Assembly (NCBI GenBank): GCA_017540265.1 | Contig: JAFYBJ010000037.1 | Location: 1 to 60,115 of the forward strand | DNA from: Lachnospiraceae bacterium | Lineage (GTDB): Bacteria > Bacillota > Clostridia > Lachnospirales > Lachnospiraceae | Direction of reading: 5' to 3' | DNA length: 60,115 nt | Shown here: piece by piece, positions 1 to 60,115 of the stretch | Layout of the letters: the number at the start of each line of letters is the position of its first letter | Numbering within the stretch: the first letter of the stretch is position 1 | Notes under the pieces: generated by a model | What the model was told of the DNA's origin: nothing | Database searches by the model: none | The model's input: only the letters and a program-made list of their open reading frames with translations | Position numbers and translations under genes: made by a program

Positions 1-90
1 ATGGTTTTTAAAGAAGACGGCAGCAAAGAAATACATTATAAAACCGATGAGCAAACAGGCTCTGATGATGAATGCTGCGATGTATTATAG
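1..90 (+). CDS. C-terminal end of an unidentified protein (partial)
   Basis: An open frame runs from the first base to a TAG stop at 88-90 and reads as an acidic, hydrophilic tail ending DDECCDVL. It opens with ATG at position 1, but nothing upstream is visible, so this is more likely the 3' end of a longer gene than a 29-residue gene. No domain can be recognised. About 120 bases of AT-rich non-coding sequence separate it from the next gene. Confidence 0.35.
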   Translation: MVFKEDGSKEIHYKTDEQTGSDDECCDVL

Positions 91-168
91 TGGTGATTAA
101 AGGGATAATTTATTAGGTGCTGTAAGTAATTATTTTTGAAGTTAATTTACCACCTTTTAACGATGAAA

Positions 169-189
169 CCCCCTTGAGCAGTTTGGGGG
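169..189 (+). terminator. Possible weak hairpin before the phosphatase gene
   Basis: Five C at 169-173 can pair with five G at 185-189 across an 11-base loop. Only a short CCTTTC follows, so this is a weak terminator or leader hairpin. It lies between the upstream tail and the phosphatase start codon. Confidence 0.25.
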
Positions 190-211
190 CCTTTCGTGAC
201 AGGAGATTTTT

Positions 212-700
212 ATGATTAAGATACTATTCATCTGCCACGGCAATATATGCCGTTCTACCATGGCAGAAAGTTTATTTACAGATATGGTTAAAAAACGCGG
301 GATTGAATCTTATTTTGAGATTGCCTCTGCTGCGACCAGCAGGGAAGAGATTGGAAACAGTCCGCACTACGGAACGGTAAACAAGCTTAAAAAAGAAGGC
401 ATACCTCTTATACCGCATCGCGCCGTACAGATGACGGTAAGGGATTATGCGTATTATGATTACCTTATCGGTATGGATACCAATAATATCCGGAATATGC
501 AGCGTATAGTTGGAGGAGATCCTGACGGAAAGATATATAAGCTGCTTTCTTTTGCAGATATGAACAGAGATGTTGCGGATCCCTGGTACACAGGTGATTT
601 CGATGCAACATACCGTGATCTGTGCATAGGGCTTGAAGGTATGCTTAAATACTTTGAAGAAAACAATATGATTATCACAGGGGGGCAGCAGCTAAGATGA
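212..700 (+). CDS. Low-molecular-weight protein-tyrosine phosphatase
   Basis: A 162-residue protein. The N-terminal P-loop CHGNICRS (about residues 8-15) matches the C-X5-R active site of the low-molecular-weight PTP fold, and DPWY near residues 122-125 supplies the general-acid Asp. The length is normal for the family. A good SD (AGGAG) lies 7 bases upstream of the ATG. The stop overlaps the start of the next gene, a GT4 glycosyltransferase. In Firmicutes such phosphatases often reverse tyrosine-kinase control of capsule or exopolysaccharide export, so this pair probably belongs to the end of a surface-polysaccharide locus extending left of the window. That role is inference; the enzyme class is firm. 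Confidence 0.9.
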   Translation: MIKILFICHGNICRSTMAESLFTDMVKKRGIESYFEIASAATSREEIGNSPHYGTVNKLKKEGIPLIPHRAVQMTVRDYAYYDYLIGMDTNNIRNMQRIVGGDPDGKIYKLLSFADMNRDVADPWYTGDFDATYRDLCIGLEGMLKYFEENNMIITGGQQLR

Positions 701-1857
701 TCAATATTTTATATTTACATGCGGGCGCTGAAATGTATGGTGCAGATAAAGTTATGTTTGATCTTATAAGAAATCTGGATAGGAAGAAGTATACGCCGTA
801 TGTGATACTTCCTACAGATGGAGTGCTGGTTAATGCCCTTAAAAAAGAAAAGGTTCATGTAATGGTGCTTCCATATCCCATAATGCGGAGAAAATATTTT
901 AATCCGAAAGGCATAATTCAATACGGGATAAATCTCATCAGGTATTCAAATGTGATATCCCGTATCGCAAAAAAATATAACATTACACTTATTCACACCA
1001 ATACGGCTGCTACACTGGAAGGAAGCTTTGTGAAAAAGAAACTTGGCATTCCGCAGCTTTGGGCGATACATGAGATTATTGTATCTCCTAAGATAATGTA
1101 TAAAGTAACAAGCAGGCTTATCTCGATATTTTCAGACAGAACTGTCACGGTATCAGAAGCTGCAAAGGATCATCTTGAAAAAAGCGGGTGTTTTAAAAAA
1201 GATAATATAAAAGTAATATATAACGGTGTTGACGTTCAAAGATTTTACCCGTCGGATTCAGGTATGGAATTCAGATCTGAACTTGGAATACCGGAAAAAG
1301 CGAAGATCATGGGAATGATAGGACGTGTAAACAGCTGGAAGGGTCAGGGAGATTTTTTAAGCGCAGCGGAAATCCTTCTTAAAAAATATGATGATATGTA
1401 CGCGGTTCTTGCAGGGTCGGTATTTGCAGGAGAGGAATGGAGAGAAGAAGAATTAAACAAACGCATCGCAGCTTCTCCGTACAGGGACCGCATAATAAAT
1501 CTCGGATACAGACCGGATACGGAGAATGTTTACAGACTATTTGATGTATTTGTCCTTCCAAGCACAAATCCGGATCCTCTTCCTACAGTCGTCCTTGAAG
1601 CGATGGCATGCGGAAAGCCTGTTGTTGCCTACCGTCATGGCGGTGTCTGTGAAATGGTTAAGGAAGGATATAACGGATTATTTGCAGATGTCTGTGATAC
1701 GGCAGACCTGGCAAAAAAAACAGAGACTGTTATTCGAAATGACAGTCTCTGTATTGAGATGGGTAAACATTCAAGAGAAAGACTTCTTGAAGAATTTTCC
1801 ATTGCAGCTTATGTTAAAAACTATTCAGCTGAATATGACCGGCTTGCGGGAATCTGA
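697..1857 (+). CDS. Family 4 glycosyltransferase (GT-B fold)
   Basis: A 386-residue cytosolic or membrane-associated retaining glycosyltransferase. The N-terminal half has HAGAEMYGADK near residues 8-18, typical of the acceptor domain. The C-terminal donor-binding half has GRVNSWKGQGDF and the LPTVVLEAMACGKPVVA segment. The usual E-X7-E motif is D-X7-E here (DPLPTVVLE), a variation found in some GT4 members. The start overlaps the phosphatase stop by 4 bases (ATGA), so the two are probably translationally coupled. It most likely transfers a hexose onto a lipid-linked or surface glycan; the substrate cannot be read from sequence. Confidence 0.88.
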   Translation: MINILYLHAGAEMYGADKVMFDLIRNLDRKKYTPYVILPTDGVLVNALKKEKVHVMVLPYPIMRRKYFNPKGIIQYGINLIRYSNVISRIAKKYNITLIHTNTAATLEGSFVKKKLGIPQLWAIHEIIVSPKIMYKVTSRLISIFSDRTVTVSEAAKDHLEKSGCFKKDNIKVIYNGVDVQRFYPSDSGMEFRSELGIPEKAKIMGMIGRVNSWKGQGDFLSAAEILLKKYDDMYAVLAGSVFAGEEWREEELNKRIAASPYRDRIINLGYRPDTENVYRLFDVFVLPSTNPDPLPTVVLEAMACGKPVVAYRHGGVCEMVKEGYNGLFADVCDTADLAKKTETVIRNDSLCIEMGKHSRERLLEEFSIAAYVKNYSAEYDRLAGI

Positions 1858-1863
1858 TCCATA

Positions 1864-2640
1864 TCAGAGGTTTCCGCAGAGGAAATCTTTGAGTATGCCC
1901 ACACTTTCACGTAGAAGATTGTTTGGAAGATATCTGCGTGAAGAAGCACCTGCTATACCGCATACATTCTTATATCCAAAGTGTTTTGCAATAGCCACTC
2001 CGCGGTAAACATGAAAATTATTTGTTACGATACCTATACTGTCATTTTCAATATCAAATAGTTTAGCGGAGAATTCAATGTTTTCTGCCGTGTTGCGTGA
2101 TCTTTCTTCCGTAAGTATACGGCTTTCATCTATACCTTTTTCTGTCATATATTTTTTCATCACAACAGCTTCTGGTGCAGGTTCATTCATACCCTGTCCA
2201 CCGGAAACCACTGCGATGGTTTCGGGATTTGCATTAAGATAATCGATTGCTGCTTCCAGTCTCCATTTTGTTACGGCTGAAGGACCGTTCTCTTTTACCT
2301 GCGCGCCGAGTACCACGATGTAATCAAGATCAGGTTTTCCTTTTTCACTAAAATGAGAAAAAACAAGTGTATGTGCTAAGATCATATAAACCATACAGAT
2401 TAAGATCAGTATACATCCGCTTATTCTTATCCACGAAGGGATCACGTTCCATTTATTCTTATGTGTTAAAAACGCGGAAAGCAAAAGCAGTGCGGCGATT
2501 GCAAACCATACAAGGAAAAAAGCTGTTCCGGAACGTATCATCCATATTGAAATACCATAGAAGATACATGCAAGTGATAGTATAAAAAGCAGTATAGTGA
2601 TCGCCATATGTTTTTTATTATTTCCTTTTTCTTTTTTCAT
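1864..2640 (-). CDS. YdcF/SanA/ElyC-type (DUF218) membrane protein
   Basis: A 258-residue protein. The N-terminal third has three hydrophobic segments (about residues 12-30, 36-56, 72-92) and the rest is a soluble DUF218-type domain. Family hallmarks are VVLGAQVKENGPSAV, VVSGGQGMNEPAPEA, the SRNTAEN motif, and IVTNNFHVYRG. Relatives include ElyC and SanA, which affect envelope integrity and vancomycin sensitivity in enterobacteria, but the biochemical activity is not settled. It converges on the GT4 gene with a 6-base gap. The hydrophobic start region and Lys-rich N-terminus support the ATG at 2640. Confidence 0.82.
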   Translation of the reverse strand: MKKEKGNNKKHMAITILLFILSLACIFYGISIWMIRSGTAFFLVWFAIAALLLLSAFLTHKNKWNVIPSWIRISGCILILICMVYMILAHTLVFSHFSEKGKPDLDYIVVLGAQVKENGPSAVTKWRLEAAIDYLNANPETIAVVSGGQGMNEPAPEAVVMKKYMTEKGIDESRILTEERSRNTAENIEFSAKLFDIENDSIGIVTNNFHVYRGVAIAKHFGYKNVCGIAGASSRRYLPNNLLRESVGILKDFLCGNL

Positions 2641-2663
2641 AAAACTGATTTACCTATTTACAG

Positions 2664-2699
2664 AAAAAACCATCCGGAAGACGTCGGATGGCTTTTTCT
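2664..2699 (-). terminator. Bidirectional intrinsic terminator after fprA
   Basis: A 7-bp GC-rich stem (CCATCCG at 2670-2676 with CGGATGG at 2685-2691) is flanked by an A-run on the left and TTTTT on the right, so it can terminate from either side. It sits between the 3' end of fprA and the start of the YdcF-like gene, both on the minus strand, and so separates them into two transcripts. Confidence 0.8.
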
Positions 2700-2781
2700 G
2701 AACTAAAGTTCTTTGCTGTTTATGGTTACAACTTGATTTTATTTATTCTCGTCCGATATGTCAATACGTTATTTAATAATT

Positions 2782-3954
2782 TTATTTCATTTCTTCTGCA
2801 AGAGCATCAAGTTTTGCCTGATCTGCAGCGGTAAATGCAGCTTTTAATGTAACGGTGTTTTCAGCAAAAGTGATATCCTTGCATCCTTCAAACATAGATT
2901 TCATAAGCTTTGCAGCCATAGGAGCCCAGGTTCCGTTTTCTATAAAACCTATTTTGCGTTTGCAGAAATTATGCTCTGTAAGTCTGTCGATAAAATCATG
3001 CATGAAAGGAAAGATACTTCCATTGTAAGTAGTAGTGGCAAGAATTATTTTTCCATAACGGAAAGCATCTTCAACGCATTCAGCTATATCTTCTCTTGCA
3101 AGATCATTTAATGCAACCTTCGGGCATCCTTTTTCAAGAAGGATTTTCTTTAATTCTTCGGCAGCTTTCTTTGTGTTTCCGTAAACAGAGGTGTAGAATA
3201 TTGCGGTTCCTTCCGTTTCTACTCCATAGGATGACCAGGTATCGTAAAGGCCGATATAATGTCCGAGATCTTCTTTAAGAACATAACCATGAAGAGGGCA
3301 GATGATATTTACTTCAAGGCCGGATAATTTTTTAAGAAGAGTCTGAACCTGCGGACCGAATTTTCCAACGATGCCGAAATAATATCTTCTTGCTTCGCAT
3401 TCCCATCCTTCCGGATCTTCCACATCATTTGCTCCGAATTTTCCGAATGCATCGGCACTGAAAAAAACCTTATCCGTACTTTCATAACTCATCATTACTT
3501 CAGGCCAGTGCACCATGGGTGCTGCAACAAAGTGAAGTTCATGTTTTCCGAGAGTTAAAGTATCACCTTCTTTTATCACCTGACGTCTGTCGGGATAGTC
3601 ATTTCCGTAAAAGGATTTCATATATCCGAAAGCCATCTGTGAAGATACAACGGTAAGTGAAGGATATTTATCCATTATGCGTACTATATTTGCGGAATGA
3701 TCCGGTTCCATATGATGTACTACCAGATAATCCGGGGTGCGGCCGCCAAGCTCCTTCTCAAGATTTGATATCCATGCATCTCCGAAACCTTCGTCTACCG
3801 TATCCATTACTGCGATCTTTTCGTCCATGATCACATATGAATTGTATGCCATACCTCTGGGCAGTATGTACTGTCCCTCAAAAAGATCGGTGGTATGATC
3901 GTCAACGCCGATATAACGTATATCATCTGTTACTGTCATGTCATAAAAACCCAT
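2782..3954 (-). CDS. fprA: Flavodiiron protein (A-type flavoprotein FprA)
   Basis: A 390-residue cytosolic oxygen or NO reductase. The N-terminal metallo-beta-lactamase-like domain carries the diiron ligands, with HMEPDH (H-x-E-x-D-H) and PLHG visible. The C-terminal flavodoxin domain starts near residue 250 (IFYTSVYGNTKKAAEELKK), as in standard two-domain FDPs; there is no fused rubredoxin. The frame is open six residues further upstream, but an SD (GAGG) lies 6 bases before the ATG at 3954, so that start is preferred. The gene probably protects an anaerobe against O2 or NO. It is divergent from cbiP, and a 12-bp perfect palindrome lies in its upstream region. Confidence 0.92.
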   Translation of the reverse strand: MGFYDMTVTDDIRYIGVDDHTTDLFEGQYILPRGMAYNSYVIMDEKIAVMDTVDEGFGDAWISNLEKELGGRTPDYLVVHHMEPDHSANIVRIMDKYPSLTVVSSQMAFGYMKSFYGNDYPDRRQVIKEGDTLTLGKHELHFVAAPMVHWPEVMMSYESTDKVFFSADAFGKFGANDVEDPEGWECEARRYYFGIVGKFGPQVQTLLKKLSGLEVNIICPLHGYVLKEDLGHYIGLYDTWSSYGVETEGTAIFYTSVYGNTKKAAEELKKILLEKGCPKVALNDLAREDIAECVEDAFRYGKIILATTTYNGSIFPFMHDFIDRLTEHNFCKRKIGFIENGTWAPMAAKLMKSMFEGCKDITFAENTVTLKAAFTAADQAKLDALAEEMK

Positions 3955-3982
3955 AATCTGCCTCGCTTTCATTTTTTATTTG

Positions 3983-3994
3983 TATGATATCATA
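3983..3994. promoter_or_regulatory. 12-bp palindrome upstream of fprA
   Basis: TATGATATCATA is a perfect palindrome 29 bases upstream of the fprA start codon and inside the likely fprA promoter. It could be an operator for a dimeric regulator. No known consensus was matched with certainty, and AT-rich palindromes of this size can occur by chance. Confidence 0.3.
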
Positions 3995-4051
3995 TCTGTC
4001 GGTTCTTTTCATGGATAATGTGGTATTTTGTACCTTTTGACTCTGATAATC

Positions 4052-4060
4052 TGATATAAT
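4052..4060 (+). promoter_or_regulatory. Extended -10 promoter for the cbiP operon, probably leaderless
   Basis: TGATATAAT matches the TGnTATAAT extended -10 consensus exactly and ends 8 bases before the cbiP ATG at 4069. Transcription would start at or next to the A of the start codon. There is no Shine-Dalgarno sequence before the ATG, which fits a leaderless message. A TTGACT hexamer (4037-4042) is too close to serve as -35 for this -10. Confidence 0.55.
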
Positions 4061-4068
4061 TTATTACC

Positions 4069-5556
4069 ATGAAAGCTACAAAATGCGTAATGATACAGGG
4101 TACAATGTCGGGGGCGGGTAAAAGCCTGCTTACTGCCGGCTTGTGCCGTCTTTTTTATAATGACGGATACAGGGTGATGCCCTTTAAATCGCAGAATATG
4201 GCACTCAATTCTTTTATCACAAAGGATGGTCTGGAGATAGGAAGGGCGCAGGCGATGCAGGCCGAGGCCGCAAAGACAGAGCCTTCCGTATATATGAATC
4301 CCATTTTATTAAAGCCTGTAACAGATACCGGTTCCCAGGTGATAGTAAACGGTGAAGTGGTAGGAAATATGAAGGCTGCGGAATATTATCTGTATAAGAA
4401 AGAATTGATCCCGTATATAATCGCAGCCTTTAAAGAACTTGAGAAAAAAGCAGATATCATAGTGATGGAAGGTGCCGGATCACCGGCGGAAATAAATCTG
4501 CGCGAAAATGATATCGTGAATATGGGTATGGCAGAGCTTGTGGATGCGCCGGTGCTTCTTGCAGGCGATATAGACCGCGGCGGTGTATTTGCGCAGCTGC
4601 TTGGCACAGTGGAACTTCTTAGACCTGAGGAAAGAAAGAGAGTTAAAGGCTTTATCATAAACAAGTTCAGAGGAGATGTGAAACTTTTAGAGACCGGCCT
4701 TAGGATGATAGAAGAAAGATGCGGGATACCGGTATTAGGTGTAGTGCCTTATACGGATCTAAGATTTGATGATGAAGACAGCCTGAGTGAAAGGTTTAAA
4801 AAAAGGAAAGCGGATGCTCTTATTGATATTGCGGTCATAAGATTTCCTCATATTTCAAATTTTACAGATCTGGATGTTTTTGAAAATTACGATGCGGTAT
4901 CCGTCAGGTATATTTCCTCACTTGATGAACTGGGACATCCGGATATGATAATCCTTCCCGGAAGTAAAAATACGATAGGAGATCTGCTCTGGTTCAGACA
5001 AAGCGGACTTGAAGCGGCTGTAAAGCATGCTGCACAGAAGCTGCCTGTATTCGGAATATGCGGCGGATACCAGATGCTTGGAATGGAAATAAGCGATCCT
5101 GAAGGTGTTGAGGGAAATGTAAAAATAATCCGCGGCATGGAGCTGTTAAACCACAGCACTGAGCTGCTTTCATTAAAGACAAGAAAACAGGTTAATGAGA
5201 AAGCTGCATTTCCTGCGGGTATATTTGAATCACTGGGAGAAAAAGATATCACCGGATATGAGATACATATGGGAAAAAGTGACGGGGATGCACTCATATG
5301 CAGCGATGGGGGAAACGTGTACGGAAGCTATGTTCACGGGCTGTTTGATGAAGATGGTATTGCATTTGACATCCTTTCCGTACTGGCAGAAAGAAAAGGA
5401 ACAGTACTTCCGGATACTTCTTTAAAAAATACCGGGCATAATGCATTGAAGGAAAAAAACTATGACAGCTTTGCAAAGATACTTAAGGAAAGCCTGGATA
5501 TGGAAAGAATATATGAAATTTTGAAAAATGTGAGGTATGCGGATGGAAGAGCTTAA
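4069..5556 (+). CDS. cbiP: Cobyric acid synthase (glutamine-dependent amidase)
   Basis: A 495-residue enzyme that amidates positions b, d, e and g of adenosylcobyrinic acid a,c-diamide. The N-terminal dethiobiotin-synthetase-like ATPase domain has GTMSGAGKS at residues 11-19 and [15 protein letters not shown]. The C-terminal class I glutamine amidotransferase domain has the nucleophile Cys in [11 protein letters not shown] and the catalytic His region in YVHGLFD. Length is standard. It is the first gene of the run cbiP-cbiC-cbiD-cbiFG-cbiH-cbiJE-cbiT, all tightly spaced or overlapping. No leader riboswitch can fit in the 114 bases to divergent fprA. Confidence 0.96.
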
Positions 5557-6181
5557 ACCTCTGGATATAGAAAAAAGAAGTTTCGGGATAATCGATAAGG
5601 AGCTTAAGGAAAAAAATATCATCCTTCCCGCAGACCGTGAGAATATCATAAAGAGAGTGATACATGCCAGCGCGGATTTTGAATATGCCGATACCATGTA
5701 TTTTTCCAATGGTGCGGCAGAGAGAGCAAAAGAGCTTCTTTTAAGCGGATGCATAATAGTGACGGATACGAATATGGCTTTTTCCGGAATAAACAAAAAG
5801 ACACTTACGGAGCTTGGCTGTGAGGCGTATTGTTTTATGAATGATGAAGGGATAGCAGAGAGCTCAAAGAAAACGGGAAAGACCAGGGCATATCTTTCGA
5901 TGCATCATGCCGTTAAATTATTTAAAGGAAAAAAAGTCATGTTTGTTTCAGGTAATGCACCTACGGCACTCATCGCTTTAAAAGAGATATATGATGAAAA
6001 AACATACAGACCGGATTTTATCATCGGGGTGCCGGTAGGCTTTGTGAATGTTGTTGAAGCAAAAGAAATGATAATGGAAACAGATATTCCCTGCATAATA
6101 AATAAAGGACGTAAGGGCGGCAGCAATATAGCCGCTGCAATAGTTAACGCCCTTATGTATGAGCTAAAGAGAGTGGTATGA
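5543..6181 (+). CDS. cbiC: Cobalt-precorrin-8 methylmutase
   Basis: A 212-residue enzyme that moves the C11 methyl to C12, turning cobalt-precorrin-8 into cobyrinic acid. Recognised by the N-terminal I-E-KRSFGII segment, [11 protein letters not shown] with the conserved catalytic-region His (about residue 41), the internal [10 protein letters not shown], and [16 protein letters not shown]. The frame also has an ATG at 5537, but the TGAGG SD ends only one base before it. The ATG at 5543 gives a normal 7-base spacing and is preferred. The start overlaps the cbiP 3' end. Confidence 0.95.
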
Positions 6182-7293
6182 GATACGGTTTTACAACAGG
6201 AAGCGCTGCTGCGGCTGCTGCAAAGGCAGCGGCATTTATGCTTCTTTCGGGGAAGGAAAAAACCACTGTTGAGATAATGACCCCGAAGGGAATACTTTAC
6301 AATGCAAAGATAAATAATATATGTCTGAAAGAAAATGAGGCCTCATGCAGTGTGACAAAGGATGGAGGAGATGATCCCGATATCACTGACGGTATGGAAA
6401 TATATGCGGAAGTTTCTTTTTCTGACAGCGATGAGACAGAGATAAAGGGCGGCAAAGGCATAGGTACCGTAACAAAGCCGGGGCTTGACCAGCCCGTAGG
6501 AGAAGCTGCGATAAATCATGTGCCACGTGCGATGATAAGGGCTGCTGTATCGGAAGTGGCGGAAATATTTGATCATAAGGGTGGATTTACGGTGACGATA
6601 TCAGCGCCGGCGGGAGAAGAACTGGCGGCAAAAACCTTTAATCCAAAGCTGGGTATAGAGGGCGGTATTTCTATAATAGGAACAAGCGGTATCGTGGAGC
6701 CCATGAGTTCCGATGCTCTTATAGAAACCATAAGGCTTGAGCTTAAGCAGAAGAGAGCATTAGGTGATGAAAATGTGATAGTCGCGCCGGGAAATTACGG
6801 ACAGGATTATATAAAAGAGCATCTGGGATATGATATAGATAAAAGCGTGAAGTGCAGTAATTTCATAGGTATTACAATAGATATGGCGGCAGAGCTTGGC
6901 TTTAAGAAGTTTTTCATGATAGGTCATATAGGAAAACTCATAAAGCTTTCAGGCGGGATCATGAACACTCACTCGAAAGAAGGTGACTGCAGGATGGAGC
7001 TTATGTCGGCATTTGCGCTAAAGGCCGGAGCTGACAGGGAGACAGCCCTTAAACTTCTGGAACAGGTATCTACGGAAGCTGCTGTCGGAGTTCTTAAGGA
7101 AAAAAATGTTCTTAAAGAAACTATGGAGCTTGTGATGGAAAGCATCGCTTTTCATATGCAGAAACGGGCAGGCGGTCAGATGAAGACAGAGTGTCTTGTA
7201 TTCGATAATATAAACGGTGAGCTGGGAAGGACAAAAGGTGTGAACGAATGGTTTACTTTACAGGCGCGGGAAGCGGAGCAAAAGACCTTATAA
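6178..7293 (+). CDS. cbiD: Cobalt-precorrin-5B C1-methyltransferase
   Basis: A 371-residue SAM-dependent methyltransferase of the CbiD family, which adds the C1 methyl in the anaerobic pathway only. The start [17 protein letters not shown] is the family hallmark, followed by VTKDGGDDPDITDG, GIGTVTKPGL and IIGTSGIVEPMS. A GHIGK segment appears near residue 260. It overlaps cbiC by 4 bases (ATGA). The final 46 bases overlap the start of the cbiFG fusion gene in another frame. Confidence 0.95.
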   Translation: MRYGFTTGSAAAAAAKAAAFMLLSGKEKTTVEIMTPKGILYNAKINNICLKENEASCSVTKDGGDDPDITDGMEIYAEVSFSDSDETEIKGGKGIGTVTKPGLDQPVGEAAINHVPRAMIRAAVSEVAEIFDHKGGFTVTISAPAGEELAAKTFNPKLGIEGGISIIGTSGIVEPMSSDALIETIRLELKQKRALGDENVIVAPGNYGQDYIKEHLGYDIDKSVKCSNFIGITIDMAAELGFKKFFMIGHIGKLIKLSGGIMNTHSKEGDCRMELMSAFALKAGADRETALKLLEQVSTEAAVGVLKEKNVLKETMELVMESIAFHMQKRAGGQMKTECLVFDNINGELGRTKGVNEWFTLQAREAEQKTL

Positions 7294-8951
7294 CAGTAAG
7301 AGGTAAGGAACTGCTTGAAAAGGCGGATGTGGTGATATATGCCGGATCCCTTGTGAATCCTGCGCTCCTGGAATACTGCAAAAAAGAAGTCAGGCTTTAC
7401 GACAGCGCTTTTCTTAATCTTGAGGAAACAACGGAGATAATAAAAAATGCCGAGGAAAAGGGTCTGGTCACCGTGCGTCTTCATACAGGAGAACCTTCAC
7501 TTTACGGCGCTGTAAGAGAACAGATGGATGCCCTTGATAAAGCCGGGATAAACTATGAAAGCTGTCCCGGTGTTACCGCATGCTTTGCTGCAGCTGCATC
7601 TCTGGATCTTGAGTATACTCTTCCTGATGTTTCCCAGACCCTGATAATAAGCCGCATGGAAGGAAGAACAAAGGTGCCGGAGGGAGAAAGCATACGGCTT
7701 CTTGCTTCTCATAAAGCATCTATGGCCATATATCTCAGCACGGGCCTGATACCTGAGCTGGTAAGAGAATTAAGAGCCGGCGGATATGATGATGAAACAC
7801 CGGCTGCTATTGTATATAAAGCCAGCTGGCCGGAAGAGGAAAAATATATATGCACGGTAGGAAGTCTGGATAAAACCGCAAAAGAGCATGATTTAAAAAA
7901 GACGGCGGTAATACTGGTGGGAGATTTTATAAATAAAAAAGCTGCAGTTTCAAGATTATATGCAAAAGAGTTTGAGACGGGTTTCAGAAAAAATAAAGAA
8001 AAAAAATACGGGGAGCTTGCAGTTGCAGCTTTTTCGGAGAAGGGACGTGAGCTTGCAAAAAGTCTTGAGCCGTATTTTACAAAGATTGTTTATTATTTAA
8101 ATGATATAAAACAGTTTTCCGAAACGCAGTTTAAACAAAGACGTCCGCTTCTTTTTATAGGTGCCGCAGGCATAGCTGTAAGAAGTATAGCAGGATGTAT
8201 TTCCGATAAACTTAAAGATATCCCCGTGCTTGTGATGGATGAGAGGGGAAAGCATGTGATACCGGTTCTTTCGGGACATATGGGCGGTGCAAATGAACTT
8301 GCGGAATACATAGCGGGAAAGACAGGTGCAATACCCGTACTTACTACAGGGACAGATGTAAACGGATCCTTTGCGGCTGATATATTTGCAAAAAAGAATT
8401 ATCTGAAGATAAAAGACAGAAAAGATATTGAGAGAGCCAATTCCAAAAGCCTAAGAGGTGAAACTGTAAGGATAAAGATCACCGGAAAGACAAAGCTTCC
8501 CGAAGGAGACGGATATATTTTTACGGAAACGGATGAAGATATTGAACTGACTCCCAAAAGGTTTGCTGTGGGCATGGGATGTAAAAAGGGAAAGAACTTT
8601 GAGGATCTGAATGATCTTTACGAAAGGATATTAAGGGAATGCGGAATAGATAAAGAGGATGTAGCTGCCATAGTATCTGCAAAAGTGAAGGAAGAAGAAG
8701 CAGGACTTATAAGACTTGCGCAGTATCATGCAGTTAACTTTGAGACATATCCTTCTGAAGAACTTGAAAAGCTTGAAGGTAGATTTTCCGCTTCCGGTTT
8801 TGTAAAAGAAAAAACGGGAACCGATAATGTATGTGAACGGGCAGCTGTATATTTCTGTTCAAAAATATGTAAGGATGAATATAAACTTATATTAAAAAAA
8901 TATGCCGAAAACGGAATGACCATAGCAATAGCTGAAAGGATATTTGAATGA
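7248..8951 (+). CDS. cbiFG: CbiF-CbiG fusion: cobalt-precorrin-4 methyltransferase / cobalt-precorrin-5A hydrolase
   Basis: A 567-residue two-domain protein. Residues 1-245 are CbiF (MVYFTGAGSGAKDLITVRG, YAGSLVNPALLEY, VRLHTGEPSLYGA, YESCPGVTACFAAAA), which methylates C11. Residues from about 254 to the end are CbiG (LFIGAAGIAVRSIAG, VLSGHMGGANELAEYIA, TTGTDVNG, then the C-terminal GMGCKKG domain), which opens the ring and releases acetaldehyde. The two catalyse consecutive steps, so the fusion makes biochemical sense. The GTPG-type SAM loop reads GAGSG rather than the common GAGPG. The start overlaps cbiD by 46 bases; an AAAGGTG SD supports it. Confidence 0.93.
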   Translation: MVYFTGAGSGAKDLITVRGKELLEKADVVIYAGSLVNPALLEYCKKEVRLYDSAFLNLEETTEIIKNAEEKGLVTVRLHTGEPSLYGAVREQMDALDKAGINYESCPGVTACFAAAASLDLEYTLPDVSQTLIISRMEGRTKVPEGESIRLLASHKASMAIYLSTGLIPELVRELRAGGYDDETPAAIVYKASWPEEEKYICTVGSLDKTAKEHDLKKTAVILVGDFINKKAAVSRLYAKEFETGFRKNKEKKYGELAVAAFSEKGRELAKSLEPYFTKIVYYLNDIKQFSETQFKQRRPLLFIGAAGIAVRSIAGCISDKLKDIPVLVMDERGKHVIPVLSGHMGGANELAEYIAGKTGAIPVLTTGTDVNGSFAADIFAKKNYLKIKDRKDIERANSKSLRGETVRIKITGKTKLPEGDGYIFTETDEDIELTPKRFAVGMGCKKGKNFEDLNDLYERILRECGIDKEDVAAIVSAKVKEEEAGLIRLAQYHAVNFETYPSEELEKLEGRFSASGFVKEKTGTDNVCERAAVYFCSKICKDEYKLILKKYAENGMTIAIAERIFE

Positions 8952-9679
8952 TGAGGGGAAATATTTATGTTGTTGGCATGGGGCCCGGAAAAGAAGGTAT
9001 GATGACAGGGGATGCCCTGGCTGTACTTGATGGCGCAGATCTGATAGTCGGATATCCGGTTTACTTAGACCAGCTTGGAGAACGTTTTGCTAAAAAAGAA
9101 AAGTATTCGACAGGCATGAGGCAGGAAAAGGAAAGATGCCTTTACTGTATCGAAAGAGCAAAAGAAGGAAAGAAAGTAGCTCTTGTCTGCAGCGGAGATG
9201 CCGGAGTTTACGGCATGGCATCACTTATGCTTGAACTGAGTGAAGAAGAGAATGATATAGAGATTTCCGTTATTCCCGGCATCACGGCGGCCTTAAGCGG
9301 TGCAGCTTTGCTTGGCGCGCCTCTTTCACATGACTTCTGTGTGATAAGCTTAAGTGATCTGCTCACGCCGGCAGAGGGAATAGAAAGAAGATTAAGAGCT
9401 GCGGCAGAAGGTGATTTTGTCATAGTGTTATACAATCCGCAGAGCAGAAACAGAAGCGGATATATGAAACGGGCAGCGGATATCCTGATGGGATCGATCT
9501 TAGGAGACCGTCCCTGTGCTTATGTAAAAAATATAGGACGCGAGGGTGAGGAAGCTCATATATGCACTCTGTCAGAGCTTGGTGATGCTGATATTGATAT
9601 GTTTACCACAGTGTTTATAGGTAATTCAAAAACGAGGATAATAAAAGACAAGCTGGTGACGCCAAGGGGAATGGTATGA
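8948..9679 (+). CDS. cbiH: Cobalt-precorrin-3 C17-methyltransferase
   Basis: A 243-residue SAM-dependent tetrapyrrole methylase that contracts the ring and adds the C17 methyl. Motifs: IYVVGMGPGKEGMMTG at the N-terminus, VCSGDAGVYGMASLMLEL, VIPGITAALSGAALLGAPLSHDF and ISLSDLLTP. Length is typical of the single-domain enzyme. The first two codons are ATG ATG and the SD (AAAGGA) favours the first. It overlaps cbiFG by 4 bases and cbiJE by 4 bases. Confidence 0.94.
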   Translation: MMRGNIYVVGMGPGKEGMMTGDALAVLDGADLIVGYPVYLDQLGERFAKKEKYSTGMRQEKERCLYCIERAKEGKKVALVCSGDAGVYGMASLMLELSEEENDIEISVIPGITAALSGAALLGAPLSHDFCVISLSDLLTPAEGIERRLRAAAEGDFVIVLYNPQSRNRSGYMKRAADILMGSILGDRPCAYVKNIGREGEEAHICTLSELGDADIDMFTTVFIGNSKTRIIKDKLVTPRGMV

Positions 9680-11151
9680 AAGAAAGTGGCATACTTATAT
9701 TTGCCGGAACCACGGAGGGAAGGGAGCTTTCGGAGCTGCTTTCTCTTTCCGGCATTGACCATACGGTATCTGTTGCCACTGCTTACGGAGAAGAACTTCT
9801 TAAAGAAAGCACTCATGCAAAGGTATTATCCGGACGTATGGATGAAAAGCAGATCGGGGAATGTATTAAAGAAAATCAGACAGCATTTGTCATCGACGCA
9901 ACACATCCTTATGCATCGGAGGCAGGAAAAAATATAAAACATGCTTCGGAAAAAACGGGTGTTTCTTATCTCAGATTTTTAAGGGAGTCCGGGGCAGTCC
10001 CTGAAAGTGCATCTGTTTTTCCGGATAATGAAAGCTGTGCGGAATATCTCATGGAAAAAACAGAAGGGAATATCCTGCTCACAACCGGAAGCAAAGAGCT
10101 TAAGATATATGCAAAGGATGAAAGCTTAAGGAAAAGATTATATGCGCGTGTGATACCGAATGAAGAAAGCCTGTCTGTATGCAGGGAAGAAGGCATCTCA
10201 TCCGATCATATAATAGCCATGCAGGGACCTTTTGATACGGAACTGAACAGAGCGCTTATAAAACAGTTTGATATAAAAGTACTTGTAACCAAAGAAAGCG
10301 GAAAGACCGGCGGATTTGAAGAAAAATGCATGGCGGCTTTAAAAGAGGACATACAGCTTGCTGTCATATCAAGAAAAGAAGAACAGGTTGAAAATGATAA
10401 TACTGCAGTATATGAGGCGGTGGAGAAACTGACAGGTAAGAAACTTATAAGAGATAATTCCTGCAGTATATTTCTTATCGGCGCCGGACCGGGCAGCCGG
10501 GGAATGCTCACAAAAGAAGCTGAGGAGCTGATACAGTCCTGTGACATACTCTACGGTGCGGAAAGTATAATTAAAAACCATTACGGGCGTTTTGAAAAAA
10601 GGGGTTTTTATCTTGACCGTGATATCATACCTGATATAAAGAAGACACTGAATGAGAGATACGGAAGAAACGTGATAAAGATATGTGTTCTGTTTTCCGG
10701 AGACAGTGGTTTTTACAGCGGATGCAGAAAATTATATGAAAGCCTGTCAAAGGCAGTGTCGGAGAATGTATTAAAATGTACCCGTGTGGAAATAGTACCG
10801 GGCATATCATCGGTCTCGTATTTTTCGGCAAAGCTTGGTATAAACCATGAAGATGCACTTATGCTTTCGGTTCACGGAAGAAAGTTTGATGAGACGATGC
10901 CCGCATTAATAAATGGATTAAAAAATGGAGGGAAAGTTTTTTTACTTGTATCCGGAAAAGAAGATGTAAGGCGGGTGGCAGAGGTATTATCATCAGAGGG
11001 TTTGGATGATATAAAGATTACGGCAGGATGCAGGCTTTCACATACGGATGAGGTGATAAAGACATTGAAGCCGGCGGATACAAGCGATTTTGATGAGGCA
11101 GGGAGCATATTACTTTTTCTCTGTCATCCTGCGCAAAGCAAAGGATCTTAA
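9676..11151 (+). CDS. cbiJE: CbiJ-CbiE fusion: cobalt-precorrin-6A reductase / cobalt-precorrin-7 C5-methyltransferase
   Basis: A 491-residue fusion. Residues 1-250 are CbiJ (LIFAGTTEGRELSELLS, VIDATHPYASEAGKNI, LLTTGSKEL, TKESGKTGGFEEK), which reduces the macrocycle. Residues from about 264 are CbiE (FLIGAGPGSRGMLTKEA, VLFSGDSGFYSG, VEIVPGISSVSYF, MLSVHGR), which methylates C5. CbiT follows as a separate gene, whereas in many genomes CbiE is fused to CbiT. The last eight codons (HPAQSKGS) are encoded by a diverged copy of the dispersed hairpin repeat, so the C-terminus appears to have been remodelled by it. Confidence 0.92.
   Translation: MKESGILIFAGTTEGRELSELLSLSGIDHTVSVATAYGEELLKESTHAKVLSGRMDEKQIGECIKENQTAFVIDATHPYASEAGKNIKHASEKTGVSYLRFLRESGAVPESASVFPDNESCAEYLMEKTEGNILLTTGSKELKIYAKDESLRKRLYARVIPNEESLSVCREEGISSDHIIAMQGPFDTELNRALIKQFDIKVLVTKESGKTGGFEEKCMAALKEDIQLAVISRKEEQVENDNTAVYEAVEKLTGKKLIRDNSCSIFLIGAGPGSRGMLTKEAEELIQSCDILYGAESIIKNHYGRFEKRGFYLDRDIIPDIKKTLNERYGRNVIKICVLFSGDSGFYSGCRKLYESLSKAVSENVLKCTRVEIVPGISSVSYFSAKLGINHEDALMLSVHGRKFDETMPALINGLKNGGKVFLLVSGKEDVRRVAEVLSSEGLDDIKITAGCRLSHTDEVIKTLKPADTSDFDEAGSILLFLCHPAQSKGS
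11122..11150 (+). repeat. Dispersed hairpin repeat, B-type, diverged; reads through the cbiJE stop
   Basis: TGTCATCCTGCGCAAAGCAA followed by AGGATCTTA matches the B-type element with three substitutions. It encodes the last eight residues of CbiJE and the first two bases of its stop codon. It ends 11 bases before the cbiT start codon, in the same orientation as cbiT. Confidence 0.75.
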
Positions 11152-11161
11152 TGAGGAAAAA

Positions 11162-11728
11162 ATGAAAACAATAAAAGATAATGAATTTATACGCGGAAAT
11201 GTCCCGATGACAAAGGAAGAGATAAGAACGATAAGCCTTGCAAAGCTCTCCCTTAATGAAGCTGAGACTTTCTGGGATATAGGAAGCGGGACGGGATCTA
11301 TAGCAGTGCAGGCTGCGGTATCGGATAAGTCGCTTAATATATACGCTATAGAGAAAAATGATGAAGGCATTGAGCTTATCGGAAATAATATAGCTAAATT
11401 TAAGGCAGATAATATAAAGCCGATAAAAGCTGAAGCGCCGGATTATCCTGAGGATATTGAAGTTCCGGATGCGGCATTCGTAGGCGGAAGCGGAGGCAGA
11501 CTCAGAGAGATAGTTTTGGATCTGAAGAAAAGAAATCCGCATATAAGGATAGTGATAAATGCAGTAACTCTGGAAACCGTATCCGTAATAAAAGAGCTTC
11601 TTGAAGACGACGATATAAAAAATTCAGAGATGATACAGCTTTCGGTAAGCAGGGTGCAGAAGATCGGATCACATCATATGCTGCGTGCAGAGACACCGGT
11701 ATATGTGTCATTGATAGAATATGTGTAA
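11162..11728 (+). CDS. cbiT: Cobalt-precorrin-6B C15-methyltransferase (decarboxylating)
   Basis: A 188-residue Rossmann-fold methyltransferase that decarboxylates the C12 acetate and methylates C15. FIRGNVPMTKEEIR is the CbiT hallmark, followed by the SAM-binding WDIGSGTGSIAVQAA and AFVGGSGG. The frame is open 72 bases further upstream inside cbiJE, but that stretch is only a shadow of cbiJE. The ATG at 11162 has an SD (GAGG) 6 bases upstream. The gene starts 10 bases after the cbiJE stop. Confidence 0.93.
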   Translation: MKTIKDNEFIRGNVPMTKEEIRTISLAKLSLNEAETFWDIGSGTGSIAVQAAVSDKSLNIYAIEKNDEGIELIGNNIAKFKADNIKPIKAEAPDYPEDIEVPDAAFVGGSGGRLREIVLDLKKRNPHIRIVINAVTLETVSVIKELLEDDDIKNSEMIQLSVSRVQKIGSHHMLRAETPVYVSLIEYV

Positions 11729-11740
11729 GGGGGGATCTGT

Positions 11741-13939
11741 ATGGAAGGTACATTTTTAAGCGAGTCACAGAGATTTCAGCTTGATAAGCTGCGCAGAAGG
11801 ATGGAGATCACGCCGCAGGTTTTTCTTCCAGATGAAAAGCTGGTCTTTTACCGGACTTTAGGGGCGTTGGATGATAATAGCGTAAAGGAGAGCAGTACGC
11901 ATCAACAGGCCGCTGTTGCAATGCAGATACTGCTTAAAGAGCTGCAGCAGATAGCGGTGAGGCTCGGTAAAGATCACAGCCTGTATCAGGACGTGCTGGA
12001 TGTGCTGCAGAGCATAGCACCGGAAATGGTCGCCGAGGCTAAAAGACAGGCGGAGAATGAGGAGAGCATACGTATCCGTACCATGAATGGAAGAATGGTG
12101 GCCGGACAGGCGCTGATGCAGGATTTTTATAAGTGGCTTGAATCGGAACCTGAAGAAAAAACAGAGAATATCAACAAAGAAAAAAAGGAAGAAAGAAAAT
12201 CATTTATAGCTTATCTGTTTGAGGATATCCTGGATGAAGAGGATAAAGAAGAACTTACGCAATATGTAAAGGATAAGCTGGAGGATAAGCTTACTGTCGA
12301 GATCGTAAAAGAAAGAAGAAACTCCTTCATGGAGCGTGCGAAAACCCATATTGAAGAGGAGCTCAATAAGGAAAAACCGAATGAGACTTACTGCAGACGT
12401 CTGAATGCCAGAGAAAATATATTAAAAATGGGCTGGAACCCGGATGATATGGAAATGGTAGATACCTTCCTTTCCATCGTGGACAATGTGCCATGGGGTA
12501 AGACAAGGGAACAGGGTGAACTGGTATTGGTAACATTGCTTACAAAAAAAGTAAGCAGCTGGGAGGAGAGGCAGTCTCTCATAGACGGCATGACTTCATA
12601 TTGCGAAGTGGTTGCACACAGCTTATATCCGGATGGAAATGTGGATCCGAAGTTTCAGGCGGAGGTGGCGAAGTTATTAACATGTGCCGCCGGGATAGTA
12701 AGCAAAGCCGAGTATCCCGATGATCCCCAGTTTAAAGAGAAGGGGGAGGATTATGAAAAAAAGATACTTGATAGTGCAATAGAGAAGGCGGTAAAAAACA
12801 TAACGGGAAAAGATGATCCGGAAGATCTTAAGGATCCCGGAAACTTAAAATCCGGAATATATTTTACATTTAATAACAGGGTATTACGTGCCGGTTCAAT
12901 GTCGCAGCTTGATGAGATGCTGGATCAGATACAGCTTCATACCTCAAAAGATATGAACGCTGAATTTAACAGGATACGCAGCCGGGCAAAGGATCAGCTG
13001 ACCGAACAGCCCGTGGAGTATTCCTATGTGGATGCTGCCGAAAGGAAAAAAGCTGTATCAAGTATGAAGTATGCCGTAGATAAACTGATACATTCCGGAA
13101 ATGATGAATATGGTATAAAGAACCTTCAAAAGAGCATACTTGAATATAAAGACATGATGGGAATGGAAGTATCTCCGGAGGAGATTGAAAAAAAGAGATC
13201 AGACCTGTTTAAAGCGCTTAAGGATTATGTAAAGAATATCCCTGAAAATGCTGACATGGGCAGCAGGAGAAAACTAATATATGCCTGTGATATACTGTGC
13301 GGTCTGCAGAGGGAGATCAATTTCAAAAAGAACGGAAGAAAGTATGAAGGCGAAGAGAAAATCGTAAAGAAGGAAAAAAAGGAGTATGCCTTCGAGCTGG
13401 ATGACTGCATGAAAGTGCAGGCTATGATCGAATACAATGCGGACGAAATGCGCAGAATGATCCCTGCCGCAGCAAAAATATGCATGGTAAAAGAATACAA
13501 TACACAGGCTTATTCCCGTATGATGCAGGCGATCAAGGACTGCTCAGAGCTGGATACAGGTCACAGTATACGTGAGATCGAAAGCGCTTATATGGAATTA
13601 CGTATTGCGGCGAAGGCGTTTGAAAAAGAGCAGGGCATTGATGGAATGGAAGCCATGAAAAATGCAAAAACCCCGGAGGAGAGGGAAATGGTCCATACGG
13701 TACAGATGCTGTCGCGTAAGGGAAATAGTATGGCAAGAGAGCTGCTGGATACATCAAAGATGATACGTGACAGGAATTCATCAATGCGGGATATGATGTA
13801 CCGCGTGCTTGAAGAGACCGAAGAACGCATGGAAAAACAGAAAGAAAAGGAAAAAGAAAAAGTAAAAGAAAATGCGATATTAAAAAGGAAAGAGAAAACA
13901 GCAGAAGCAGGAAAAGGAATTCATATATCCAGAAAATGA
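11741..13939 (+). CDS. Large helical protein of unknown function inside the B12 operon
   Basis: A 732-residue protein that I do not recognise. It begins 12 bases after cbiT with a strong SD (AGGGGGGAT), so it is cotranscribed with the cobalamin genes. It has no signal peptide, membrane segment, Walker motif or metal-binding cluster that I can see. Composition is Lys/Glu/Met-rich and predicted largely alpha-helical. Residues 140-160 are highly charged (EPEEKTENINKEKKEERK) and the last 40 are a basic Lys-Glu coiled coil. The 3' end overlaps convergent cbiA by 19 bases. It is unlike any known B12 enzyme in length and composition. A structural, scaffolding or unrelated role is open. Confidence 0.8.
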   Translation: MEGTFLSESQRFQLDKLRRRMEITPQVFLPDEKLVFYRTLGALDDNSVKESSTHQQAAVAMQILLKELQQIAVRLGKDHSLYQDVLDVLQSIAPEMVAEAKRQAENEESIRIRTMNGRMVAGQALMQDFYKWLESEPEEKTENINKEKKEERKSFIAYLFEDILDEEDKEELTQYVKDKLEDKLTVEIVKERRNSFMERAKTHIEEELNKEKPNETYCRRLNARENILKMGWNPDDMEMVDTFLSIVDNVPWGKTREQGELVLVTLLTKKVSSWEERQSLIDGMTSYCEVVAHSLYPDGNVDPKFQAEVAKLLTCAAGIVSKAEYPDDPQFKEKGEDYEKKILDSAIEKAVKNITGKDDPEDLKDPGNLKSGIYFTFNNRVLRAGSMSQLDEMLDQIQLHTSKDMNAEFNRIRSRAKDQLTEQPVEYSYVDAAERKKAVSSMKYAVDKLIHSGNDEYGIKNLQKSILEYKDMMGMEVSPEEIEKKRSDLFKALKDYVKNIPENADMGSRRKLIYACDILCGLQREINFKKNGRKYEGEEKIVKKEKKEYAFELDDCMKVQAMIEYNADEMRRMIPAAAKICMVKEYNTQAYSRMMQAIKDCSELDTGHSIREIESAYMELRIAAKAFEKEQGIDGMEAMKNAKTPEEREMVHTVQMLSRKGNSMARELLDTSKMIRDRNSSMRDMMYRVLEETEERMEKQKEKEKEKVKENAILKRKEKTAEAGKGIHISRK

Positions 13940-15312
13940 CGGACTATGCTTTTGCATGAAGGATAATAAAGATGAGGAAATCCGCAGAGCATGGTATTGC
14001 TCATTATCATACAGGGATATTCCTTCTTTCCCACAGGTTTTAGAGCAGTAAGCGCAGTACCGTTTTCGCTGCAGTCGAAGTAATGAAATTCATGAGCTTT
14101 TATAGATTCATTTTTCTTAAACCACGGAGTATCCTCCGTGGTTTTTAATTCTATATATCCAAATCGGACAAGTTTATTTTTCATGCTGCAGCTTCCGTTA
14201 AGTACCCCGCACATTCTGTTTGAAATGCCGTCAGCGGTGATCATTTCTTTCTGAAGATACATAAACCCGCCGCATTCTGCAAGCACGTGAATTCCGGAAT
14301 GCACGGCATCATGTATCTGCCGGAGCATGGAAGTATTTGCGGCAAGCTTAGAAGCATAGAGTTCCGGGTAACCGCCGCCAAGTATAAGTCCTGTAATATC
14401 ATCCGGAAGCTTCTTATCATGCAGGGGTGAAAAAAAGCGTATATCTGCGCCGTATTCTTTAAGGAGCTTTATATTATCTTCATAATAAAAACAAAAGGCT
14501 TCGTCTTTTGCAATGGCGATAACAGGTTTTCCTGATACGAAAATACCGGGAGTTTCTTTAAATTCGGGACTTTCCGTTTGTTTTATTAAAGGCGCTGAGC
14601 TTTTGCAGATCTTTAATATATCATTCAGATCACATTTTTCTAAAAGAAGCCTGGCGGCATATTCATACTTTTTCCTTATATCAGATATTTCCGAAGGAAG
14701 CTTAAGACCAAGGTGCCTGCTTTCCACCCGGAGCGCTTTATCTTCGGGAAGGAAACCTGCTACGGTAAGGCCTGTCTCTTCTTTTATCAACGGTGAAATG
14801 ATCTCATAGTATGAGGGTGATATCCTGTTTAAGAATACACCGGCGATGAGACCTTCGTGATCTTCGGAAAGCATGCCCTTTATAAGTGCGATAAGTGTGC
14901 GTCCCATGCCTTTTGCATCTATTACAAGAAGGATCTTAGTACCGGTTTTTACTGCCAGATCATAAGCGGAGGCTTCCCTGCGTGTGCCGCCAAGACCATC
15001 ATACAGCCCCATCACACCTTCTATGAGCATTATGGAATCTTCTTTTGTACATTCTTCGGTTATGATGCGCTTCAGATCATTTTCATCGGAGAAAAAGCTG
15101 TCCAGATTGCGTGAAGGGATCCCCAGGACTTCTCTGTGGAACATGGGATCGATATAGTCGGGACCGCATTTGCCGGCATGAACATCAAAGCCCGCATTTT
15201 TAAATGCAAGCATCAGGGCGCAGGAAACGGAGGTTTTTCCGCTTCCGCTTTTTGGTGCCGCCAGTATGAGTCTGTGTGCGGGTATACTGGTTTTGTCCAT
15301 GTTGGTATTCAT
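13921..15312 (-). CDS. cbiA: Cobyrinate a,c-diamide synthase
   Basis: A 463-residue glutamine-dependent amidase acting on the a and c side chains. The N-terminal ATPase domain has LAAPKSGSGKTSVSCAL at residues 13-29, KCGPDYIDPMFH and GVMGLYDG. The C-terminal glutaminase domain has the nucleophile Cys in LAECGGFMYL and a late H-Y-FD segment. It lies on the strand opposite the rest of the B12 cluster, between the unknown gene and cobT, which looks like a local inversion. Its ATG is 267 bases from divergent cobT. Confidence 0.95.
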   Translation of the reverse strand: MNTNMDKTSIPAHRLILAAPKSGSGKTSVSCALMLAFKNAGFDVHAGKCGPDYIDPMFHREVLGIPSRNLDSFFSDENDLKRIITEECTKEDSIMLIEGVMGLYDGLGGTRREASAYDLAVKTGTKILLVIDAKGMGRTLIALIKGMLSEDHEGLIAGVFLNRISPSYYEIISPLIKEETGLTVAGFLPEDKALRVESRHLGLKLPSEISDIRKKYEYAARLLLEKCDLNDILKICKSSAPLIKQTESPEFKETPGIFVSGKPVIAIAKDEAFCFYYEDNIKLLKEYGADIRFFSPLHDKKLPDDITGLILGGGYPELYASKLAANTSMLRQIHDAVHSGIHVLAECGGFMYLQKEMITADGISNRMCGVLNGSCSMKNKLVRFGYIELKTTEDTPWFKKNESIKAHEFHYFDCSENGTALTALKPVGKKEYPCMIMSNTMLCGFPHLYYPSCKSIVRHFLDI

Positions 15313-15418
15313 TCAATAGTATGTATATGGAATGTGTGCTGCATAGTCAAATATTTCTTATCTCTTTTATGTATATGTATATTGTATGTTGTTATTTTTA
15401 TGCACGCAAGATAAAATT

Positions 15419-15424
15419 TATAAT
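15419..15424 (+). promoter_or_regulatory. Candidate -10 box in the cbiA-cobT divergent region
   Basis: A TATAAT hexamer lies upstream of the 22-bp tandem repeat and of cobT. The hexamer 17 bases upstream (TTTTAT) is a poor -35, so this is a tentative assignment. A transcript from here would carry the tandem repeat and the dispersed hairpin in its leader. Confidence 0.3.
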
Positions 15425-15435
15425 GTTGCTTGCTG

Positions 15436-15515
15436 TTCATTTTGTCATTTATAGTGGTTTATTTTGTCATTTATAGTGGTTCATTTTGTCATTTATAGTG
15501 GTTTATTTTGTCATT
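15436..15515 (+). repeat. 22-bp tandem repeat, three full units plus a partial one
   Basis: Units at 15436-15457, 15458-15479 and 15480-15501 read TTYATTTTGTCATTTATAGTGG, and a fourth breaks off after TTTATTTTGTCATT. The partial unit runs directly into a B-type dispersed repeat, sharing its TTTTGTCATT. The array therefore looks like reiteration of the left flank plus the first bases of that element. The units are adjacent, with no spacers. Confidence 0.9.
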
Positions 15516-15537
15516 CTGAGCGAAGCGAAGAATCTTA
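15509..15537 (+). repeat. Dispersed hairpin repeat, B-type, upstream of cobT
   Basis: TGTCATTCTGAGCGAAGCGA followed by AGAATCTTA. One compensating pair of changes (C to T in the left arm, G to A in the right arm) keeps the arm ATTCT/AGAAT complementary, which argues that the hairpin itself matters. It ends 42 bases before the cobT ATG. Confidence 0.85.
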
Positions 15538-15579
15538 TAGTAAAAATCAGAAAATGAGAAATAACAGAGGATGTAATAC

Positions 15580-16674
15580 ATGAGGGAAATAAATACAAAA
15601 AATATAAAGGGTGCTGATGGCAGTGCGAAAACAGCAGCAGAAAAATATATCGCTACTCTCGCCATGCCGCCGGGAAGTCTGGGGAGGCTTGAAGATATTG
15701 CCGTGCAGCTTGCAGGAATCACAGGTCAGATAAAAAATACTGTGGAAAAAAAGCGCATACTTGTTTTTTGCGCGGACAATGCCGTGGTAAATGAGGGAGT
15801 GGCATGCGCGCCGCAGTCTGTTACTGCGATACAGGCATATCGTATGACTGAATATAAGACCGGAATGTCAGCCATGGCACATGCTTTCGGGGATGAGGTG
15901 CTTCCGGTGGATATAGGTATAGACCACAGATCCGGAGCATTTAAAGAATCGGATTATCCTTTAAAAGATCTGCTCGACAGGCATATTAAAAACGGCAGCG
16001 GAAATATACTTCATGAAAAAGCCATGACAGAAGATGAAGTGATAAGAGCGATACAGACCGGCATGGAGCTTGCAGAAGATGCAGGGCATGACGGAGTAAA
16101 GCTTCTTGGCATAGGTGAAATGGGAATAGGAAATACCACTACATCATCTGCCGTGCTTGCAGCACTAACGGGAAACAGGGCGGAGGCAGTAACGGGAAGA
16201 GGCGGAGGTCTTACGGATGAAGGTCTTGCGCACAAAATAGAAGTGATCGACAAGGCATTGGATCTTCACGGATTGAAAAAAGAAAACGATGTGATAAAGG
16301 TTCTTTCCTGTGTGGGTGGGCTTGATATAGCAGGAATGTGCGGTGCGTATCTTGGCGCGGCAGGATGCAGGATACCTGTGGTAATTGACGGTTTTATTTC
16401 AATAGTGGCTGCACTCTGCGCCGTAAAGATATGCAAAAGTGTGTCGGACTTTGTTTTTCCTTCACATCTGTCTGAAGAAAAAGGTTATCGCATAGCGGCT
16501 GAGGAATTGGATCTTAGGCCCTATCTTGCTCTTGATATGCGTCTTGGAGAAGGCAGCGGCTGCGTGCCCGCATTCAGGATAATCGAAGCGGCCTGCGCAA
16601 TGATAAACGGTATGGGCAGCTTTGAAGAGGCGGGTATAGATGATTCATATCTGGATGAAGTGAGGGATAAGTAA
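15580..16674 (+). CDS. cobT: Nicotinate-nucleotide--dimethylbenzimidazole phosphoribosyltransferase
   Basis: A 364-residue enzyme that makes alpha-ribazole phosphate for the lower ligand. Motifs: MPPGSLGRLEDIAVQLAGI, FCADNAVVNEGV, GIGEMGIGNTTTSSAV and the C-terminal LGEGSGCVPAFRIIEAA, which carries the catalytic Glu. Length is standard. An AGAGGA SD lies 8 bases before the ATG, in contrast to cbiP and cobS. The stop overlaps the cobU start by one base. Confidence 0.96.
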   Translation: MREINTKNIKGADGSAKTAAEKYIATLAMPPGSLGRLEDIAVQLAGITGQIKNTVEKKRILVFCADNAVVNEGVACAPQSVTAIQAYRMTEYKTGMSAMAHAFGDEVLPVDIGIDHRSGAFKESDYPLKDLLDRHIKNGSGNILHEKAMTEDEVIRAIQTGMELAEDAGHDGVKLLGIGEMGIGNTTTSSAVLAALTGNRAEAVTGRGGGLTDEGLAHKIEVIDKALDLHGLKKENDVIKVLSCVGGLDIAGMCGAYLGAAGCRIPVVIDGFISIVAALCAVKICKSVSDFVFPSHLSEEKGYRIAAEELDLRPYLALDMRLGEGSGCVPAFRIIEAACAMINGMGSFEEAGIDDSYLDEVRDK

Positions 16675-17576
16675 TGTTATATCTTGTGACAGGCGGGTGC
16701 AGGAGCGGAAAGAGCGGGATCGCGGAAGAGAAGGTATGCACGCTTGCACCTTCCGGTAAAAGAATTTATTTTGCCGCGATGCAGCCGCGGGACGACGAAG
16801 ATCTGGAACGCATAAGAAAACACAGAGAAAGAAGAAAAGATTCAGGTTTTATCACGATCGAAGGCGGCTTGGAAGCTCTTGTTCCCGAAAGGTTTGAGGG
16901 ATTTAAGGAACATGTGGTTTTGCTTGAGAGTCTTACCTCTCTTCTTGACAGGGAGATGTTTGAAGAGGGTGAGAGTGATTGCGCGGTAAAGATATTTGAC
17001 GCTATAAAGCTGGTAGAAGCATGCGTAAAAGCGATCGTTATTGTAAGTGACAGATTATTTTCGGATGCATTAAACTTTGACGAAGGAACCCTTCATTACA
17101 GGGAGGAGCTGGGAAAGCTGGAAAGACTTATAGCAGAAGGATGTGAGGAAGTGACGGAAGCAGTAAACGGTAAAGAAATAAAACATAAAAATGACAGCTT
17201 TGATATGAGCGAAGGAAAATATTTTGTAACAGGCGGCGCTGCCCAGGGCAAGACAGAATATATAAAGAATGTGTTCGGGCTTGATGATGCAGATATTTTC
17301 AATTTAAGAAATAACACGGATATAAGGAATCTGCAGGAGTGCTCCGCAGTGATCCATGTTGAAGAATATGTAAGGCAATGTCTGAATGAAGGAAGAGAGC
17401 CGGAAGATTTTTTTTCCGATATACGTATCGTCGCCGGAGATGATATATTCTGCGGCATAGTCCCCTTGGAAAAAAAGGACCGTATATTCCGCGATACCTG
17501 CGGTGATTTTTACAGGAAGCTTGTAAATGGAAGAAAGCTTATAAGGGTCACCTGCGGGATAGGGGAGCGGATATAA
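16674..17576 (+). CDS. cobU: Adenosylcobinamide kinase/guanylyltransferase with a second CobU-like half
   Basis: A 300-residue protein, far longer than the usual 180. Residues 1-172 are CobU: P-loop LVTGGCRSGKS, then RIRKHRERR with the guanylylated-His region. Residues 182-300 repeat the plan in short form: a second P-loop-like VTGGAAQGKTEY, and a C-terminal CGIVPLEKKDRIFRDTCG that matches the conserved CobU GIVP...R-FRD-G block better than the first copy does (SDALNFDEGTLHYREELG). Activities may be divided between the halves. It follows cobT with a one-base overlap and is the last gene before the minus-strand interruption. Confidence 0.85.
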   Translation: MLYLVTGGCRSGKSGIAEEKVCTLAPSGKRIYFAAMQPRDDEDLERIRKHRERRKDSGFITIEGGLEALVPERFEGFKEHVVLLESLTSLLDREMFEEGESDCAVKIFDAIKLVEACVKAIVIVSDRLFSDALNFDEGTLHYREELGKLERLIAEGCEEVTEAVNGKEIKHKNDSFDMSEGKYFVTGGAAQGKTEYIKNVFGLDDADIFNLRNNTDIRNLQECSAVIHVEEYVRQCLNEGREPEDFFSDIRIVAGDDIFCGIVPLEKKDRIFRDTCGDFYRKLVNGRKLIRVTCGIGERI

Positions 17577-17598
17577 GACAGGAAGGGCTGGTATTTAT

Positions 17599-18651
17599 TT
17601 ACAGCTTGCCATACTTGGCTTCATATTCGGCAAGCTTTTCTGTAAGGGAAAAATTTTCCTGAGCCAGTACCTGATTTTTCTGAGTCAGCGTCTGCTTTTC
17701 GCGGTCGGAAGACTTAAGCTTTATTTGCAGGGAGTCATTTTCTGACTGCAGGGCGTCGATTTCCTGCTGTTTTTCTTCTATCATGTACAGTTCGGTATTA
17801 TGATCAAGAACGGCTAAAGCTTCTGAATACATATATATCGCCTCCTTCGGATCTTTGCGAAATTCGGATATCTCATGGTATAAAGGCAGGAATTCCGGGA
17901 ATGCGTTAACAAATTGGATTATTTCATCCGGTTCCTTACAGGTGAAAAATGCAAGCCATTTCTCCAAAGGCTCACTTATATTTTGTACAGATTTTTTAAA
18001 GCTGTCAAGCGTCAGATACGTTATATTTACAGTTTCCGGTAGCACGATCCCGCTGCTGTATGAGACTTGCCTTTTATGGATATAATGCCCTGAATCCTTG
18101 AATTCATTATCCGGGGATTCGATGATAACGAAGAGATTCACGGGATGTATCATTTTGTAATTAAACTTTTTGCCGTATTCTGCCCGCAGGGCATTATACT
18201 GGCGCATGATAAGATCTGATGCATAGCAGGTGCTGCGCTGAGACGGGAAGCAGTAGCCTATCTTCTGCATTTCGACATCCACCAGGCTCTGATCTTCAAG
18301 ACGCACAAGGATATCCATGATGACAAGGCTGCCCTTTTCGTACATTAATTCTCCTTCGCGAGGCATAATGGTATAGTCCTCAACCTTTCTTCCGAGCAGG
18401 GCGGATAATAGGCTGCATACGCGGTCTTTATTCATAAGGGGATCGAACAGCTTCTTAAAAAAGCTGTCTAAGAGGACCTCAAGTCCGCGTTCTCCGGAGA
18501 GAAAGGCAAGGATTTTCTCCTTCTGGGCATGATCGAATTTGCTGAATATACGCTTCGTCTCCGGATCGGCGTTGATCTTTACGATGATCTTTTCTCTGGG
18601 AGTAAGATCACCAAGGATATCCGCCTGTGTGTAATTGCGATTGTTTTTCAT
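17599..18651 (-). CDS. Rpn-type PD-(D/E)XK nuclease family protein
   Basis: About 350 residues from the preferred ATG. The core FKKLFDPLMNKDRVCSLLSA, followed by GSLVIMDILVRLEDQSLVDVEMQ, is characteristic of the Rpn / PDDEXK_2 putative-transposase family: MDI supplies the Asp and DVEMQ the E-x-Q position. The C-terminal 70 residues are a Gln/Glu/Lys-rich coiled coil. The frame extends to a GTG at 18723 without an SD. The ATG at 18651 has GGGAG about 10 bases upstream, so it is preferred. These proteins promote RecA-independent recombination in E. coli and often behave as mobile or multicopy genes. Here it splits cobU from cobS. Confidence 0.8.
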   Translation of the reverse strand: MKNNRNYTQADILGDLTPREKIIVKINADPETKRIFSKFDHAQKEKILAFLSGERGLEVLLDSFFKKLFDPLMNKDRVCSLLSALLGRKVEDYTIMPREGELMYEKGSLVIMDILVRLEDQSLVDVEMQKIGYCFPSQRSTCYASDLIMRQYNALRAEYGKKFNYKMIHPVNLFVIIESPDNEFKDSGHYIHKRQVSYSSGIVLPETVNITYLTLDSFKKSVQNISEPLEKWLAFFTCKEPDEIIQFVNAFPEFLPLYHEISEFRKDPKEAIYMYSEALAVLDHNTELYMIEEKQQEIDALQSENDSLQIKLKSSDREKQTLTQKNQVLAQENFSLTEKLAEYEAKYGKL

Positions 18652-18869
18652 GTGTAGTGTGCTCCCTTCTTTTTTTCTTGCTATGACAGCCACAGGAGAC
18701 GGACCAGCAGGTTGAGCCTTCACAGTCTGTGAATAAAAAGGTTCGCTGTCATAAAACTCTCAGTGTACTTTGTTGGATTAAAATGGATGAAATATCCATT
18801 TTGCTTCGGGGAGGATCCCCGGAATGTAAATGAATATAACACATATGCTGACCGGATGCAAGGGGAGAT

Positions 18870-18902
18870 AAGATCCTTCGGGCTAAAGCCCTCAGGATGA
18901 CA
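18870..18902 (-). repeat. Dispersed hairpin repeat, A-type
   Basis: Minus-strand copy with the GGGCTTTAGCCC core and ATCCT/AGGAT arms. It lies about 220 bases upstream of the Rpn-type gene, in the same orientation. Unlike several other copies it is not next to a start codon. Confidence 0.9.
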
Positions 18903-18917
18903 CGACCGTTTTGATAT

Positions 18918-18944
18918 TTACATAAATATAGGTGGTTTTTTCAT
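18918..18944 (-). pseudogene. Eight-codon frame with a perfect SD: leader peptide or gene remnant
   Basis: On the minus strand AAGGAG sits 6 bases before an ATG that opens MKKPPIFM and then stops. Such a good initiation site with no gene behind it suggests either the 5' stub of a lost gene or a short leader peptide for the downstream Rpn-type gene. Too short to decide. Confidence 0.3.
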
Positions 18945-19098
18945 GTTTGTCTCCTTTTCTGTGGCATAGCGGAGAGAGGCGATAAAATACCATGGCCACA
19001 TATTTCACTTTGCTAAATGGTTATGTTCGTGAATTTCGGAACGATGGTTCCTGTAGATGCTCTGCCGTAAGAAGTGGCAACGCAGATATTCGCTTTTG

Positions 19099-20280
19099 TT
19101 AACGCTGGCATTTATGATAAATGTCCATCAACAGCTCATAGTTTTTTTCTTCCGTGAAATTGTCGAGGTAGAAGGTCCTGCATTTCGAAGAATATTCTTC
19201 TTTAAGATCTCCTGATGTAAGTTCCTTAAGCTTTTCTTTAAGTGATGCGGCGTCTGCTTCAGGCATATTTTTTTCAAGATGAAAAACAAGCTCAGGTGTG
19301 ACTTTTTTTACCATGTCACAGCCATTGCCTATATCATTTGCGATGACGGGAGTGCCGCACATATAGCTTTCTGCGATCACCATTCCAAAGGTCTCATACC
19401 AGAGAGAAGGAAATACAAGAGCTTCCGCACTTTTCATAAGGGAGAGTATCTCATCATGTGACTTCTGACCGGCAAGATGTATATCCTTATTTTTGATCTC
19501 ATTTTCAATATCATTTTTTAACGGACCGGAGCCGCAGATACAGAGTGTAACATCTGATGGCCAGTATTTTACAAGCTCGCGTATTCCTTTTGCATCATCC
19601 AGCCTGCCGGCATAGAGAAAGAAACGTCCGGTTATCTCTGAAGGTTTTACAGACGCTGACTCATCCGGAATAAAATTGGGTTTTACAAAGATACGCGAAG
19701 CATCTATATGCCCGCCCATTCCTTTTATTAACAGCTTCTTATTAAATTCTGTAAGACAGATATAGGAAATCTTTTTATAGATGCCGCGCTTTCTGTTTTT
19801 TTCAAGGATATGCTTACAGAAAAAAGACTGCAGAGAGGAATCGTGGTAGCATTTGTTTTTCACGCCATGAGACAGACCGTTTTTCATACATTTCCTGCAG
19901 ATATGTCCGTCTTTAAAAAGAAGGGCGCCGATGCAGAAGAATCTGAAATTGTGCATGGTCTGGACTACGGGGATGCCGTTGTCACATGCGGCATAATAAA
20001 CAGCCGGTGTGATGAGCATATGCGTATTATGGACATGTATGATGTCGATGTTTTTTTTGCGTATGATGTCAGATATCTCGGTACGCACTTTCGCGCTGCA
20101 GGCGGAATTAAAGAGCGCACCCGCTTTACGTGGCGCGTTCATGGCATCAAGTTCTTTATTGTCTCTTGTATATGTAAAAACATTATGGCCGTGTTTTTTA
20201 AGCATTGCGGCTTCGTTTTTAAATACAAGATCCTCTCCGCCCGGGAGCTTGTAAAAATTGTGGACTGAAAGTATGTTCAT
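19099..20280 (-). CDS. Family 4 glycosyltransferase with a Cys-rich insert
   Basis: A 393-residue GT-B enzyme. The N-terminal acceptor half has HNFYKLPGGEDLVF and IIHVHNTHML. The donor half has FLYAGRLDDAKGI and the full E-X7-E motif in FPSLWYETFGMVIAESYMCG. Between them, residues about 117-146 hold four Cys (CIGALLFKDGHICRKCMKN, later NKCYHD), as seen in one GT4 subgroup. No cobalamin link is apparent. With the Rpn-type gene it forms a minus-strand block inside the B12 region. The SD before the ATG is weak. Confidence 0.87.
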   Translation of the reverse strand: MNILSVHNFYKLPGGEDLVFKNEAAMLKKHGHNVFTYTRDNKELDAMNAPRKAGALFNSACSAKVRTEISDIIRKKNIDIIHVHNTHMLITPAVYYAACDNGIPVVQTMHNFRFFCIGALLFKDGHICRKCMKNGLSHGVKNKCYHDSSLQSFFCKHILEKNRKRGIYKKISYICLTEFNKKLLIKGMGGHIDASRIFVKPNFIPDESASVKPSEITGRFFLYAGRLDDAKGIRELVKYWPSDVTLCICGSGPLKNDIENEIKNKDIHLAGQKSHDEILSLMKSAEALVFPSLWYETFGMVIAESYMCGTPVIANDIGNGCDMVKKVTPELVFHLEKNMPEADAASLKEKLKELTSGDLKEEYSSKCRTFYLDNFTEEKNYELLMDIYHKCQR

Positions 20281-20376
20281 ATATCAGGCTTTTTAGTCAG
20301 GATCTTACTGCTTTCATTTGCTTCTTTCTCTCTTTTTTTCTTTATATTTCAATTAAAAGTATCCTCTGACCGTATA

Positions 20377-20405
20377 ATTATCCCCTTCTTTAATCACACT
20401 GTCAA
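20377..20405 (-). promoter_or_regulatory. Sigma-A-type promoter for the minus-strand glycosyltransferase
   Basis: On the minus strand TTGACA (20405-20400) and GATAAT (20382-20377) are separated by exactly 17 bases. Transcription would begin near 20370, giving a leader of about 90 bases before the glycosyltransferase ATG at 20280. Confidence 0.6.
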
Positions 20406-20421
20406 TCTCGCAGTACTTTTG

Positions 20422-20452
20422 GGAAGCTACGGGTTCTGATCCCGTCGCTTCC
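20422..20452 (+). other. Strong unexplained hairpin between glycosyltransferase and cobS
   Basis: GGAAGC (20422-20427) pairs with GCTTCC (20447-20452), and ACGGG (20429-20433) with CCCGT (20441-20445), leaving one T/C mismatch and a 7-base loop TTCTGAT. The upper part superficially mimics a tRNA T-arm, but the loop does not fit the TTCRANY rule. No T-tract follows. It lies upstream of both the divergent promoter (minus) and the cobS promoter (plus). Confidence 0.5.
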
Positions 20453-20511
20453 TATAAAACTCAGGAAAATTCTTACGAAAACGGGGCAAAATGCCTGGGA
20501 CGGTCTGCATC

Positions 20512-20540
20512 TTGCAATGTGACGGTTTAAATGATAGATT
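20512..20540 (+). promoter_or_regulatory. Promoter placing the cobS transcript start at its ATG
   Basis: TTGCAA (20512-20517) and TAGATT (20535-20540) are 17 bases apart. The -10 ends six bases before the cobS ATG at 20547, so transcription would begin at or next to the start codon. No SD precedes cobS, consistent with a leaderless mRNA. Confidence 0.5.
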
Positions 20541-20546
20541 ACCTGT

Positions 20547-21383
20547 ATGAAATTTATACGTGCATTCTGCATAGCGTTATCAATGTATTCGCGCATACCG
20601 GTTCCTCATTTTGAATGGAAAGAAGAGGATATGAAGTATCCCATTGTATTCTTTCCTTTCGTCGGTGTGATAGTCAGCATCTTACAGATGCTTTTTTTCC
20701 GTTATTTCAAAAGCTGGGAGCTGCCGCTTATCACTTCGGCGGTGATAATGTGCATCATTCCCTTTGCGGTGGCGGGATGGATACACATGGACGGATACAT
20801 GGATACGGAAGATGCGCTTGCCTCCGGAAAGGACAGGGAGGGAATGCTTCAGATAATGAAGGATGCTCATACCGGGGCAAAGGCGGTTATAAGCATGATA
20901 ATATATTGCGCGATACTGTTTGCCGCCGTATATACCATGCTCTTTGCGGCTTCCGAAAGACCTGCTTCGCTCATCCTCTTCAATGGTATCAGCGAACCGG
21001 TAAACAATAAGAAGATACCGCTCGTATGGGGGCTTGGCTTTATTCTTTCAAGAGTGATGAGCGCTATGGCTGCCGTAAGCTTTGAATGTGCAGATAAAAA
21101 AGGCACGCTTTACCGGTTTTCCGGAAAAGGGAAAAAGGATACGTCCGGCATCTGCAGATGCATCCTTATAATATGGTTAGCGGTTACGGTGGCGTTCATG
21201 CTTAATGAGGACCTGATGGCGGGCAGCGTGATCGTGCTTGTGATGCTGCTTATTTTCATACATTACTGGGCGTTTACAAAGAAGCGATTTGGCGGGATCA
21301 CGGGGGATACCGCCGGATGGTTCTTATGCAGGGCAGAACTGTGGATGTCTGTTACAGCTGCCTTTATTGCCGTGATCAGATGA
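20547..21383 (+). CDS. cobS: Adenosylcobinamide-GDP ribazoletransferase (cobalamin synthase)
   Basis: A 278-residue integral membrane enzyme joining the nucleotide loop to adenosylcobinamide-GDP. Motifs: ALSMYSRIPVP, then FPFVGVIVS, and the conserved HMDGYMDTEDAL followed by MKDAHTGAKAV. Five to six hydrophobic segments are spread through the protein, with an Arg/Lys-rich cytosolic loop near residue 195. The start codon has no SD. The stop overlaps cbiB (ATGA at 21380-21383). It opens the second half of the B12 region after the interruption. Confidence 0.94.
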   Translation: MKFIRAFCIALSMYSRIPVPHFEWKEEDMKYPIVFFPFVGVIVSILQMLFFRYFKSWELPLITSAVIMCIIPFAVAGWIHMDGYMDTEDALASGKDREGMLQIMKDAHTGAKAVISMIIYCAILFAAVYTMLFAASERPASLILFNGISEPVNNKKIPLVWGLGFILSRVMSAMAAVSFECADKKGTLYRFSGKGKKDTSGICRCILIIWLAVTVAFMLNEDLMAGSVIVLVMLLIFIHYWAFTKKRFGGITGDTAGWFLCRAELWMSVTAAFIAVIR

Positions 21384-22378
21384 TAACACTTTACTGGAAA
21401 ACCGGTATATATGCGGCTTTTGCGGGATTTCTTTTAGACTGTATCTTTGGTGATCCCCACGAGCTTCCCCATCCCGTAAGATTTATGGGAAAGCTCATCT
21501 CTTTGCTCGAAAGGATCCTCCTGCATAAAAAAAACAGGTCTTTTGTAAAAAGGCTGCTTGGAGCGCTTCTCGTGATCATAATGCTTGCGGTTACGGGAGG
21601 CATAAGTTTCGGAATACTTGCCCTTGTATATAAGCTTGAAAAATATTATCTCGGCAGTCAGGTGATAACTTTTGCTTTTATGAGCGTGATGTCTGCGCAG
21701 TGCCTTGCGGCAAGGGATTTAAATGATTCCGCCATGGCTGTCTGCAGACCGCTTTTAAAAGGCGATATAAAAAAGGCAAGAGAAGCGCTTTCCATGATAG
21801 TGGGAAGGGATACGGAATTTTTGGATGAGAATGCTATCGTGCGGGCTGCAGTGGAGACGGTTGCGGAAAATACCAATGACGGTGTATTGGCGCCGGCTTT
21901 TTATCTTCTGATCGCCGGCCCCATTGGCGGCATGGTATATAAGGTGATCAATACCATGGATTCCATGCTGGGTTATAAAAATGAAAAATACGGATATTTC
22001 GGAAGCGCTGCGGCAAGGCTTGATGATATTGCCGGCTTCATACCGGCAAGGCTTTCAGCACTTTTTATGGTGATGGCTTCCGCCATACTTCATTATGACA
22101 GTGCAAATGCCTGGCGTATCTTCAGGCGTGACAGATATAAGCATGAAAGCCCGAATTCGGCTCAGTGCGAGAGTGTATGCGCGGGAGCGCTGGAAATAAT
22201 GCTCGGAGGAGATTCGTATTATAACGGAAAGCTCGTAAAGAAGCCCTGCCTTGGAGATGCCATGAGGGAAGCGGCACCCGGAGATATAATAAGGGCCTGC
22301 AGGCTCATGTACATGACAGTGGTTCTTTTCTTTCTTACGACGGCGGCGTTTTTGCCGTTTGTACTGCATATATTTTGA
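21380..22378 (+). CDS. cbiB: Adenosylcobinamide-phosphate synthase
   Basis: A 332-residue polytopic membrane protein that attaches the aminopropanol linker to cobyric acid. Motifs: LLDCIFGDPHELPHPVRFMGK near the N-terminus, VETVAENTNDGVLAPAFY, NTMDSMLGYKNEKY and RDRYKHESPNSAQCES. The frame is open 63 bases further upstream, within cobS. The ATG at 21380 overlaps the cobS stop in the ATGA arrangement used throughout this region and gives the family's normal N-terminus. Confidence 0.95.
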   Translation: MITLYWKTGIYAAFAGFLLDCIFGDPHELPHPVRFMGKLISLLERILLHKKNRSFVKRLLGALLVIIMLAVTGGISFGILALVYKLEKYYLGSQVITFAFMSVMSAQCLAARDLNDSAMAVCRPLLKGDIKKAREALSMIVGRDTEFLDENAIVRAAVETVAENTNDGVLAPAFYLLIAGPIGGMVYKVINTMDSMLGYKNEKYGYFGSAAARLDDIAGFIPARLSALFMVMASAILHYDSANAWRIFRRDRYKHESPNSAQCESVCAGALEIMLGGDSYYNGKLVKKPCLGDAMREAAPGDIIRACRLMYMTVVLFFLTTAAFLPFVLHIF

Positions 22379-22399
22379 ATAACATCCTGAAACAATCAT

Positions 22400-22433
22400 T
22401 GTCATCCTGAGGGCTTTAGCCCGAAGGATCTTT
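22400..22433 (+). repeat. Dispersed hairpin repeat, A-type, between cbiB and cobC
   Basis: A full A-type copy: TGTCATCCTGA, then the perfect GGGCT-TT-AGCCC hairpin, then GAAGGATCTTT. It lies between two co-directional B12 genes and ends 15 bases before the cobC ATG, directly abutting its SD region. Confidence 0.95.
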
Positions 22434-22448
22434 AATACGGAGGAAATA

Positions 22449-23072
22449 ATGATAATATTCTTCATAAGACACGGAGAAACAGAATTCAATAAAGAAAAAC
22501 GTTATCAGGGACAGTTAGATATCCCGCTTTCTAAAGAGGGAAAGGCAAAGATACGTAAGGCAGGCTTTTCTCCAAAGAAAGTTTATGTGACCACTCTTAA
22601 ACGTACACGACAGACTGCGGACCTGATATTTCCCGATGCGGAAAAGATAGAGGTGGACGGCTTAAAAGAAATGGATTTCGGACGTTTCGAAGGAAGAAAT
22701 TATGAGGAAATGTCTGATGATAAGGAATACAGAGCCTGGATAGACAGTGAGTGTGCAGGCCGCTGTCCCGGTGGCGAATCAAAAGAAGAATTTCAGGAAC
22801 GTACCTGTAAGGCCTTAAATGAACTTATCGAAAAGACCGCAGAAGCCGGTGAAGATCTTTTAGCGATAGTGGCCCATGGAGGAACGATAATGGCCTCTCT
22901 TGAAAAAATGGCATTCCCCGGGCGGTCGTATTATTCATGGCTTCCGGGAAATGCCGAAGGTTTTCTTCTTGAATATGTTCCCGAAAATGCTCCGCATATC
23001 CTAAAATGCGTTACGGAAGTAAGGTTTCATAATGCTAAGAGCGGCTTCCCCGGAGGTGTGGTGAATATATAA
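22449..23072 (+). CDS. cobC: Histidine phosphatase, probable alpha-ribazole phosphatase
   Basis: A 207-residue member of the phosphoglycerate-mutase-like superfamily. The catalytic RHGETEFN motif (residues 7-14) and the second His in IVAHGGTIMA are present, with Glu in EMDFGRFEGRNYEEM. Its position after cobS and cbiB suggests removal of the 5' phosphate from alpha-ribazole or cobalamin phosphate. Other histidine phosphatases have the same motifs, so the substrate rests on context. A GGAGG SD lies just upstream. An intrinsic terminator begins at its stop codon. Confidence 0.85.
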   Translation: MIIFFIRHGETEFNKEKRYQGQLDIPLSKEGKAKIRKAGFSPKKVYVTTLKRTRQTADLIFPDAEKIEVDGLKEMDFGRFEGRNYEEMSDDKEYRAWIDSECAGRCPGGESKEEFQERTCKALNELIEKTAEAGEDLLAIVAHGGTIMASLEKMAFPGRSYYSWLPGNAEGFLLEYVPENAPHILKCVTEVRFHNAKSGFPGGVVNI

Positions 23073-23106
23073 ACAAGACAGGAGAACCGTCCCTCTGTCT
23101 TGTTGT
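23072..23106 (+). terminator. Intrinsic terminator after cobC
   Basis: AACAAGACA pairs with TGTCTTGTT, extended inward by GAG/CTC with one bulged base, around a short loop containing ACCGTCC. It overlaps the cobC stop codon and is followed by a T/G-rich stretch. The inner sequence (AGAACCGTCCCTCTGTC) resembles palindromes dispersed in other clostridial genomes, so it may also be a repeat element; only one copy is in this window. Confidence 0.7.
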
Positions 23107-23142
23107 TGTGGTATAATGGATCTGTCGGGATGGCAGATATGT

Positions 23143-23171
23143 GTCATCCTGAGTGAAGCGAAGGATCTTTT
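23143..23171 (+). repeat. Dispersed hairpin repeat, B-type, upstream of the AIM24-like gene
   Basis: GTCATCCTGAGTGAAGCGAA followed by GGATCTTTT. It ends about 20 bases before the start codon of the AIM24-like gene and just before that gene's SD, in the same orientation. Confidence 0.88.
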
Positions 23172-23191
23172 AGAAAAAGGAGGTTACAAAA

Positions 23192-23875
23192 ATGCAGTAC
23201 AACATAACAGGAGGCAATCTCCCCGTAGTTATCATGCAGCTTGAAGCAGGTGAATCCGTACGCTGCGAGTCCGGTGCAATGTCCTGGATGGATGCCGGTA
23301 TCAACATGGAAACAAATACAGGCGGCGGTATGGGCAAACTCCTCGGAAGGATGTTCACCGGAGAATCCCTTATGCTCAATACCTACACAGCCACTCAGCC
23401 CGGCGAGATCGCTTTTGCATCTTCTTTCCCCGGATCCATTGTGGCATACCAGGTACAGCCCGGCAGGCCCATAATGGCTCAAAAAGGCGCATATCTGGCA
23501 AGCATAGGAAATGTGGAAATGTCCGTGGGATTCCAGAAAAAGATAGGCGGCGGATTCTTTGGCGGCGAAGGTTTCCTTATGCAGAAATTTGAAGGCGACG
23601 GCATAGTATTCTTTGAAATCGACGGCTCCACCGTGGAATACGATCTGCAGCCCGGTCAGAGAAAGGTGATCGATACCGGTTATCTTGCAATAATGGATGC
23701 CAGCGTCACACTGGATGTCGAAATGGTAAAAGGCGTTAAAAATATGATCTTCGGCGGTGAAGGGCTCTTCAATACCATACTTACAGGCCCCGGCCACATT
23801 ACACTCCAGACAATGCCCATACCTAATACGGCAGCCACGCTTTACAGGTACATGCCTCATCCCAGCTCGAATTAA
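23192..23875 (+). CDS. AIM24 / TIGR00266-family protein
   Basis: A 227-residue protein of the AIM24-like double-psi-like beta family. Recognised by VVIMQLEAGESVRCESGAM, then a glycine-rich GGGMGKLLGRMFTGESLMLNTYT, GEIAFASSFPGSIVAYQV and GGGFFGGEGFLMQKFEGDG. Bacterial members are widespread and have no firm function; mitochondrial AIM24 affects inner-membrane organisation. A strong SD (AAGGAGG) lies 8 bases upstream. A dispersed repeat directly precedes it and three more, two of them decayed, follow it. Confidence 0.85.
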   Translation: MQYNITGGNLPVVIMQLEAGESVRCESGAMSWMDAGINMETNTGGGMGKLLGRMFTGESLMLNTYTATQPGEIAFASSFPGSIVAYQVQPGRPIMAQKGAYLASIGNVEMSVGFQKKIGGGFFGGEGFLMQKFEGDGIVFFEIDGSTVEYDLQPGQRKVIDTGYLAIMDASVTLDVEMVKGVKNMIFGGEGLFNTILTGPGHITLQTMPIPNTAATLYRYMPHPSSN

Positions 23876-23876
23876 T

Positions 23877-23961
23877 ATCATTTCGAGGGCCTTAGCGTTC
23901 ATGTCATTCTAAGGGCTTTAGGTTTTTTGTCATCCTGAGGGCTTTAGCCCGAAGGATCTTT
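23877..23961 (+). repeat. Three consecutive dispersed repeats, two decayed and one intact A-type
   Basis: Directly after the AIM24-like stop codon come a degenerate copy (TCATTTCGAGGGCCTTAGCG, 23878-23897), a half copy (ATGTCATTCTAAGGGCTTTA, 23901-23920), and an intact A-type element (23928-23961). The decay series indicates repeated insertion or duplication at one site over time. Confidence 0.85.
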
Positions 23962-23975
23962 CAATACAACATTTT

Positions 23976-24050
23976 TACACTCTTTAAGGTATAAATTTGC
24001 AATATTTGCAAAAAACATACCCTAAAGGGTGTATTTTTATCTGTTTTTTT
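23976..24050 (+). terminator. Long inverted repeat with T-tract: terminator or operator
   Basis: TACACTCTTTAAGGTAT (23976-23992) and ATACCCTAAAGGGTGTA (24017-24033) are complementary over 17 bases with two G-T pairs. The 24-base loop itself holds TTTGCAA-TAT-TTGCAAA. TTTTTATCTGTTTTTTT follows. It can terminate the AIM24-like transcript. Each arm is also near-palindromic, so it might also act as paired operators for the kinase operon about 30 bases further on. Confidence 0.6.
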
Positions 24051-24080
24051 AGATATACTGTGTCGTTATTTAAGAATTAC

Positions 24081-24109
24081 TTGACGATAGTAAAGTAAAA
24101 TTATATTAT
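24081..24109 (+). promoter_or_regulatory. Sigma-A-type promoter for the kinase/HTH operon
   Basis: TTGACG (24081-24086) and TATTAT (24104-24109) are separated by 17 bases in a very AT-rich stretch. A start near 24116 would give a leader of about 40 bases before the ATG at 24158. Confidence 0.55.
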
Positions 24110-24157
24110 AAATATGATTTAGCTTGACATTTGACAAGTACTTTTATGGAGGCTTAT

Positions 24158-24967
24158 ATGAATGATATCATTTCCGACCTTCAGGACATGAGATATCTTA
24201 ACTGGACCAGAACAAGAAAATCTTCCGGCACAGCAGGTTCGTTTTTAAAAGCCTATGATGACAGCGGAAAGAAAAAGAAATATTATAAGCTTTCTGATTA
24301 TGATCCGGTAAATGGTATCATAGGACATGAATGCGTAAACGAGATCATTGTACAGAGACTGCTTAATCTGCTGGGATTTGCACATCTTGATTATATGCTT
24401 ATTCACGGAACGGTCCGAATTGATGATAAAGAATATGAAACATATCTTTGCGAGTCGGAAGATTACAAAAATCCCGGAGAGAGAAAGATATCTCTTGAAG
24501 ATTACTATGCAATGGAAAAAGAAAATGATGAAACTCCATTTGACTTCTGCGTTCGTAAAGGCTGGGAGAAATATGTCTATGAAATGTTTCTTACCGATTA
24601 TCTCGTTCTTAACAGAGACCGTCATGGGGCCAATATAGAAGTGCTGCGTGATCCAAAGCTTAAAAAAGACAGGCTCTCACCTTTGTTTGATCATGGTCTC
24701 AGTCTCGTATGCAGATGTCATACATCGGAGGAATTAAAAAAATTTGATGTGATGGAAGATAAGAGAGTTCAGTCCTTTGTCGGATCATCGAGTACTTTGA
24801 TGAATATTAAGATGATCCCAAAGGATTATCTTAATATTCTTCCTGAGTTAAATACAAAGGATATTAAAAAAATATTTGAAGGACTGGATACTGTTATCGG
24901 AGCAGAATATATTTCAAAAATGAATGAAATGATCAAAAAAAGGTGGTGCAGCCTTGATAATATTTGA
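24158..24967 (+). CDS. Small HipA-like protein kinase
   Basis: A 269-residue protein with a compact HipA/CtkA-type kinase layout: a glycine-rich SSGTAGSF loop (about residues 22-29), a candidate ATP Lys in YYKLSDY, a helix Glu in GHECVNEIIVQRLL, the catalytic loop NRDRHGANIEV (N-x-D-x-H-G-x-N), and a metal-binding DHG in SPLFDHGLSL. It lacks the N-terminal subdomain of classical HipA. The frame opens further up with a TTG, but GGAGG lies 5 bases before the ATG at 24158. The last 14 bases overlap the next gene, an HTH protein. A toxin or signalling kinase controlled by that partner is plausible but not shown. Confidence 0.75.
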   Translation: MNDIISDLQDMRYLNWTRTRKSSGTAGSFLKAYDDSGKKKKYYKLSDYDPVNGIIGHECVNEIIVQRLLNLLGFAHLDYMLIHGTVRIDDKEYETYLCESEDYKNPGERKISLEDYYAMEKENDETPFDFCVRKGWEKYVYEMFLTDYLVLNRDRHGANIEVLRDPKLKKDRLSPLFDHGLSLVCRCHTSEELKKFDVMEDKRVQSFVGSSSTLMNIKMIPKDYLNILPELNTKDIKKIFEGLDTVIGAEYISKMNEMIKKRWCSLDNI

Positions 24968-25757
24968 AATAAGAAACATGAGCGAGAAAAAAAGATTATT
25001 GGGATATCTGTTTTATTACGAAAAAAGCAGACGCTTCTTTGCCGAATTGTTAAATGAAACAGATGAATGGGATTCTCCGTTTATCTTTTCATCACATGTA
25101 AAAAAAGGCATACGAAGCATAGACTCTGTCTGGAGCGCAAAATTTGTTTATCAGAGGATAATCCCCCCAGACAGGCAAAACCTCGGAAGTATATTAAAAG
25201 AAAACGATCTGAAAGTATATGATGAATTTAAGCTGCTTCAACTGAGCGAAGGCCGCTGCGCACAGGATGATCTGTATCTGTTAAGGATAAAAGAGGATAA
25301 GATACTGCCGGAGATACAGGAACGTCTGAGGAAAAAAGTAAAAGACGTGATACCGTTTGCAGATTTCAAGGCATTGATATTCTTTAACGACGGTAAAAGC
25401 TGCTATGCTGATATAAAAGAAATTCGCGGCGAAGATATTTCATTTGCAAATGTTCTGAGAAAAGAAGCTGTATTTAAAAATGTATCTGTATCTCCGGGGG
25501 GGAACGGTATCGAATGGGGAGAAGAGCTTTATATCCCGGCGGAGAGTCTGAGAGCATGCGGAGATGATGCATTAATAACGTATGATGATATTCTGTTCTT
25601 CATAAAAGAAAGAACCTCCGATACCACTGAAGCTGCAAAACTGCTTAATTGTTCGAGACAATATATAAACCAGCTGACAGAGAAGAACAGGCTGATCCCT
25701 GTCCGGAAAGAAAGCGCCCTAAATATCTACATGAAGAGCTCTATAGAAGTATTATGA
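24954..25757 (+). CDS. DUF2442-like protein with C-terminal helix-turn-helix
   Basis: A 267-residue protein starting with TTG; AGGTGG lies 7 bases upstream of this codon, while the ATG at 24978 has no SD. The N-terminal 120 residues are unrecognised. Residues about 138-205 resemble DUF2442 (FFNDGKSCYADIKEI, VFKNVSVSPGGNGIEW, ELYIPAESL). The C-terminal 50 residues are an excisionase-type HTH (TTEAAKLLNCSRQYINQL). The start overlaps the kinase gene by 14 bases, so expression is coupled. It is probably the DNA-binding regulator or antidote of the kinase. The stop overlaps the convergent histidine kinase by 6 bases. Confidence 0.7.
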   Translation: MIIFEIRNMSEKKRLLGYLFYYEKSRRFFAELLNETDEWDSPFIFSSHVKKGIRSIDSVWSAKFVYQRIIPPDRQNLGSILKENDLKVYDEFKLLQLSEGRCAQDDLYLLRIKEDKILPEIQERLRKKVKDVIPFADFKALIFFNDGKSCYADIKEIRGEDISFANVLRKEAVFKNVSVSPGGNGIEWGEELYIPAESLRACGDDALITYDDILFFIKERTSDTTEAAKLLNCSRQYINQLTEKNRLIPVRKESALNIYMKSSIEVL

Positions 25758-27035
25758 AAGCGGTATCGTGATAGTAACCACAGTGCCGCCGCTTTCCGGA
25801 GCTTCTATTTCAAGTGTCCCGTTGCAGATAAGCTTTATTCTGTTTTTTATATTATCCAGAGCTATATGAGTTTTTTTGTGGGTGTCGTTTTCCGCGTGGG
25901 TTGAAAAGCCGGGACCATTATCTGAGATCTTTATTTCCACGGAGTTTTTTTTCTTCCGGGTGCGGATGGTAACATAAAGCGGTCCGCATTCGGGATCGCA
26001 GCCGTATTTTACCGAATTTTCCACCAGAGGCTGAAGCGTAAGGGGCGGAATGGAAAAAGAAGTAAAGGGCGTGTCGTATTCCACATACAGGCTGTCTTCA
26101 AAGCGGACGCTTTCTACGGCAAGGTATGAGCGGATGTGCTCAAGTTCTTCAAGAAAGGGTATGGTATCTTCTTTTGCAAAGGCGGAGAAATTGCCGCGCA
26201 GATAGCGGGTAAAATTCGTGATCACTTCCTGTGCCTTGTCTGTATCCTGCTTTACAAGATAGTAAATGCTGGTCATGGTGTTATATATGAAATGAGGGCG
26301 CATCTGAAGAGCCAGGATGCTTGCCTGCTGCTGCATTATCTCCTCCTGCTGTGCCTTAAACTGCTCCATCTGATCGATGCTTATGGAGAGTAGCATGAAA
26401 AAGGCTGCGGCAGATACACCGAGAACTATGAGAAGCAGCCCGTAGGAGCAGATCTGAATGAGCATACAAACAAGCGGTATGAACATATTGACGGCTAATA
26501 TACGGAACTGACGGGTTGCCAGCAGGGTTCTCTTTTTTAACAGCAGAGTGATGTTGATAAGCATTGAAAGGACAATGGGGATCAGAAGAAGGGGGTAGCG
26601 GCTGCCGCGGTGATAGATATTGTCCTCATCTACATAGTAGATATAAGTGGTAAACTGCGTAACGGTTAAGAGTGCAAAATATACGACCCACAGAATGATA
26701 ACGAAGGTAAATGTGCGGCTGTGGGCGACAGTTTCCCCTGTGCAGTGCAGCAGATATATCGTGAGCATGGGCATGAGAACTGAGGAAAAAAATGATTCAA
26801 GAAAGACCGCTGTTTTTGAAAGAAAGGCGCATTCCGGGCCTCCAAAGATCAGGGAGATCTGCGATGCCAGGTCGCTGCATGTATATATGATGAGAAAGAT
26901 AAAAAAAACCGTAAAATATTTTTTTTCCCAGCTTCCCTTATAGGGCATGAAGTTGGTGAGGATAAACCCGAGGATCGCAAGGGTCAGTCCGGATATGACT
27001 ACGGCAAAATTTGTCAGATCGATCCAGTTTGTCAT
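25752..27035 (-). CDS. LytS/YpdA-type sensor histidine kinase
   Basis: A 427-residue membrane sensor. The N-terminal half carries six or seven hydrophobic segments without a large extracellular domain. The kinase core has the His-kinase box MRPHFIYNTMTSIYYL, the N-box PLVENSVKYG and the G-box SDNGPGF. The C-terminus ends in ITIPLS. The frame extends further upstream, but MTNWIDLTNF at 27035 has an AGGAG SD 11 bases before it, directly after the response-regulator stop. It is cotranscribed behind the HTH-receiver gene as the second gene of a two-component system. Confidence 0.88.
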   Translation of the reverse strand: MTNWIDLTNFAVVISGLTLAILGFILTNFMPYKGSWEKKYFTVFFIFLIIYTCSDLASQISLIFGGPECAFLSKTAVFLESFFSSVLMPMLTIYLLHCTGETVAHSRTFTFVIILWVVYFALLTVTQFTTYIYYVDEDNIYHRGSRYPLLLIPIVLSMLINITLLLKKRTLLATRQFRILAVNMFIPLVCMLIQICSYGLLLIVLGVSAAAFFMLLSISIDQMEQFKAQQEEIMQQQASILALQMRPHFIYNTMTSIYYLVKQDTDKAQEVITNFTRYLRGNFSAFAKEDTIPFLEELEHIRSYLAVESVRFEDSLYVEYDTPFTSFSIPPLTLQPLVENSVKYGCDPECGPLYVTIRTRKKKNSVEIKISDNGPGFSTHAENDTHKKTHIALDNIKNRIKLICNGTLEIEAPESGGTVVTITIPLS

Positions 27036-27054
27036 ATCTGTATATACTCCTGTC

Positions 27055-27642
27055 CTATACGGATGTAAGCGGATAGCGAAGTCTTGAAAGCTGCTTTTGC
27101 AAAACCTCTTTTGAAAGGGGCTTGAGCGCGAAGCCACAGGCGCCGGTATCCCATGCATCAAAGGAATAATCGGCATAGGCGGTCAGGTATATAACATTTG
27201 TGCGGGGATTGATATCCAGAAGCTTTCTGCATACCTCAAGACCGTTGGTCCTGCCAAGCTCGATGTCGACAAATGCCAATGTTATCCTGTTTTCTTTTGC
27301 ATAAGCCAGGGCTTCGGAAGAACGGGTAAAGCCTGTGACCATGGCGCCCGGAAGGTTTTCCTTTAAGATCTGCACGCTGCCGTTTAGGATAAGACGTTCA
27401 TCATCCAGCACGAGGACATTGACATTATCGGTATCTGCTCCGGGATTATCTATGAAAACGGAGATATCCACTATCAGGCACGCGGCAAGCTGTCTGATGA
27501 AGGTGATATTGGGGATGCGCCTGCCGGTTTCCCAGCCGGCGATGGTGGAGCGCTCCACACAGAGCATATCGGCTAACTGCTGCTGTGACATTTCTTTCTT
27601 TATTCTTATTTCTCTGAGTGTTTCGGCAAATTTATCGTTCAT
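27055..27642 (-). CDS. Response regulator with N-terminal XRE-type HTH and C-terminal receiver
   Basis: A 195-residue protein with an unusual domain order. Residues 5-60 are a Cro/CI-type HTH (LREIRIKKEMSQQQLADML, then RSTIAGWETGRRIPN). Residues about 74-190 are a receiver domain with all key residues: the DDE acidic pair, phospho-acceptor Asp in LAFVDIELG, Thr in VIYLTAYAD and Lys in ALKPLSKE. Most response regulators put the receiver first. It precedes its histidine kinase by 19 bases and is divergent from the giant MBG-repeat gene, a likely target. Confidence 0.88.
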   Translation of the reverse strand: MNDKFAETLREIRIKKEMSQQQLADMLCVERSTIAGWETGRRIPNITFIRQLAACLIVDISVFIDNPGADTDNVNVLVLDDERLILNGSVQILKENLPGAMVTGFTRSSEALAYAKENRITLAFVDIELGRTNGLEVCRKLLDINPRTNVIYLTAYADYSFDAWDTGACGFALKPLSKEVLQKQLSRLRYPLTSV

Positions 27643-27784
27643 TTGTGTAGAAATTTCCTGTATCGTTCCTGATATCAGATAACTTATCCCAAAGTTTTGC
27701 TTCTGCTGATTTCGTCATCATCTTACAACAAATTTCCCATAAATATAAGTCTGAGCTTATGTATTAAAATAAAACTTCTCATGG

Positions 27785-27830
27785 TTTACGTAAAACCTAA
27801 ACAAAAAATCGATGTGACATTCTGTCACAT
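27785..27830. promoter_or_regulatory. Two palindromes between the HTH-receiver gene and the MBG-repeat gene
   Basis: TTTACGTAAA (27785-27794) is a perfect 10-bp palindrome. ATGTGACA and TGTCACAT (27812-27819, 27823-27830) form a perfect 8-bp inverted repeat with a 3-base centre. Both lie in the 281-base divergent region and precede the likely MBG promoter. The second has the size expected for an XRE-type dimer. They are candidate operators for the adjacent regulator. Confidence 0.5.
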
Positions 27831-27923
27831 TTGTAGAAAATGCATAAAAAAGCCTGTAAAATATAAGAACGCGTGAAAGCAACGGAGTGTTTTTGCGTGA
27901 AAAATAAAAATGGAGGTAGATGA

Positions 27924-30900
27924 ATGAAAAGGAAAGCGAAGAAACTGTTGAGTTTACTGCTGTGCTTTACCATGGTGCTGCAGTCGCTGCCTGTCACATC
28001 ACTGAGCGTAAGGGCAGAGGAGAATGCCTTTGACTGTAAGGTGATCCCGGCACGTGCAGGTGAAGTGACATCTAAAGAGGTTGACAATGGGGCGTCGATC
28101 AAATTCGAAGCCAGTGCAAACACGACAGATGCCAGTGTGAATACGGTAAAGTATACGTTCCGCGAGTATACTTACGAGCACGGTGACGATTCAGAACAGT
28201 CACCAAACAACCCTCTGACGCTGCCGCGTGAGGGCTTAAGCGATATGAAGGCGTATTTTGATTACAACTTCTATGACAGCGTGGGCAGAGTCATCACGGT
28301 TCATTTCGAGGGCGAAGGCAGCTTAGAGCTTGAGGAGTTGAATGATCAGGAAGAGGCAGAGAAGCAGTATAGGGTCGAAGAAATAAATCCGGAAGACGGA
28401 TATGTTTTCAAGGGCTTTATTCTGCCGCAGGGTGTTAAATATGACAGCAAGACAGGCATCCTCTCTGTATCAAATGAGACCAAGCCTGTCGAGATCACGG
28501 CTAATTTCGAGGAGGGATACAGCCTTGTTGTAGGCGGTACAGAGGTTGACGAGGATACCACGGAAGGTACCGGATGGTCCTATGATCTTGAAACAAAAAC
28601 CCTGACATTAAATAATTTCACATATGAAGGCGATGGGAAAGAAAACGGGATCTATTATAAGGATATAGAGGGTTCCCTTCTGACGATCGTGCTCGATGGT
28701 GAAAATACTATATCAGGATGTGATGTCGGTATTATCTCAAACATTGCAGATGTGGAAATAACCGGTGAAGGAGATCTGGCGATATCAGATTGCAGAGAAG
28801 GTATAGTAGCAGATAAAGGAAATATCACTATTTCCGGATCAGGTGATCTGAAGATATCAAGTCAGAGCCCTGAAGATACTTACGGTATTTCAGCGAACAA
28901 TGGCGGTAATCTAACGATCAACGGTAAGGGCGTGGTTGAGATAACAGGCGTCTGCAGTGGTATTAATGCAAACGGAGGTGCTTTTACCTTCGGCGGTAAA
29001 GAGTCGCTGAAGATGACGAAGGTGACACAGGGTATTTTCAGTAGTACTAAAGCCATAACTTTTGAAAGCGAAGGGAAGGTCGAGATAGCAAGTGACCAGC
29101 TTTCCATAGTGAGTGGTACAGGGGCTGATATCAGCTTTAACCGCGGAACAGTAAGTGCTTCGAGTGTGAGGGATTTTTCCATCAGATCGGGTGGGAAGAT
29201 CATAATCGCAACAGGTGCAAAGCTGATTGCAGAAAATACAAGTAAACACATGTTAGCTATGTTTGCTAGTGTCAGCTTAAATAATGCCATAGCCGGAACT
29301 GGCTGGAATGATGAAGGGAATATTGGTGATATTCAGAAATATTTAGGACCTGTTAATTCAGAAGGCCCATATTATTCATATCCTTATGTCAAGGTTCAGT
29401 TCCCTCCCGCGCATAAGCATAACTTTACTTATAAGGTGAGCACAGGCGGGGATGCTATTGAAGCGTCATGCAATAATACAACAGACTGTGATCTTGAAGA
29501 TAACAAGGTAACATTGAAGATAAAGCAGCCTAAGCATGCAAAATACGGAGACAAAAAGGCTGCAGCTGCAACACTTGAAGGCAAGGATGAATTCGAGAAA
29601 GCTACAAAAGCGACGATAGGCGATATTCAGTATTATCGGCAGATCGGAGAAGAAAATAATGGTGCTGCTGTTTGGTCTGAATCACTGAATGCTGCTCCTG
29701 CGGATGTGGTAGGTCGCTATAAAGCTGAGATAGCGGTGACGGTAGGTGATGGTACTACCAGTACTACCTATAAGCCTGCGATAGTATATACTATCGTGCC
29801 GGATATCATATCGCCTTCGGCAAATAAGTTGTCATATACCGGAACTTCACAAAAACTTGTCAGTGTCAGTGAGGGTGCTGCTGCAAGTCTGCCTGAAGGG
29901 TTTAAGTTCCAGTATAAACTTGGTGATGGCGGGTATACTGACTCTATACCTGAAGCAATAGCTGTGGGTGCTTATGCTGTTAAATATAGGGTAACCAGCG
30001 ACAGCACTGTTTACGGTATTACACTTCCAAGCGATGTGGTTATTCCGGATGTTGAGATCAAAAAAGCAAAGTTAACCGTATCTGCAAATTGGGAGCATAC
30101 TTATGATGGAAATGCTGTGACTAATGATACTATTGCTGACCATGTGATCATATCCGGGTATGTGGGTCAGGATGATGCAACCACCGTACCGGTTACCATA
30201 GGTGATGATTATTCCATACGGTGTAATAATGAAGGTCTGGTAGGCGAATATGAGATTGTAATTACAGATAAAAATCACTTCGACCATACTAACTATGTAC
30301 TGGATTGCCAGAACGGCAAGCTGACCATTAAGGAAGCAGTACTGTCATTTAGTGTGCCTCCTGAAGGGGCAGGAGATCTGGTCTACGATGGAACAGAGCA
30401 GGAGCTTGTGACAGCAGGAACTCTTGAAACGACCGGTGACGTTATGTATGTTCTTGGCAGACATGACAGGGAGGCTCCCAAAACTGGCTGGAGCAAGGAT
30501 ATACCTGTCGGTAAGGACGCGAAGACATATTATGTATGGTACAAGGGTGTAGTAGATGGAAATGATCCTAACCATAAGGATTCGGATCCGAAATGTGTTA
30601 CGGTGACGATAGCAAAGGCACCGGTTACTGTTACTATAGCTGATAAGACCAGGGTTTACGGCGATGAAGATCCCGAGCTTACTGCTACAGTAACAGGCAT
30701 GGCAGATGGCGAGGAGCTTGAGTATACTCTGAGCCGTGAAAAAGGCAATACTGTCGGAGAATATACGATAAGTGCCAACTATACCGCGACAAATAATTAT
30801 GAAGTAGAAGTTAAAAACGGTAAATTTACTATCAAGCCTGCAAATGTGGTTGTTTCCGTAAATGCAGTATCCAAAAATTACGGTGACAAAGATCCTGAAT

Positions 30901-33900
30901 TCAGAGCGGATGTAACGGGACTTAAGTCTGGCGATAACGAAAGCGTTATTGCCTACAATATAAGCCGTATCAAAGGTGAAAATATCGGTGAATATCAGAT
31001 CATAGCAAGAGGAGCTGAAACACAGGAAAATTACAATGTAACATATATCCCTGCAAACTTAACCATCAATCCTGCTCCTGTAGTGGTTAAGGCAGAAGAT
31101 AAGGAAAGACTGTACGGTGCTACAGATCCCGAACTTACATGGACAGCTACAGGTCTCAAGAACGGAGATACAAAGGATATCCTGACAGTTCACATTGCAC
31201 GTGAGCAGGGCAATGCTGCGGGAGTATATCCTATCGTTGTAACAGGTGACAAAGAGCAGGGCAATTACAGCATAACTTTCGTTGATGGAAAGTTCACCAT
31301 CATGCCGGCAGATGTTACTATCATCAAACCGGCTGCAAATGAGCTTACTTTCGACGGAGAGGCTCATGACCTTGTAACAGCAGGTTCTGTATCCGAAGGA
31401 AAGATACAGTATGCAGTAAGCACCAATGCTGCAAGTGCTCCCACAGATGAGACTCTCTGGAGTGATAAGGTTCCTCAGAGAACAGATGCAGGAACATATC
31501 ATGTATGGTACAGAGTAGTTGACAATCCTAATTTCAATCATGTAGATCCTGACCATGTGGATGTGACCATTGCGAAGAAGGCTGTCACCATTACCGCAGA
31601 TAAGGCTACAAAGATCTACGGTGAGAAGGATCCTTACTTTACTGCAGTAGTTGAAGGTACGGTGGGAGAGGATACCATTGAATACACTGTATCAAGAGTG
31701 AAGACAACCCAGAATGCCGGTGTATATACGGATGATATACTTCCTGTTGTTTCCGGTACCTACAATAACTACGAGATAACCTGTATTGCTGCTGACTATA
31801 CGATCATGCAGGCAGAGGTTACGGTTACCGCTGCAAATAAGACCAAGGTTTACGGAAATGTAGATCCTGAATTTACCTGGACTGTAACCGGTCTTAAGTA
31901 CAGCGATACGAAGTCTGTGATCACTGCAAATCCGAAGAGAGTTGCAAACGATGATGAAAACGTAGGCGACCACAGGATCATCTTTGAAGATGCTGTCAGC
32001 CAGGATAACTACAAGGTGAAATTTGTCGATGGAACTCTTAAGATAACACCTGCTTCAGTAGTGATCACTCCGGTTGATAAGACCAAGGTTTACGGAGATG
32101 AAGATCCGAAGCTTGAGTGGACGGTAACAGGATTAAGTAATAATGAAACAGAAGAAGTAATAGCAGATAATGTAAGCATAGTCCGCGAGGAAGGCGAGGA
32201 TGCAGGCGAGTATTCAATATTTGTATCCGGTGCCAAGACTTACGGAAACTACAGCTTCAGCTATGGACGTGCCGCGAAGTTAACCATTACACAGAAGGTG
32301 GTCAAGGTTAACTCAGTAAGAACTGTAAGAAAGACATATGATGGTAATAAGTACATCACCTTCAGTGATAATTATGCGACTATCACGGATCTCAATGGCG
32401 GAAGCCTGGATGATAAGCTTAGCGTTTATGTAACTGCCGAATATGATGATGCAAATTCTTCATACAGAGTAAATGACTGGGATGCTCCGAAAACTGTTTC
32501 CATTAACAGCATGATCTTAAGCGGAAATAAGGCTGCAAACTACAGCATTTCCGTAAATGCCAGCAAGAAAACAACAACAGGATACATCGACAGAGCTAAA
32601 GTGACGGTCAGCGCCTGCAGCACATCAAAGGAATATGGTCAGGTGGATCCTGAACTCAAATTTACCTGCGAAGGTCTGATGGATGTTGACAAGAACGAAG
32701 ACGGAAGCATTAAAGACGGCGTCTTCACCGGAAGGCTTACACGTACAGCCGGAGAAGAGGTAGGAGATGATTACGTTATACTTCAGGGTACGCTTGACTC
32801 CCAGAATTACAAAATCGACATATTTGAGGAGGGAACTTTCAAGATCCTTGTGAGCACCATCGATCCCAGCGTATCCGTACAGGGCTGGACCTATGGCGGC
32901 TACAACGAAGAGGTTAACTCACCCAAGGTAACGGGCAACTTCGGAAACGGAGTTGAGACCTATTACTACTATCCTGTAGCTGATGAAGGAGAGGATGTTC
33001 CTGCGACAGATGAGATGCTGGAGGGTACCCCCGCTGAGTTTATTGGAGGTGTTGGAGTTGTTGGAGAAGACGAGGAAGAGGTACAGGGCACAGAGTGGGA
33101 TGATAAGGAAGTTGCAAAGCTTCCCGCAGGTGACTACTGTGTATATGCTCGTGTATCTGACAAGACAGCAAGCGGCAATTCCACAAGCTACAACGCAGCT
33201 ACCACTGCTCCTTTCAGATTTACGGTATCAAAGAAGCTGATCGGTGTAGAATGGACAGACACGACACTTACTTACAACGGTACGGCACAGAAGCCGGTAG
33301 CAACAGCCACCGGAACCGTAAGCAACGATGTGATACAGATCGAAGTAAGCGGTGAGGAGATCAATGTTGGCACCTATCTTGCGGTTGCATCCGGCATCAC
33401 CGGAGAAAGGGCAGGCAGCTATGAGCTTCTCGATGATACAACGATCTTTAACATCAAGAAGGCTGTAGTTACTGTTTCTGCCGACGCTTTAAGCAAGACC
33501 TACGGCGAGGCAGATCCCGAGCTTACAGTTTCCGTAAACGGTGTTATCGGCGAGGACGTTATCGATTATGAAGTGAGCCGTGAGGCAGGCGAGAGCGCAG
33601 GCAGATACAACATCCTGGTTATTGCGGGTGAGAATCCGAACTATGATGTAAAGACTACCGGTGCAAAGCTTGTCATAAACAAGGCTGTGGCTGCTGTAAG
33701 CGTTGTTCCGGCAGCAAAGATACTGGTTTACGACGGACAGGCACAGGAGCTTGTTGAAGAAGGCAGAACAAACGACGGCATAATGTATTATGCGGTAACT
33801 GAAACAAACGCAGCTCCCGCATCATACGCATTCAAGGCAAACGTACCTACGGCTACCGAGGACGGAACCTATTACGTATGGTATATGGTAAAGGGCGATG

Positions 33901-34877
33901 CAGATCACAGCGATATGGTGGCTAAGGAAAGCATCGAAGTGAAGATCGAAGCCTGCGCGGCTGTTGAGAAAAAACCTGTGGCAGTCAGGGATCTTACAGA
34001 AAGCTATGAGGATCAGGCTCTTATAGGTGAAGGAACAGCCTTCGGCGGAAAGATGCTTTATGCTCTCGGTGAAAGTGCTGATGTGGCACCCGAGACCGGC
34101 TGGACCACGGAAGTACCTAAGGCAAAGGCTCCCGGCATATACTATGTATGGTATTATGTTGAGGACGAGAAGGGCTTAAAGGATACGGCTGCAGAGTGCG
34201 TAACGGTTGTAGTGGCTGTTAATGAGAAGATTAAGGCAGAGAGGGCGATAAGCAGCAACCTTGCTACGATCGAGGATACTGTTTCCATCGTTCCCGATGC
34301 AGCAGGAAAGGTATGGATGCTGGATGCATCTGCAAACGATGCTTCCTCCAACGAACTGACTGTAAAGGCTACATTTGTTGTAGGTGCGAAGATAACCCTC
34401 GCAGGATATGACAAGCAGGCTACCAAGCAGTTCAAGGATTTCAATAAGACATCAAAGAAGACAGCTACTATCAGCAACAAGGGCGTGCTGAAGGCCAAGA
34501 AGGCAGGTACAGGCGTACTTAAGTATGTGATGACAGGCGGAAGAGTGGTTACTCTTGACTATACTGTTGTGAAGCCTGCTGTTACGGTCGAGAAGGGATT
34601 GAACATTTCCGTAAGCGCTAATGCACCCGGAGATGCAAACAAGCTTAACGCAACATACAGCGGAGCCGGCACCTATGATGTAAAGATCACAGGTGTGCCT
34701 CTCAATTCCTTATACACCTTCAAGGGCAGGACACCGCTCAGCAAGGATAATATCGTCATCGGTAAGGATGGAGAGATCCACGTTACCGGTGTGGTGGCAG
34801 CAAAGAACAGCTCCAAGATCGTTATCAACGCACAGGGCAAGAAGTATACTGTCAAGGTTGTAGGCAAGTTTAAGTAA
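27924..34877 (+). CDS. Giant secreted MBG-repeat surface protein
   Basis: A 2317-residue protein. The signal peptide is residues 1-31 (KRKAKK, hydrophobic core, cleavage after VRA). Residues about 190-460 resemble a beta-helical carbohydrate-binding region (GWSYDLETKTLTLNNFTY, then ITGEGDLAI-type strands). From about 700 to 2000 run MBG-type domains, eight of them with a (V/I/L)YG-x-x-DPE-like motif (for example RVYGDEDPEL, RLYGATDPEL, KTYGEADPEL), interspersed with YDG-type modules (LTYNGTAQ, LVYDGQAQELV). The last 200 residues include a Big-like segment (TISNKGVLKAKKAGTGVLKY). No LPxTG, SLH or C-terminal membrane segment is present. Probably an adhesin or cell-surface stalk. A GGAGG SD lies 8-10 bases before the ATG. 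Confidence 0.9.
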   Translation: MKRKAKKLLSLLLCFTMVLQSLPVTSLSVRAEENAFDCKVIPARAGEVTSKEVDNGASIKFEASANTTDASVNTVKYTFREYTYEHGDDSEQSPNNPLTLPREGLSDMKAYFDYNFYDSVGRVITVHFEGEGSLELEELNDQEEAEKQYRVEEINPEDGYVFKGFILPQGVKYDSKTGILSVSNETKPVEITANFEEGYSLVVGGTEVDEDTTEGTGWSYDLETKTLTLNNFTYEGDGKENGIYYKDIEGSLLTIVLDGENTISGCDVGIISNIADVEITGEGDLAISDCREGIVADKGNITISGSGDLKISSQSPEDTYGISANNGGNLTINGKGVVEITGVCSGINANGGAFTFGGKESLKMTKVTQGIFSSTKAITFESEGKVEIASDQLSIVSGTGADISFNRGTVSASSVRDFSIRSGGKIIIATGAKLIAENTSKHMLAMFASVSLNNAIAGTGWNDEGNIGDIQKYLGPVNSEGPYYSYPYVKVQFPPAHKHNFTYKVSTGGDAIEASCNNTTDCDLEDNKVTLKIKQPKHAKYGDKKAAAATLEGKDEFEKATKATIGDIQYYRQIGEENNGAAVWSESLNAAPADVVGRYKAEIAVTVGDGTTSTTYKPAIVYTIVPDIISPSANKLSYTGTSQKLVSVSEGAAASLPEGFKFQYKLGDGGYTDSIPEAIAVGAYAVKYRVTSDSTVYGITLPSDVVIPDVEIKKAKLTVSANWEHTYDGNAVTNDTIADHVIISGYVGQDDATTVPVTIGDDYSIRCNNEGLVGEYEIVITDKNHFDHTNYVLDCQNGKLTIKEAVLSFSVPPEGAGDLVYDGTEQELVTAGTLETTGDVMYVLGRHDREAPKTGWSKDIPVGKDAKTYYVWYKGVVDGNDPNHKDSDPKCVTVTIAKAPVTVTIADKTRVYGDEDPELTATVTGMADGEELEYTLSREKGNTVGEYTISANYTATNNYEVEVKNGKFTIKPANVVVSVNAVSKNYGDKDPEFRADVTGLKSGDNESVIAYNISRIKGENIGEYQIIARGAETQENYNVTYIPANLTINPAPVVVKAEDKERLYGATDPELTWTATGLKNGDTKDILTVHIAREQGNAAGVYPIVVTGDKEQGNYSITFVDGKFTIMPADVTIIKPAANELTFDGEAHDLVTAGSVSEGKIQYAVSTNAASAPTDETLWSDKVPQRTDAGTYHVWYRVVDNPNFNHVDPDHVDVTIAKKAVTITADKATKIYGEKDPYFTAVVEGTVGEDTIEYTVSRVKTTQNAGVYTDDILPVVSGTYNNYEITCIAADYTIMQAEVTVTAANKTKVYGNVDPEFTWTVTGLKYSDTKSVITANPKRVANDDENVGDHRIIFEDAVSQDNYKVKFVDGTLKITPASVVITPVDKTKVYGDEDPKLEWTVTGLSNNETEEVIADNVSIVREEGEDAGEYSIFVSGAKTYGNYSFSYGRAAKLTITQKVVKVNSVRTVRKTYDGNKYITFSDNYATITDLNGGSLDDKLSVYVTAEYDDANSSYRVNDWDAPKTVSINSMILSGNKAANYSISVNASKKTTTGYIDRAKVTVSACSTSKEYGQVDPELKFTCEGLMDVDKNEDGSIKDGVFTGRLTRTAGEEVGDDYVILQGTLDSQNYKIDIFEEGTFKILVSTIDPSVSVQGWTYGGYNEEVNSPKVTGNFGNGVETYYYYPVADEGEDVPATDEMLEGTPAEFIGGVGVVGEDEEEVQGTEWDDKEVAKLPAGDYCVYARVSDKTASGNSTSYNAATTAPFRFTVSKKLIGVEWTDTTLTYNGTAQKPVATATGTVSNDVIQIEVSGEEINVGTYLAVASGITGERAGSYELLDDTTIFNIKKAVVTVSADALSKTYGEADPELTVSVNGVIGEDVIDYEVSREAGESAGRYNILVIAGENPNYDVKTTGAKLVINKAVAAVSVVPAAKILVYDGQAQELVEEGRTNDGIMYYAVTETNAAPASYAFKANVPTATEDGTYYVWYMVKGDADHSDMVAKESIEVKIEACAAVEKKPVAVRDLTESYEDQALIGEGTAFGGKMLYALGESADVAPETGWTTEVPKAKAPGIYYVWYYVEDEKGLKDTAAECVTVVVAVNEKIKAERAISSNLATIEDTVSIVPDAAGKVWMLDASANDASSNELTVKATFVVGAKITLAGYDKQATKQFKDFNKTSKKTATISNKGVLKAKKAGTGVLKYVMTGGRVVTLDYTVVKPAVTVEKGLNISVSANAPGDANKLNATYSGAGTYDVKITGVPLNSLYTFKGRTPLSKDNIVIGKDGEIHVTGVVAAKNSSKIVINAQGKKYTVKVVGKFK

Positions 34878-34900
34878 GAAGCAGCTAAAAAGACAGGCAG

Positions 34901-34947
34901 TTTAATAAAGGATCCGCCGGCACACAGCCGGCGGATCTTTTATTAAA
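34901..34947 (+). terminator. Very strong intrinsic terminator after the MBG gene
   Basis: GATCCGCCGGC (34911-34921) and GCCGGCGGATC (34927-34937) pair perfectly around ACACA, and the stem continues outward through TTTAATAAAG / CTTTTATTAAA. The right arm provides the T-rich tail. It closes the MBG transcription unit. Confidence 0.92.
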
Positions 34948-34966
34948 CAAGACCCGGTTTTCCGCC

Positions 34967-35124
34967 ATGTCATCCTGAGTATTCATAATGTCATCCTGAA
35001 TATTCATAATGTCATCCTGAGCGAAGCGAAGGATCTTATCATCCGCAGGTTACAGAGAGATCCTTCGCTTCGCTCAGGATGACAGGAAAAAACCTCAGGA
35101 TGACAGAAAAACCTCAGGATGGCA
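34967..35124. repeat. Composite inverted cluster of dispersed repeats
   Basis: From left: two 21-bp units ATGTCATCCTGARTATTCATA (34967-34987, 34988-35008), a full B-type copy (35010-35038), a 19-base centre, a full B-type copy in reverse (35058-35084), then two reversed half copies CCTCAGGATGRCA (35093-35105, 35112-35124). The cluster is thus nearly symmetrical: half, half, full, then full, half, half reversed. It fills most of the 344-base gap before the DUF6472-like gene; a CTTGAA-AA-TTCAAG palindrome follows at 35167-35180. Confidence 0.92.
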
Positions 35125-35221
35125 AAAACAAGCTGCCCGGGAAGAAAAAATTGCGAGAGAGGGAGTCTTGAAAATTCAAGTGATAAGGGGGAAAATAAGG
35201 ATCATAAAGAGGTTTTGAAAT

Positions 35222-35395
35222 ATGGACAAATGTGATCTTTGCATGAATTATGAATATGATGAGGAATTTGACTGCTATACCTGCGATATGGATCTGGACC
35301 AGGATGATATGGAACGGTTCTTACGCGGGGATAACAGGGAATGCCCCTTTTTCAGACAGGGCAATGAATATCAGATAGTGAAGCATCAGATGTGA
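35222..35395 (+). CDS. Small Cys-rich DUF6472-like protein
   Basis: A 57-residue acidic protein with Cys pairs C-x2-C at residues 4-7 and C-x2-C at 18-21, plus C41 in ECPFFR. It ends NEYQIVKHQM. The arrangement resembles a small family common in Lachnospiraceae (DUF6472), possibly metal-binding, with no known role. An AGAGG SD lies upstream. The next gene, an MgtC family protein, starts 8-14 bases after its stop, so the two are probably cotranscribed. Confidence 0.8.
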   Translation: MDKCDLCMNYEYDEEFDCYTCDMDLDQDDMERFLRGDNRECPFFRQGNEYQIVKHQM

Positions 35396-35402
35396 GGTAT
35401 GT

Positions 35403-36095
35403 GTGAGCATGACAGAGTATCTTCAGCAGTTTAATACCGCAGGCGTTACTTTCAGGATATGCCTGGCTGCCTTTTTTGGGGCGCTTATAGGCCTTGAGAG
35501 GGCGTCAAAGGGCGAGACTGCCGGGGTACGTACTTTTGCGCTGGTATGCGCGGGCTCGGCGCTTGCTACTGTTGCAAACCTCTATCTCTTTGTTCTTACG
35601 GAAAATACGGATACGGCGCGTATACCGGCGGCTGTATTAAACGGGATAGGTTTCTTAGGCGTGGGCACCATAGTGGTGACGGGGCGCAGCTATGTGAGGG
35701 GGCTTACCACCGCTGCAACCCTCTGGGCCGCATCAGCCTTAGGTATCACAATTGGTTCAGGCTATATAGCCGGAAGTATCGTTGGTTTTCTGGTTATAGT
35801 CTTTATAGTGGTGGCGCTCAGCAGAATGTCAAAGAACCAGGAAGAAAAATCCGCTTTCATCAATATCTATATGGAGCTTGATCATGAAGGCGGAATACAG
35901 AAAGTATTTGATTTCATCCATTCAAATGAATTTGATATCGTTACCATAGAGAAGAAGAAAAAGGCTACCCTGCAGGAAAAGGATACAGCGGTGGTGATCT
36001 CACTGGATATGAAAAAGAGGCAGAAGCATTCGGAGATACTTGCGCAGCTTTCAGGCCTTGATGAGGTGCATTACGCGGAGGAGATAAAAAGGTAG
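35403..36095 (+). CDS. MgtC/SapB family membrane protein
   Basis: A 230-residue protein. The N-terminal 145 residues form four or five membrane helices with the family motifs FFGALIGLERASKGETAGVRTFALVC, LNGIGFLGVG and GLTTAATLWAASALG. The C-terminal 80 residues are a soluble ACT-like domain (INIYMELDHEGGIQKVF). MgtC proteins are linked to magnesium limitation and, in pathogens, to virulence; the substrate is unclear. Start is either GTG at 35403 or ATG at 35409, both near the GAGGT SD that overlaps the previous stop. Confidence 0.9.
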   Translation: MSMTEYLQQFNTAGVTFRICLAAFFGALIGLERASKGETAGVRTFALVCAGSALATVANLYLFVLTENTDTARIPAAVLNGIGFLGVGTIVVTGRSYVRGLTTAATLWAASALGITIGSGYIAGSIVGFLVIVFIVVALSRMSKNQEEKSAFINIYMELDHEGGIQKVFDFIHSNEFDIVTIEKKKKATLQEKDTAVVISLDMKKRQKHSEILAQLSGLDEVHYAEEIKR

Positions 36096-36127
36096 ATCAT
36101 GATAAAAATGCATTAATTATGATTGCG

Positions 36128-36136
36128 TGTTATAAT
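36128..36136 (+). promoter_or_regulatory. Extended -10 promoter of the ABC/MoxR operon
   Basis: TGTTATAAT matches TGnTATAAT exactly and lies 36 bases before the ATG of the first gene. No convincing -35 is seen 17 bases upstream, as expected for extended -10 promoters. Confidence 0.55.
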
Positions 36137-36172
36137 ACCTTCCGGTATATCTAGAACGAGAGGGGGAAGGGT

Positions 36173-38098
36173 ATGAAAGAATATATGCGTTCATTTATGA
36201 AAAGCGCTGCCGCAGTGTTGATCGCGGTCTGTGCTTTTTTGTTTATATCCGGAAGTGTTAAGGCTGCGGGTAATATTGAGGTGGCGATCACGGAGATCAG
36301 ACAGGATAATACCGAGAAGATCGTTACGGTGCTTTTGGAATTAAAAAATAACGCAGATGATTTCAACGGCTACGTAAGAGTCCGGCTTACAGATATACAG
36401 GGAAACGGATACAACCTTACAAGATGCCCTGTTGGTTATGAGCGCTATATATCGGCGGCTGCGGGATCAAAACAGAATCTGCAGATATCTTTTCCGATGC
36501 CGGGGGGATCTCCCATAACGAAGGCAGATGCCAGGATAATAGTAACGGATGAAAAGGGAAAGGAGCTTGTAAATAAGCCCTGGAACATCAGTTACAATCT
36601 GGACAGTGCTTCTTACGGCGTTCTTTCAGATTCGCCGGCATCTCTGGAGTACTTTGAGCTTTCGGGTGAAATGACTTATATGCAGCGTCTGCTTACCGCT
36701 GCGGATCTTGAGGATACGGTTAATTTCTCATCCTGTGCTTTCCTGATAATAGATGATTATGATACATCCCTGCTCAGCGACAAAGCCGTAAAGAATGTTG
36801 AAAACTGGGTAAAACACGGCGGCGTGCTGGTGATAGGAACAGGAAAGGCCGGGGATAAGACCTTTAAGGCTTTTTCCGATGATATTACAGATGTGAAGCT
36901 TACCTCAAAAAGTACTTCAAAGATTCCCACCTATTACAGCGGATATAACAACCTGATCGACTGCGCGGATATTCAATACGGCAAATCCTACGGACGCGTT
37001 AATTATGACGGATATAGCTTTGACGGGACTCCTGTAAGATACTGCGGAAGCGGATGTGTATTATTATTCCCCTTTGCCCTCTCCGATAAAAACCTGGATA
37101 CGGCCTATCTGTCAACCGATCTGTATTATTCGGTCTTAACACAGTACAGTATGGGACAATCCGGGAGCGGCTATTCTGATTCAGATTCACTTGTCGGAGA
37201 GTTTGATGATCTCTTTGATCTGATGCAGGGAAAGAGCGGGGTAAATGCAGGGATACTCATGCTGATAGTTGCCGTATATATCATTGTGGTGGGCCCGGTG
37301 CTGTATCTGCTGCTTAAATCCGCAGGCAAGAGAGAAAAGGTGTGGCTCTTTATACCGGCTATATCTTTTGTTGCCGTGATACTGGTATTCTTTGCAAGCA
37401 GGGGCTTTGATATCAGCAATAAATATCTTGCATGTGTTGTTACCAGGAACGCATCCGGCGGCGGGGTAGAGGATACTTACATATCCGGATACAGCGCAAA
37501 GGTTAAGCCCTGGAAGATAAAGGTGGAAAAAGATGCTAAAGCAGCCGGATTTTATTATGACGACGGGTATTACAATACAGGTGATGATAGCGTATGTACC
37601 TATGTTTCGTCCTTAAGACCGGATGGCTACGAACTCAGCTGCGTTCCGAAGGAAAATTTTGATAAGCGATTCTTTAAAGTAACAGGGGAAAACAATAATA
37701 ACAACGGAACTCTGGATGCCAGGTTTAATACGGCTTATCAGGTCATAAAAGGAAATGTGAAAAATAATACGGATACGGATTTTGAAGCTTTGCTGGTGGT
37801 GGATGACGGGTGTCTTGCTTTCCTTGACGGAGTGAAGGCCGGCGGCAGCATAAGCGTGAATACCAAAGCGATCGATGCTAACGGCTCACACTGGTCCGTA
37901 GTAAACAGGATAGAAGATATGGTCGATAGAGGTGATGTGCAAAAGGCAAAATACTGCGCGGCTCTGCTGATGGCATCCGAGTCCCTTCAGGGTACGGAAA
38001 GCTATGTTATAGGCGTGGCAAAGTCAAAGGACTGCCCGGTCACATCAAATGAAAAGAAGGATGTTTATCTCTGTCTTTATTCAACGGGCGGTAAGTAA
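36173..38098 (+). CDS. Secreted/membrane protein with GATase-like domain (GldG/DUF4350-like role)
   Basis: A 641-residue protein. A signal peptide (residues 1-31) is followed by a beta-rich domain (30-135), then a Rossmann/GATase-like segment (about 160-260) with FLIIDDYDTSLLSD and VKHGGVLVIGTG. Two adjacent membrane helices lie near residues 360-415 and a C-terminal extracellular domain follows. It is the first gene of an operon with an ABC ATPase, ABC permease, a low-complexity membrane protein and MoxR. The layout resembles the GldG-type auxiliary subunit that accompanies GldA/GldF-like transporters. Function is unknown; the GldG analogy is inference. Confidence 0.7.
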   Translation: MKEYMRSFMKSAAAVLIAVCAFLFISGSVKAAGNIEVAITEIRQDNTEKIVTVLLELKNNADDFNGYVRVRLTDIQGNGYNLTRCPVGYERYISAAAGSKQNLQISFPMPGGSPITKADARIIVTDEKGKELVNKPWNISYNLDSASYGVLSDSPASLEYFELSGEMTYMQRLLTAADLEDTVNFSSCAFLIIDDYDTSLLSDKAVKNVENWVKHGGVLVIGTGKAGDKTFKAFSDDITDVKLTSKSTSKIPTYYSGYNNLIDCADIQYGKSYGRVNYDGYSFDGTPVRYCGSGCVLLFPFALSDKNLDTAYLSTDLYYSVLTQYSMGQSGSGYSDSDSLVGEFDDLFDLMQGKSGVNAGILMLIVAVYIIVVGPVLYLLLKSAGKREKVWLFIPAISFVAVILVFFASRGFDISNKYLACVVTRNASGGGVEDTYISGYSAKVKPWKIKVEKDAKAAGFYYDDGYYNTGDDSVCTYVSSLRPDGYELSCVPKENFDKRFFKVTGENNNNNGTLDARFNTAYQVIKGNVKNNTDTDFEALLVVDDGCLAFLDGVKAGGSISVNTKAIDANGSHWSVVNRIEDMVDRGDVQKAKYCAALLMASESLQGTESYVIGVAKSKDCPVTSNEKKDVYLCLYSTGGK

Positions 38099-38109
38099 GG
38101 GGTGGTCAT

Positions 38110-39084
38110 ATGCTTTATCTGAACAATCTGGCAAAGAGATACGGAAAATTTTATGCGGTAAACGGCCTTTCCCTCCATGTGCCGAAGGGGGATCTCTTCG
38201 GATTTGTGGGACCCAACGGTGCGGGAAAGACAACAACGATACGTATGATGTGCGGGCTTTTAAAGCCTGATTTCGGCGACATCATAGTGGGAGGAAACCG
38301 CTACTCTACGGATAAGAATGCAGTGAAGCGCTGCATGGGCTATGTTCCGGATTTCTTCGGAGTGTACGACAATCTGAAGGTTTATGAATATATGGAATTT
38401 TACGGTTCCATTTACGGCATAGACGATGCGTCCGTAAAAAGGATGACATCGGATCTTTTAGAGCTGGTAAACTTAAGCAATCTTGAAGAACAGTATGTGG
38501 ATACTCTTTCAAGAGGAATGAAGCAGAGGCTTTGCGTGGCAAGGGCCCTTCTCCACAATCCCGAGCTGCTGGTCATGGATGAGCCTTCAAGCGGCCTTGA
38601 TCCCAGGGCAAGAGTTGAGATGAAGCAGGTTCTCTTAAATCTCAATTCCATGGGAAAGACAATAGTGATAAGTTCTCATATACTTTCCGATATAGCCGAG
38701 ATGTGTACCAGTGTGGGAATAATGAACAGGGGAAAACTGGTGACTGCAGGCCGCATGGAGGATATCCTTTCTCTTGGCATCAACAATCATCATCTCATAA
38801 TAGATATAAAGAGCGATATGGAAACCGCTATACAGAAAGTGCGTGAGATCCCTGATATAGGCATAGATTCCGTGATGGAAGGCCAGATAGTGATAGCCTG
38901 CAGCGGAGAGGATGAGCAGATAAACAGGATAATGATAGAGCTTATGACAGGTGGCGTGCTGGTGGGCGGTTTCAGGAAAGAAGAGCAGAATCTCGAGACT
39001 CTGTTCATGAAGCTTACAGGTGATGATATCAATGTAAATCAGGGTATGCCGATGGGTCCTGTAAAGGGAGGGATGAACAGATGA
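38110..39084 (+). CDS. ABC transporter ATP-binding protein
   Basis: A 324-residue ATPase. Walker A GPNGAGKTTT near residue 37, signature LSRGMKQRL (a variant of LSGGQ), Walker B LLVMDEPSSGLDPRAR and H-loop ISSHILSD are all present, so it should be active. The C-terminal 100 residues form the extension common in ABC-2 exporters of the GldA/NatA type. It follows the GATase-like gene by 11 bases and overlaps the permease gene by 4. The exported substrate is unknown. Confidence 0.93.
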   Translation: MLYLNNLAKRYGKFYAVNGLSLHVPKGDLFGFVGPNGAGKTTTIRMMCGLLKPDFGDIIVGGNRYSTDKNAVKRCMGYVPDFFGVYDNLKVYEYMEFYGSIYGIDDASVKRMTSDLLELVNLSNLEEQYVDTLSRGMKQRLCVARALLHNPELLVMDEPSSGLDPRARVEMKQVLLNLNSMGKTIVISSHILSDIAEMCTSVGIMNRGKLVTAGRMEDILSLGINNHHLIIDIKSDMETAIQKVREIPDIGIDSVMEGQIVIACSGEDEQINRIMIELMTGGVLVGGFRKEEQNLETLFMKLTGDDINVNQGMPMGPVKGGMNR

Positions 39085-39965
39085 AGATCAGTTTAAAAAA
39101 CATACACGTAAATCCCATAATGAAAAAAGATCTGCGCATAAGATCCCGCTCGATGAAATTTGCCTGGGGACTCTTTGCTTTTGAAGCCGTGCTGGGACTG
39201 GTATTTTTCTTTGCCATCAATCTGATGTCCCTTGACCGTTACGGATATACGGAAACATACAAAGCGCTGGTATATATGTTTCCCGTTATAGGCGCAGTGG
39301 AGCTGGGAATACTCTCGCTCATAATACCCATAGAAACGGCATCAGCGATAACTTCAGAAAGAGAGAAGCAGACCTTCGACATACTGCTTACAACAGTGAT
39401 GACGCCGATGCAGGTGATAAGGGGAAAAGTCAATTCCGCCACCTTCCACATGATGATATATATAATAGCCAGCATCCCGCTCATGGCGGTGGCCTTTACT
39501 GTGGGAGGCTTAAGCTGGTGGGCGCTTCTTGGTTTCCTAATCACATCCTTTATATTTGCATATTATGTGGGCTCCATAGGAATACTCTGCTCCACACTTA
39601 CAAAGAAATCCATCGGATCTATAGTTCTTTCCTATGTGTTCATGGGAATCTTCTTCGGCGGAAGCTGGACGCCCATGGCGATAATACTTATGTTTGCCCA
39701 ATCAAGCGGCGTGGAAGAGCTGGGGGCTTTAACTCTTTTGTTCAACCCTGCGGTATCCTTTGTGATGTTTTTCATGACCGCCATGGGAGCCGGGGATGAG
39801 GATATCTTCGGGGGCATGCTGATAAAAAGTCCTCTTGTATGGATGATAGTCTCTTTTTCATTGATGATAGGCCTGTCTTTGCTCTTCCAGTGGTTTGCGT
39901 CCACACGTATAGATCCGGTAAGAGGCTATAAAGAAAGATCGCAGACAAAAGCGGGCGTACAGTGA
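39081..39965 (+). CDS. ABC-2 type transporter permease
   Basis: A 294-residue integral membrane protein with six hydrophobic segments. NPIMKKDLRIRSRSMKFAW at the N-terminus is the cytosolic coupling region typical of ABC-2 permeases, and TASAITSEREKQTFDILLTT matches the conserved family segment (S-E-R-x-x-x-T-x-x-x-L-L). It overlaps the ATPase gene by ATGA and the following gene by GTGA, so all three are translationally coupled. Confidence 0.9.
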   Translation: MKISLKNIHVNPIMKKDLRIRSRSMKFAWGLFAFEAVLGLVFFFAINLMSLDRYGYTETYKALVYMFPVIGAVELGILSLIIPIETASAITSEREKQTFDILLTTVMTPMQVIRGKVNSATFHMMIYIIASIPLMAVAFTVGGLSWWALLGFLITSFIFAYYVGSIGILCSTLTKKSIGSIVLSYVFMGIFFGGSWTPMAIILMFAQSSGVEELGALTLLFNPAVSFVMFFMTAMGAGDEDIFGGMLIKSPLVWMIVSFSLMIGLSLLFQWFASTRIDPVRGYKERSQTKAGVQ

Positions 39966-41365
39966 GCGAAAAGGAATTTATAAAACGCTGCATAAAGGAA
40001 ACAAGAGGGAAGCTTGCGAGAGCGGCTTTTCTTAAGCATGTGCTTGCGGGGCTTACCGCGGGCCTTGCGGCTGCGGCACTTACAGAGGGGATATCGCTTA
40101 TCATCCCCTTTTATTTTTCACATCTGCTTGCCGTATTATTTACGGCAGCGGGTTTGACCGGCGGCATCATATATTCGCTTCTTCATAAAAAGAGTGAGAA
40201 GGATGCGGCTGTGCTGCTTGATTCTTTCGGGCTTAAGGAGAGAGTGATCACCGCGCTGGAACATGAGGATGAGGATGATGAAACGGCAGTGCTTTTAAGA
40301 CGGGATGCCGCGGAAACCTTAAGACGCCGGATGCCCGGCATAAAGATAAAGACCGGGCCCTGGCTTACAAGGATAATGCTTTTTCTCTGCATGCTGATGC
40401 TGGCCTTCTGTGCGGCTTTTACCGAAACACCCGCAAAGGAGCAGGCTGCAGAGACCCATGAAGTAAAGAAGGAAGCAAAGGTAAAAAAAGAAGAGATAGA
40501 AAAAACCGTGGATGTTCTTAAAGAACTTGAAGCAGCGGAGCTTACGGAAGGCGAGCGGACAGAACTTTCGCAGATGCTTGAGAGCCTGGATTCCTCAATA
40601 GCTGAAATGCAGGATGTGGCTACTGCAGAAGATCTTAAGACTGCTTCGGATAAGCTTGATTACAGATATGAAGCCATAGCAAACGGACTTGAGCGGATGA
40701 AGGAAGAAGCGGAGGCTAAAGAGAGGGCCGGAGAGAACGGAAGCGCTTCGGGAAACTCCGCAGGAAAGACGACTTCGGAAATGCTGGCGGATGCTATGGA
40801 TAAGCTGGGTGATTCTTCGGATGCTTTCGCAAAAGCTGACGGGAAAAACGAAGGCGGCGAAGGTAAGGATGGCGAGAACGGAAATGGAGAAGGAGACGGA
40901 GAGAACGGAGACGGCACCGGAGAAGGAAACGGCTCCGGCGAAGATCAGAACGGAAAAGACGGAGAGAACGGAGACGGCACCGGAGAAGGAAAAGACGGAG
41001 AGAACGGAAACGGTTCCGGCGAAGGTCAGAACGGAAAAGACGGTGCGAACGGTAATGGAAATAGCAAAGATGGCAGTAACGGAGGTGCCGGCCAGTCGGA
41101 TTACGGCCACGGCAATGCCGAAGGTGATTATGTGAGTCTTGATAATCCCACGGGAGATGACAGCGCTCTTTCCGGAAAACGTGATAAAGAAGGGGATTCG
41201 AAGATAACGAGGGACAACAGCGGCATAGGCTTTGAGGGAGAGCATGTCAAACTTGAAAATGTGATAGGCGAATACAGTAAGAAAGCTTATGAAGGCATAG
41301 AGAAGGGTACATATCCTTCCGGCATGGAGGATGTGATAAAAGATTATTTCAGCAGCTTTGATTAA
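39962..41365 (+). CDS. Membrane protein with long Gly/Glu/Asn/Asp low-complexity region
   Basis: A 467-residue protein with a GTG start overlapping the permease stop. Two hydrophobic hairpin segments (about 27-75) and a third near 137-150 anchor it. A Lys/Glu coiled coil spans 160-250. Residues about 290-380 are tandem low-complexity repeats of the GENGDGTGEG / GKDGENGNGSGEG kind, with matching DNA-level repeats at 40870-41060. The last 60 residues are conserved-looking (GEHVKLENVIGEYSKKAYE). The overall plan recalls the DUF4175-like proteins found in MoxR operons. It may link the transporter with MoxR; this is inference. Confidence 0.7.
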   Translation: MSEKEFIKRCIKETRGKLARAAFLKHVLAGLTAGLAAAALTEGISLIIPFYFSHLLAVLFTAAGLTGGIIYSLLHKKSEKDAAVLLDSFGLKERVITALEHEDEDDETAVLLRRDAAETLRRRMPGIKIKTGPWLTRIMLFLCMLMLAFCAAFTETPAKEQAAETHEVKKEAKVKKEEIEKTVDVLKELEAAELTEGERTELSQMLESLDSSIAEMQDVATAEDLKTASDKLDYRYEAIANGLERMKEEAEAKERAGENGSASGNSAGKTTSEMLADAMDKLGDSSDAFAKADGKNEGGEGKDGENGNGEGDGENGDGTGEGNGSGEDQNGKDGENGDGTGEGKDGENGNGSGEGQNGKDGANGNGNSKDGSNGGAGQSDYGHGNAEGDYVSLDNPTGDDSALSGKRDKEGDSKITRDNSGIGFEGEHVKLENVIGEYSKKAYEGIEKGTYPSGMEDVIKDYFSSFD

Positions 41366-41380
41366 AAAGAAGAGGTGATT

Positions 41381-42343
41381 ATGAGCGGACTTGAGGAAAT
41401 GCAGGCGCGCATTGCAGCCTGCGAGCAGGAAATAGGAAAAGAGATAGTGGGACAGAGGGCCGTGATAAGGAGCGTGATGACTGCGCTGCTCTCAGGCGGA
41501 AATGTTTTACTGGAAGGTATGCCGGGACTGGGAAAGACAAGGCTTGTAAATACCATAAGCCATGTGCTTGATCTTTCGTTTAAAAGGATACAGTTTACAC
41601 CGGATCTGATGCCGGGCGATATCACCGGTACCAACATAATGATAAGAGATGAAAGCGGCAGCTCTTTTCATTTCGAAAAGGGACCTGTATTTGCAAATAT
41701 AGTGCTTGCAGATGAGATAAACCGTGCTACGCCTAAAACACAGAGCGCGCTGCTTGAGGCCATGCAGGAACACTGCGTGACAGTGGGAAATACAAGCCAC
41801 AGGCTGCAGGAGCCGTTCTTTGTGCTCGCAACCCAAAACCCCATAGAGCAGGAAGGAACTTATCCGCTCCCCGAAGCGCAGCTTGACCGTTTCATGTTTA
41901 AGATACTTGTGGGATTTCCTTCTAAGGATGAGCTTAAAGGCATAGTGGATCTTACGGAACGGACGGATGCCGCACCTGCTCGTACCCTGCTTTCCGGAGA
42001 GGAGCTTTTACAGGCAAGGGAAATGGTATCGGGCATAAAGATAGCAGATCCCGTAATGGACCGCGTGCTGGATATCGTGATGGCTACCCATGACAGGAAG
42101 GATAAGTACATAAAAGAGGGAGCCAGCCCCAGAGCTGCGCAGGCCATAGTGAAGGCAGCCAAGGCGAAGGCCTTTATGGAAGGGCGTTTCAACGTATCCT
42201 TCGAGGATATACAGTCAGTAGCTTATCCTGTGCTGCGCCATCGTATCATCTTATCCTTTGAGGCTGTTTCCGACGGCATCACGGAAGACAGGATAATCAC
42301 GGGAATAATGCAGAGACTAAATAATGCCGGAGGTGCGCAGTGA
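41381..42343 (+). CDS. MoxR-type AAA+ ATPase
   Basis: A 320-residue chaperone-like ATPase. Walker A LLEGMPGLGKTR, then IQFTPDLMPGDITGT, Walker B VLADEINRATPKTQSALLEAM and sensor region ATQNPIEQEGTYPLPEAQLDRF are exact MoxR hallmarks. The frame opens six bases earlier with GTG, but AGAGG lies 5 bases before the ATG at 41381. MoxR genes usually precede a DUF58/VWA gene; here the next gene is an alpha/beta hydrolase. The substrate is probably a membrane or secreted partner of the upstream transporter. Confidence 0.95.
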   Translation: MSGLEEMQARIAACEQEIGKEIVGQRAVIRSVMTALLSGGNVLLEGMPGLGKTRLVNTISHVLDLSFKRIQFTPDLMPGDITGTNIMIRDESGSSFHFEKGPVFANIVLADEINRATPKTQSALLEAMQEHCVTVGNTSHRLQEPFFVLATQNPIEQEGTYPLPEAQLDRFMFKILVGFPSKDELKGIVDLTERTDAAPARTLLSGEELLQAREMVSGIKIADPVMDRVLDIVMATHDRKDKYIKEGASPRAAQAIVKAAKAKAFMEGRFNVSFEDIQSVAYPVLRHRIILSFEAVSDGITEDRIITGIMQRLNNAGGAQ

Positions 42344-43146
42344 TATACGAAAAGAAAAACATCGGAAAAGCAAAGGCTGAGCTTACGCTTTATCTCCATG
42401 AAAAAGTAAAGGCCATAGCGATCGCAGAAAGGCCTCTTATACTCATATGTCCCGGAGGCGGCTATGAGCATACATCAAAAAGAGAAGGGGAGCCTGTGGC
42501 GCTTGAATTTATGGCAAGAGGCTATCACGCCGCAGTGCTTGAATATTCCTGCTCTCCTCATGCTTATCCTGAGGCTCTGCTTGAGCTTGCGGAAGCCGTA
42601 CGTTATTTCAGAAAGAATGCAAAGGCTTTAGGCATAGATAAAAACAGGATATACCTTACGGGCTTTTCCGCAGGCGGCCATCTTGTGGCGGAATACACGG
42701 TAAAGAGAAAAGAAGCCTTTGTAAAGAAAGCATTCGGAGAAGGGAAGAGTGGCTGCTTTGAAGTAAACGGTCTGATACTTGGCTATCCCGTTATCACCTC
42801 CGGTGAATATGCGCATAAGGGTTCCTTTGAGAATCTCCTGGGAAAGGAATACAAAGAAAAAAAGGATGAGCATTCTCTTGAAAAGCTTGCGGATGCAGCT
42901 TTTCCGCGAACCTTTATATGGTCTACGACAGAGGATGGTTCTGTTCCTGTGGAAAATTCCCTGCTTTTTTATTCCGCATTAAAGAAAGCGGGAGTGAGCG
43001 CAGAGCTTCATATCTTCGAGCATGGTTCACATGGTCTTTCGCTTGCCGATGAAAGAACAGGTTCCGGAGATCCTTCGAAGATAGAGAAGAAGGATTGCTG
43101 CTGGATGGATATGGCATGCACATTTTTAGGACCGGCCATCTCCTGA
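42340..43146 (+). CDS. Alpha/beta hydrolase, esterase-like
   Basis: A 268-residue soluble enzyme. The oxyanion region LILICPGGGYEHTSKREGEP, nucleophile elbow GFSAGGHL, a late acidic residue (STTEDGSVPVENS) and the catalytic His in FEHGSHGLS give a complete catalytic triad. It resembles acetyl-xylan/feruloyl esterase-like (BD-FAE) hydrolases. It starts with GTG overlapping the MoxR stop by 4 bases, with GGAGG nearby. No signal peptide is seen, so it probably acts on imported or cytosolic esters. Confidence 0.88.
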   Translation: MIYEKKNIGKAKAELTLYLHEKVKAIAIAERPLILICPGGGYEHTSKREGEPVALEFMARGYHAAVLEYSCSPHAYPEALLELAEAVRYFRKNAKALGIDKNRIYLTGFSAGGHLVAEYTVKRKEAFVKKAFGEGKSGCFEVNGLILGYPVITSGEYAHKGSFENLLGKEYKEKKDEHSLEKLADAAFPRTFIWSTTEDGSVPVENSLLFYSALKKAGVSAELHIFEHGSHGLSLADERTGSGDPSKIEKKDCCWMDMACTFLGPAIS

Positions 43147-43147
43147 T

Positions 43148-44071
43148 ATGAGAAGAGGTCTTGTAAGCTGCATAATGGCTGCCGCGGCGGTTTTACTTGT
43201 TCTGCCGGTGATGACGGGAGGGAAGGATAAACTTTCCTCCCTTGTCAGTATAAAGGATATAGAGATTGACATTCCCGGAGAGACAGATAAGACCATCCTT
43301 GTTGTAAATGACATGCATGTGCTTGATATGGATCCCGATATAAATGAAAAAGACAGGGATACCGTGATACTCAGGAAGGAAGCTTTTAAAGACAGCGAAG
43401 GAAGGTATTCAGAAATCCTCTGGAATGAGCTTTCGGGACATCTGGATGAAGCGGATGCGGATTTAATAGTCTTTAACGGCGATATGGCGGATTTTATGTC
43501 AAAGACCAATGCGCAGATACTGAAGGCAGGCTTTGATAAGATCAGTACGCCTTTTATTTATCTGAGGGCGGATCATGATATGGGAGAATGGTATACCTCG
43601 GAAAAGATGACGGCGGCAGAAGCCCGTATGCTTTCTGCAGAGCTTGCTCCCATGGAGGAGATGTTTGTAAAAGATATGGATGGATTCCTTGTTCTGGGCT
43701 GGAACGATTCCACGTCACAGCTTGGGGAGGAGGGTTTAAAAAGGGCAGGAGAAGCGCTTTCCGACGGCAGGCCCGTGATCCTTTTTACACATGTTCCCTT
43801 TGATTCATCATATTCTCCGGATATAAGGGATTTTGCCTTATCTGCGGATCCAAACGGGAGGAGTCTCTTATGGGGGAGTGCCTCTTACTATGTGCCGGAT
43901 GAAACGACATCAGGGCTTATGTCACTTATTATGGAAGAAGATTCAAACGCAGCCGCGGTCTTTGGAGCCCATCTTCATAAAGACTATGAAGGGATGCTTA
44001 CTGAGAGTATTCCCGAATATATCCTTCCGCCTTCCTTCGAAGGCGTGATCACACGGATACATATTTATTAA
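43148..44071 (+). CDS. Membrane-anchored metallophosphoesterase
   Basis: A 307-residue protein with an N-terminal signal-anchor (residues 1-23). The metallophosphatase motifs are present in order: NDMHVLD, VFNGDMADF, RADHDMGEW (in place of GNHD), FTHVPF and GAHLHKDYEG. The GNH(E/D) Asn is replaced, so activity or metal set may differ. It starts one base after the hydrolase stop and is the last gene of the operon before a new promoter. Probably acts outside the cytoplasm on a phosphodiester or phosphomonoester; substrate unknown. Confidence 0.82.
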   Translation: MRRGLVSCIMAAAAVLLVLPVMTGGKDKLSSLVSIKDIEIDIPGETDKTILVVNDMHVLDMDPDINEKDRDTVILRKEAFKDSEGRYSEILWNELSGHLDEADADLIVFNGDMADFMSKTNAQILKAGFDKISTPFIYLRADHDMGEWYTSEKMTAAEARMLSAELAPMEEMFVKDMDGFLVLGWNDSTSQLGEEGLKRAGEALSDGRPVILFTHVPFDSSYSPDIRDFALSADPNGRSLLWGSASYYVPDETTSGLMSLIMEEDSNAAAVFGAHLHKDYEGMLTESIPEYILPPSFEGVITRIHIY

Positions 44072-44077
44072 TCGTGC

Positions 44078-44106
44078 TTGACTTTTGTTTACGTATAGAA
44101 TAAACT
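44078..44106 (+). promoter_or_regulatory. Promoter of the H1-like repeat gene
   Basis: TTGACT (44078-44083) and TAAACT (44101-44106) are 17 bases apart, 63 bases upstream of the next ATG. The leader is about 55 bases and ends with a GGGAGCGG SD. Confidence 0.55.
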
Positions 44107-44168
44107 CTTATGTGGCAAAATATGCCTTTTTGTAACTTGACCGACCGATATCTCTGAAGGGAGCGGAA

Positions 44169-45464
44169 ATGGCAGACAAAAAAAACGTGAAAAAAGTGAC
44201 GGCAAAGAAGACGGAAACGGCTAAAAAACCGGCAGCAGCAAAGAAGACGGCAGCAGCTGTTAAAAAGGCGGCACCTGCTGTAAAGAAGGCCGAGGTAAAG
44301 AAATCTGAGGTTAAGAAATCTGAGGTTAAGAAAGCTGAGGTTAAAAAGCCTGTGGCAAAAAAAGCCGAAGTGAAAAAGCCTGCGGCAAAAAAGGCTGAGG
44401 TTAAAAAGGCTGAGGTTAAAAAGCCTGTGGTTAAAAAGGCCGAAGTAAAAAAGCCTGCAGCAAAAAAGGCTGAGGTAAAAAAGCCTGTGGCAAAAAAGGC
44501 TGAGGTAAAAAAGCCTGTGGCAAAAAAGGCCGAAGTGAAAAAAGCAGAGGCTAAGAAACCTGCCGTAAAGAAGGCCGAAGTAAAGAAGGCAGAGGCTAAG
44601 AAGCCTGCAGCAAAAAAGGCTGAGGTTAAAAAAACTGAGGTTAAGAAGGCTGAGGTTAAGAAGGCTGAAATTAAAAAGCCCGAGGTTAAAAAGCCTGCAG
44701 CAAAAAAAGCTGAGGTTAAGAAAGCTGAAGCTAAAAAGCCTGTAGCAAAGAAGGCTGAAGTAAAGAAGGCTGAAGTAAAGAAGGCTGAAGTAAAGAAGCC
44801 CGAGCCTAAAAAGCCTGCGGCAAAGAAGGCAGAAGAGAAAAAAGCCGAAGTGAAGAAGCCTGAAGTAAAAAAGGCTGTCATCGAAACGGTTGAAGAGGAT
44901 GATACAAAAGAAGGCATAATGAAGCGCAACGCAAAGGCGTTTCTTCTCATGGCCCCCGAAGAGATCGAAGTGGAAGAGGCAGTGGTGAAGCATGAGGAAA
45001 AACCTTCACGCGCTGAAGTAAAAGTCGATGTCTTAAGAAGAGGAGGGCTTACGCCTGCAGAGCAGAAGGCATTGCTCAGGGCCCAGCTTGTAAAGGCTGT
45101 TTCAAAAAAGCCTGAAGTAAAGAAGGCTGAGACAAAAAAGGCTGAGACAAAAAAGACTGAGACAAAGAAGGCTGAAGCTAAAAAGCCTGAGGTTAAAAAG
45201 CCTGCGGCAAAAGCAGCATCAAAACCTGCCGAAGTAAAGAAGGCAGAGGCTAAAAAGCCTGAAACAAAGGAATCCGTATTTATACAGTATGGAAGCAGGA
45301 GCGAGGATGAGGCTAAGATAGTGGCTAAGGCAAAGAAGTACTGGACCACGACCTTAAAAAAGAAAGAGAACGAACTTAAGGATCTCGATCTTTACATAAA
45401 GCCTGAAGAAGGCAAGGTTTATCTGGTATTTAATAAGAAGATCACCGGAGAGATGGCATTCTGA
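44169..45464 (+). CDS. Histone-H1-like Lys/Ala repeat protein with DUF6465-like C-terminal domain
   Basis: A 431-residue very basic protein. Residues about 15-235 and 310-370 are near-continuous repeats of the type KKAEVKKPA, like the Lys/Ala tails of bacterial H1-like DNA-binding proteins. A non-repetitive acidic segment lies at 236-305 (VEEDDTKEGIMKRNAKAFLL). The last 60 residues (SVFIQYGSRSEDEAKI, then LDLYIKPEEGKVYLVFNKK) resemble DUF6465, a domain common in Lachnospiraceae. It may coat DNA or RNA while the C-terminal domain carries a specific function. It has its own promoter and terminator. Confidence 0.82.
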   Translation: MADKKNVKKVTAKKTETAKKPAAAKKTAAAVKKAAPAVKKAEVKKSEVKKSEVKKAEVKKPVAKKAEVKKPAAKKAEVKKAEVKKPVVKKAEVKKPAAKKAEVKKPVAKKAEVKKPVAKKAEVKKAEAKKPAVKKAEVKKAEAKKPAAKKAEVKKTEVKKAEVKKAEIKKPEVKKPAAKKAEVKKAEAKKPVAKKAEVKKAEVKKAEVKKPEPKKPAAKKAEEKKAEVKKPEVKKAVIETVEEDDTKEGIMKRNAKAFLLMAPEEIEVEEAVVKHEEKPSRAEVKVDVLRRGGLTPAEQKALLRAQLVKAVSKKPEVKKAETKKAETKKTETKKAEAKKPEVKKPAAKAASKPAEVKKAEAKKPETKESVFIQYGSRSEDEAKIVAKAKKYWTTTLKKKENELKDLDLYIKPEEGKVYLVFNKKITGEMAF

Positions 45465-45508
45465 TGATCCGGGGATGATCTTTAAAAACAATAAGACAGA
45501 TAAAGAAG

Positions 45509-45538
45509 GACTGTGGTTTACGCCGCAGTCTTTTTTTT
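45509..45538 (+). terminator. Intrinsic terminator after the H1-like gene
   Basis: GACTGTGG pairs with CCGCAGTC (one G-T pair) around TTTACG and is followed by eight T. It closes the H1-like transcript and insulates the hrcA promoter just downstream. Confidence 0.92.
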
Positions 45539-45570
45539 GCGCTGTCAGACCGCCTGCTTTGATTTTTTTA

Positions 45571-45599
45571 TTGACAAGTAAGGAAGCAAGTGTTATCTT
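45571..45599 (+). promoter_or_regulatory. Sigma-A promoter of the heat-shock operon
   Basis: Consensus TTGACA (45571-45576), a 17-base spacer, and TATCTT (45594-45599). The CIRCE operator begins 12 bases downstream, covering the expected transcription start, so HrcA binding would block initiation. Confidence 0.8.
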
Positions 45600-45611
45600 A
45601 TGCATAGATGA

Positions 45612-45638
45612 TTAGCACTCTAAAGAAATGAGTGCTAA
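45612..45638. promoter_or_regulatory. CIRCE operator (HrcA binding site)
   Basis: TTAGCACTC (45612-45620), nine bases, GAGTGCTAA (45630-45638): a perfect match to the CIRCE consensus. It implies autorepression of hrcA and HrcA control of grpE, dnaK and dnaJ. Confidence 0.98.
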
Positions 45639-45658
45639 CAAAGAAGGGAGCGGAAGCC

Positions 45659-46759
45659 GTGGCGGGTCAGGAAAATAAGAATAAAACAGATGGCCTGGAT
45701 GACAGAAAACTCAGGATCCTGCATGCGGTCATCCGCAATTATCTGGAGACCGGAGAACCTGTGGGCAGCAGGACGATATCAAAATATACGGATCTGAACT
45801 TAAGCTCTGCCACCATCAGGAACGAGATGTCGGATCTGGAGGAGATGGGATATATAGTACAGCCCCATACATCCGCAGGGCGTATCCCCACAGACAAGGC
45901 TTACAGGCTTTATGTGGATACCATGATGGAAGAGAAGGAAAGGGAGATAAGCGATCTTAAAGGGCTCCTTTCCGAAGCCGAGGAAAAGATGGACCTGATG
46001 CTAAAGAAGGTTGCAAGGGTCCTGGCAGTTAATACAAATTATGCCACCGTGGTCACGGCACCTGCCATACACGGGAACAAACTGAAATTCATACAGCTTT
46101 CCAGAGTGGATGATGCCCAGCTTTTGGCTACCATAGTGGTTGAGGGAAATGTGATCCGCAACAGCATGATCCCCGTGGATGAAGTGATAAACGAAGAAAC
46201 CCTTTTAAAGCTCAACATACTTTTAAACAGCCACTTAAACGGGATGAGCTTAGATGAGATAAACCTCGGGATGATAACACTCCTTAAGGAGCAGGCAGGC
46301 ATACATGCCGGTATCGTAGGCGATATACTTGATGCCGTGGCTCAGGCCATCAGAGGCGATGAGGATCTGGAAGTATATACCAGCGGTGCCACGAATATCC
46401 TTAAGTATCCGGAGCTTGCGGATAACCAGAAGGCAGGAGAGCTCATCAATACTTTTGAAGAGAAGAAGGCACTGGCAAAGATAGCGGAAGAAAGCCTGGA
46501 TGACGGAAGCACAGGCGGCATACAGGTTTATATAGGCGAGGAAGCGCCCATAGATTCAATGAAGGACTGCAGTGTGGTCACTGCCACCTACGAGCTGGGA
46601 GACGGCATGCGCGGAAGCATAGCGATAGTAGGCCCCAAGCGCATGGATTACGACAAAGTGGTGGGAACATTAAAGACCATGAAGGACGAGCTCGAAAACA
46701 CCTATAAGAAAAAGGGCGGCGGGGGAAAGAAAAAAGGATCCGCCGGAAAAAAGGAATAG
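45659..46759 (+). CDS. hrcA: Heat-inducible transcription repressor HrcA
   Basis: A 366-residue repressor. The N-terminal winged helix has DRKLRILHAVIRNYLETGEPVGSRT, then SSATIRNEMSDLEEMGYI and HTSAGRIPTDKAYRLYVD, all typical of HrcA. The C-terminal GAF-like dimerisation domain follows, ending in a Lys/Gly tail (KKGGGGKKKGSAGKK) that is longer than usual. The frame opens with a GTG inside the CIRCE element; the GTG at 45659 has GGGAG 8 bases upstream and is preferred. It binds the CIRCE site directly upstream. Confidence 0.96.
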   Translation: MAGQENKNKTDGLDDRKLRILHAVIRNYLETGEPVGSRTISKYTDLNLSSATIRNEMSDLEEMGYIVQPHTSAGRIPTDKAYRLYVDTMMEEKEREISDLKGLLSEAEEKMDLMLKKVARVLAVNTNYATVVTAPAIHGNKLKFIQLSRVDDAQLLATIVVEGNVIRNSMIPVDEVINEETLLKLNILLNSHLNGMSLDEINLGMITLLKEQAGIHAGIVGDILDAVAQAIRGDEDLEVYTSGATNILKYPELADNQKAGELINTFEEKKALAKIAEESLDDGSTGGIQVYIGEEAPIDSMKDCSVVTATYELGDGMRGSIAIVGPKRMDYDKVVGTLKTMKDELENTYKKKGGGGKKKGSAGKKE

Positions 46760-46774
46760 AAAGGACTGGTAGAA

Positions 46775-47452
46775 ATGGCTGAAGAAAAGGATATGGCTGA
46801 AGAGACTTCCGAAGAAACTTCCAAAGAAACGGCAGCCACAGAAGAGAAAGCTGCGGAGGAGATCCGTGAAAAGAAAAGCTTAGAGGAGCTTGCAGAAGAG
46901 GAAAAGGAAGCGGAGGCTTCAGAAGCATCCGGAAATGAAGAAGGAGAAGCCGCGGAAAAGAAGGACAGGAAGGATAAAAAAGGCTTTCTTTCAAAAAAGA
47001 AGGATGAGGAAAAGGAAAAATTAAAGCTCCTTGTAGCCGAATTAAATGATAAGTCGCTTCGCCAGATGGCGGAATTTGAAAATTTCAGAAAGCGCAGCGA
47101 AAAGGAAAAGGAAGCGGAATTCGCAAACGGAGCAAAGAGCGTGATAGAAAAACTCCTGCCGGTGGTGGATAATTTCGAAAGAGGTTTTTCAACGGTGGAA
47201 GAAGCGGATGAGGATGATGCTTTCACAAAGGGCATGCGCATGGTATACAAACAGCTTATGGATGAGCTTGAGAAGCTGGATGTAAAGCCCATAGAGGCTG
47301 TGGGAAAGGAATTTGATCCGGGCCTCCACAATGCGGTGATGCATGTGGAAGATGAAGCTTTCGGAGAGAACACCGTAGCGGAAGAGCTCCAGAAGGGATA
47401 CACCTACAGAGGCCAGGTTGTAAGGCACAGCATGGTAAAGGTTGCAAATTAG
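46775..47452 (+). CDS. grpE: Nucleotide exchange factor GrpE
   Basis: A 225-residue co-chaperone that releases ADP from DnaK. The first 85 residues are a Glu/Lys/Ala-rich tail, predicted disordered or coiled. The conserved core begins with LRQMAEFENFRKRSEKEKEA and continues with LLPVVDNFERGF, KGMRMVYKQLMDELEKLDVKPIEAVG, FDPGLHNAVMHVED and the C-terminal YTYRGQVVRHSMVKVAN. It lies 15 bases after hrcA and 60 bases before dnaK in the same operon. Confidence 0.96.
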   Translation: MAEEKDMAEETSEETSKETAATEEKAAEEIREKKSLEELAEEEKEAEASEASGNEEGEAAEKKDRKDKKGFLSKKKDEEKEKLKLLVAELNDKSLRQMAEFENFRKRSEKEKEAEFANGAKSVIEKLLPVVDNFERGFSTVEEADEDDAFTKGMRMVYKQLMDELEKLDVKPIEAVGKEFDPGLHNAVMHVEDEAFGENTVAEELQKGYTYRGQVVRHSMVKVAN

Positions 47453-49411
<1,959 letters not shown>

Positions 49412-49414
49412 ATC

Positions 49415-50599
49415 ATGGCTGAAAAGAGAGATTATTATGAGGTGCTGGGCGTCGACAAGAATGCCGACGATGCAGCGCTGAAAAAAGCATACAGAGTGCT
49501 TGCCAAGAAATATCACCCGGACGTTAATCCGGGTGATAAGGAAGCCGAGGCAAAATTCAAAGAGGCTTCCGAGGCTTATGCGGTGCTTTCCGACCCCGAA
49601 AAGAGAAGGCAGTATGACCAGTTCGGACATGCGGCTTTCGAACAGGGAGGCGGCTATGGCGGAGGTATGGATTTCTCCGGCATGGATTTCTCGGATATAT
49701 TCGGAGATATATTCGGAGATATATTCGGCGGCAGCAGACGCAGCAGCAGGAATAACGGCCCCAGGAAGGGTGCCAATATCCGTACCAGCGTGCGCATGAG
49801 CTTTGAGGAGGCAGTATTTGGCTGCAAGAAGCAGGTGGAGCTTGTGGTAAAGGATCCCTGCCCTGCATGTAAGGGGAGCGGAGCAAAGCCCGGTACCAGC
49901 CCTGTGACATGTGAAAAATGCGGCGGTAAGGGTCAGGTGGTCTTCACACAGCAGAGCTTTTTCGGAATGGTGCAGAATGTGCAGACCTGTCCGGAATGCG
50001 GCGGCACTGGAAAGACTATAAAAGAGAAGTGTAATGACTGCAGGGGTACAGGCTATGTTTCAATGAAGAAGCGCTATGAAGTGGAATTCCCCGCAGGCGT
50101 TGATAACGGTCAGTGTAAGCGCATGCAGGGTCTCGGCGAGCCGGGGATAAACGGCGGCCCCAGAGGCGACGCGCTTGTGGAGGCTGTAGTGGCTCCTCAT
50201 CCCATATTCCAGAGACAGGATATGAATATCTTTTCGACGGTGCCTCTTTCATATGCGGTGGCGGCTCTCGGCGGAGATGTGATCATAGATACGGTGGACG
50301 GCCCCGTGGCGCAGACCATAAAGCCGGGAACCGTAACTGATACCCAGGTAAGGCTCAGGGGCAAGGGTGTTCCCAGTTTGCGTGATTCCAGAACAAGAGG
50401 CGACCATTACGTGACGTTAGTGGTACAGACTCCCGTAAAGCTTTCTGCAAGGGCAAAAGAGCTTCTTAAGGAATTTGATATGGAGACAGGTGACAGCCTG
50501 GGCGCAGTGGAGCGTTTCAGGGCTGAGAAGAACGGAACATCCGGAAATAACGGCGATGAACCGAAGAAGGGCAGAAAGAAAAAAGGTTTGTTTTCATAA
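49415..50599 (+). CDS. dnaJ: Chaperone protein DnaJ (Hsp40, type I)
   Basis: A 394-residue co-chaperone that stimulates DnaK ATPase. The J domain (residues 5-70) has the [15 protein letters not shown] motif. A Gly/Phe-rich stretch with repeated [13 protein letters not shown] follows. The zinc domain has four C-x-x-C-x-G-x-G repeats ([32 protein letters not shown]). The C-terminal substrate domain ends in a Lys-rich tail. It starts 3 bases after dnaK. Confidence 0.98.
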
Positions 50600-50614
50600 A
50601 TAAGGGAGATGCAG

Positions 50615-51034
50615 ATGAGCGATCCGTTTAAAGAGGCCATTAAAGACGGTCTGGGACCCGTAAATAAAGTAAAGAAAAAGCCGGTTGAGAGGAATGTGTT
50701 AAAGATCCTTGAAAACGCCGATGCTGCTGAGCCGGATGCGGTTTATTCCGCAGAGCAGCTTGAGGAAAAGGCTGAGGAAATAAGGGAAGCACTGGAAGGC
50801 TTAAAGAAAAGGCTTGAGCTTGCCGCTTACGAGTATGATGCCGTTTCAAATGAATTGTCGAAACAGGCAGAAGCAGCAGAAGCTGTATATAACGATATGA
50901 CTTACGGACAGCAGCATGATCTGGTGGGACCCGGTGAGGAAATAGCCGAAATGGCAGCCAGATTAAAGAAGGCGGCTGACGTAACAGGTGGTCTCGGAGG
51001 CCGTTTTACGGAGGCTGTTACGGCTCTGGAATAA
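50615..51034 (+). CDS. Small helical protein cotranscribed with dnaJ (unknown)
   Basis: A 139-residue protein. The first 35 residues are polar (MSDPFKEAIKDGLGPVNKVKKK); residues about 45-90 form a predicted coiled coil (SAEQLEEKAEEIREALEGLKKRLELAAYE is the core); the rest is also helical. No known domain is recognised. ATG at 50609 is in frame, but the AGGGAG SD fits the ATG at 50615. It starts 15 bases after dnaJ and ends the heat-shock unit, so HrcA control is likely. No clear terminator follows. Confidence 0.72.
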   Translation: MSDPFKEAIKDGLGPVNKVKKKPVERNVLKILENADAAEPDAVYSAEQLEEKAEEIREALEGLKKRLELAAYEYDAVSNELSKQAEAAEAVYNDMTYGQQHDLVGPGEEIAEMAARLKKAADVTGGLGGRFTEAVTALE

Positions 51035-51072
51035 AAAATTTCATTTGAATTTATAAAAAAACAAAAAAACAC

Positions 51073-51101
51073 TTGCAATTGGTTTCAGTTTGGAATATAA
51101 T
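51073..51101 (+). promoter_or_regulatory. Promoter of tRNA-Lys
   Basis: TTGCAA (51073-51078), 17 bases, consensus TATAAT (51096-51101). Expected start near 51108, about 40 bases upstream of the mature tRNA 5' end. Confidence 0.75.
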
Positions 51102-51102
51102 A

Positions 51103-51134
51103 CCTTTTGTGTTTCGGACACGGAACACGAAAGG
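51103..51134 (+). promoter_or_regulatory. 13-bp inverted repeat over the tRNA-Lys transcription start
   Basis: CCTTTTGTGTTTC (51103-51115) and GGAACACGAAAGG (51122-51134) pair over 13 positions with two G-T pairs and a 6-base loop GGACAC. The expected transcription start falls within the left arm, so it could act as DNA operator or, shortened to about 7 bp, as a pre-tRNA leader hairpin. Confidence 0.5.
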
Positions 51135-51147
51135 TAAAATCAAACAT

Positions 51148-51220
51148 GCACCGCTAGCTCAGCTGGTAGAGCACCTGACTCTTAATCAGGGTGTCCAGGG
51201 TTCGAGCCCCTGGCGGTGCA
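51148..51220 (+). tRNA. tRNA-Lys (anticodon CTT)
   Basis: 73 bases with a perfect 7-bp acceptor stem (GCACCGC / GCGGTGC) and discriminator A, a D-arm GCTC-AGCTGGTA-GAGC, anticodon stem CCTGA/TCAGG with loop CTCTTAA (anticodon CTT at 51181-51183), and a T-arm with TTCGAGC. CCA is not encoded. Confidence 0.97.
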
Positions 51221-51275
51221 CGGACGCATCATTTTTGACGACAGGTCTCGTTGGGAATGGTGCGTATTATTTTTT

Positions 51276-51977
51276 ATGAGAGATACGCATACCCACATTC
51301 AGCACAGCATTTATGATAACTGCAGGGAGGAGTACTTGCGGGGGCTTTATGCTGCAGGTGTTGACCGGATAGTGATAGCCGGCTGGGATGGATATAGCTC
51401 TTTCCTATCGGAAGACATAAGGAAAGAGTATTACGGAAAATCCGGATTCCCTGATATAAAGATATCAGCGGGGCTGCATCCTTCGTATGTTGCCCATGGA
51501 GCGGATACGGGATTTATAAAAGATATAAAAGCTGATGCAATAGGGGAGATAGGGCTGGACTTCAGGAAGGAACAGCCGGAAAAAGAGCTTCAGCTTGAGT
51601 ATTTTGAAAAGCAGCTCTGCCTTGCAAAAGAGCTTAAGCTCCCGGTGATCGTGCATTCCGTGAATGCCTGTAAAGCTACCCTGGACGTGCTTAAAAGACA
51701 TCCCGGGGTAAACGGTGTGATACACGGCTATTCCTACAGCGCGGAGGCAGCAGCGGAGTTTACGGCTTTGGGATACCGCCTGGGTATAGGCACGATATTG
51801 CTTGACCGGAGAGCGGTTAAAATAAAGAGGGTCGTAGAGAAAGTGCCCGCAAAATACCTTATTCCGGAAACGGATTGTCCCTTCGGGTATGGATTTAAGG
51901 GGCAGATGATAACACCCACAGAGCATGTACGAATGCTTGAAAGGATAAATTCAATCATAGAAAAGGAGACAAACTAA
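51276..51977 (+). CDS. TatD-family metal-dependent hydrolase
   Basis: A 233-residue TIM-barrel hydrolase. Metal-binding motifs are DTHTH at residues 3-7, GEIGLDF, VIVHSVNA with the third-strand His, VIHGYS and ETDCPFG with the final Asp. TatD proteins are 3'-5' exonucleases or related amidohydrolases. The frame extends upstream into the tRNA, so the ATG at 51276 is the first plausible start, but it has no good SD. The stop overlaps the start of the kinase gene by one base (TAATG). Confidence 0.85.
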   Translation: MRDTHTHIQHSIYDNCREEYLRGLYAAGVDRIVIAGWDGYSSFLSEDIRKEYYGKSGFPDIKISAGLHPSYVAHGADTGFIKDIKADAIGEIGLDFRKEQPEKELQLEYFEKQLCLAKELKLPVIVHSVNACKATLDVLKRHPGVNGVIHGYSYSAEAAAEFTALGYRLGIGTILLDRRAVKIKRVVEKVPAKYLIPETDCPFGYGFKGQMITPTEHVRMLERINSIIEKETN

Positions 51978-52819
51978 TGGCTTATCAGAGAATTCTTACA
52001 ATACAGGATATTTCCTGCGTGGGACAGTGCTCACTTACTGTTGCTCTCCCCATACTTTCAGCCTGCGGTCTGGAGACGGCAATACTTCCCAGTGCTGTGC
52101 TTTCAACCCATACAGCAGGATTTTCCGGTTTTACCTTTGCGGATCTTACGGAGGAATTCCCGAAGATAAACAGCCACTGGAAAAAAGAGGGGATAAAATT
52201 TGCGGCCGTATATACCGGCTACCTCGGAAACGAAGCGCAGATAAAGTATGTTAAGGATATCGTAAGGGACTGCCTTGAAGAAGGCGGAAAATTCATAGTA
52301 GATCCCGCAATGGCAGATTACGGAAAGCTTTATCCTCCCTTCACACAGGAGTATGTTGATGCCATGAAGACCCTCTGCTTTGACGAGAGGACGGATATCA
52401 TACTTCCGAATATCACGGAAGCAGCATATCTTGCCGATATCGATTATAAAGAGGATTATGATAAGGATTATATTGATGCGCTGGTTAAGGCTCTTCATGA
52501 TAAGGGCGCAAAGACCGTGGTCCTTACCGGTGTAAGCTATGCAAAAGACCGCACGGGCGTGCTGGTATCGGAAAACGGAAGCTCTGAATACTACGAGCAT
52601 TTCCATTACGAGCAGGGATGCCACGGCACCGGAGATGTATATGCATCTGCTTTTGTGGGAGCTTATACAAAGGGAAAGAGAGCTTTCGAGGCAGCAAAGA
52701 TAGCTGCGGATTATACGCTGCGCTGCATAGAGGCAACACAGAAGGACAGGGAGAAGCACTGGTACGGTGTGGAATTCGAGCCCGAGCTTCCGGAGCTTGT
52801 AAAGGCCATAGGGCTTTGA
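51977..52819 (+). CDS. Pyridoxal/pyridoxamine kinase (PdxY-like)
   Basis: A 280-residue ribokinase-superfamily kinase that phosphorylates the B6 vitamers for PLP formation. Hallmarks: ILTIQDISCVGQCSLTVALPIL at the N-terminus, LPSAVLSTHTAGFSGFTF, FIVDPAMADYGKLYP, LPNITEAAYL and the catalytic-Asp segment HGTGDVYASAFVGA. AAGGAG lies 8 bases before the ATG. It overlaps the TatD-like stop by one base. The name rests on overall resemblance to clostridial pyridoxamine kinases. Confidence 0.87.
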   Translation: MAYQRILTIQDISCVGQCSLTVALPILSACGLETAILPSAVLSTHTAGFSGFTFADLTEEFPKINSHWKKEGIKFAAVYTGYLGNEAQIKYVKDIVRDCLEEGGKFIVDPAMADYGKLYPPFTQEYVDAMKTLCFDERTDIILPNITEAAYLADIDYKEDYDKDYIDALVKALHDKGAKTVVLTGVSYAKDRTGVLVSENGSSEYYEHFHYEQGCHGTGDVYASAFVGAYTKGKRAFEAAKIAADYTLRCIEATQKDREKHWYGVEFEPELPELVKAIGL

Positions 52820-52820
52820 T

Positions 52821-52848
52821 AAAGGCGGCTTTTCAGCCTGCCTTTACC
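52821..52848. terminator. Possible weak terminator between convergent genes
   Basis: AAAGGCGG pairs with CTGCCTTT (one G-T pair) across a 9-base loop at the junction of the kinase gene and the EAL gene, overlapping the last codons of the latter. No real T-tract follows on either strand. Confidence 0.35.
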
Positions 52849-54506
52849 ACCTCAAGGGCCTTATCGGTATCAAGGGGCTTGCCCCATATATAGCCCTGGA
52901 TAAGATCGCAGCCAAGGTCCTTTAAGGCCTCAAGCTGTTCATTGACCTCAACGCCTTCAGAGATTACAGTGAAGTGGAGGATGTGACCCATCGATATGAT
53001 GGCATCCACGAAGTCCTTATCTTCCTCACCATCGGTGATGTGATCGATGAAGGCTTTATCTATCTTAAGAAGATCTACAGGCAGGTTCTTTAAATAGCTG
53101 AGTGAAGCGAATCCGGTGCCGAAATCATCAAGCGCCACCTGTATGCCGAGGGCTCTTAACTGTTTAAGCTTTTCGATCACATCGTCAAGAGAGTCGATGA
53201 GCATGGATTCCGTGATCTCTATTTCCAGATTCTTTGCGGGATATCCTTCATCTTCCAATGCGGTTCTTATCATATCCACAAAGTCGGTGCGGCGTATATC
53301 CGCTACTGACATATTTACGGAAACCGTGATATCCGTACCGCTTACCACGGGCTTAAAAGTATTAAGGGCTTTTCTGAGTACAAAGCGGTCTATATCCGTG
53401 ATATGCCCGTTTTTCTCAGCGGCAGGTATGAAAAGGCCGGGACTTATGATGTTGCCGTCCTTACCTCTCATTCTTACAAGAGACTCAAAGCCGCGCAGCT
53501 TTTTGGTATCCGCATGATACTGGGGCTGGTACATGACAAAGAATCTTTCATCCTTCAGGGCGTCTACTATCATGGAATTTAACTCGGCGGACTTAGTCAG
53601 ACGATCTTCCATGGAAGGATCGTAGATCTGTATATGGTCATTGCTCTTTCTGGCGTTGTACATAGCCATATCGGCATGGGCGAGAAGCCTGGATTCGTCG
53701 TTTTCCATTTCCGAATCCACGATACCGATATTTATTTCGGCAAGAAGCTTCTTTTTGCTGTCATGTGTCTGTTTTTTTATGTCGTCAATTATGCGGCGCA
53801 ATGAGCTCTGGACAAATTCGCTGTCTGCTTCATGAATGGATATGATGGCAAACTCACAGCCTTCAAGTCTTGAAAAAAAGTTTTTGTCATTTTTATAAGC
53901 ACAGAGGATATCCGTGATCTTTTTGATCACCTCATCTCCGCTGTCGTGTCCGAGTATGTCATTGATAGTTTTGAAATTACTTATCTCCAGGATGATCAGT
54001 ATAAAGTGCTCATCCTTTTCAAGCCTGCTGCTGAGTTCGTTGATAAGACTGCGCCTGTTGGGGATGCCTGTAAGGAAATCCGTATTTGCGGCCGCAGCTA
54101 ACTCATCTTCGTTTTTCTTTATACGTTTGATAAAGAGGTTTATTATCAGAAGTATGATGATCAGCCCCGTTGATGTGAAGACACCGGGCAGGGGAGAGAG
54201 CGAACGGCTCATTATGACCGATGAAAGAGAAAGAAAGAAATAGAAACCGGAGATAAAATAGCACATGATGCCGGAGGATCTCACGCCCGTGCGCAGGAAT
54301 ACCACAAGTATTATGGCTATCTGGCATATGACTCCGTTTAAGGAAATGTGGTTGATAAAATGTCCGAAAAACGAAAAGCCTATTGAGTGCTTGGAAATAA
54401 GAGTGGACAGTAGAAACAGCGACAAGACAATAACGCTGACCACAATGGTGAGCACTTTTTCAGAAATTTTGCGGATACCGCTTCCTTTTTTCTCCGGTGT
54501 ATTCAT
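52833..54506 (-). CDS. Membrane GGDEF-EAL protein, probably a c-di-GMP phosphodiesterase
   Basis: A 557-residue protein with four or five N-terminal membrane helices. The GGDEF domain (about 140-290) is degenerate: its signature reads EGCEF, so cyclase activity is unlikely. The EAL domain (about 300-550) keeps its key residues: ESL in place of EAL with the Glu intact, SVNMS, EIEITES, LDDFGTGFASL, LLKIDKAF, ISEGVE and LIQGYIWGKPL. It should hydrolyse c-di-GMP. The frame opens 35 codons earlier; the ATG at 54506 has GGAGG 11 bases upstream and puts the membrane segment in its normal place. Confidence 0.9.
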   Translation of the reverse strand: MNTPEKKGSGIRKISEKVLTIVVSVIVLSLFLLSTLISKHSIGFSFFGHFINHISLNGVICQIAIILVVFLRTGVRSSGIMCYFISGFYFFLSLSSVIMSRSLSPLPGVFTSTGLIIILLIINLFIKRIKKNEDELAAAANTDFLTGIPNRRSLINELSSRLEKDEHFILIILEISNFKTINDILGHDSGDEVIKKITDILCAYKNDKNFFSRLEGCEFAIISIHEADSEFVQSSLRRIIDDIKKQTHDSKKKLLAEINIGIVDSEMENDESRLLAHADMAMYNARKSNDHIQIYDPSMEDRLTKSAELNSMIVDALKDERFFVMYQPQYHADTKKLRGFESLVRMRGKDGNIISPGLFIPAAEKNGHITDIDRFVLRKALNTFKPVVSGTDITVSVNMSVADIRRTDFVDMIRTALEDEGYPAKNLEIEITESMLIDSLDDVIEKLKQLRALGIQVALDDFGTGFASLSYLKNLPVDLLKIDKAFIDHITDGEEDKDFVDAIISMGHILHFTVISEGVEVNEQLEALKDLGCDLIQGYIWGKPLDTDKALEVVKAG

Positions 54507-54557
54507 GATAGCTTTGACCTCCGTGTCAGGCTGTATCTTCAACTCAGTTTGTATAAT

Positions 54558-54580
54558 TTTACCATATTTTTCGGGGGGGG
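54558..54580 (-). promoter_or_regulatory. Candidate EAL-gene promoter with an eight-C tract in the spacer
   Basis: On the minus strand TGGTAAAAT (an extended -10) lies about 55 bases upstream of the EAL start codon. It is preceded by CCCCCCCC (54580-54573), which falls in the -10/-35 spacer. No good -35 is visible. Slippage of the tract could alter promoter geometry. Confidence 0.4.
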
Positions 54581-54659
54581 TATAGGTTTTTTTGTATATT
54601 TTACAAGACATAAGAAAAATGGGCGGACAGCGGACGGTGTTTGTGTCATAACAAGGATG

Positions 54660-54695
54660 TTATACACAAAAAATGCTTGCTTTTTGTGTTATAAT
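54660..54695 (+). promoter_or_regulatory. Extended -10 promoter overlapping an inverted repeat
   Basis: TGTTATAAT (54687-54695) matches the extended -10. It forms the right arm of an inverted repeat: TTATACACAAAAA on the left and TTTTTGTGTTATAA on the right, with one bulged base and an 8-base loop. The promoter serves the zinc-ribbon gene. A regulator binding the repeat would cover the -10. Confidence 0.55.
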
Positions 54696-54709
54696 AGGCT
54701 TTTGGTATG

Positions 54710-54740
54710 TAAGATCCTTCGGGCTAAAGCCCTCAGGATC
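54710..54740 (-). repeat. Dispersed hairpin repeat, A-type, in the zinc-ribbon gene leader
   Basis: Reverse copy (AAGATCCTTCGGGCTAAAGC, then CCTCAGGAT), losing the final GACA. It lies between the promoter and the start codon, 17 bases before the ATG. This is the one start-proximal copy in the opposite orientation to its gene. Confidence 0.9.
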
Positions 54741-54757
54741 CAAGCGGAGGTTTGAAA

Positions 54758-55357
54758 ATGGCTTCACCAAATAAATTCTGCCCTTCCTGCGGTTATGAGT
54801 CGCCGGCAGTGTCGAGATTCTGTGAAAATTGCGGATATGCTTTTCCCGCAGAGACGATACCTGCACAGGAAGAGGTAATAAAAAAAGAGCCTGAGATACA
54901 TAAAGAACCGGAAATAAAGAAAGAACCCGCTCCTGCGATGCAGCCGGGGCCGGTGCCTGTGAATATGGGCGGACCCATGATGCAGCCGGGGCCGGCGCCT
55001 GTGCCTGTGAATATGGGCGGATCTATGATGCAGCCGGGGCCGATCCCGCCCGTCTCGCTTCCCAGAGTGACCACTCCTTACATGGAGTATAAGGAGCCGC
55101 CTCAGGTAAACCCTTATATTAACGGTGTATTTCAGGGAGGTCCCGGCATAAACATGCCACTGCAGGGGAATCCTTACATGAACGGGGCGTTTCAGGGTAC
55201 TCCCAATCCCTATATACCGGAGCCGGGCGCTGCTTACTATGGCGCGCCTCCTGCACCTAAGCCCAAACCGCACAAGGTGCTTTTAACTGTAATATTTGCG
55301 CTGATGGCGCTTATAACGGCAGGTGCCGTGATGGCGATACTTGCCATTCTCAATTAA
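54758..55357 (+). CDS. Zinc-ribbon protein with Pro/Gly/Met repeats and a C-terminal membrane helix
   Basis: A 199-residue protein. A double zinc ribbon at residues 6-27 (CPSCGYES, then FCENCGYAF) is followed by a Glu/Lys/Pro stretch and Pro-rich repeats of the type MQPGPVPVNMGG and NPYMNGAFQG. The last 30 residues are a single membrane helix (LLTVIFALMALITAGAVMAILAI) preceded by KPKPHK. Such proteins are common in clostridia and have no assigned role. CGGAGG lies 7 bases before the ATG at 54758; an in-frame TTG sits at 54752. sufC begins 33 bases after its stop, so cotranscription is possible. Confidence 0.78.
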   Translation: MASPNKFCPSCGYESPAVSRFCENCGYAFPAETIPAQEEVIKKEPEIHKEPEIKKEPAPAMQPGPVPVNMGGPMMQPGPAPVPVNMGGSMMQPGPIPPVSLPRVTTPYMEYKEPPQVNPYINGVFQGGPGINMPLQGNPYMNGAFQGTPNPYIPEPGAAYYGAPPAPKPKPHKVLLTVIFALMALITAGAVMAILAILN

Positions 55358-55390
55358 CGGAAAGCGAACTGTAAAGGAGATATTCATAAA

Positions 55391-56131
55391 ATGGCATTGC
55401 TTGAGATAAAAAATCTTTCTGCAGGTATCGAAGAAGGTGAGATACTTCACGGCATAGATCTGCAGGTAAATCCCGGCGAGACCCATGTGCTGATGGGACC
55501 TAACGGTGCCGGAAAATCAACCCTGGGAAATGTGATAATGGGAAATCCCGTTTATAAAGTGACGGGGGGAAATATCATTTTTGACGGTGAGGATATCACG
55601 GAGCAGGCTGCCAATGAGAGGGCGAAGAAGGGTCTGTTCATGTCTTTCCAGAATCCTCTGGAAGTGCCGGGGCTTTCTCTTGAGAATTTCCTCAGGAATG
55701 CCATAAGAGAGAGAACAGGAAAGCCTGTCAGGATATTCCAGTATAAAAAGCAGATCGAGGAGACCTGCGGACTGCTTGATATGGATACTTCCTATGTTGA
55801 AAGAGATATGAATGTGGGATTTTCCGGCGGAGAGAAGAAGAAGGCGGAGATCTTCCAGCTGCTCATGCTCTCGCCTAAGCTTGCGATACTCGATGAGACT
55901 GATTCGGGACTTGATGTGGATGCCGTGCGCACTGTATCAAAGGGTGTTGAGATATTCTCAAAGAATGGCGGCGCGCTCATTATCATCACACACAGCACAC
56001 GTATACTTGAGAGCCTTAAGGTGGATAAGACACATGTCCTCGTTAAGGGAAAGATCGCTGCAGAGGGAGGATCCGAACTTGTGGAAGAGATAAACAACGG
56101 CGGATTTGAGAAATACATAAAGGAAGACTGA
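55391..56131 (+). CDS. sufC: Fe-S cluster assembly ATPase SufC
   Basis: A 246-residue ABC-type ATPase of the SufBCD scaffold. Walker A GPNGAGKSTLG, Q-loop MSFQNPLEVPG (the SufC hallmark), signature VGFSGGEKKKAEIFQ, Walker B LAILDETDSGLDVDAV and the H-loop IITHSTRI are all intact. A GGAGA SD precedes the ATG. It is followed after 5 bases by sufB. Confidence 0.97.
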   Translation: MALLEIKNLSAGIEEGEILHGIDLQVNPGETHVLMGPNGAGKSTLGNVIMGNPVYKVTGGNIIFDGEDITEQAANERAKKGLFMSFQNPLEVPGLSLENFLRNAIRERTGKPVRIFQYKKQIEETCGLLDMDTSYVERDMNVGFSGGEKKKAEIFQLLMLSPKLAILDETDSGLDVDAVRTVSKGVEIFSKNGGALIIITHSTRILESLKVDKTHVLVKGKIAAEGGSELVEEINNGGFEKYIKED

Positions 56132-56136
56132 TATTG

Positions 56137-57585
56137 ATGGAAGAGATGAGGAAGGATACGCCCATAGATAATGAAAAGGGCGACAACGGCATATTCCTTA
56201 ATGACGTGAACCGCGACCTCTATGATTTCAGGGAGGAAGAGCGTGAAGAGGATTTCTTTAAGGTGGATGAAGGACTCACGGAGGAGATAGTGCGTGAGAT
56301 ATCCGCTGCAAAGCATGATCCGGAGTGGATGCTGGATTTTCGTTTAAAATCCTTAAAAACCTATAATAAACTAAAAGTGCCTCTCTGGGGCCCTCCTATT
56401 GACGGTCTGAACATGGAAAAGATAGTGACCTATGTCAGGCCTAAGACCGATATGAAGGCTTCATGGGATGATGTGCCCGAAGATATAAAGAATGCTTTTG
56501 ACAAGCTTGGCATACCCCAGGCTGAGAAGGAGGCGCTTGGCGGAGTGGGAGCACAGTATGATTCCGAACTGGTGTACCACAATGTCCGCGATGATGTGGC
56601 AAAGCAGGGCGTGGTATATACCGATATGGAATCCGCGCTCACAGGCGAATATGAAGAGATAGTAAGAAAGCATTTCATGAAGCTGGTACCGCCCGAGGAT
56701 CATAAATTCGCGGCGCTTCACGGCGCTGTATGGAGCGGCGGATCCTTTGTATATGTTCCTGCCGGCGTTCATGTGGATATACCGCTTCAGAGTTATTTCA
56801 GACTGAATGCGCCCGGTGCCGGACAGTTTGAGCATACGTTAATAATCGTTGAAGAAGAGGGAGACGTTCATTTCATAGAAGGATGCTCCGCTCCGAAATA
56901 TAATGTAGCCAATCTTCATGCGGGCTGCGTGGAGCTCTATGTGGGAAAGAATGCACACTTAAGATATTCCACCATAGAGAACTGGTCAAAGAATATGTAT
57001 AACTTAAATACCAAGCGCGCCATATGCGAAGAGGGCGGGATAATAGAATGGATCTCGGGTTCTTTCGGATCTCATGAGTCTTATCTTTATCCCACATCCG
57101 TATTAAAGGGCGATGGCTCGCATGCGGAATTTACCGGCGTGACCTTTGCGGGAAAGGGACAGAATCTCGATACCGGAGCGCGCATGGTCCACATAGGAAA
57201 GAACACATCATCTTTTATCGATACCAAGTCGATCTGTAAGAGCGGAGGCATATCCACCTACAGGAGCAGCGTAGAGATCGGAAAAAACGCGGAAGGCGCA
57301 AAGGCTTCGGTAAACTGCGGATCTCTTATGCTTGATTCCGAGAGCCGCTCGGATACGGTGCCTGCCATGGATATACGCACGGATAAATCCGATGTGGGGC
57401 ATGAGGCGAAGATAGGAAGGATAAGCGATGAAGCGGTCTTTTACCTCATGAGCAGAGGCGTTTCGGAGGCAGAGGCAAGGGCGATGATAGTAAGCGGCTT
57501 TGCAAATCCTGTAAGCAAGGAACTTCCCCTTGAATATGCGGCAGAGATGAACAACCTTATCAAACTTGAAATGGAGATGGGCTGA
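56137..57585 (+). CDS. sufB: Fe-S cluster assembly scaffold SufB
   Basis: A 482-residue scaffold protein. Hallmarks: KAHDPEWML-type AAKHDPEWMLDFRLKSL, VPLWGPPIDGLN, SGGSFVYVPAGVHVDIPLQSYFR, VHFIEGCSAPKYNVANLHAGCVEL with the conserved Cys, and NCGSLMLDSESRSDTVPAMDI. The TTG at 56134 is in frame, but ATG at 56137 is the better codon. The stop overlaps the start of sufD. Confidence 0.97.
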   Translation: MEEMRKDTPIDNEKGDNGIFLNDVNRDLYDFREEEREEDFFKVDEGLTEEIVREISAAKHDPEWMLDFRLKSLKTYNKLKVPLWGPPIDGLNMEKIVTYVRPKTDMKASWDDVPEDIKNAFDKLGIPQAEKEALGGVGAQYDSELVYHNVRDDVAKQGVVYTDMESALTGEYEEIVRKHFMKLVPPEDHKFAALHGAVWSGGSFVYVPAGVHVDIPLQSYFRLNAPGAGQFEHTLIIVEEEGDVHFIEGCSAPKYNVANLHAGCVELYVGKNAHLRYSTIENWSKNMYNLNTKRAICEEGGIIEWISGSFGSHESYLYPTSVLKGDGSHAEFTGVTFAGKGQNLDTGARMVHIGKNTSSFIDTKSICKSGGISTYRSSVEIGKNAEGAKASVNCGSLMLDSESRSDTVPAMDIRTDKSDVGHEAKIGRISDEAVFYLMSRGVSEAEARAMIVSGFANPVSKELPLEYAAEMNNLIKLEMEMG

Positions 57586-58802
57586 TGGCGGAGAATCAGA
57601 CGATAAAAGCAGATCATCTACCGGTACTCACCTGGTTTAAAAATAATCTTAACGAGGTTAAGATCGATATATCCGGAGATACCTTAGAGGCCATAAAGGG
57701 TGCGCTGCATCCGGCAGGGCTTATTAAACCGGAATATCCCGAAGGGATAGAGGTAAAGGAGGGCGTAAGCTTTTCGTATCTTGAGGAGCTTTTTGAAAAT
57801 AAAGGCTACAGGATAGACAGGGAAGAATATGTGGCCGGAAAGTATCCCATATATCAGGAACAGATTTTTCCCACGGGAATGGGTGAGGGCATAGATGATC
57901 TCATAAAGATGAGCGGCGTGCCGGTAAGAGTGATAGAAGTAAAGGCCGGAGCAAAGATAGATAAGCCTCTTTACCTGCATTATATTTACCCCGCAGGCAG
58001 CGAGGATATAGATGTTACCTTCATACATGTGAATGAGGGTGCGGAGCTTTCGGTGATACAGAACCTTGATTCACAGGGGTTTAACGGAAAAGGTTTTGCG
58101 GGAACCCAGACAAGGGTGATCATGGAGCCTTATTCAAAGCTCCATCTTTCAAAAGTGCAGTGCCTTGCGGACGGCTTCAGTTATTTTAACGATATGGGAT
58201 GCCGCATAGAGGATAATGCTGAATTCAATTATACGGAGCTTGCCATCGGAGCCGCGGAAAGCTATCTTGGCTGCCATGCGGATCAGCGGGGATATCAGTC
58301 AAAGTTCAGGGCGGATATCGGATTTATAGGTCTGCAGGGATCAAATACGGATATAAATTACACGGATGTTTTCCGCGGAAAGAAGTCTGAGGGCGTGATG
58401 CGCTTTAGCGGTGTGCTTTTGGAAGATGCAAAGAAGGCTTCAAGGGAGACCCTTGATTTCCGTAAAGGCTGCACGGGTGCCGACGGAGATGAGGAAGAAA
58501 ATATCCTGATGCTTGGCAGAAATGTGGTGAACAAGGCCATACCCCTTATTCTCGGCGAAGAGGAAAAGGTGAACGGACGCCATGCCGCCACTTCCGGCAA
58601 GCTTTCCGAAGAGATGCTCTTTTATCTTGAAACAAGGGGAATAGATGAGCGCGTGGCAAGGGAGATGATGATACGCTCCAATATAAACAGGGTGAGCCGT
58701 CTTATCCCGAATAAGGAAATTGAGGGCTTTGTGGAGGCGCGGATAGACCGCATCTTCTCGGAGTGCGACGGTAACTGCAGGCAGTGCCCTACAGCACACT
58801 AG
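57585..58802 (+). CDS. sufD: Fe-S cluster assembly protein SufD
   Basis: A 405-residue SufB paralogue that completes the SufBC2D complex. The central beta-helix has VIEVKAGAKIDKPLYLHYI, YTELAIGAAESYLGCHADQRG and FRGKKSEGVMRFSGVLLEDAKKAS; the C-terminus has HAATSGKLSEEMLFYLETRGIDERVAREMM. It ends with a short Cys-bearing tail (CDGNCRQCPTAH) that gives C-x3-C-x2-C spacing, which is not usual for SufD. The start overlaps the sufB stop by one base. Confidence 0.94.
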   Translation: MAENQTIKADHLPVLTWFKNNLNEVKIDISGDTLEAIKGALHPAGLIKPEYPEGIEVKEGVSFSYLEELFENKGYRIDREEYVAGKYPIYQEQIFPTGMGEGIDDLIKMSGVPVRVIEVKAGAKIDKPLYLHYIYPAGSEDIDVTFIHVNEGAELSVIQNLDSQGFNGKGFAGTQTRVIMEPYSKLHLSKVQCLADGFSYFNDMGCRIEDNAEFNYTELAIGAAESYLGCHADQRGYQSKFRADIGFIGLQGSNTDINYTDVFRGKKSEGVMRFSGVLLEDAKKASRETLDFRKGCTGADGDEEENILMLGRNVVNKAIPLILGEEEKVNGRHAATSGKLSEEMLFYLETRGIDERVAREMMIRSNINRVSRLIPNKEIEGFVEARIDRIFSECDGNCRQCPTAH

Positions 58803-58850
58803 GATCAAAGTTTAAAGCGTAAGGCGCTGACAAAGAAAGCGCAAGACTGC

Positions 58851-58926
58851 TCCACATTGTCATCCTGAGCTCCACACTGTCATCCTGAGCTCCACATTGT
58901 CATCCTGAGCGCAGCGAAGGATCTTT
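58851..58926 (+). repeat. 20-bp tandem array ending in a B-type dispersed repeat, upstream of sufS
   Basis: Three 20-bp units TCCACAYTGTCATCCTGAGC (58851-58870, 58871-58890, 58891-58910) run into GCAGCGAAGGATCTT, completing a full B-type element at 58899-58926. Each unit contains the first 12 bases of the element plus the same left flank. It ends 14 bases before the sufS ATG, in the same orientation. Confidence 0.95.
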
Positions 58927-58940
58927 ATAAGAGGAAAATT

Positions 58941-60115
58941 ATGGACATACAATCAATCAGAAACGACTTCCCCATCCTTTCGGATGATCGATACATATAC
59001 TTCGATAATGCGGCCACGAGCCAGAGACCTGTTCAGGTGTTAAATGCGATAGAGGATTTTTACAGGAAAACAAATGCAAATCCTTTAAGGGGTCTTTATG
59101 AATGGAGCATAGGTGCGACGGACATATATGAAGAGGCCAGGCACAAGGCGGCCCGCTTCATAGGTGCATCTGAGGATGCGGAGATCATCTTCGTGCGCAA
59201 TGCCACGGAGGCTCTTAATCTCTGCGCTTATTCTTACGGCCTTTCCAATCTTAAAAAGGGCGACGAGATACTTATAACCGTAATGGAGCATCACAGCAAT
59301 ATACTGCCCTGGCAGATGGTGAGCAGGCAGACAGGCGCGGTGCTTAAGTTTATAGAACCGGATAAGGACGGCACGATCACGGAGGAAAATTTAAAGACGT
59401 GCATTAATGAGCGTACGAAGCTTGTTGCCATGGCTGTGGTATCAAATGTGCTCGGTGTGAGAAACCCCGTGGAGAAGGCCTCTGAGCTTGTTCATGCAAA
59501 CGGAGGCGTGCTGGTGGCGGACGGTGCACAGAGCGTGCCTCATATTAAGACTGATGTAAAAGCCCTGGGCGCGGATTTCTTTGCTTTTTCCGGTCATAAG
59601 ATGGCAGGTCCCATGGGCATAGGAGCTCTTTATGCAAAGAGGGAGCTTTTAGAGAAGATGCCGCCGTTCTTAAGCGGAGGCGAGATGATAGAATATGTGA
59701 CCAGGGAATCTGCGACTTATGCGGAGCTTCCTCACAGATTTGAAGCCGGTACCGTTAATGCCGCAGGAGCTGCAGGGCTTGGCGCAGCCATTGATTATCT
59801 TGAGGGTATAGGTTTTGATGAGATAGAAGCACAGGATAAAAAGGTCACGAGGATAGTATACGAGGGACTTAAAGCCATGCCCCATGTGCATGTGTACGGA
59901 TCTGCGGATCCGGATAAGCATTCCGGCATAGTCACCTTCAATATAGACGGATGTCATCCTCATGATATAGCAAGCGTGCTGGACAGCGAGCATATCGCCA
60001 TCCGTGCCGGCCACCATTGTGCCCAGCCTCTTATGGAATACATGCAAAAAGAGCTTGATATGGAATTCAGGGCTACGGCCAGGGCCAGTATGTATTTTTA
60101 CAATACAGAAGAGGA
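58941..60115 (+). CDS. sufS: Cysteine desulfurase SufS (3' end beyond the window)
   Basis: An open frame of 391 codons runs to the end of the window without a stop, close to the normal 405-410. The N-terminus reads DIQSIRNDFPIL and YFDNAATSQRP. The PLP-binding Lys lies in FSGHKMAGPMG (about residue 220) and the active-site Cys in RAGHHCAQPLM (about residue 360), typical of SufS. It supplies sulfur to the SufBCD scaffold. GAGGA lies 7 bases before the ATG. It is separated from sufD by a 138-base gap that contains a tandem repeat array. Confidence 0.95.
   Translation, partial: MDIQSIRNDFPILSDDRYIYFDNAATSQRPVQVLNAIEDFYRKTNANPLRGLYEWSIGATDIYEEARHKAARFIGASEDAEIIFVRNATEALNLCAYSYGLSNLKKGDEILITVMEHHSNILPWQMVSRQTGAVLKFIEPDKDGTITEENLKTCINERTKLVAMAVVSNVLGVRNPVEKASELVHANGGVLVADGAQSVPHIKTDVKALGADFFAFSGHKMAGPMGIGALYAKRELLEKMPPFLSGGEMIEYVTRESATYAELPHRFEAGTVNAAGAAGLGAAIDYLEGIGFDEIEAQDKKVTRIVYEGLKAMPHVHVYGSADPDKHSGIVTFNIDGCHPHDIASVLDSEHIAIRAGHHCAQPLMEYMQKELDMEFRATARASMYFYNTEE

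What the first reader, a model, noticed from the sequence alone, without database searches (positions are those of the whole stretch)
24158..25757. Two-gene module: compact HipA-like kinase plus DUF2442-like/HTH partner
The first gene has a HipA/CtkA-type kinase core (SSGTAGSF loop, NRDRHGANIEV catalytic loop, DHG) without the N-terminal subdomain of HipA. The second overlaps it by 14 bases, starts with TTG, and combines a DUF2442-like segment with an excisionase-type HTH. Known hip modules place a short XRE-type HipB first. Here the kinase is first and the DNA-binding partner is a large multi-domain protein. It could be an undescribed toxin-antitoxin or stress-response kinase system. The toxin role is inference.
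Basis: partly seen in the sequence, partly recalled or inferred. Interest (0 to 1): 0.7.

Follow-up and report, generated by a model that had tools for sequence, protein, structure and literature searches.

The report
Split HipA kinase with fused antitoxin-repressor
Two overlapping bacterial genes look like a toxin-antitoxin pair in which a HipA-type kinase is probably held in check by a downstream protein carrying the kinase's missing lid domain plus a DNA-binding part that would switch off the pair's own promoter; it is a new layout of a known kind of system.

Summary
In detail: a 269-aa HipA-type kinase core (24158-24967), overlapped by 14 nt by a 267-aa TTG-started partner with DUF2442-like and excisionase-like HTH regions.

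The pair is conserved: of the best 80 of 379 related stretches in GTDB genomes, 78 have the partner directly downstream; the other two end at a contig edge.

[quoted passage not shown] a direct profile test against HipA N-domains failed. (2) A palindrome, ACTTGAC-N4-GTCAAGT, lies upstream in 73 of 78 loci, against 0 of 77 downstream and 0 of 81 internal stretches. In two divergent relatives both arms change together.

Best reading: a kinase-first HipA-type toxin-antitoxin module with a three-domain antitoxin-repressor. Nearest known: hipIN (PADLOC PDC-M03), hipBST, HipAD. The layout is not among Gerdes 2021's ten as I read them, and five searches of open papers did not show it. Toxicity, target and phage defence are untested.

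The parts
24079..24096 (.). operator-like palindrome, copy 1 (ACTTGACGATAGTAAAGT), overlapping the -35 box
   Evidence: 0 mismatches to ACTTKAC-N4-GTMAAGT; the only exact match in the held part of the own genome, one other site with 1 mismatch
24122..24139 (.). operator-like palindrome, copy 2 (GCTTGACATTTGACAAGT), 43 nt after copy 1
   Evidence: 2 mismatches; at 3 mismatches the whole window holds 6 matches against 5.4 expected, so the evidence for this copy is its place and the same two-copy layout in 31 of 78 loci
24081..24109 (+). sigma-70-type promoter: TTGACG (24081-24086), 17 nt, TATTAT (24104-24109)
   Evidence: read; 64 of 73 loci with the palindrome have a -10-like hexamer 16-18 nt after its TTGAC
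24148..24152 (+). ribosome binding site GGAGG of the kinase gene
   Evidence: sequence
24158..24967 (+). HipA/HipT-like Ser/Thr kinase core, 269 aa, putative toxin
   Evidence: AlphaFold2 pLDDT 90.0, pTM 0.88
24221..24244 (+). SSGTAGSF Gly-rich loop (residues 22-29) with conserved Ser22/Ser23, possible autophosphorylation sites; residues 20-26 low-confidence in the model
   Evidence: role by analogy with HipA/HipT
24611..24634 (+). catalytic loop NRDRHGAN (residues 152-159)
   Evidence: D154 and N159 in 81 of 81
24689..24697 (+). Mg-binding DHG (residues 178-180)
   Evidence: D178 and G180 in 81 of 81
24940..24946 (+). AAGGTGG ribosome site for the partner, inside the kinase gene
24954..25757 (+). 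partner, 267 aa, TTG start; putative antitoxin and autorepressor
   Evidence: AlphaFold2 pLDDT 94.6, pTM 0.85
24954..25298 (+). HipS-like domain (about residues 1-115)
   Evidence: hhalign 94.0% to HipN-type N-domains, which mostly pass the Pfam Couple_hipA cut-off; Foldseek HipA matches E 0.017-0.41; direct hhalign to HipA N-domains failed
25338..25550 (+). DUF2442-like domain (residues 129-199)
   Evidence: 6.2e-5; PDB 2auw by profile 7.6e-4 and by fold 9.7e-4
25581..25754 (+). excisionase/MerR/BldC-like HTH (about residues 210-267)

Best explanation
It is a HipA-type toxin-antitoxin module in a kinase-first layout. The kinase is a bare core, like HipT, and when free would phosphorylate an essential host protein (a tRNA synthetase is the best guess, by analogy) and stop growth. 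[quoted passage not shown] The partner's DUF2442-HTH end binds one or two palindromes over the promoter as a dimer and represses the operon; coupled translation keeps the two proteins balanced. Loss of the partner, or a signal sensed by its middle domain (a phage protein is the likeliest trigger), frees the kinase. Shown here: kinase motifs, pairing, overlap, domain relationships, palindrome. Inferred: inhibition, toxicity, target, trigger.
For: Pairing in 78 of 80 loci, the two misses ending 0-1 nt after the kinase; overlap conserved; catalytic residues invariant in 81 of 81. Partner N-domain related to HipN-type N-domains: hhalign 94.0%, E 1.4e-7, 50 column shuffles at most 5.6%; hmmsearch with the partner profile finds 4 of 5 such proteins (each search covered the ORFs of one locus); PDC-M03B models match 74 of 76 partners at E up to 1, best 9.5e-8. 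Four of those five reference proteins pass the Couple_hipA (HipA N-terminal domain) cut-off. Foldseek of the partner model lists S. oneidensis HipA right after 2auw. Palindrome upstream in 73 of 78 loci, two copies in 31; 0 of 77 downstream, 0 of 81 internal; 100 simple shuffles mean 0.17, 50 dinucleotide shuffles mean 0.2, maximum 2 in each. Two relatives with partners 31-36% identical have ATTTGAC...GTCAAAT, both arms changed together. Published precedents: HipS inhibits HipT by inserting a Trp (PMC10627512, passages); loss of the DUF3037 partner of another HipA-like kinase is toxic and the kinase is needed for phage defence (PMC12548924, passages).
Against: No growth, binding or kinase data. 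Direct hhalign of the partner N-domain to nine HipA N-domains gave 0.1%, no better than shuffles, and Pfam does not call Couple_hipA on the window partner; the link runs through HipN and its significant part is about 40 residues. The Foldseek HipA matches are weak (E 0.017-0.41) and the output does not show which residues aligned. The palindrome pattern was drawn from the same sequences it was counted in; 5 of 78 loci lack it at 2 mismatches. In the P. xylanivorans plasmid relative the partner frame starts 33 nt after the kinase ends, without overlap. The kinase model could not be searched by fold.
Confidence: 0.7

Rival explanations
1. It is first of all a phage-defence module: the kinase aborts infection once a phage product displaces or removes the partner, as proposed for DS-6/HipAD and for the HipA-DUF3037 pair of Retron-Sda1.
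For: Both genes match models of one PADLOC candidate system, PDC-M03; HipA-like kinase plus DUF3037 pairs defend against phage in two papers (passages); patchy presence in 7 of 34 same-genus genomes besides the own one; nearest neighbours differ from locus to locus; one plasmid and two viral-contig copies.
Against: Nearest neighbours are mostly ordinary genes: PADLOC at E 1e-10 gives 35 families among 140 neighbours, none matched by more than 3 (the first 25 of 35 are shown). DUF3037, the partner domain of the tested systems, is absent from the own genome and 60 relatives. No system with this layout has been tested in what I saw.
Confidence: 0.4
2. A signalling kinase and its regulator: the kinase phosphorylates the partner's HTH or lid region to change transcription, without being a growth-stopping toxin.
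For: Conserved operator and DNA-binding partner; Gly-rich loop serines suggest autophosphorylation.
Against: With at most 1 mismatch the operator occurs at only two sites in the held part of the own genome, one of them this promoter, so there is no evident regulon; no conserved neighbour gene; relatives with experimental data act as toxins.
Confidence: 0.15
3. The partner N-domain only looks like HipS; the real antitoxin part is the DUF2442-HTH half, related to the DhiA antitoxin, and the N-domain does something else.
For: Failed direct profile test; DhiA model reaches 1.2e-5 in the best of 8 of 76 partners that match at E up to 0.1; 2auw match is the strongest fold hit.
Against: The N-half holds most of the invariant residues, is shared with HipN proteins and with XRE-fused proteins next to related kinases, while DNA-binding parts differ between these groups.
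Confidence: 0.2

Closest known systems
hipIN modules (Gerdes 2021); PADLOC PDC-M03
   Same: short kinase first, antitoxin second; antitoxin begins with a related HipS-like domain; PDC-M03A/B models match both window genes
   Different: HipN ends in a HIRAN domain (4 of 4 HipN-type proteins examined); the window partner ends in DUF2442 plus HTH, with no HIRAN among the families listed for it, and its kinase falls apart from the HipI-type rows in the tree
hipBST (E. coli O127, Legionella)
   Same: kinase without the HipA N-subdomain, which is supplied in trans as the antitoxin HipS (published; passages)
   Different: three genes in the order B-S-T with a separate XRE HipB; here two genes, kinase first, HipS-like and HTH parts in one chain
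HipAD / DS-6 and the Retron-Sda1 HipA-DUF3037 pair (PDC-M66)
   Same: two genes, HipA-like kinase plus multi-domain partner; TA-like phage defence shown (passages)
   Different: partner has DUF3037 (and DUF1829 in DS-6B); neither is among the families listed for the window partner
[XRE HTH + HipS-like] then kinase, seen in same-genus genomes (L036, L039, L041); perhaps hipRG
   Same: nearest well-supported kinase group in the tree (95/90, together with one fused chain); partner C-domain hhalign 90.4% to the window partner N-domain
   Different: antitoxin gene first, XRE-type HTH at its N-terminus, no DUF2442 listed; no palindrome found in the two loci checked; identity with hipRG not tested
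DhiTA (DUF2442-type antitoxin DhiA) and NE0471 (PDB 2auw)
   Same: DUF2442 followed by HTH, colinear over partner residues 128-250
   Different: DhiA model 14.7 bits against a cut-off of 200; no HipS-like part; its toxin is not a HipA kinase (recalled)

Membership tests
HipA (hipBA) | kinase core of the HipA_C type with intact catalytic residues | tested here: met
   motifs invariant in 81 of 81; HipA_C matched by 81 of 81 at E up to 1, but the window protein is below the curated cut-off (13.9 against 30.5 bits)
HipA (hipBA) | N-subdomain 1 in the same chain | tested here: not met
   the Gly-rich loop is at residues 22-29; no Couple_hipA match listed
HipA (hipBA) | short XRE HipB encoded just upstream | tested here: not met
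   upstream same-strand frame is 23192-23875, not an HTH by eye; partner is downstream in 78 of 80
hipBST | N-subdomain supplied in trans as a HipS-like protein | tested here: inconclusive
   supported through HipN; direct test failed
hipBST | three genes in the order hipB-hipS-hipT | tested here: not met
   two genes, kinase first
hipIN / PDC-M03 | kinase first, HipS-like antitoxin second | tested here: met
hipIN / PDC-M03 | HIRAN domain in the antitoxin | tested here: not met
   no HIRAN among the six families listed for the window partner at E up to 10; PDC-M03B match limited to residues 65-113
HipAD / DS-6 / PDC-M66 | DUF3037 partner | tested here: not met
   no DUF3037 match in the window partner or in the own genome and 60 relatives
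DhiA antitoxin | NCBIfam NF048016 above cut-off | tested here: not met
   14.7 bits against 200
type II toxin-antitoxin | two adjacent, overlapping, co-conserved genes | tested here: met
type II toxin-antitoxin | autoregulation through an operator over the promoter | tested here: inconclusive
   conserved palindrome found; binding not tested
type II toxin-antitoxin | toxin stops growth, antitoxin neutralises it | not testable with these tools
   needs an experiment

The most novel reading that the evidence does not exclude
A widespread, undescribed Hip family in which one antitoxin chain joins the kinase lid (HipS-like), a DUF2442 sensor and a dimeric repressor, so that a single phage- or stress-derived ligand could both free the kinase and switch its operon on. 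It would show that HipS-like lids act as interchangeable inhibitor cartridges (HipS, HipS-HIRAN, XRE-HipS, HipS-DUF2442-HTH).
Probability: 0.35. Interest if true: 0.65.

Novelty: new variant of a known kind. Interest (0 to 1): 0.5.

Why it matters
If right, it adds a kinase-first layout to the Hip kinases that is common in gut and rumen Clostridia and also present in Coriobacteria, gives DUF2442 a concrete context as part of a kinase antitoxin, and offers a ready test system: a defined palindrome, a lid domain that can be tried alone, and a kinase whose target can be looked for. It also links PADLOC's uncharacterised PDC-M03 candidate with the published hipIN description.

Tried and rejected
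Direct homology of the partner N-domain to HipA N-domains: hhalign against nine sequences gave 0.1%, below the best of 50 shuffles (7.8%); the link was then sought and found through HipN-type proteins. Of five HipN/HipS-type references the partner profile found four; L167 gave no partner match.

DUF3037 as the N-domain: rejected, no match in 60 relatives or the own genome. Empty-site test in the two nearest species: no synteny beyond one gene, so not decidable. Defence-island test: neighbours diverse and mostly ordinary. Phage records: 4 matches, none covering 80%. Fold search of the kinase model never ran. pdb_via was not on the machine, so the aligned range of the HipA matches is unknown.

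Rows dropped: partners of L108 and L126 (frame broken) and L140 (cut by the contig end) were left out of A3; L128 and L159 have no partner sequence. L125, L134 and L139 have under 150 nt upstream and were left out of the palindrome count. The kinase tree used 20 of the 80 loci, plus the window, L032 and L046, plus 19 other kinases chosen by me (42 rows).

Full report
What is there. The window holds an ATG-started 269-aa gene (24158-24967) and a TTG-started 267-aa gene (24954-25757) sharing 14 nt. The first has the motifs of HipA-family kinases: SSGTAGSF, NRDRHGAN and DHG. Single-sequence Pfam support is weak (HipA_C E 0.044), but PADLOC PDC-M03A matches at 1.1e-10, CtkA among solved structures at 5.7e-4, and the profile of 81 relatives matches CtkA at 9.8e-7. 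The AlphaFold2 model has pLDDT 90.0 and pTM 0.88, with residues 20-26 (Gly-rich loop) uncertain. The second gene has a DUF2442-like region and an excisionase/MerR-like HTH; its model has pLDDT 94.6 and pTM 0.85.

Conservation. Full-length kinase relatives (52-72% identity) occur in 7 of 34 same-genus genomes besides the own one, each with the partner next to it (8 of 8 with the window). A scan of GTDB species genomes gave 379 related stretches; the best 80 were kept, from Lachnospiraceae and other Clostridia, Erysipelotrichaceae, Coriobacteriaceae and Atopobiaceae by their titles. The partner lies directly downstream in 78 of 80; L128 and L159 end 0-1 nt after the kinase. Overlaps are 11-32 nt, all 2 modulo 3; chosen starts are TTG in 38 and ATG in 40. 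The partner frame is broken in L108 and L126. A Pseudobutyrivibrio plasmid carries a kinase at 50% identity; there the partner frame starts 33 nt after the kinase. Two viral contigs carry relatives, one a whole pair. Nearest neighbours fall into 66 clusters for 68 loci upstream and 66 for 72 downstream, so the module moves as a unit or is kept in varied places.

What the partner is made of. Residues 128-250 line up with the DUF2442-HTH protein NE0471, PDB 2auw (profile 7.6e-4; Foldseek 9.7e-4). The HTH matches excisionase in 60 of 76 partners and the DhiA antitoxin in 8 of 76 at E up to 0.1. The first ~110 residues match no Pfam family, but they hold the motif RIIPPDRQNLG..L....L..YDE..LL.LS.GRCAQD. 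The same motif appears in the N-terminal half of PDC-M03B proteins (74 of 76 partners match such a model at E up to 1, best 9.5e-8) and in the C-terminal half of XRE-HTH proteins encoded before related kinases. Profile comparison gives 94.0% (E 1.4e-7, 40 columns) to the former and 90.4% (49 columns) to the latter, against at most 5.6% for 50 column shuffles of the former. The PDC-M03B-type proteins that I fetched (L042, L167, L168, L169) all pass the HIRAN cut-off; three of these four, and the short protein L170, pass the Couple_hipA (HipA N-terminal domain) cut-off, and L169 does not. They therefore look like HipN of hipIN modules (HipS-like plus HIRAN, Gerdes 2021, PMC8262856; abstract, passages and parts 1-2 of 3 of the results read). 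Against this stands the direct test: the partner N-domain against nine HipA N-domains gave 0.1%. By fold, S. oneidensis HipA follows 2auw in the list (E 0.017 and 0.029, probability 0.82 and 0.91; 0.16 and 0.41 for two more entries), but the ranges are not shown and the E-values are not strong. The predicted order of elements in residues 1-112 (three strands, four helices, one strand) fits what I recall of the HipA N-subdomain. I take the domain as HipS-like with moderate confidence.

Operator. Upstream stretches of the kinase gene are unlike one another except for a palindrome, ACTTGAC-N4-GTCAAGT (seen). With up to two mismatches to ACTTKAC-N4-GTMAAGT it occurs in 73 of 78 upstream stretches of up to 200 nt (window plus 77 loci), in two copies in 31, most often 41-46 nt apart (22 of 31); it is absent from 77 stretches after the partner and 81 stretches inside the kinase; simple shuffles give 0.17 on average (100 runs) and dinucleotide shuffles 0.2 (50 runs), at most 2 loci. 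The pattern was drawn from these sequences, so its strength is partly by construction; but pairwise identity is 78% in the palindrome, 26% in the 55 nt before it and 36% in the 20 nt after it (55 loci). In 64 of the 73 a -10-like hexamer stands 16-18 nt after the palindrome's TTGAC. In the window the exact copy is 24079-24096 and a 2-mismatch copy is 24122-24139; at 3 mismatches the window shows no excess (6 against 5.4 expected). In the own genome (73% complete) the pattern with at most one mismatch occurs here and once elsewhere. In the two relatives with the most divergent partners of alignment A2 (31-35% identical) the arms read ATTTGAC and GTCAAAT, and in the viral relatives arms with GTC/GAC also occur: mirrored changes, as expected for a symmetric dimer. 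Five loci lack it: L123, L129, L149, L150 and L156.

Relation to known systems. A tree of 42 kinases puts the window type together (87/95; one clade in 88% of bootstrap trees), nearest to kinases of the XRE plus HipS-like type and one fused chain (95/90), apart from HipI-type, CtkA-like and HipA rows; several branches are long and part of the order is open. Gerdes 2021 lists ten organisations; kinase-first ones exist (hipEB, hipIN, hipJS, hipMP) but none with HipS-DUF2442-HTH in the parts I read; its supplementary tables were not seen. Searches for PDC-M03, HipA with DUF2442, HIRAN/HipS/HipN, DUF2442 with antitoxin, and HipA with phage defence did not show this layout (open-licence papers only). 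Related pairs have been tested: the HipA-like kinase with DUF3037 of Retron-Sda1 defends against Bas51, and loss of DUF3037 is toxic (PMC12548924, passages); DS-6/HipAD needs its kinase residue (PMC13092281, passages). HIRAN plus HipA genes beside diDNases are predicted to be phage defence (PMC11706625, passages). HipS blocks HipT by inserting a Trp (PMC10627512, passages).

Mechanism. The parts fit a toxin-antitoxin module in which the kinase's lid, the repressor and a possible sensor sit in one antitoxin chain made second from a coupled start. Inhibition by the lid, growth arrest, the target (a tRNA synthetase by analogy) and release by phage are inference. Phage defence is plausible but the neighbourhood does not argue for it.

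Verdict. The finding is real; it is a new layout of a known kind, not a new kind of system.

Noticed in passing
G000:C67 about 5620-7290 (L207 1120-2788, - strand): The own genome also holds a canonical-looking hipBA: an XRE HipB frame followed by HipA spread over two overlapping frames, so HipA looks frame-broken here (or misassembled).
   Followed up: partly
L172 5983-6498: A viral contig has one 172-aa frame that runs from the kinase's start (profile 2-85) straight into the partner's end (184-268), as if the middle had been deleted.
   Followed up: no
L139 from 2011, + strand: A 134-aa frame matching HipA N-domains lies a few hundred bases after the pair in one relative: perhaps a second hip module.
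   Followed up: no
L040 3969-5261: One same-genus genome encodes HTH, a HipS-like-looking stretch and a HipA-type kinase in a single 430-aa chain.
   Followed up: partly
window 27055-27642, - strand: A protein that reads as an XRE HTH followed by a response-regulator receiver domain, next to a histidine-kinase-like gene (25752-27176); an unusual domain order, by eye only.
   Followed up: no
window 27924-34877: A 2317-aa secreted-looking protein of many repeats starts shortly after the module's neighbours.
   Followed up: no
G000:C67:48506-48523: The only other near-match (1 mismatch) to the operator palindrome in the own genome; its gene context was not examined.
   Followed up: no
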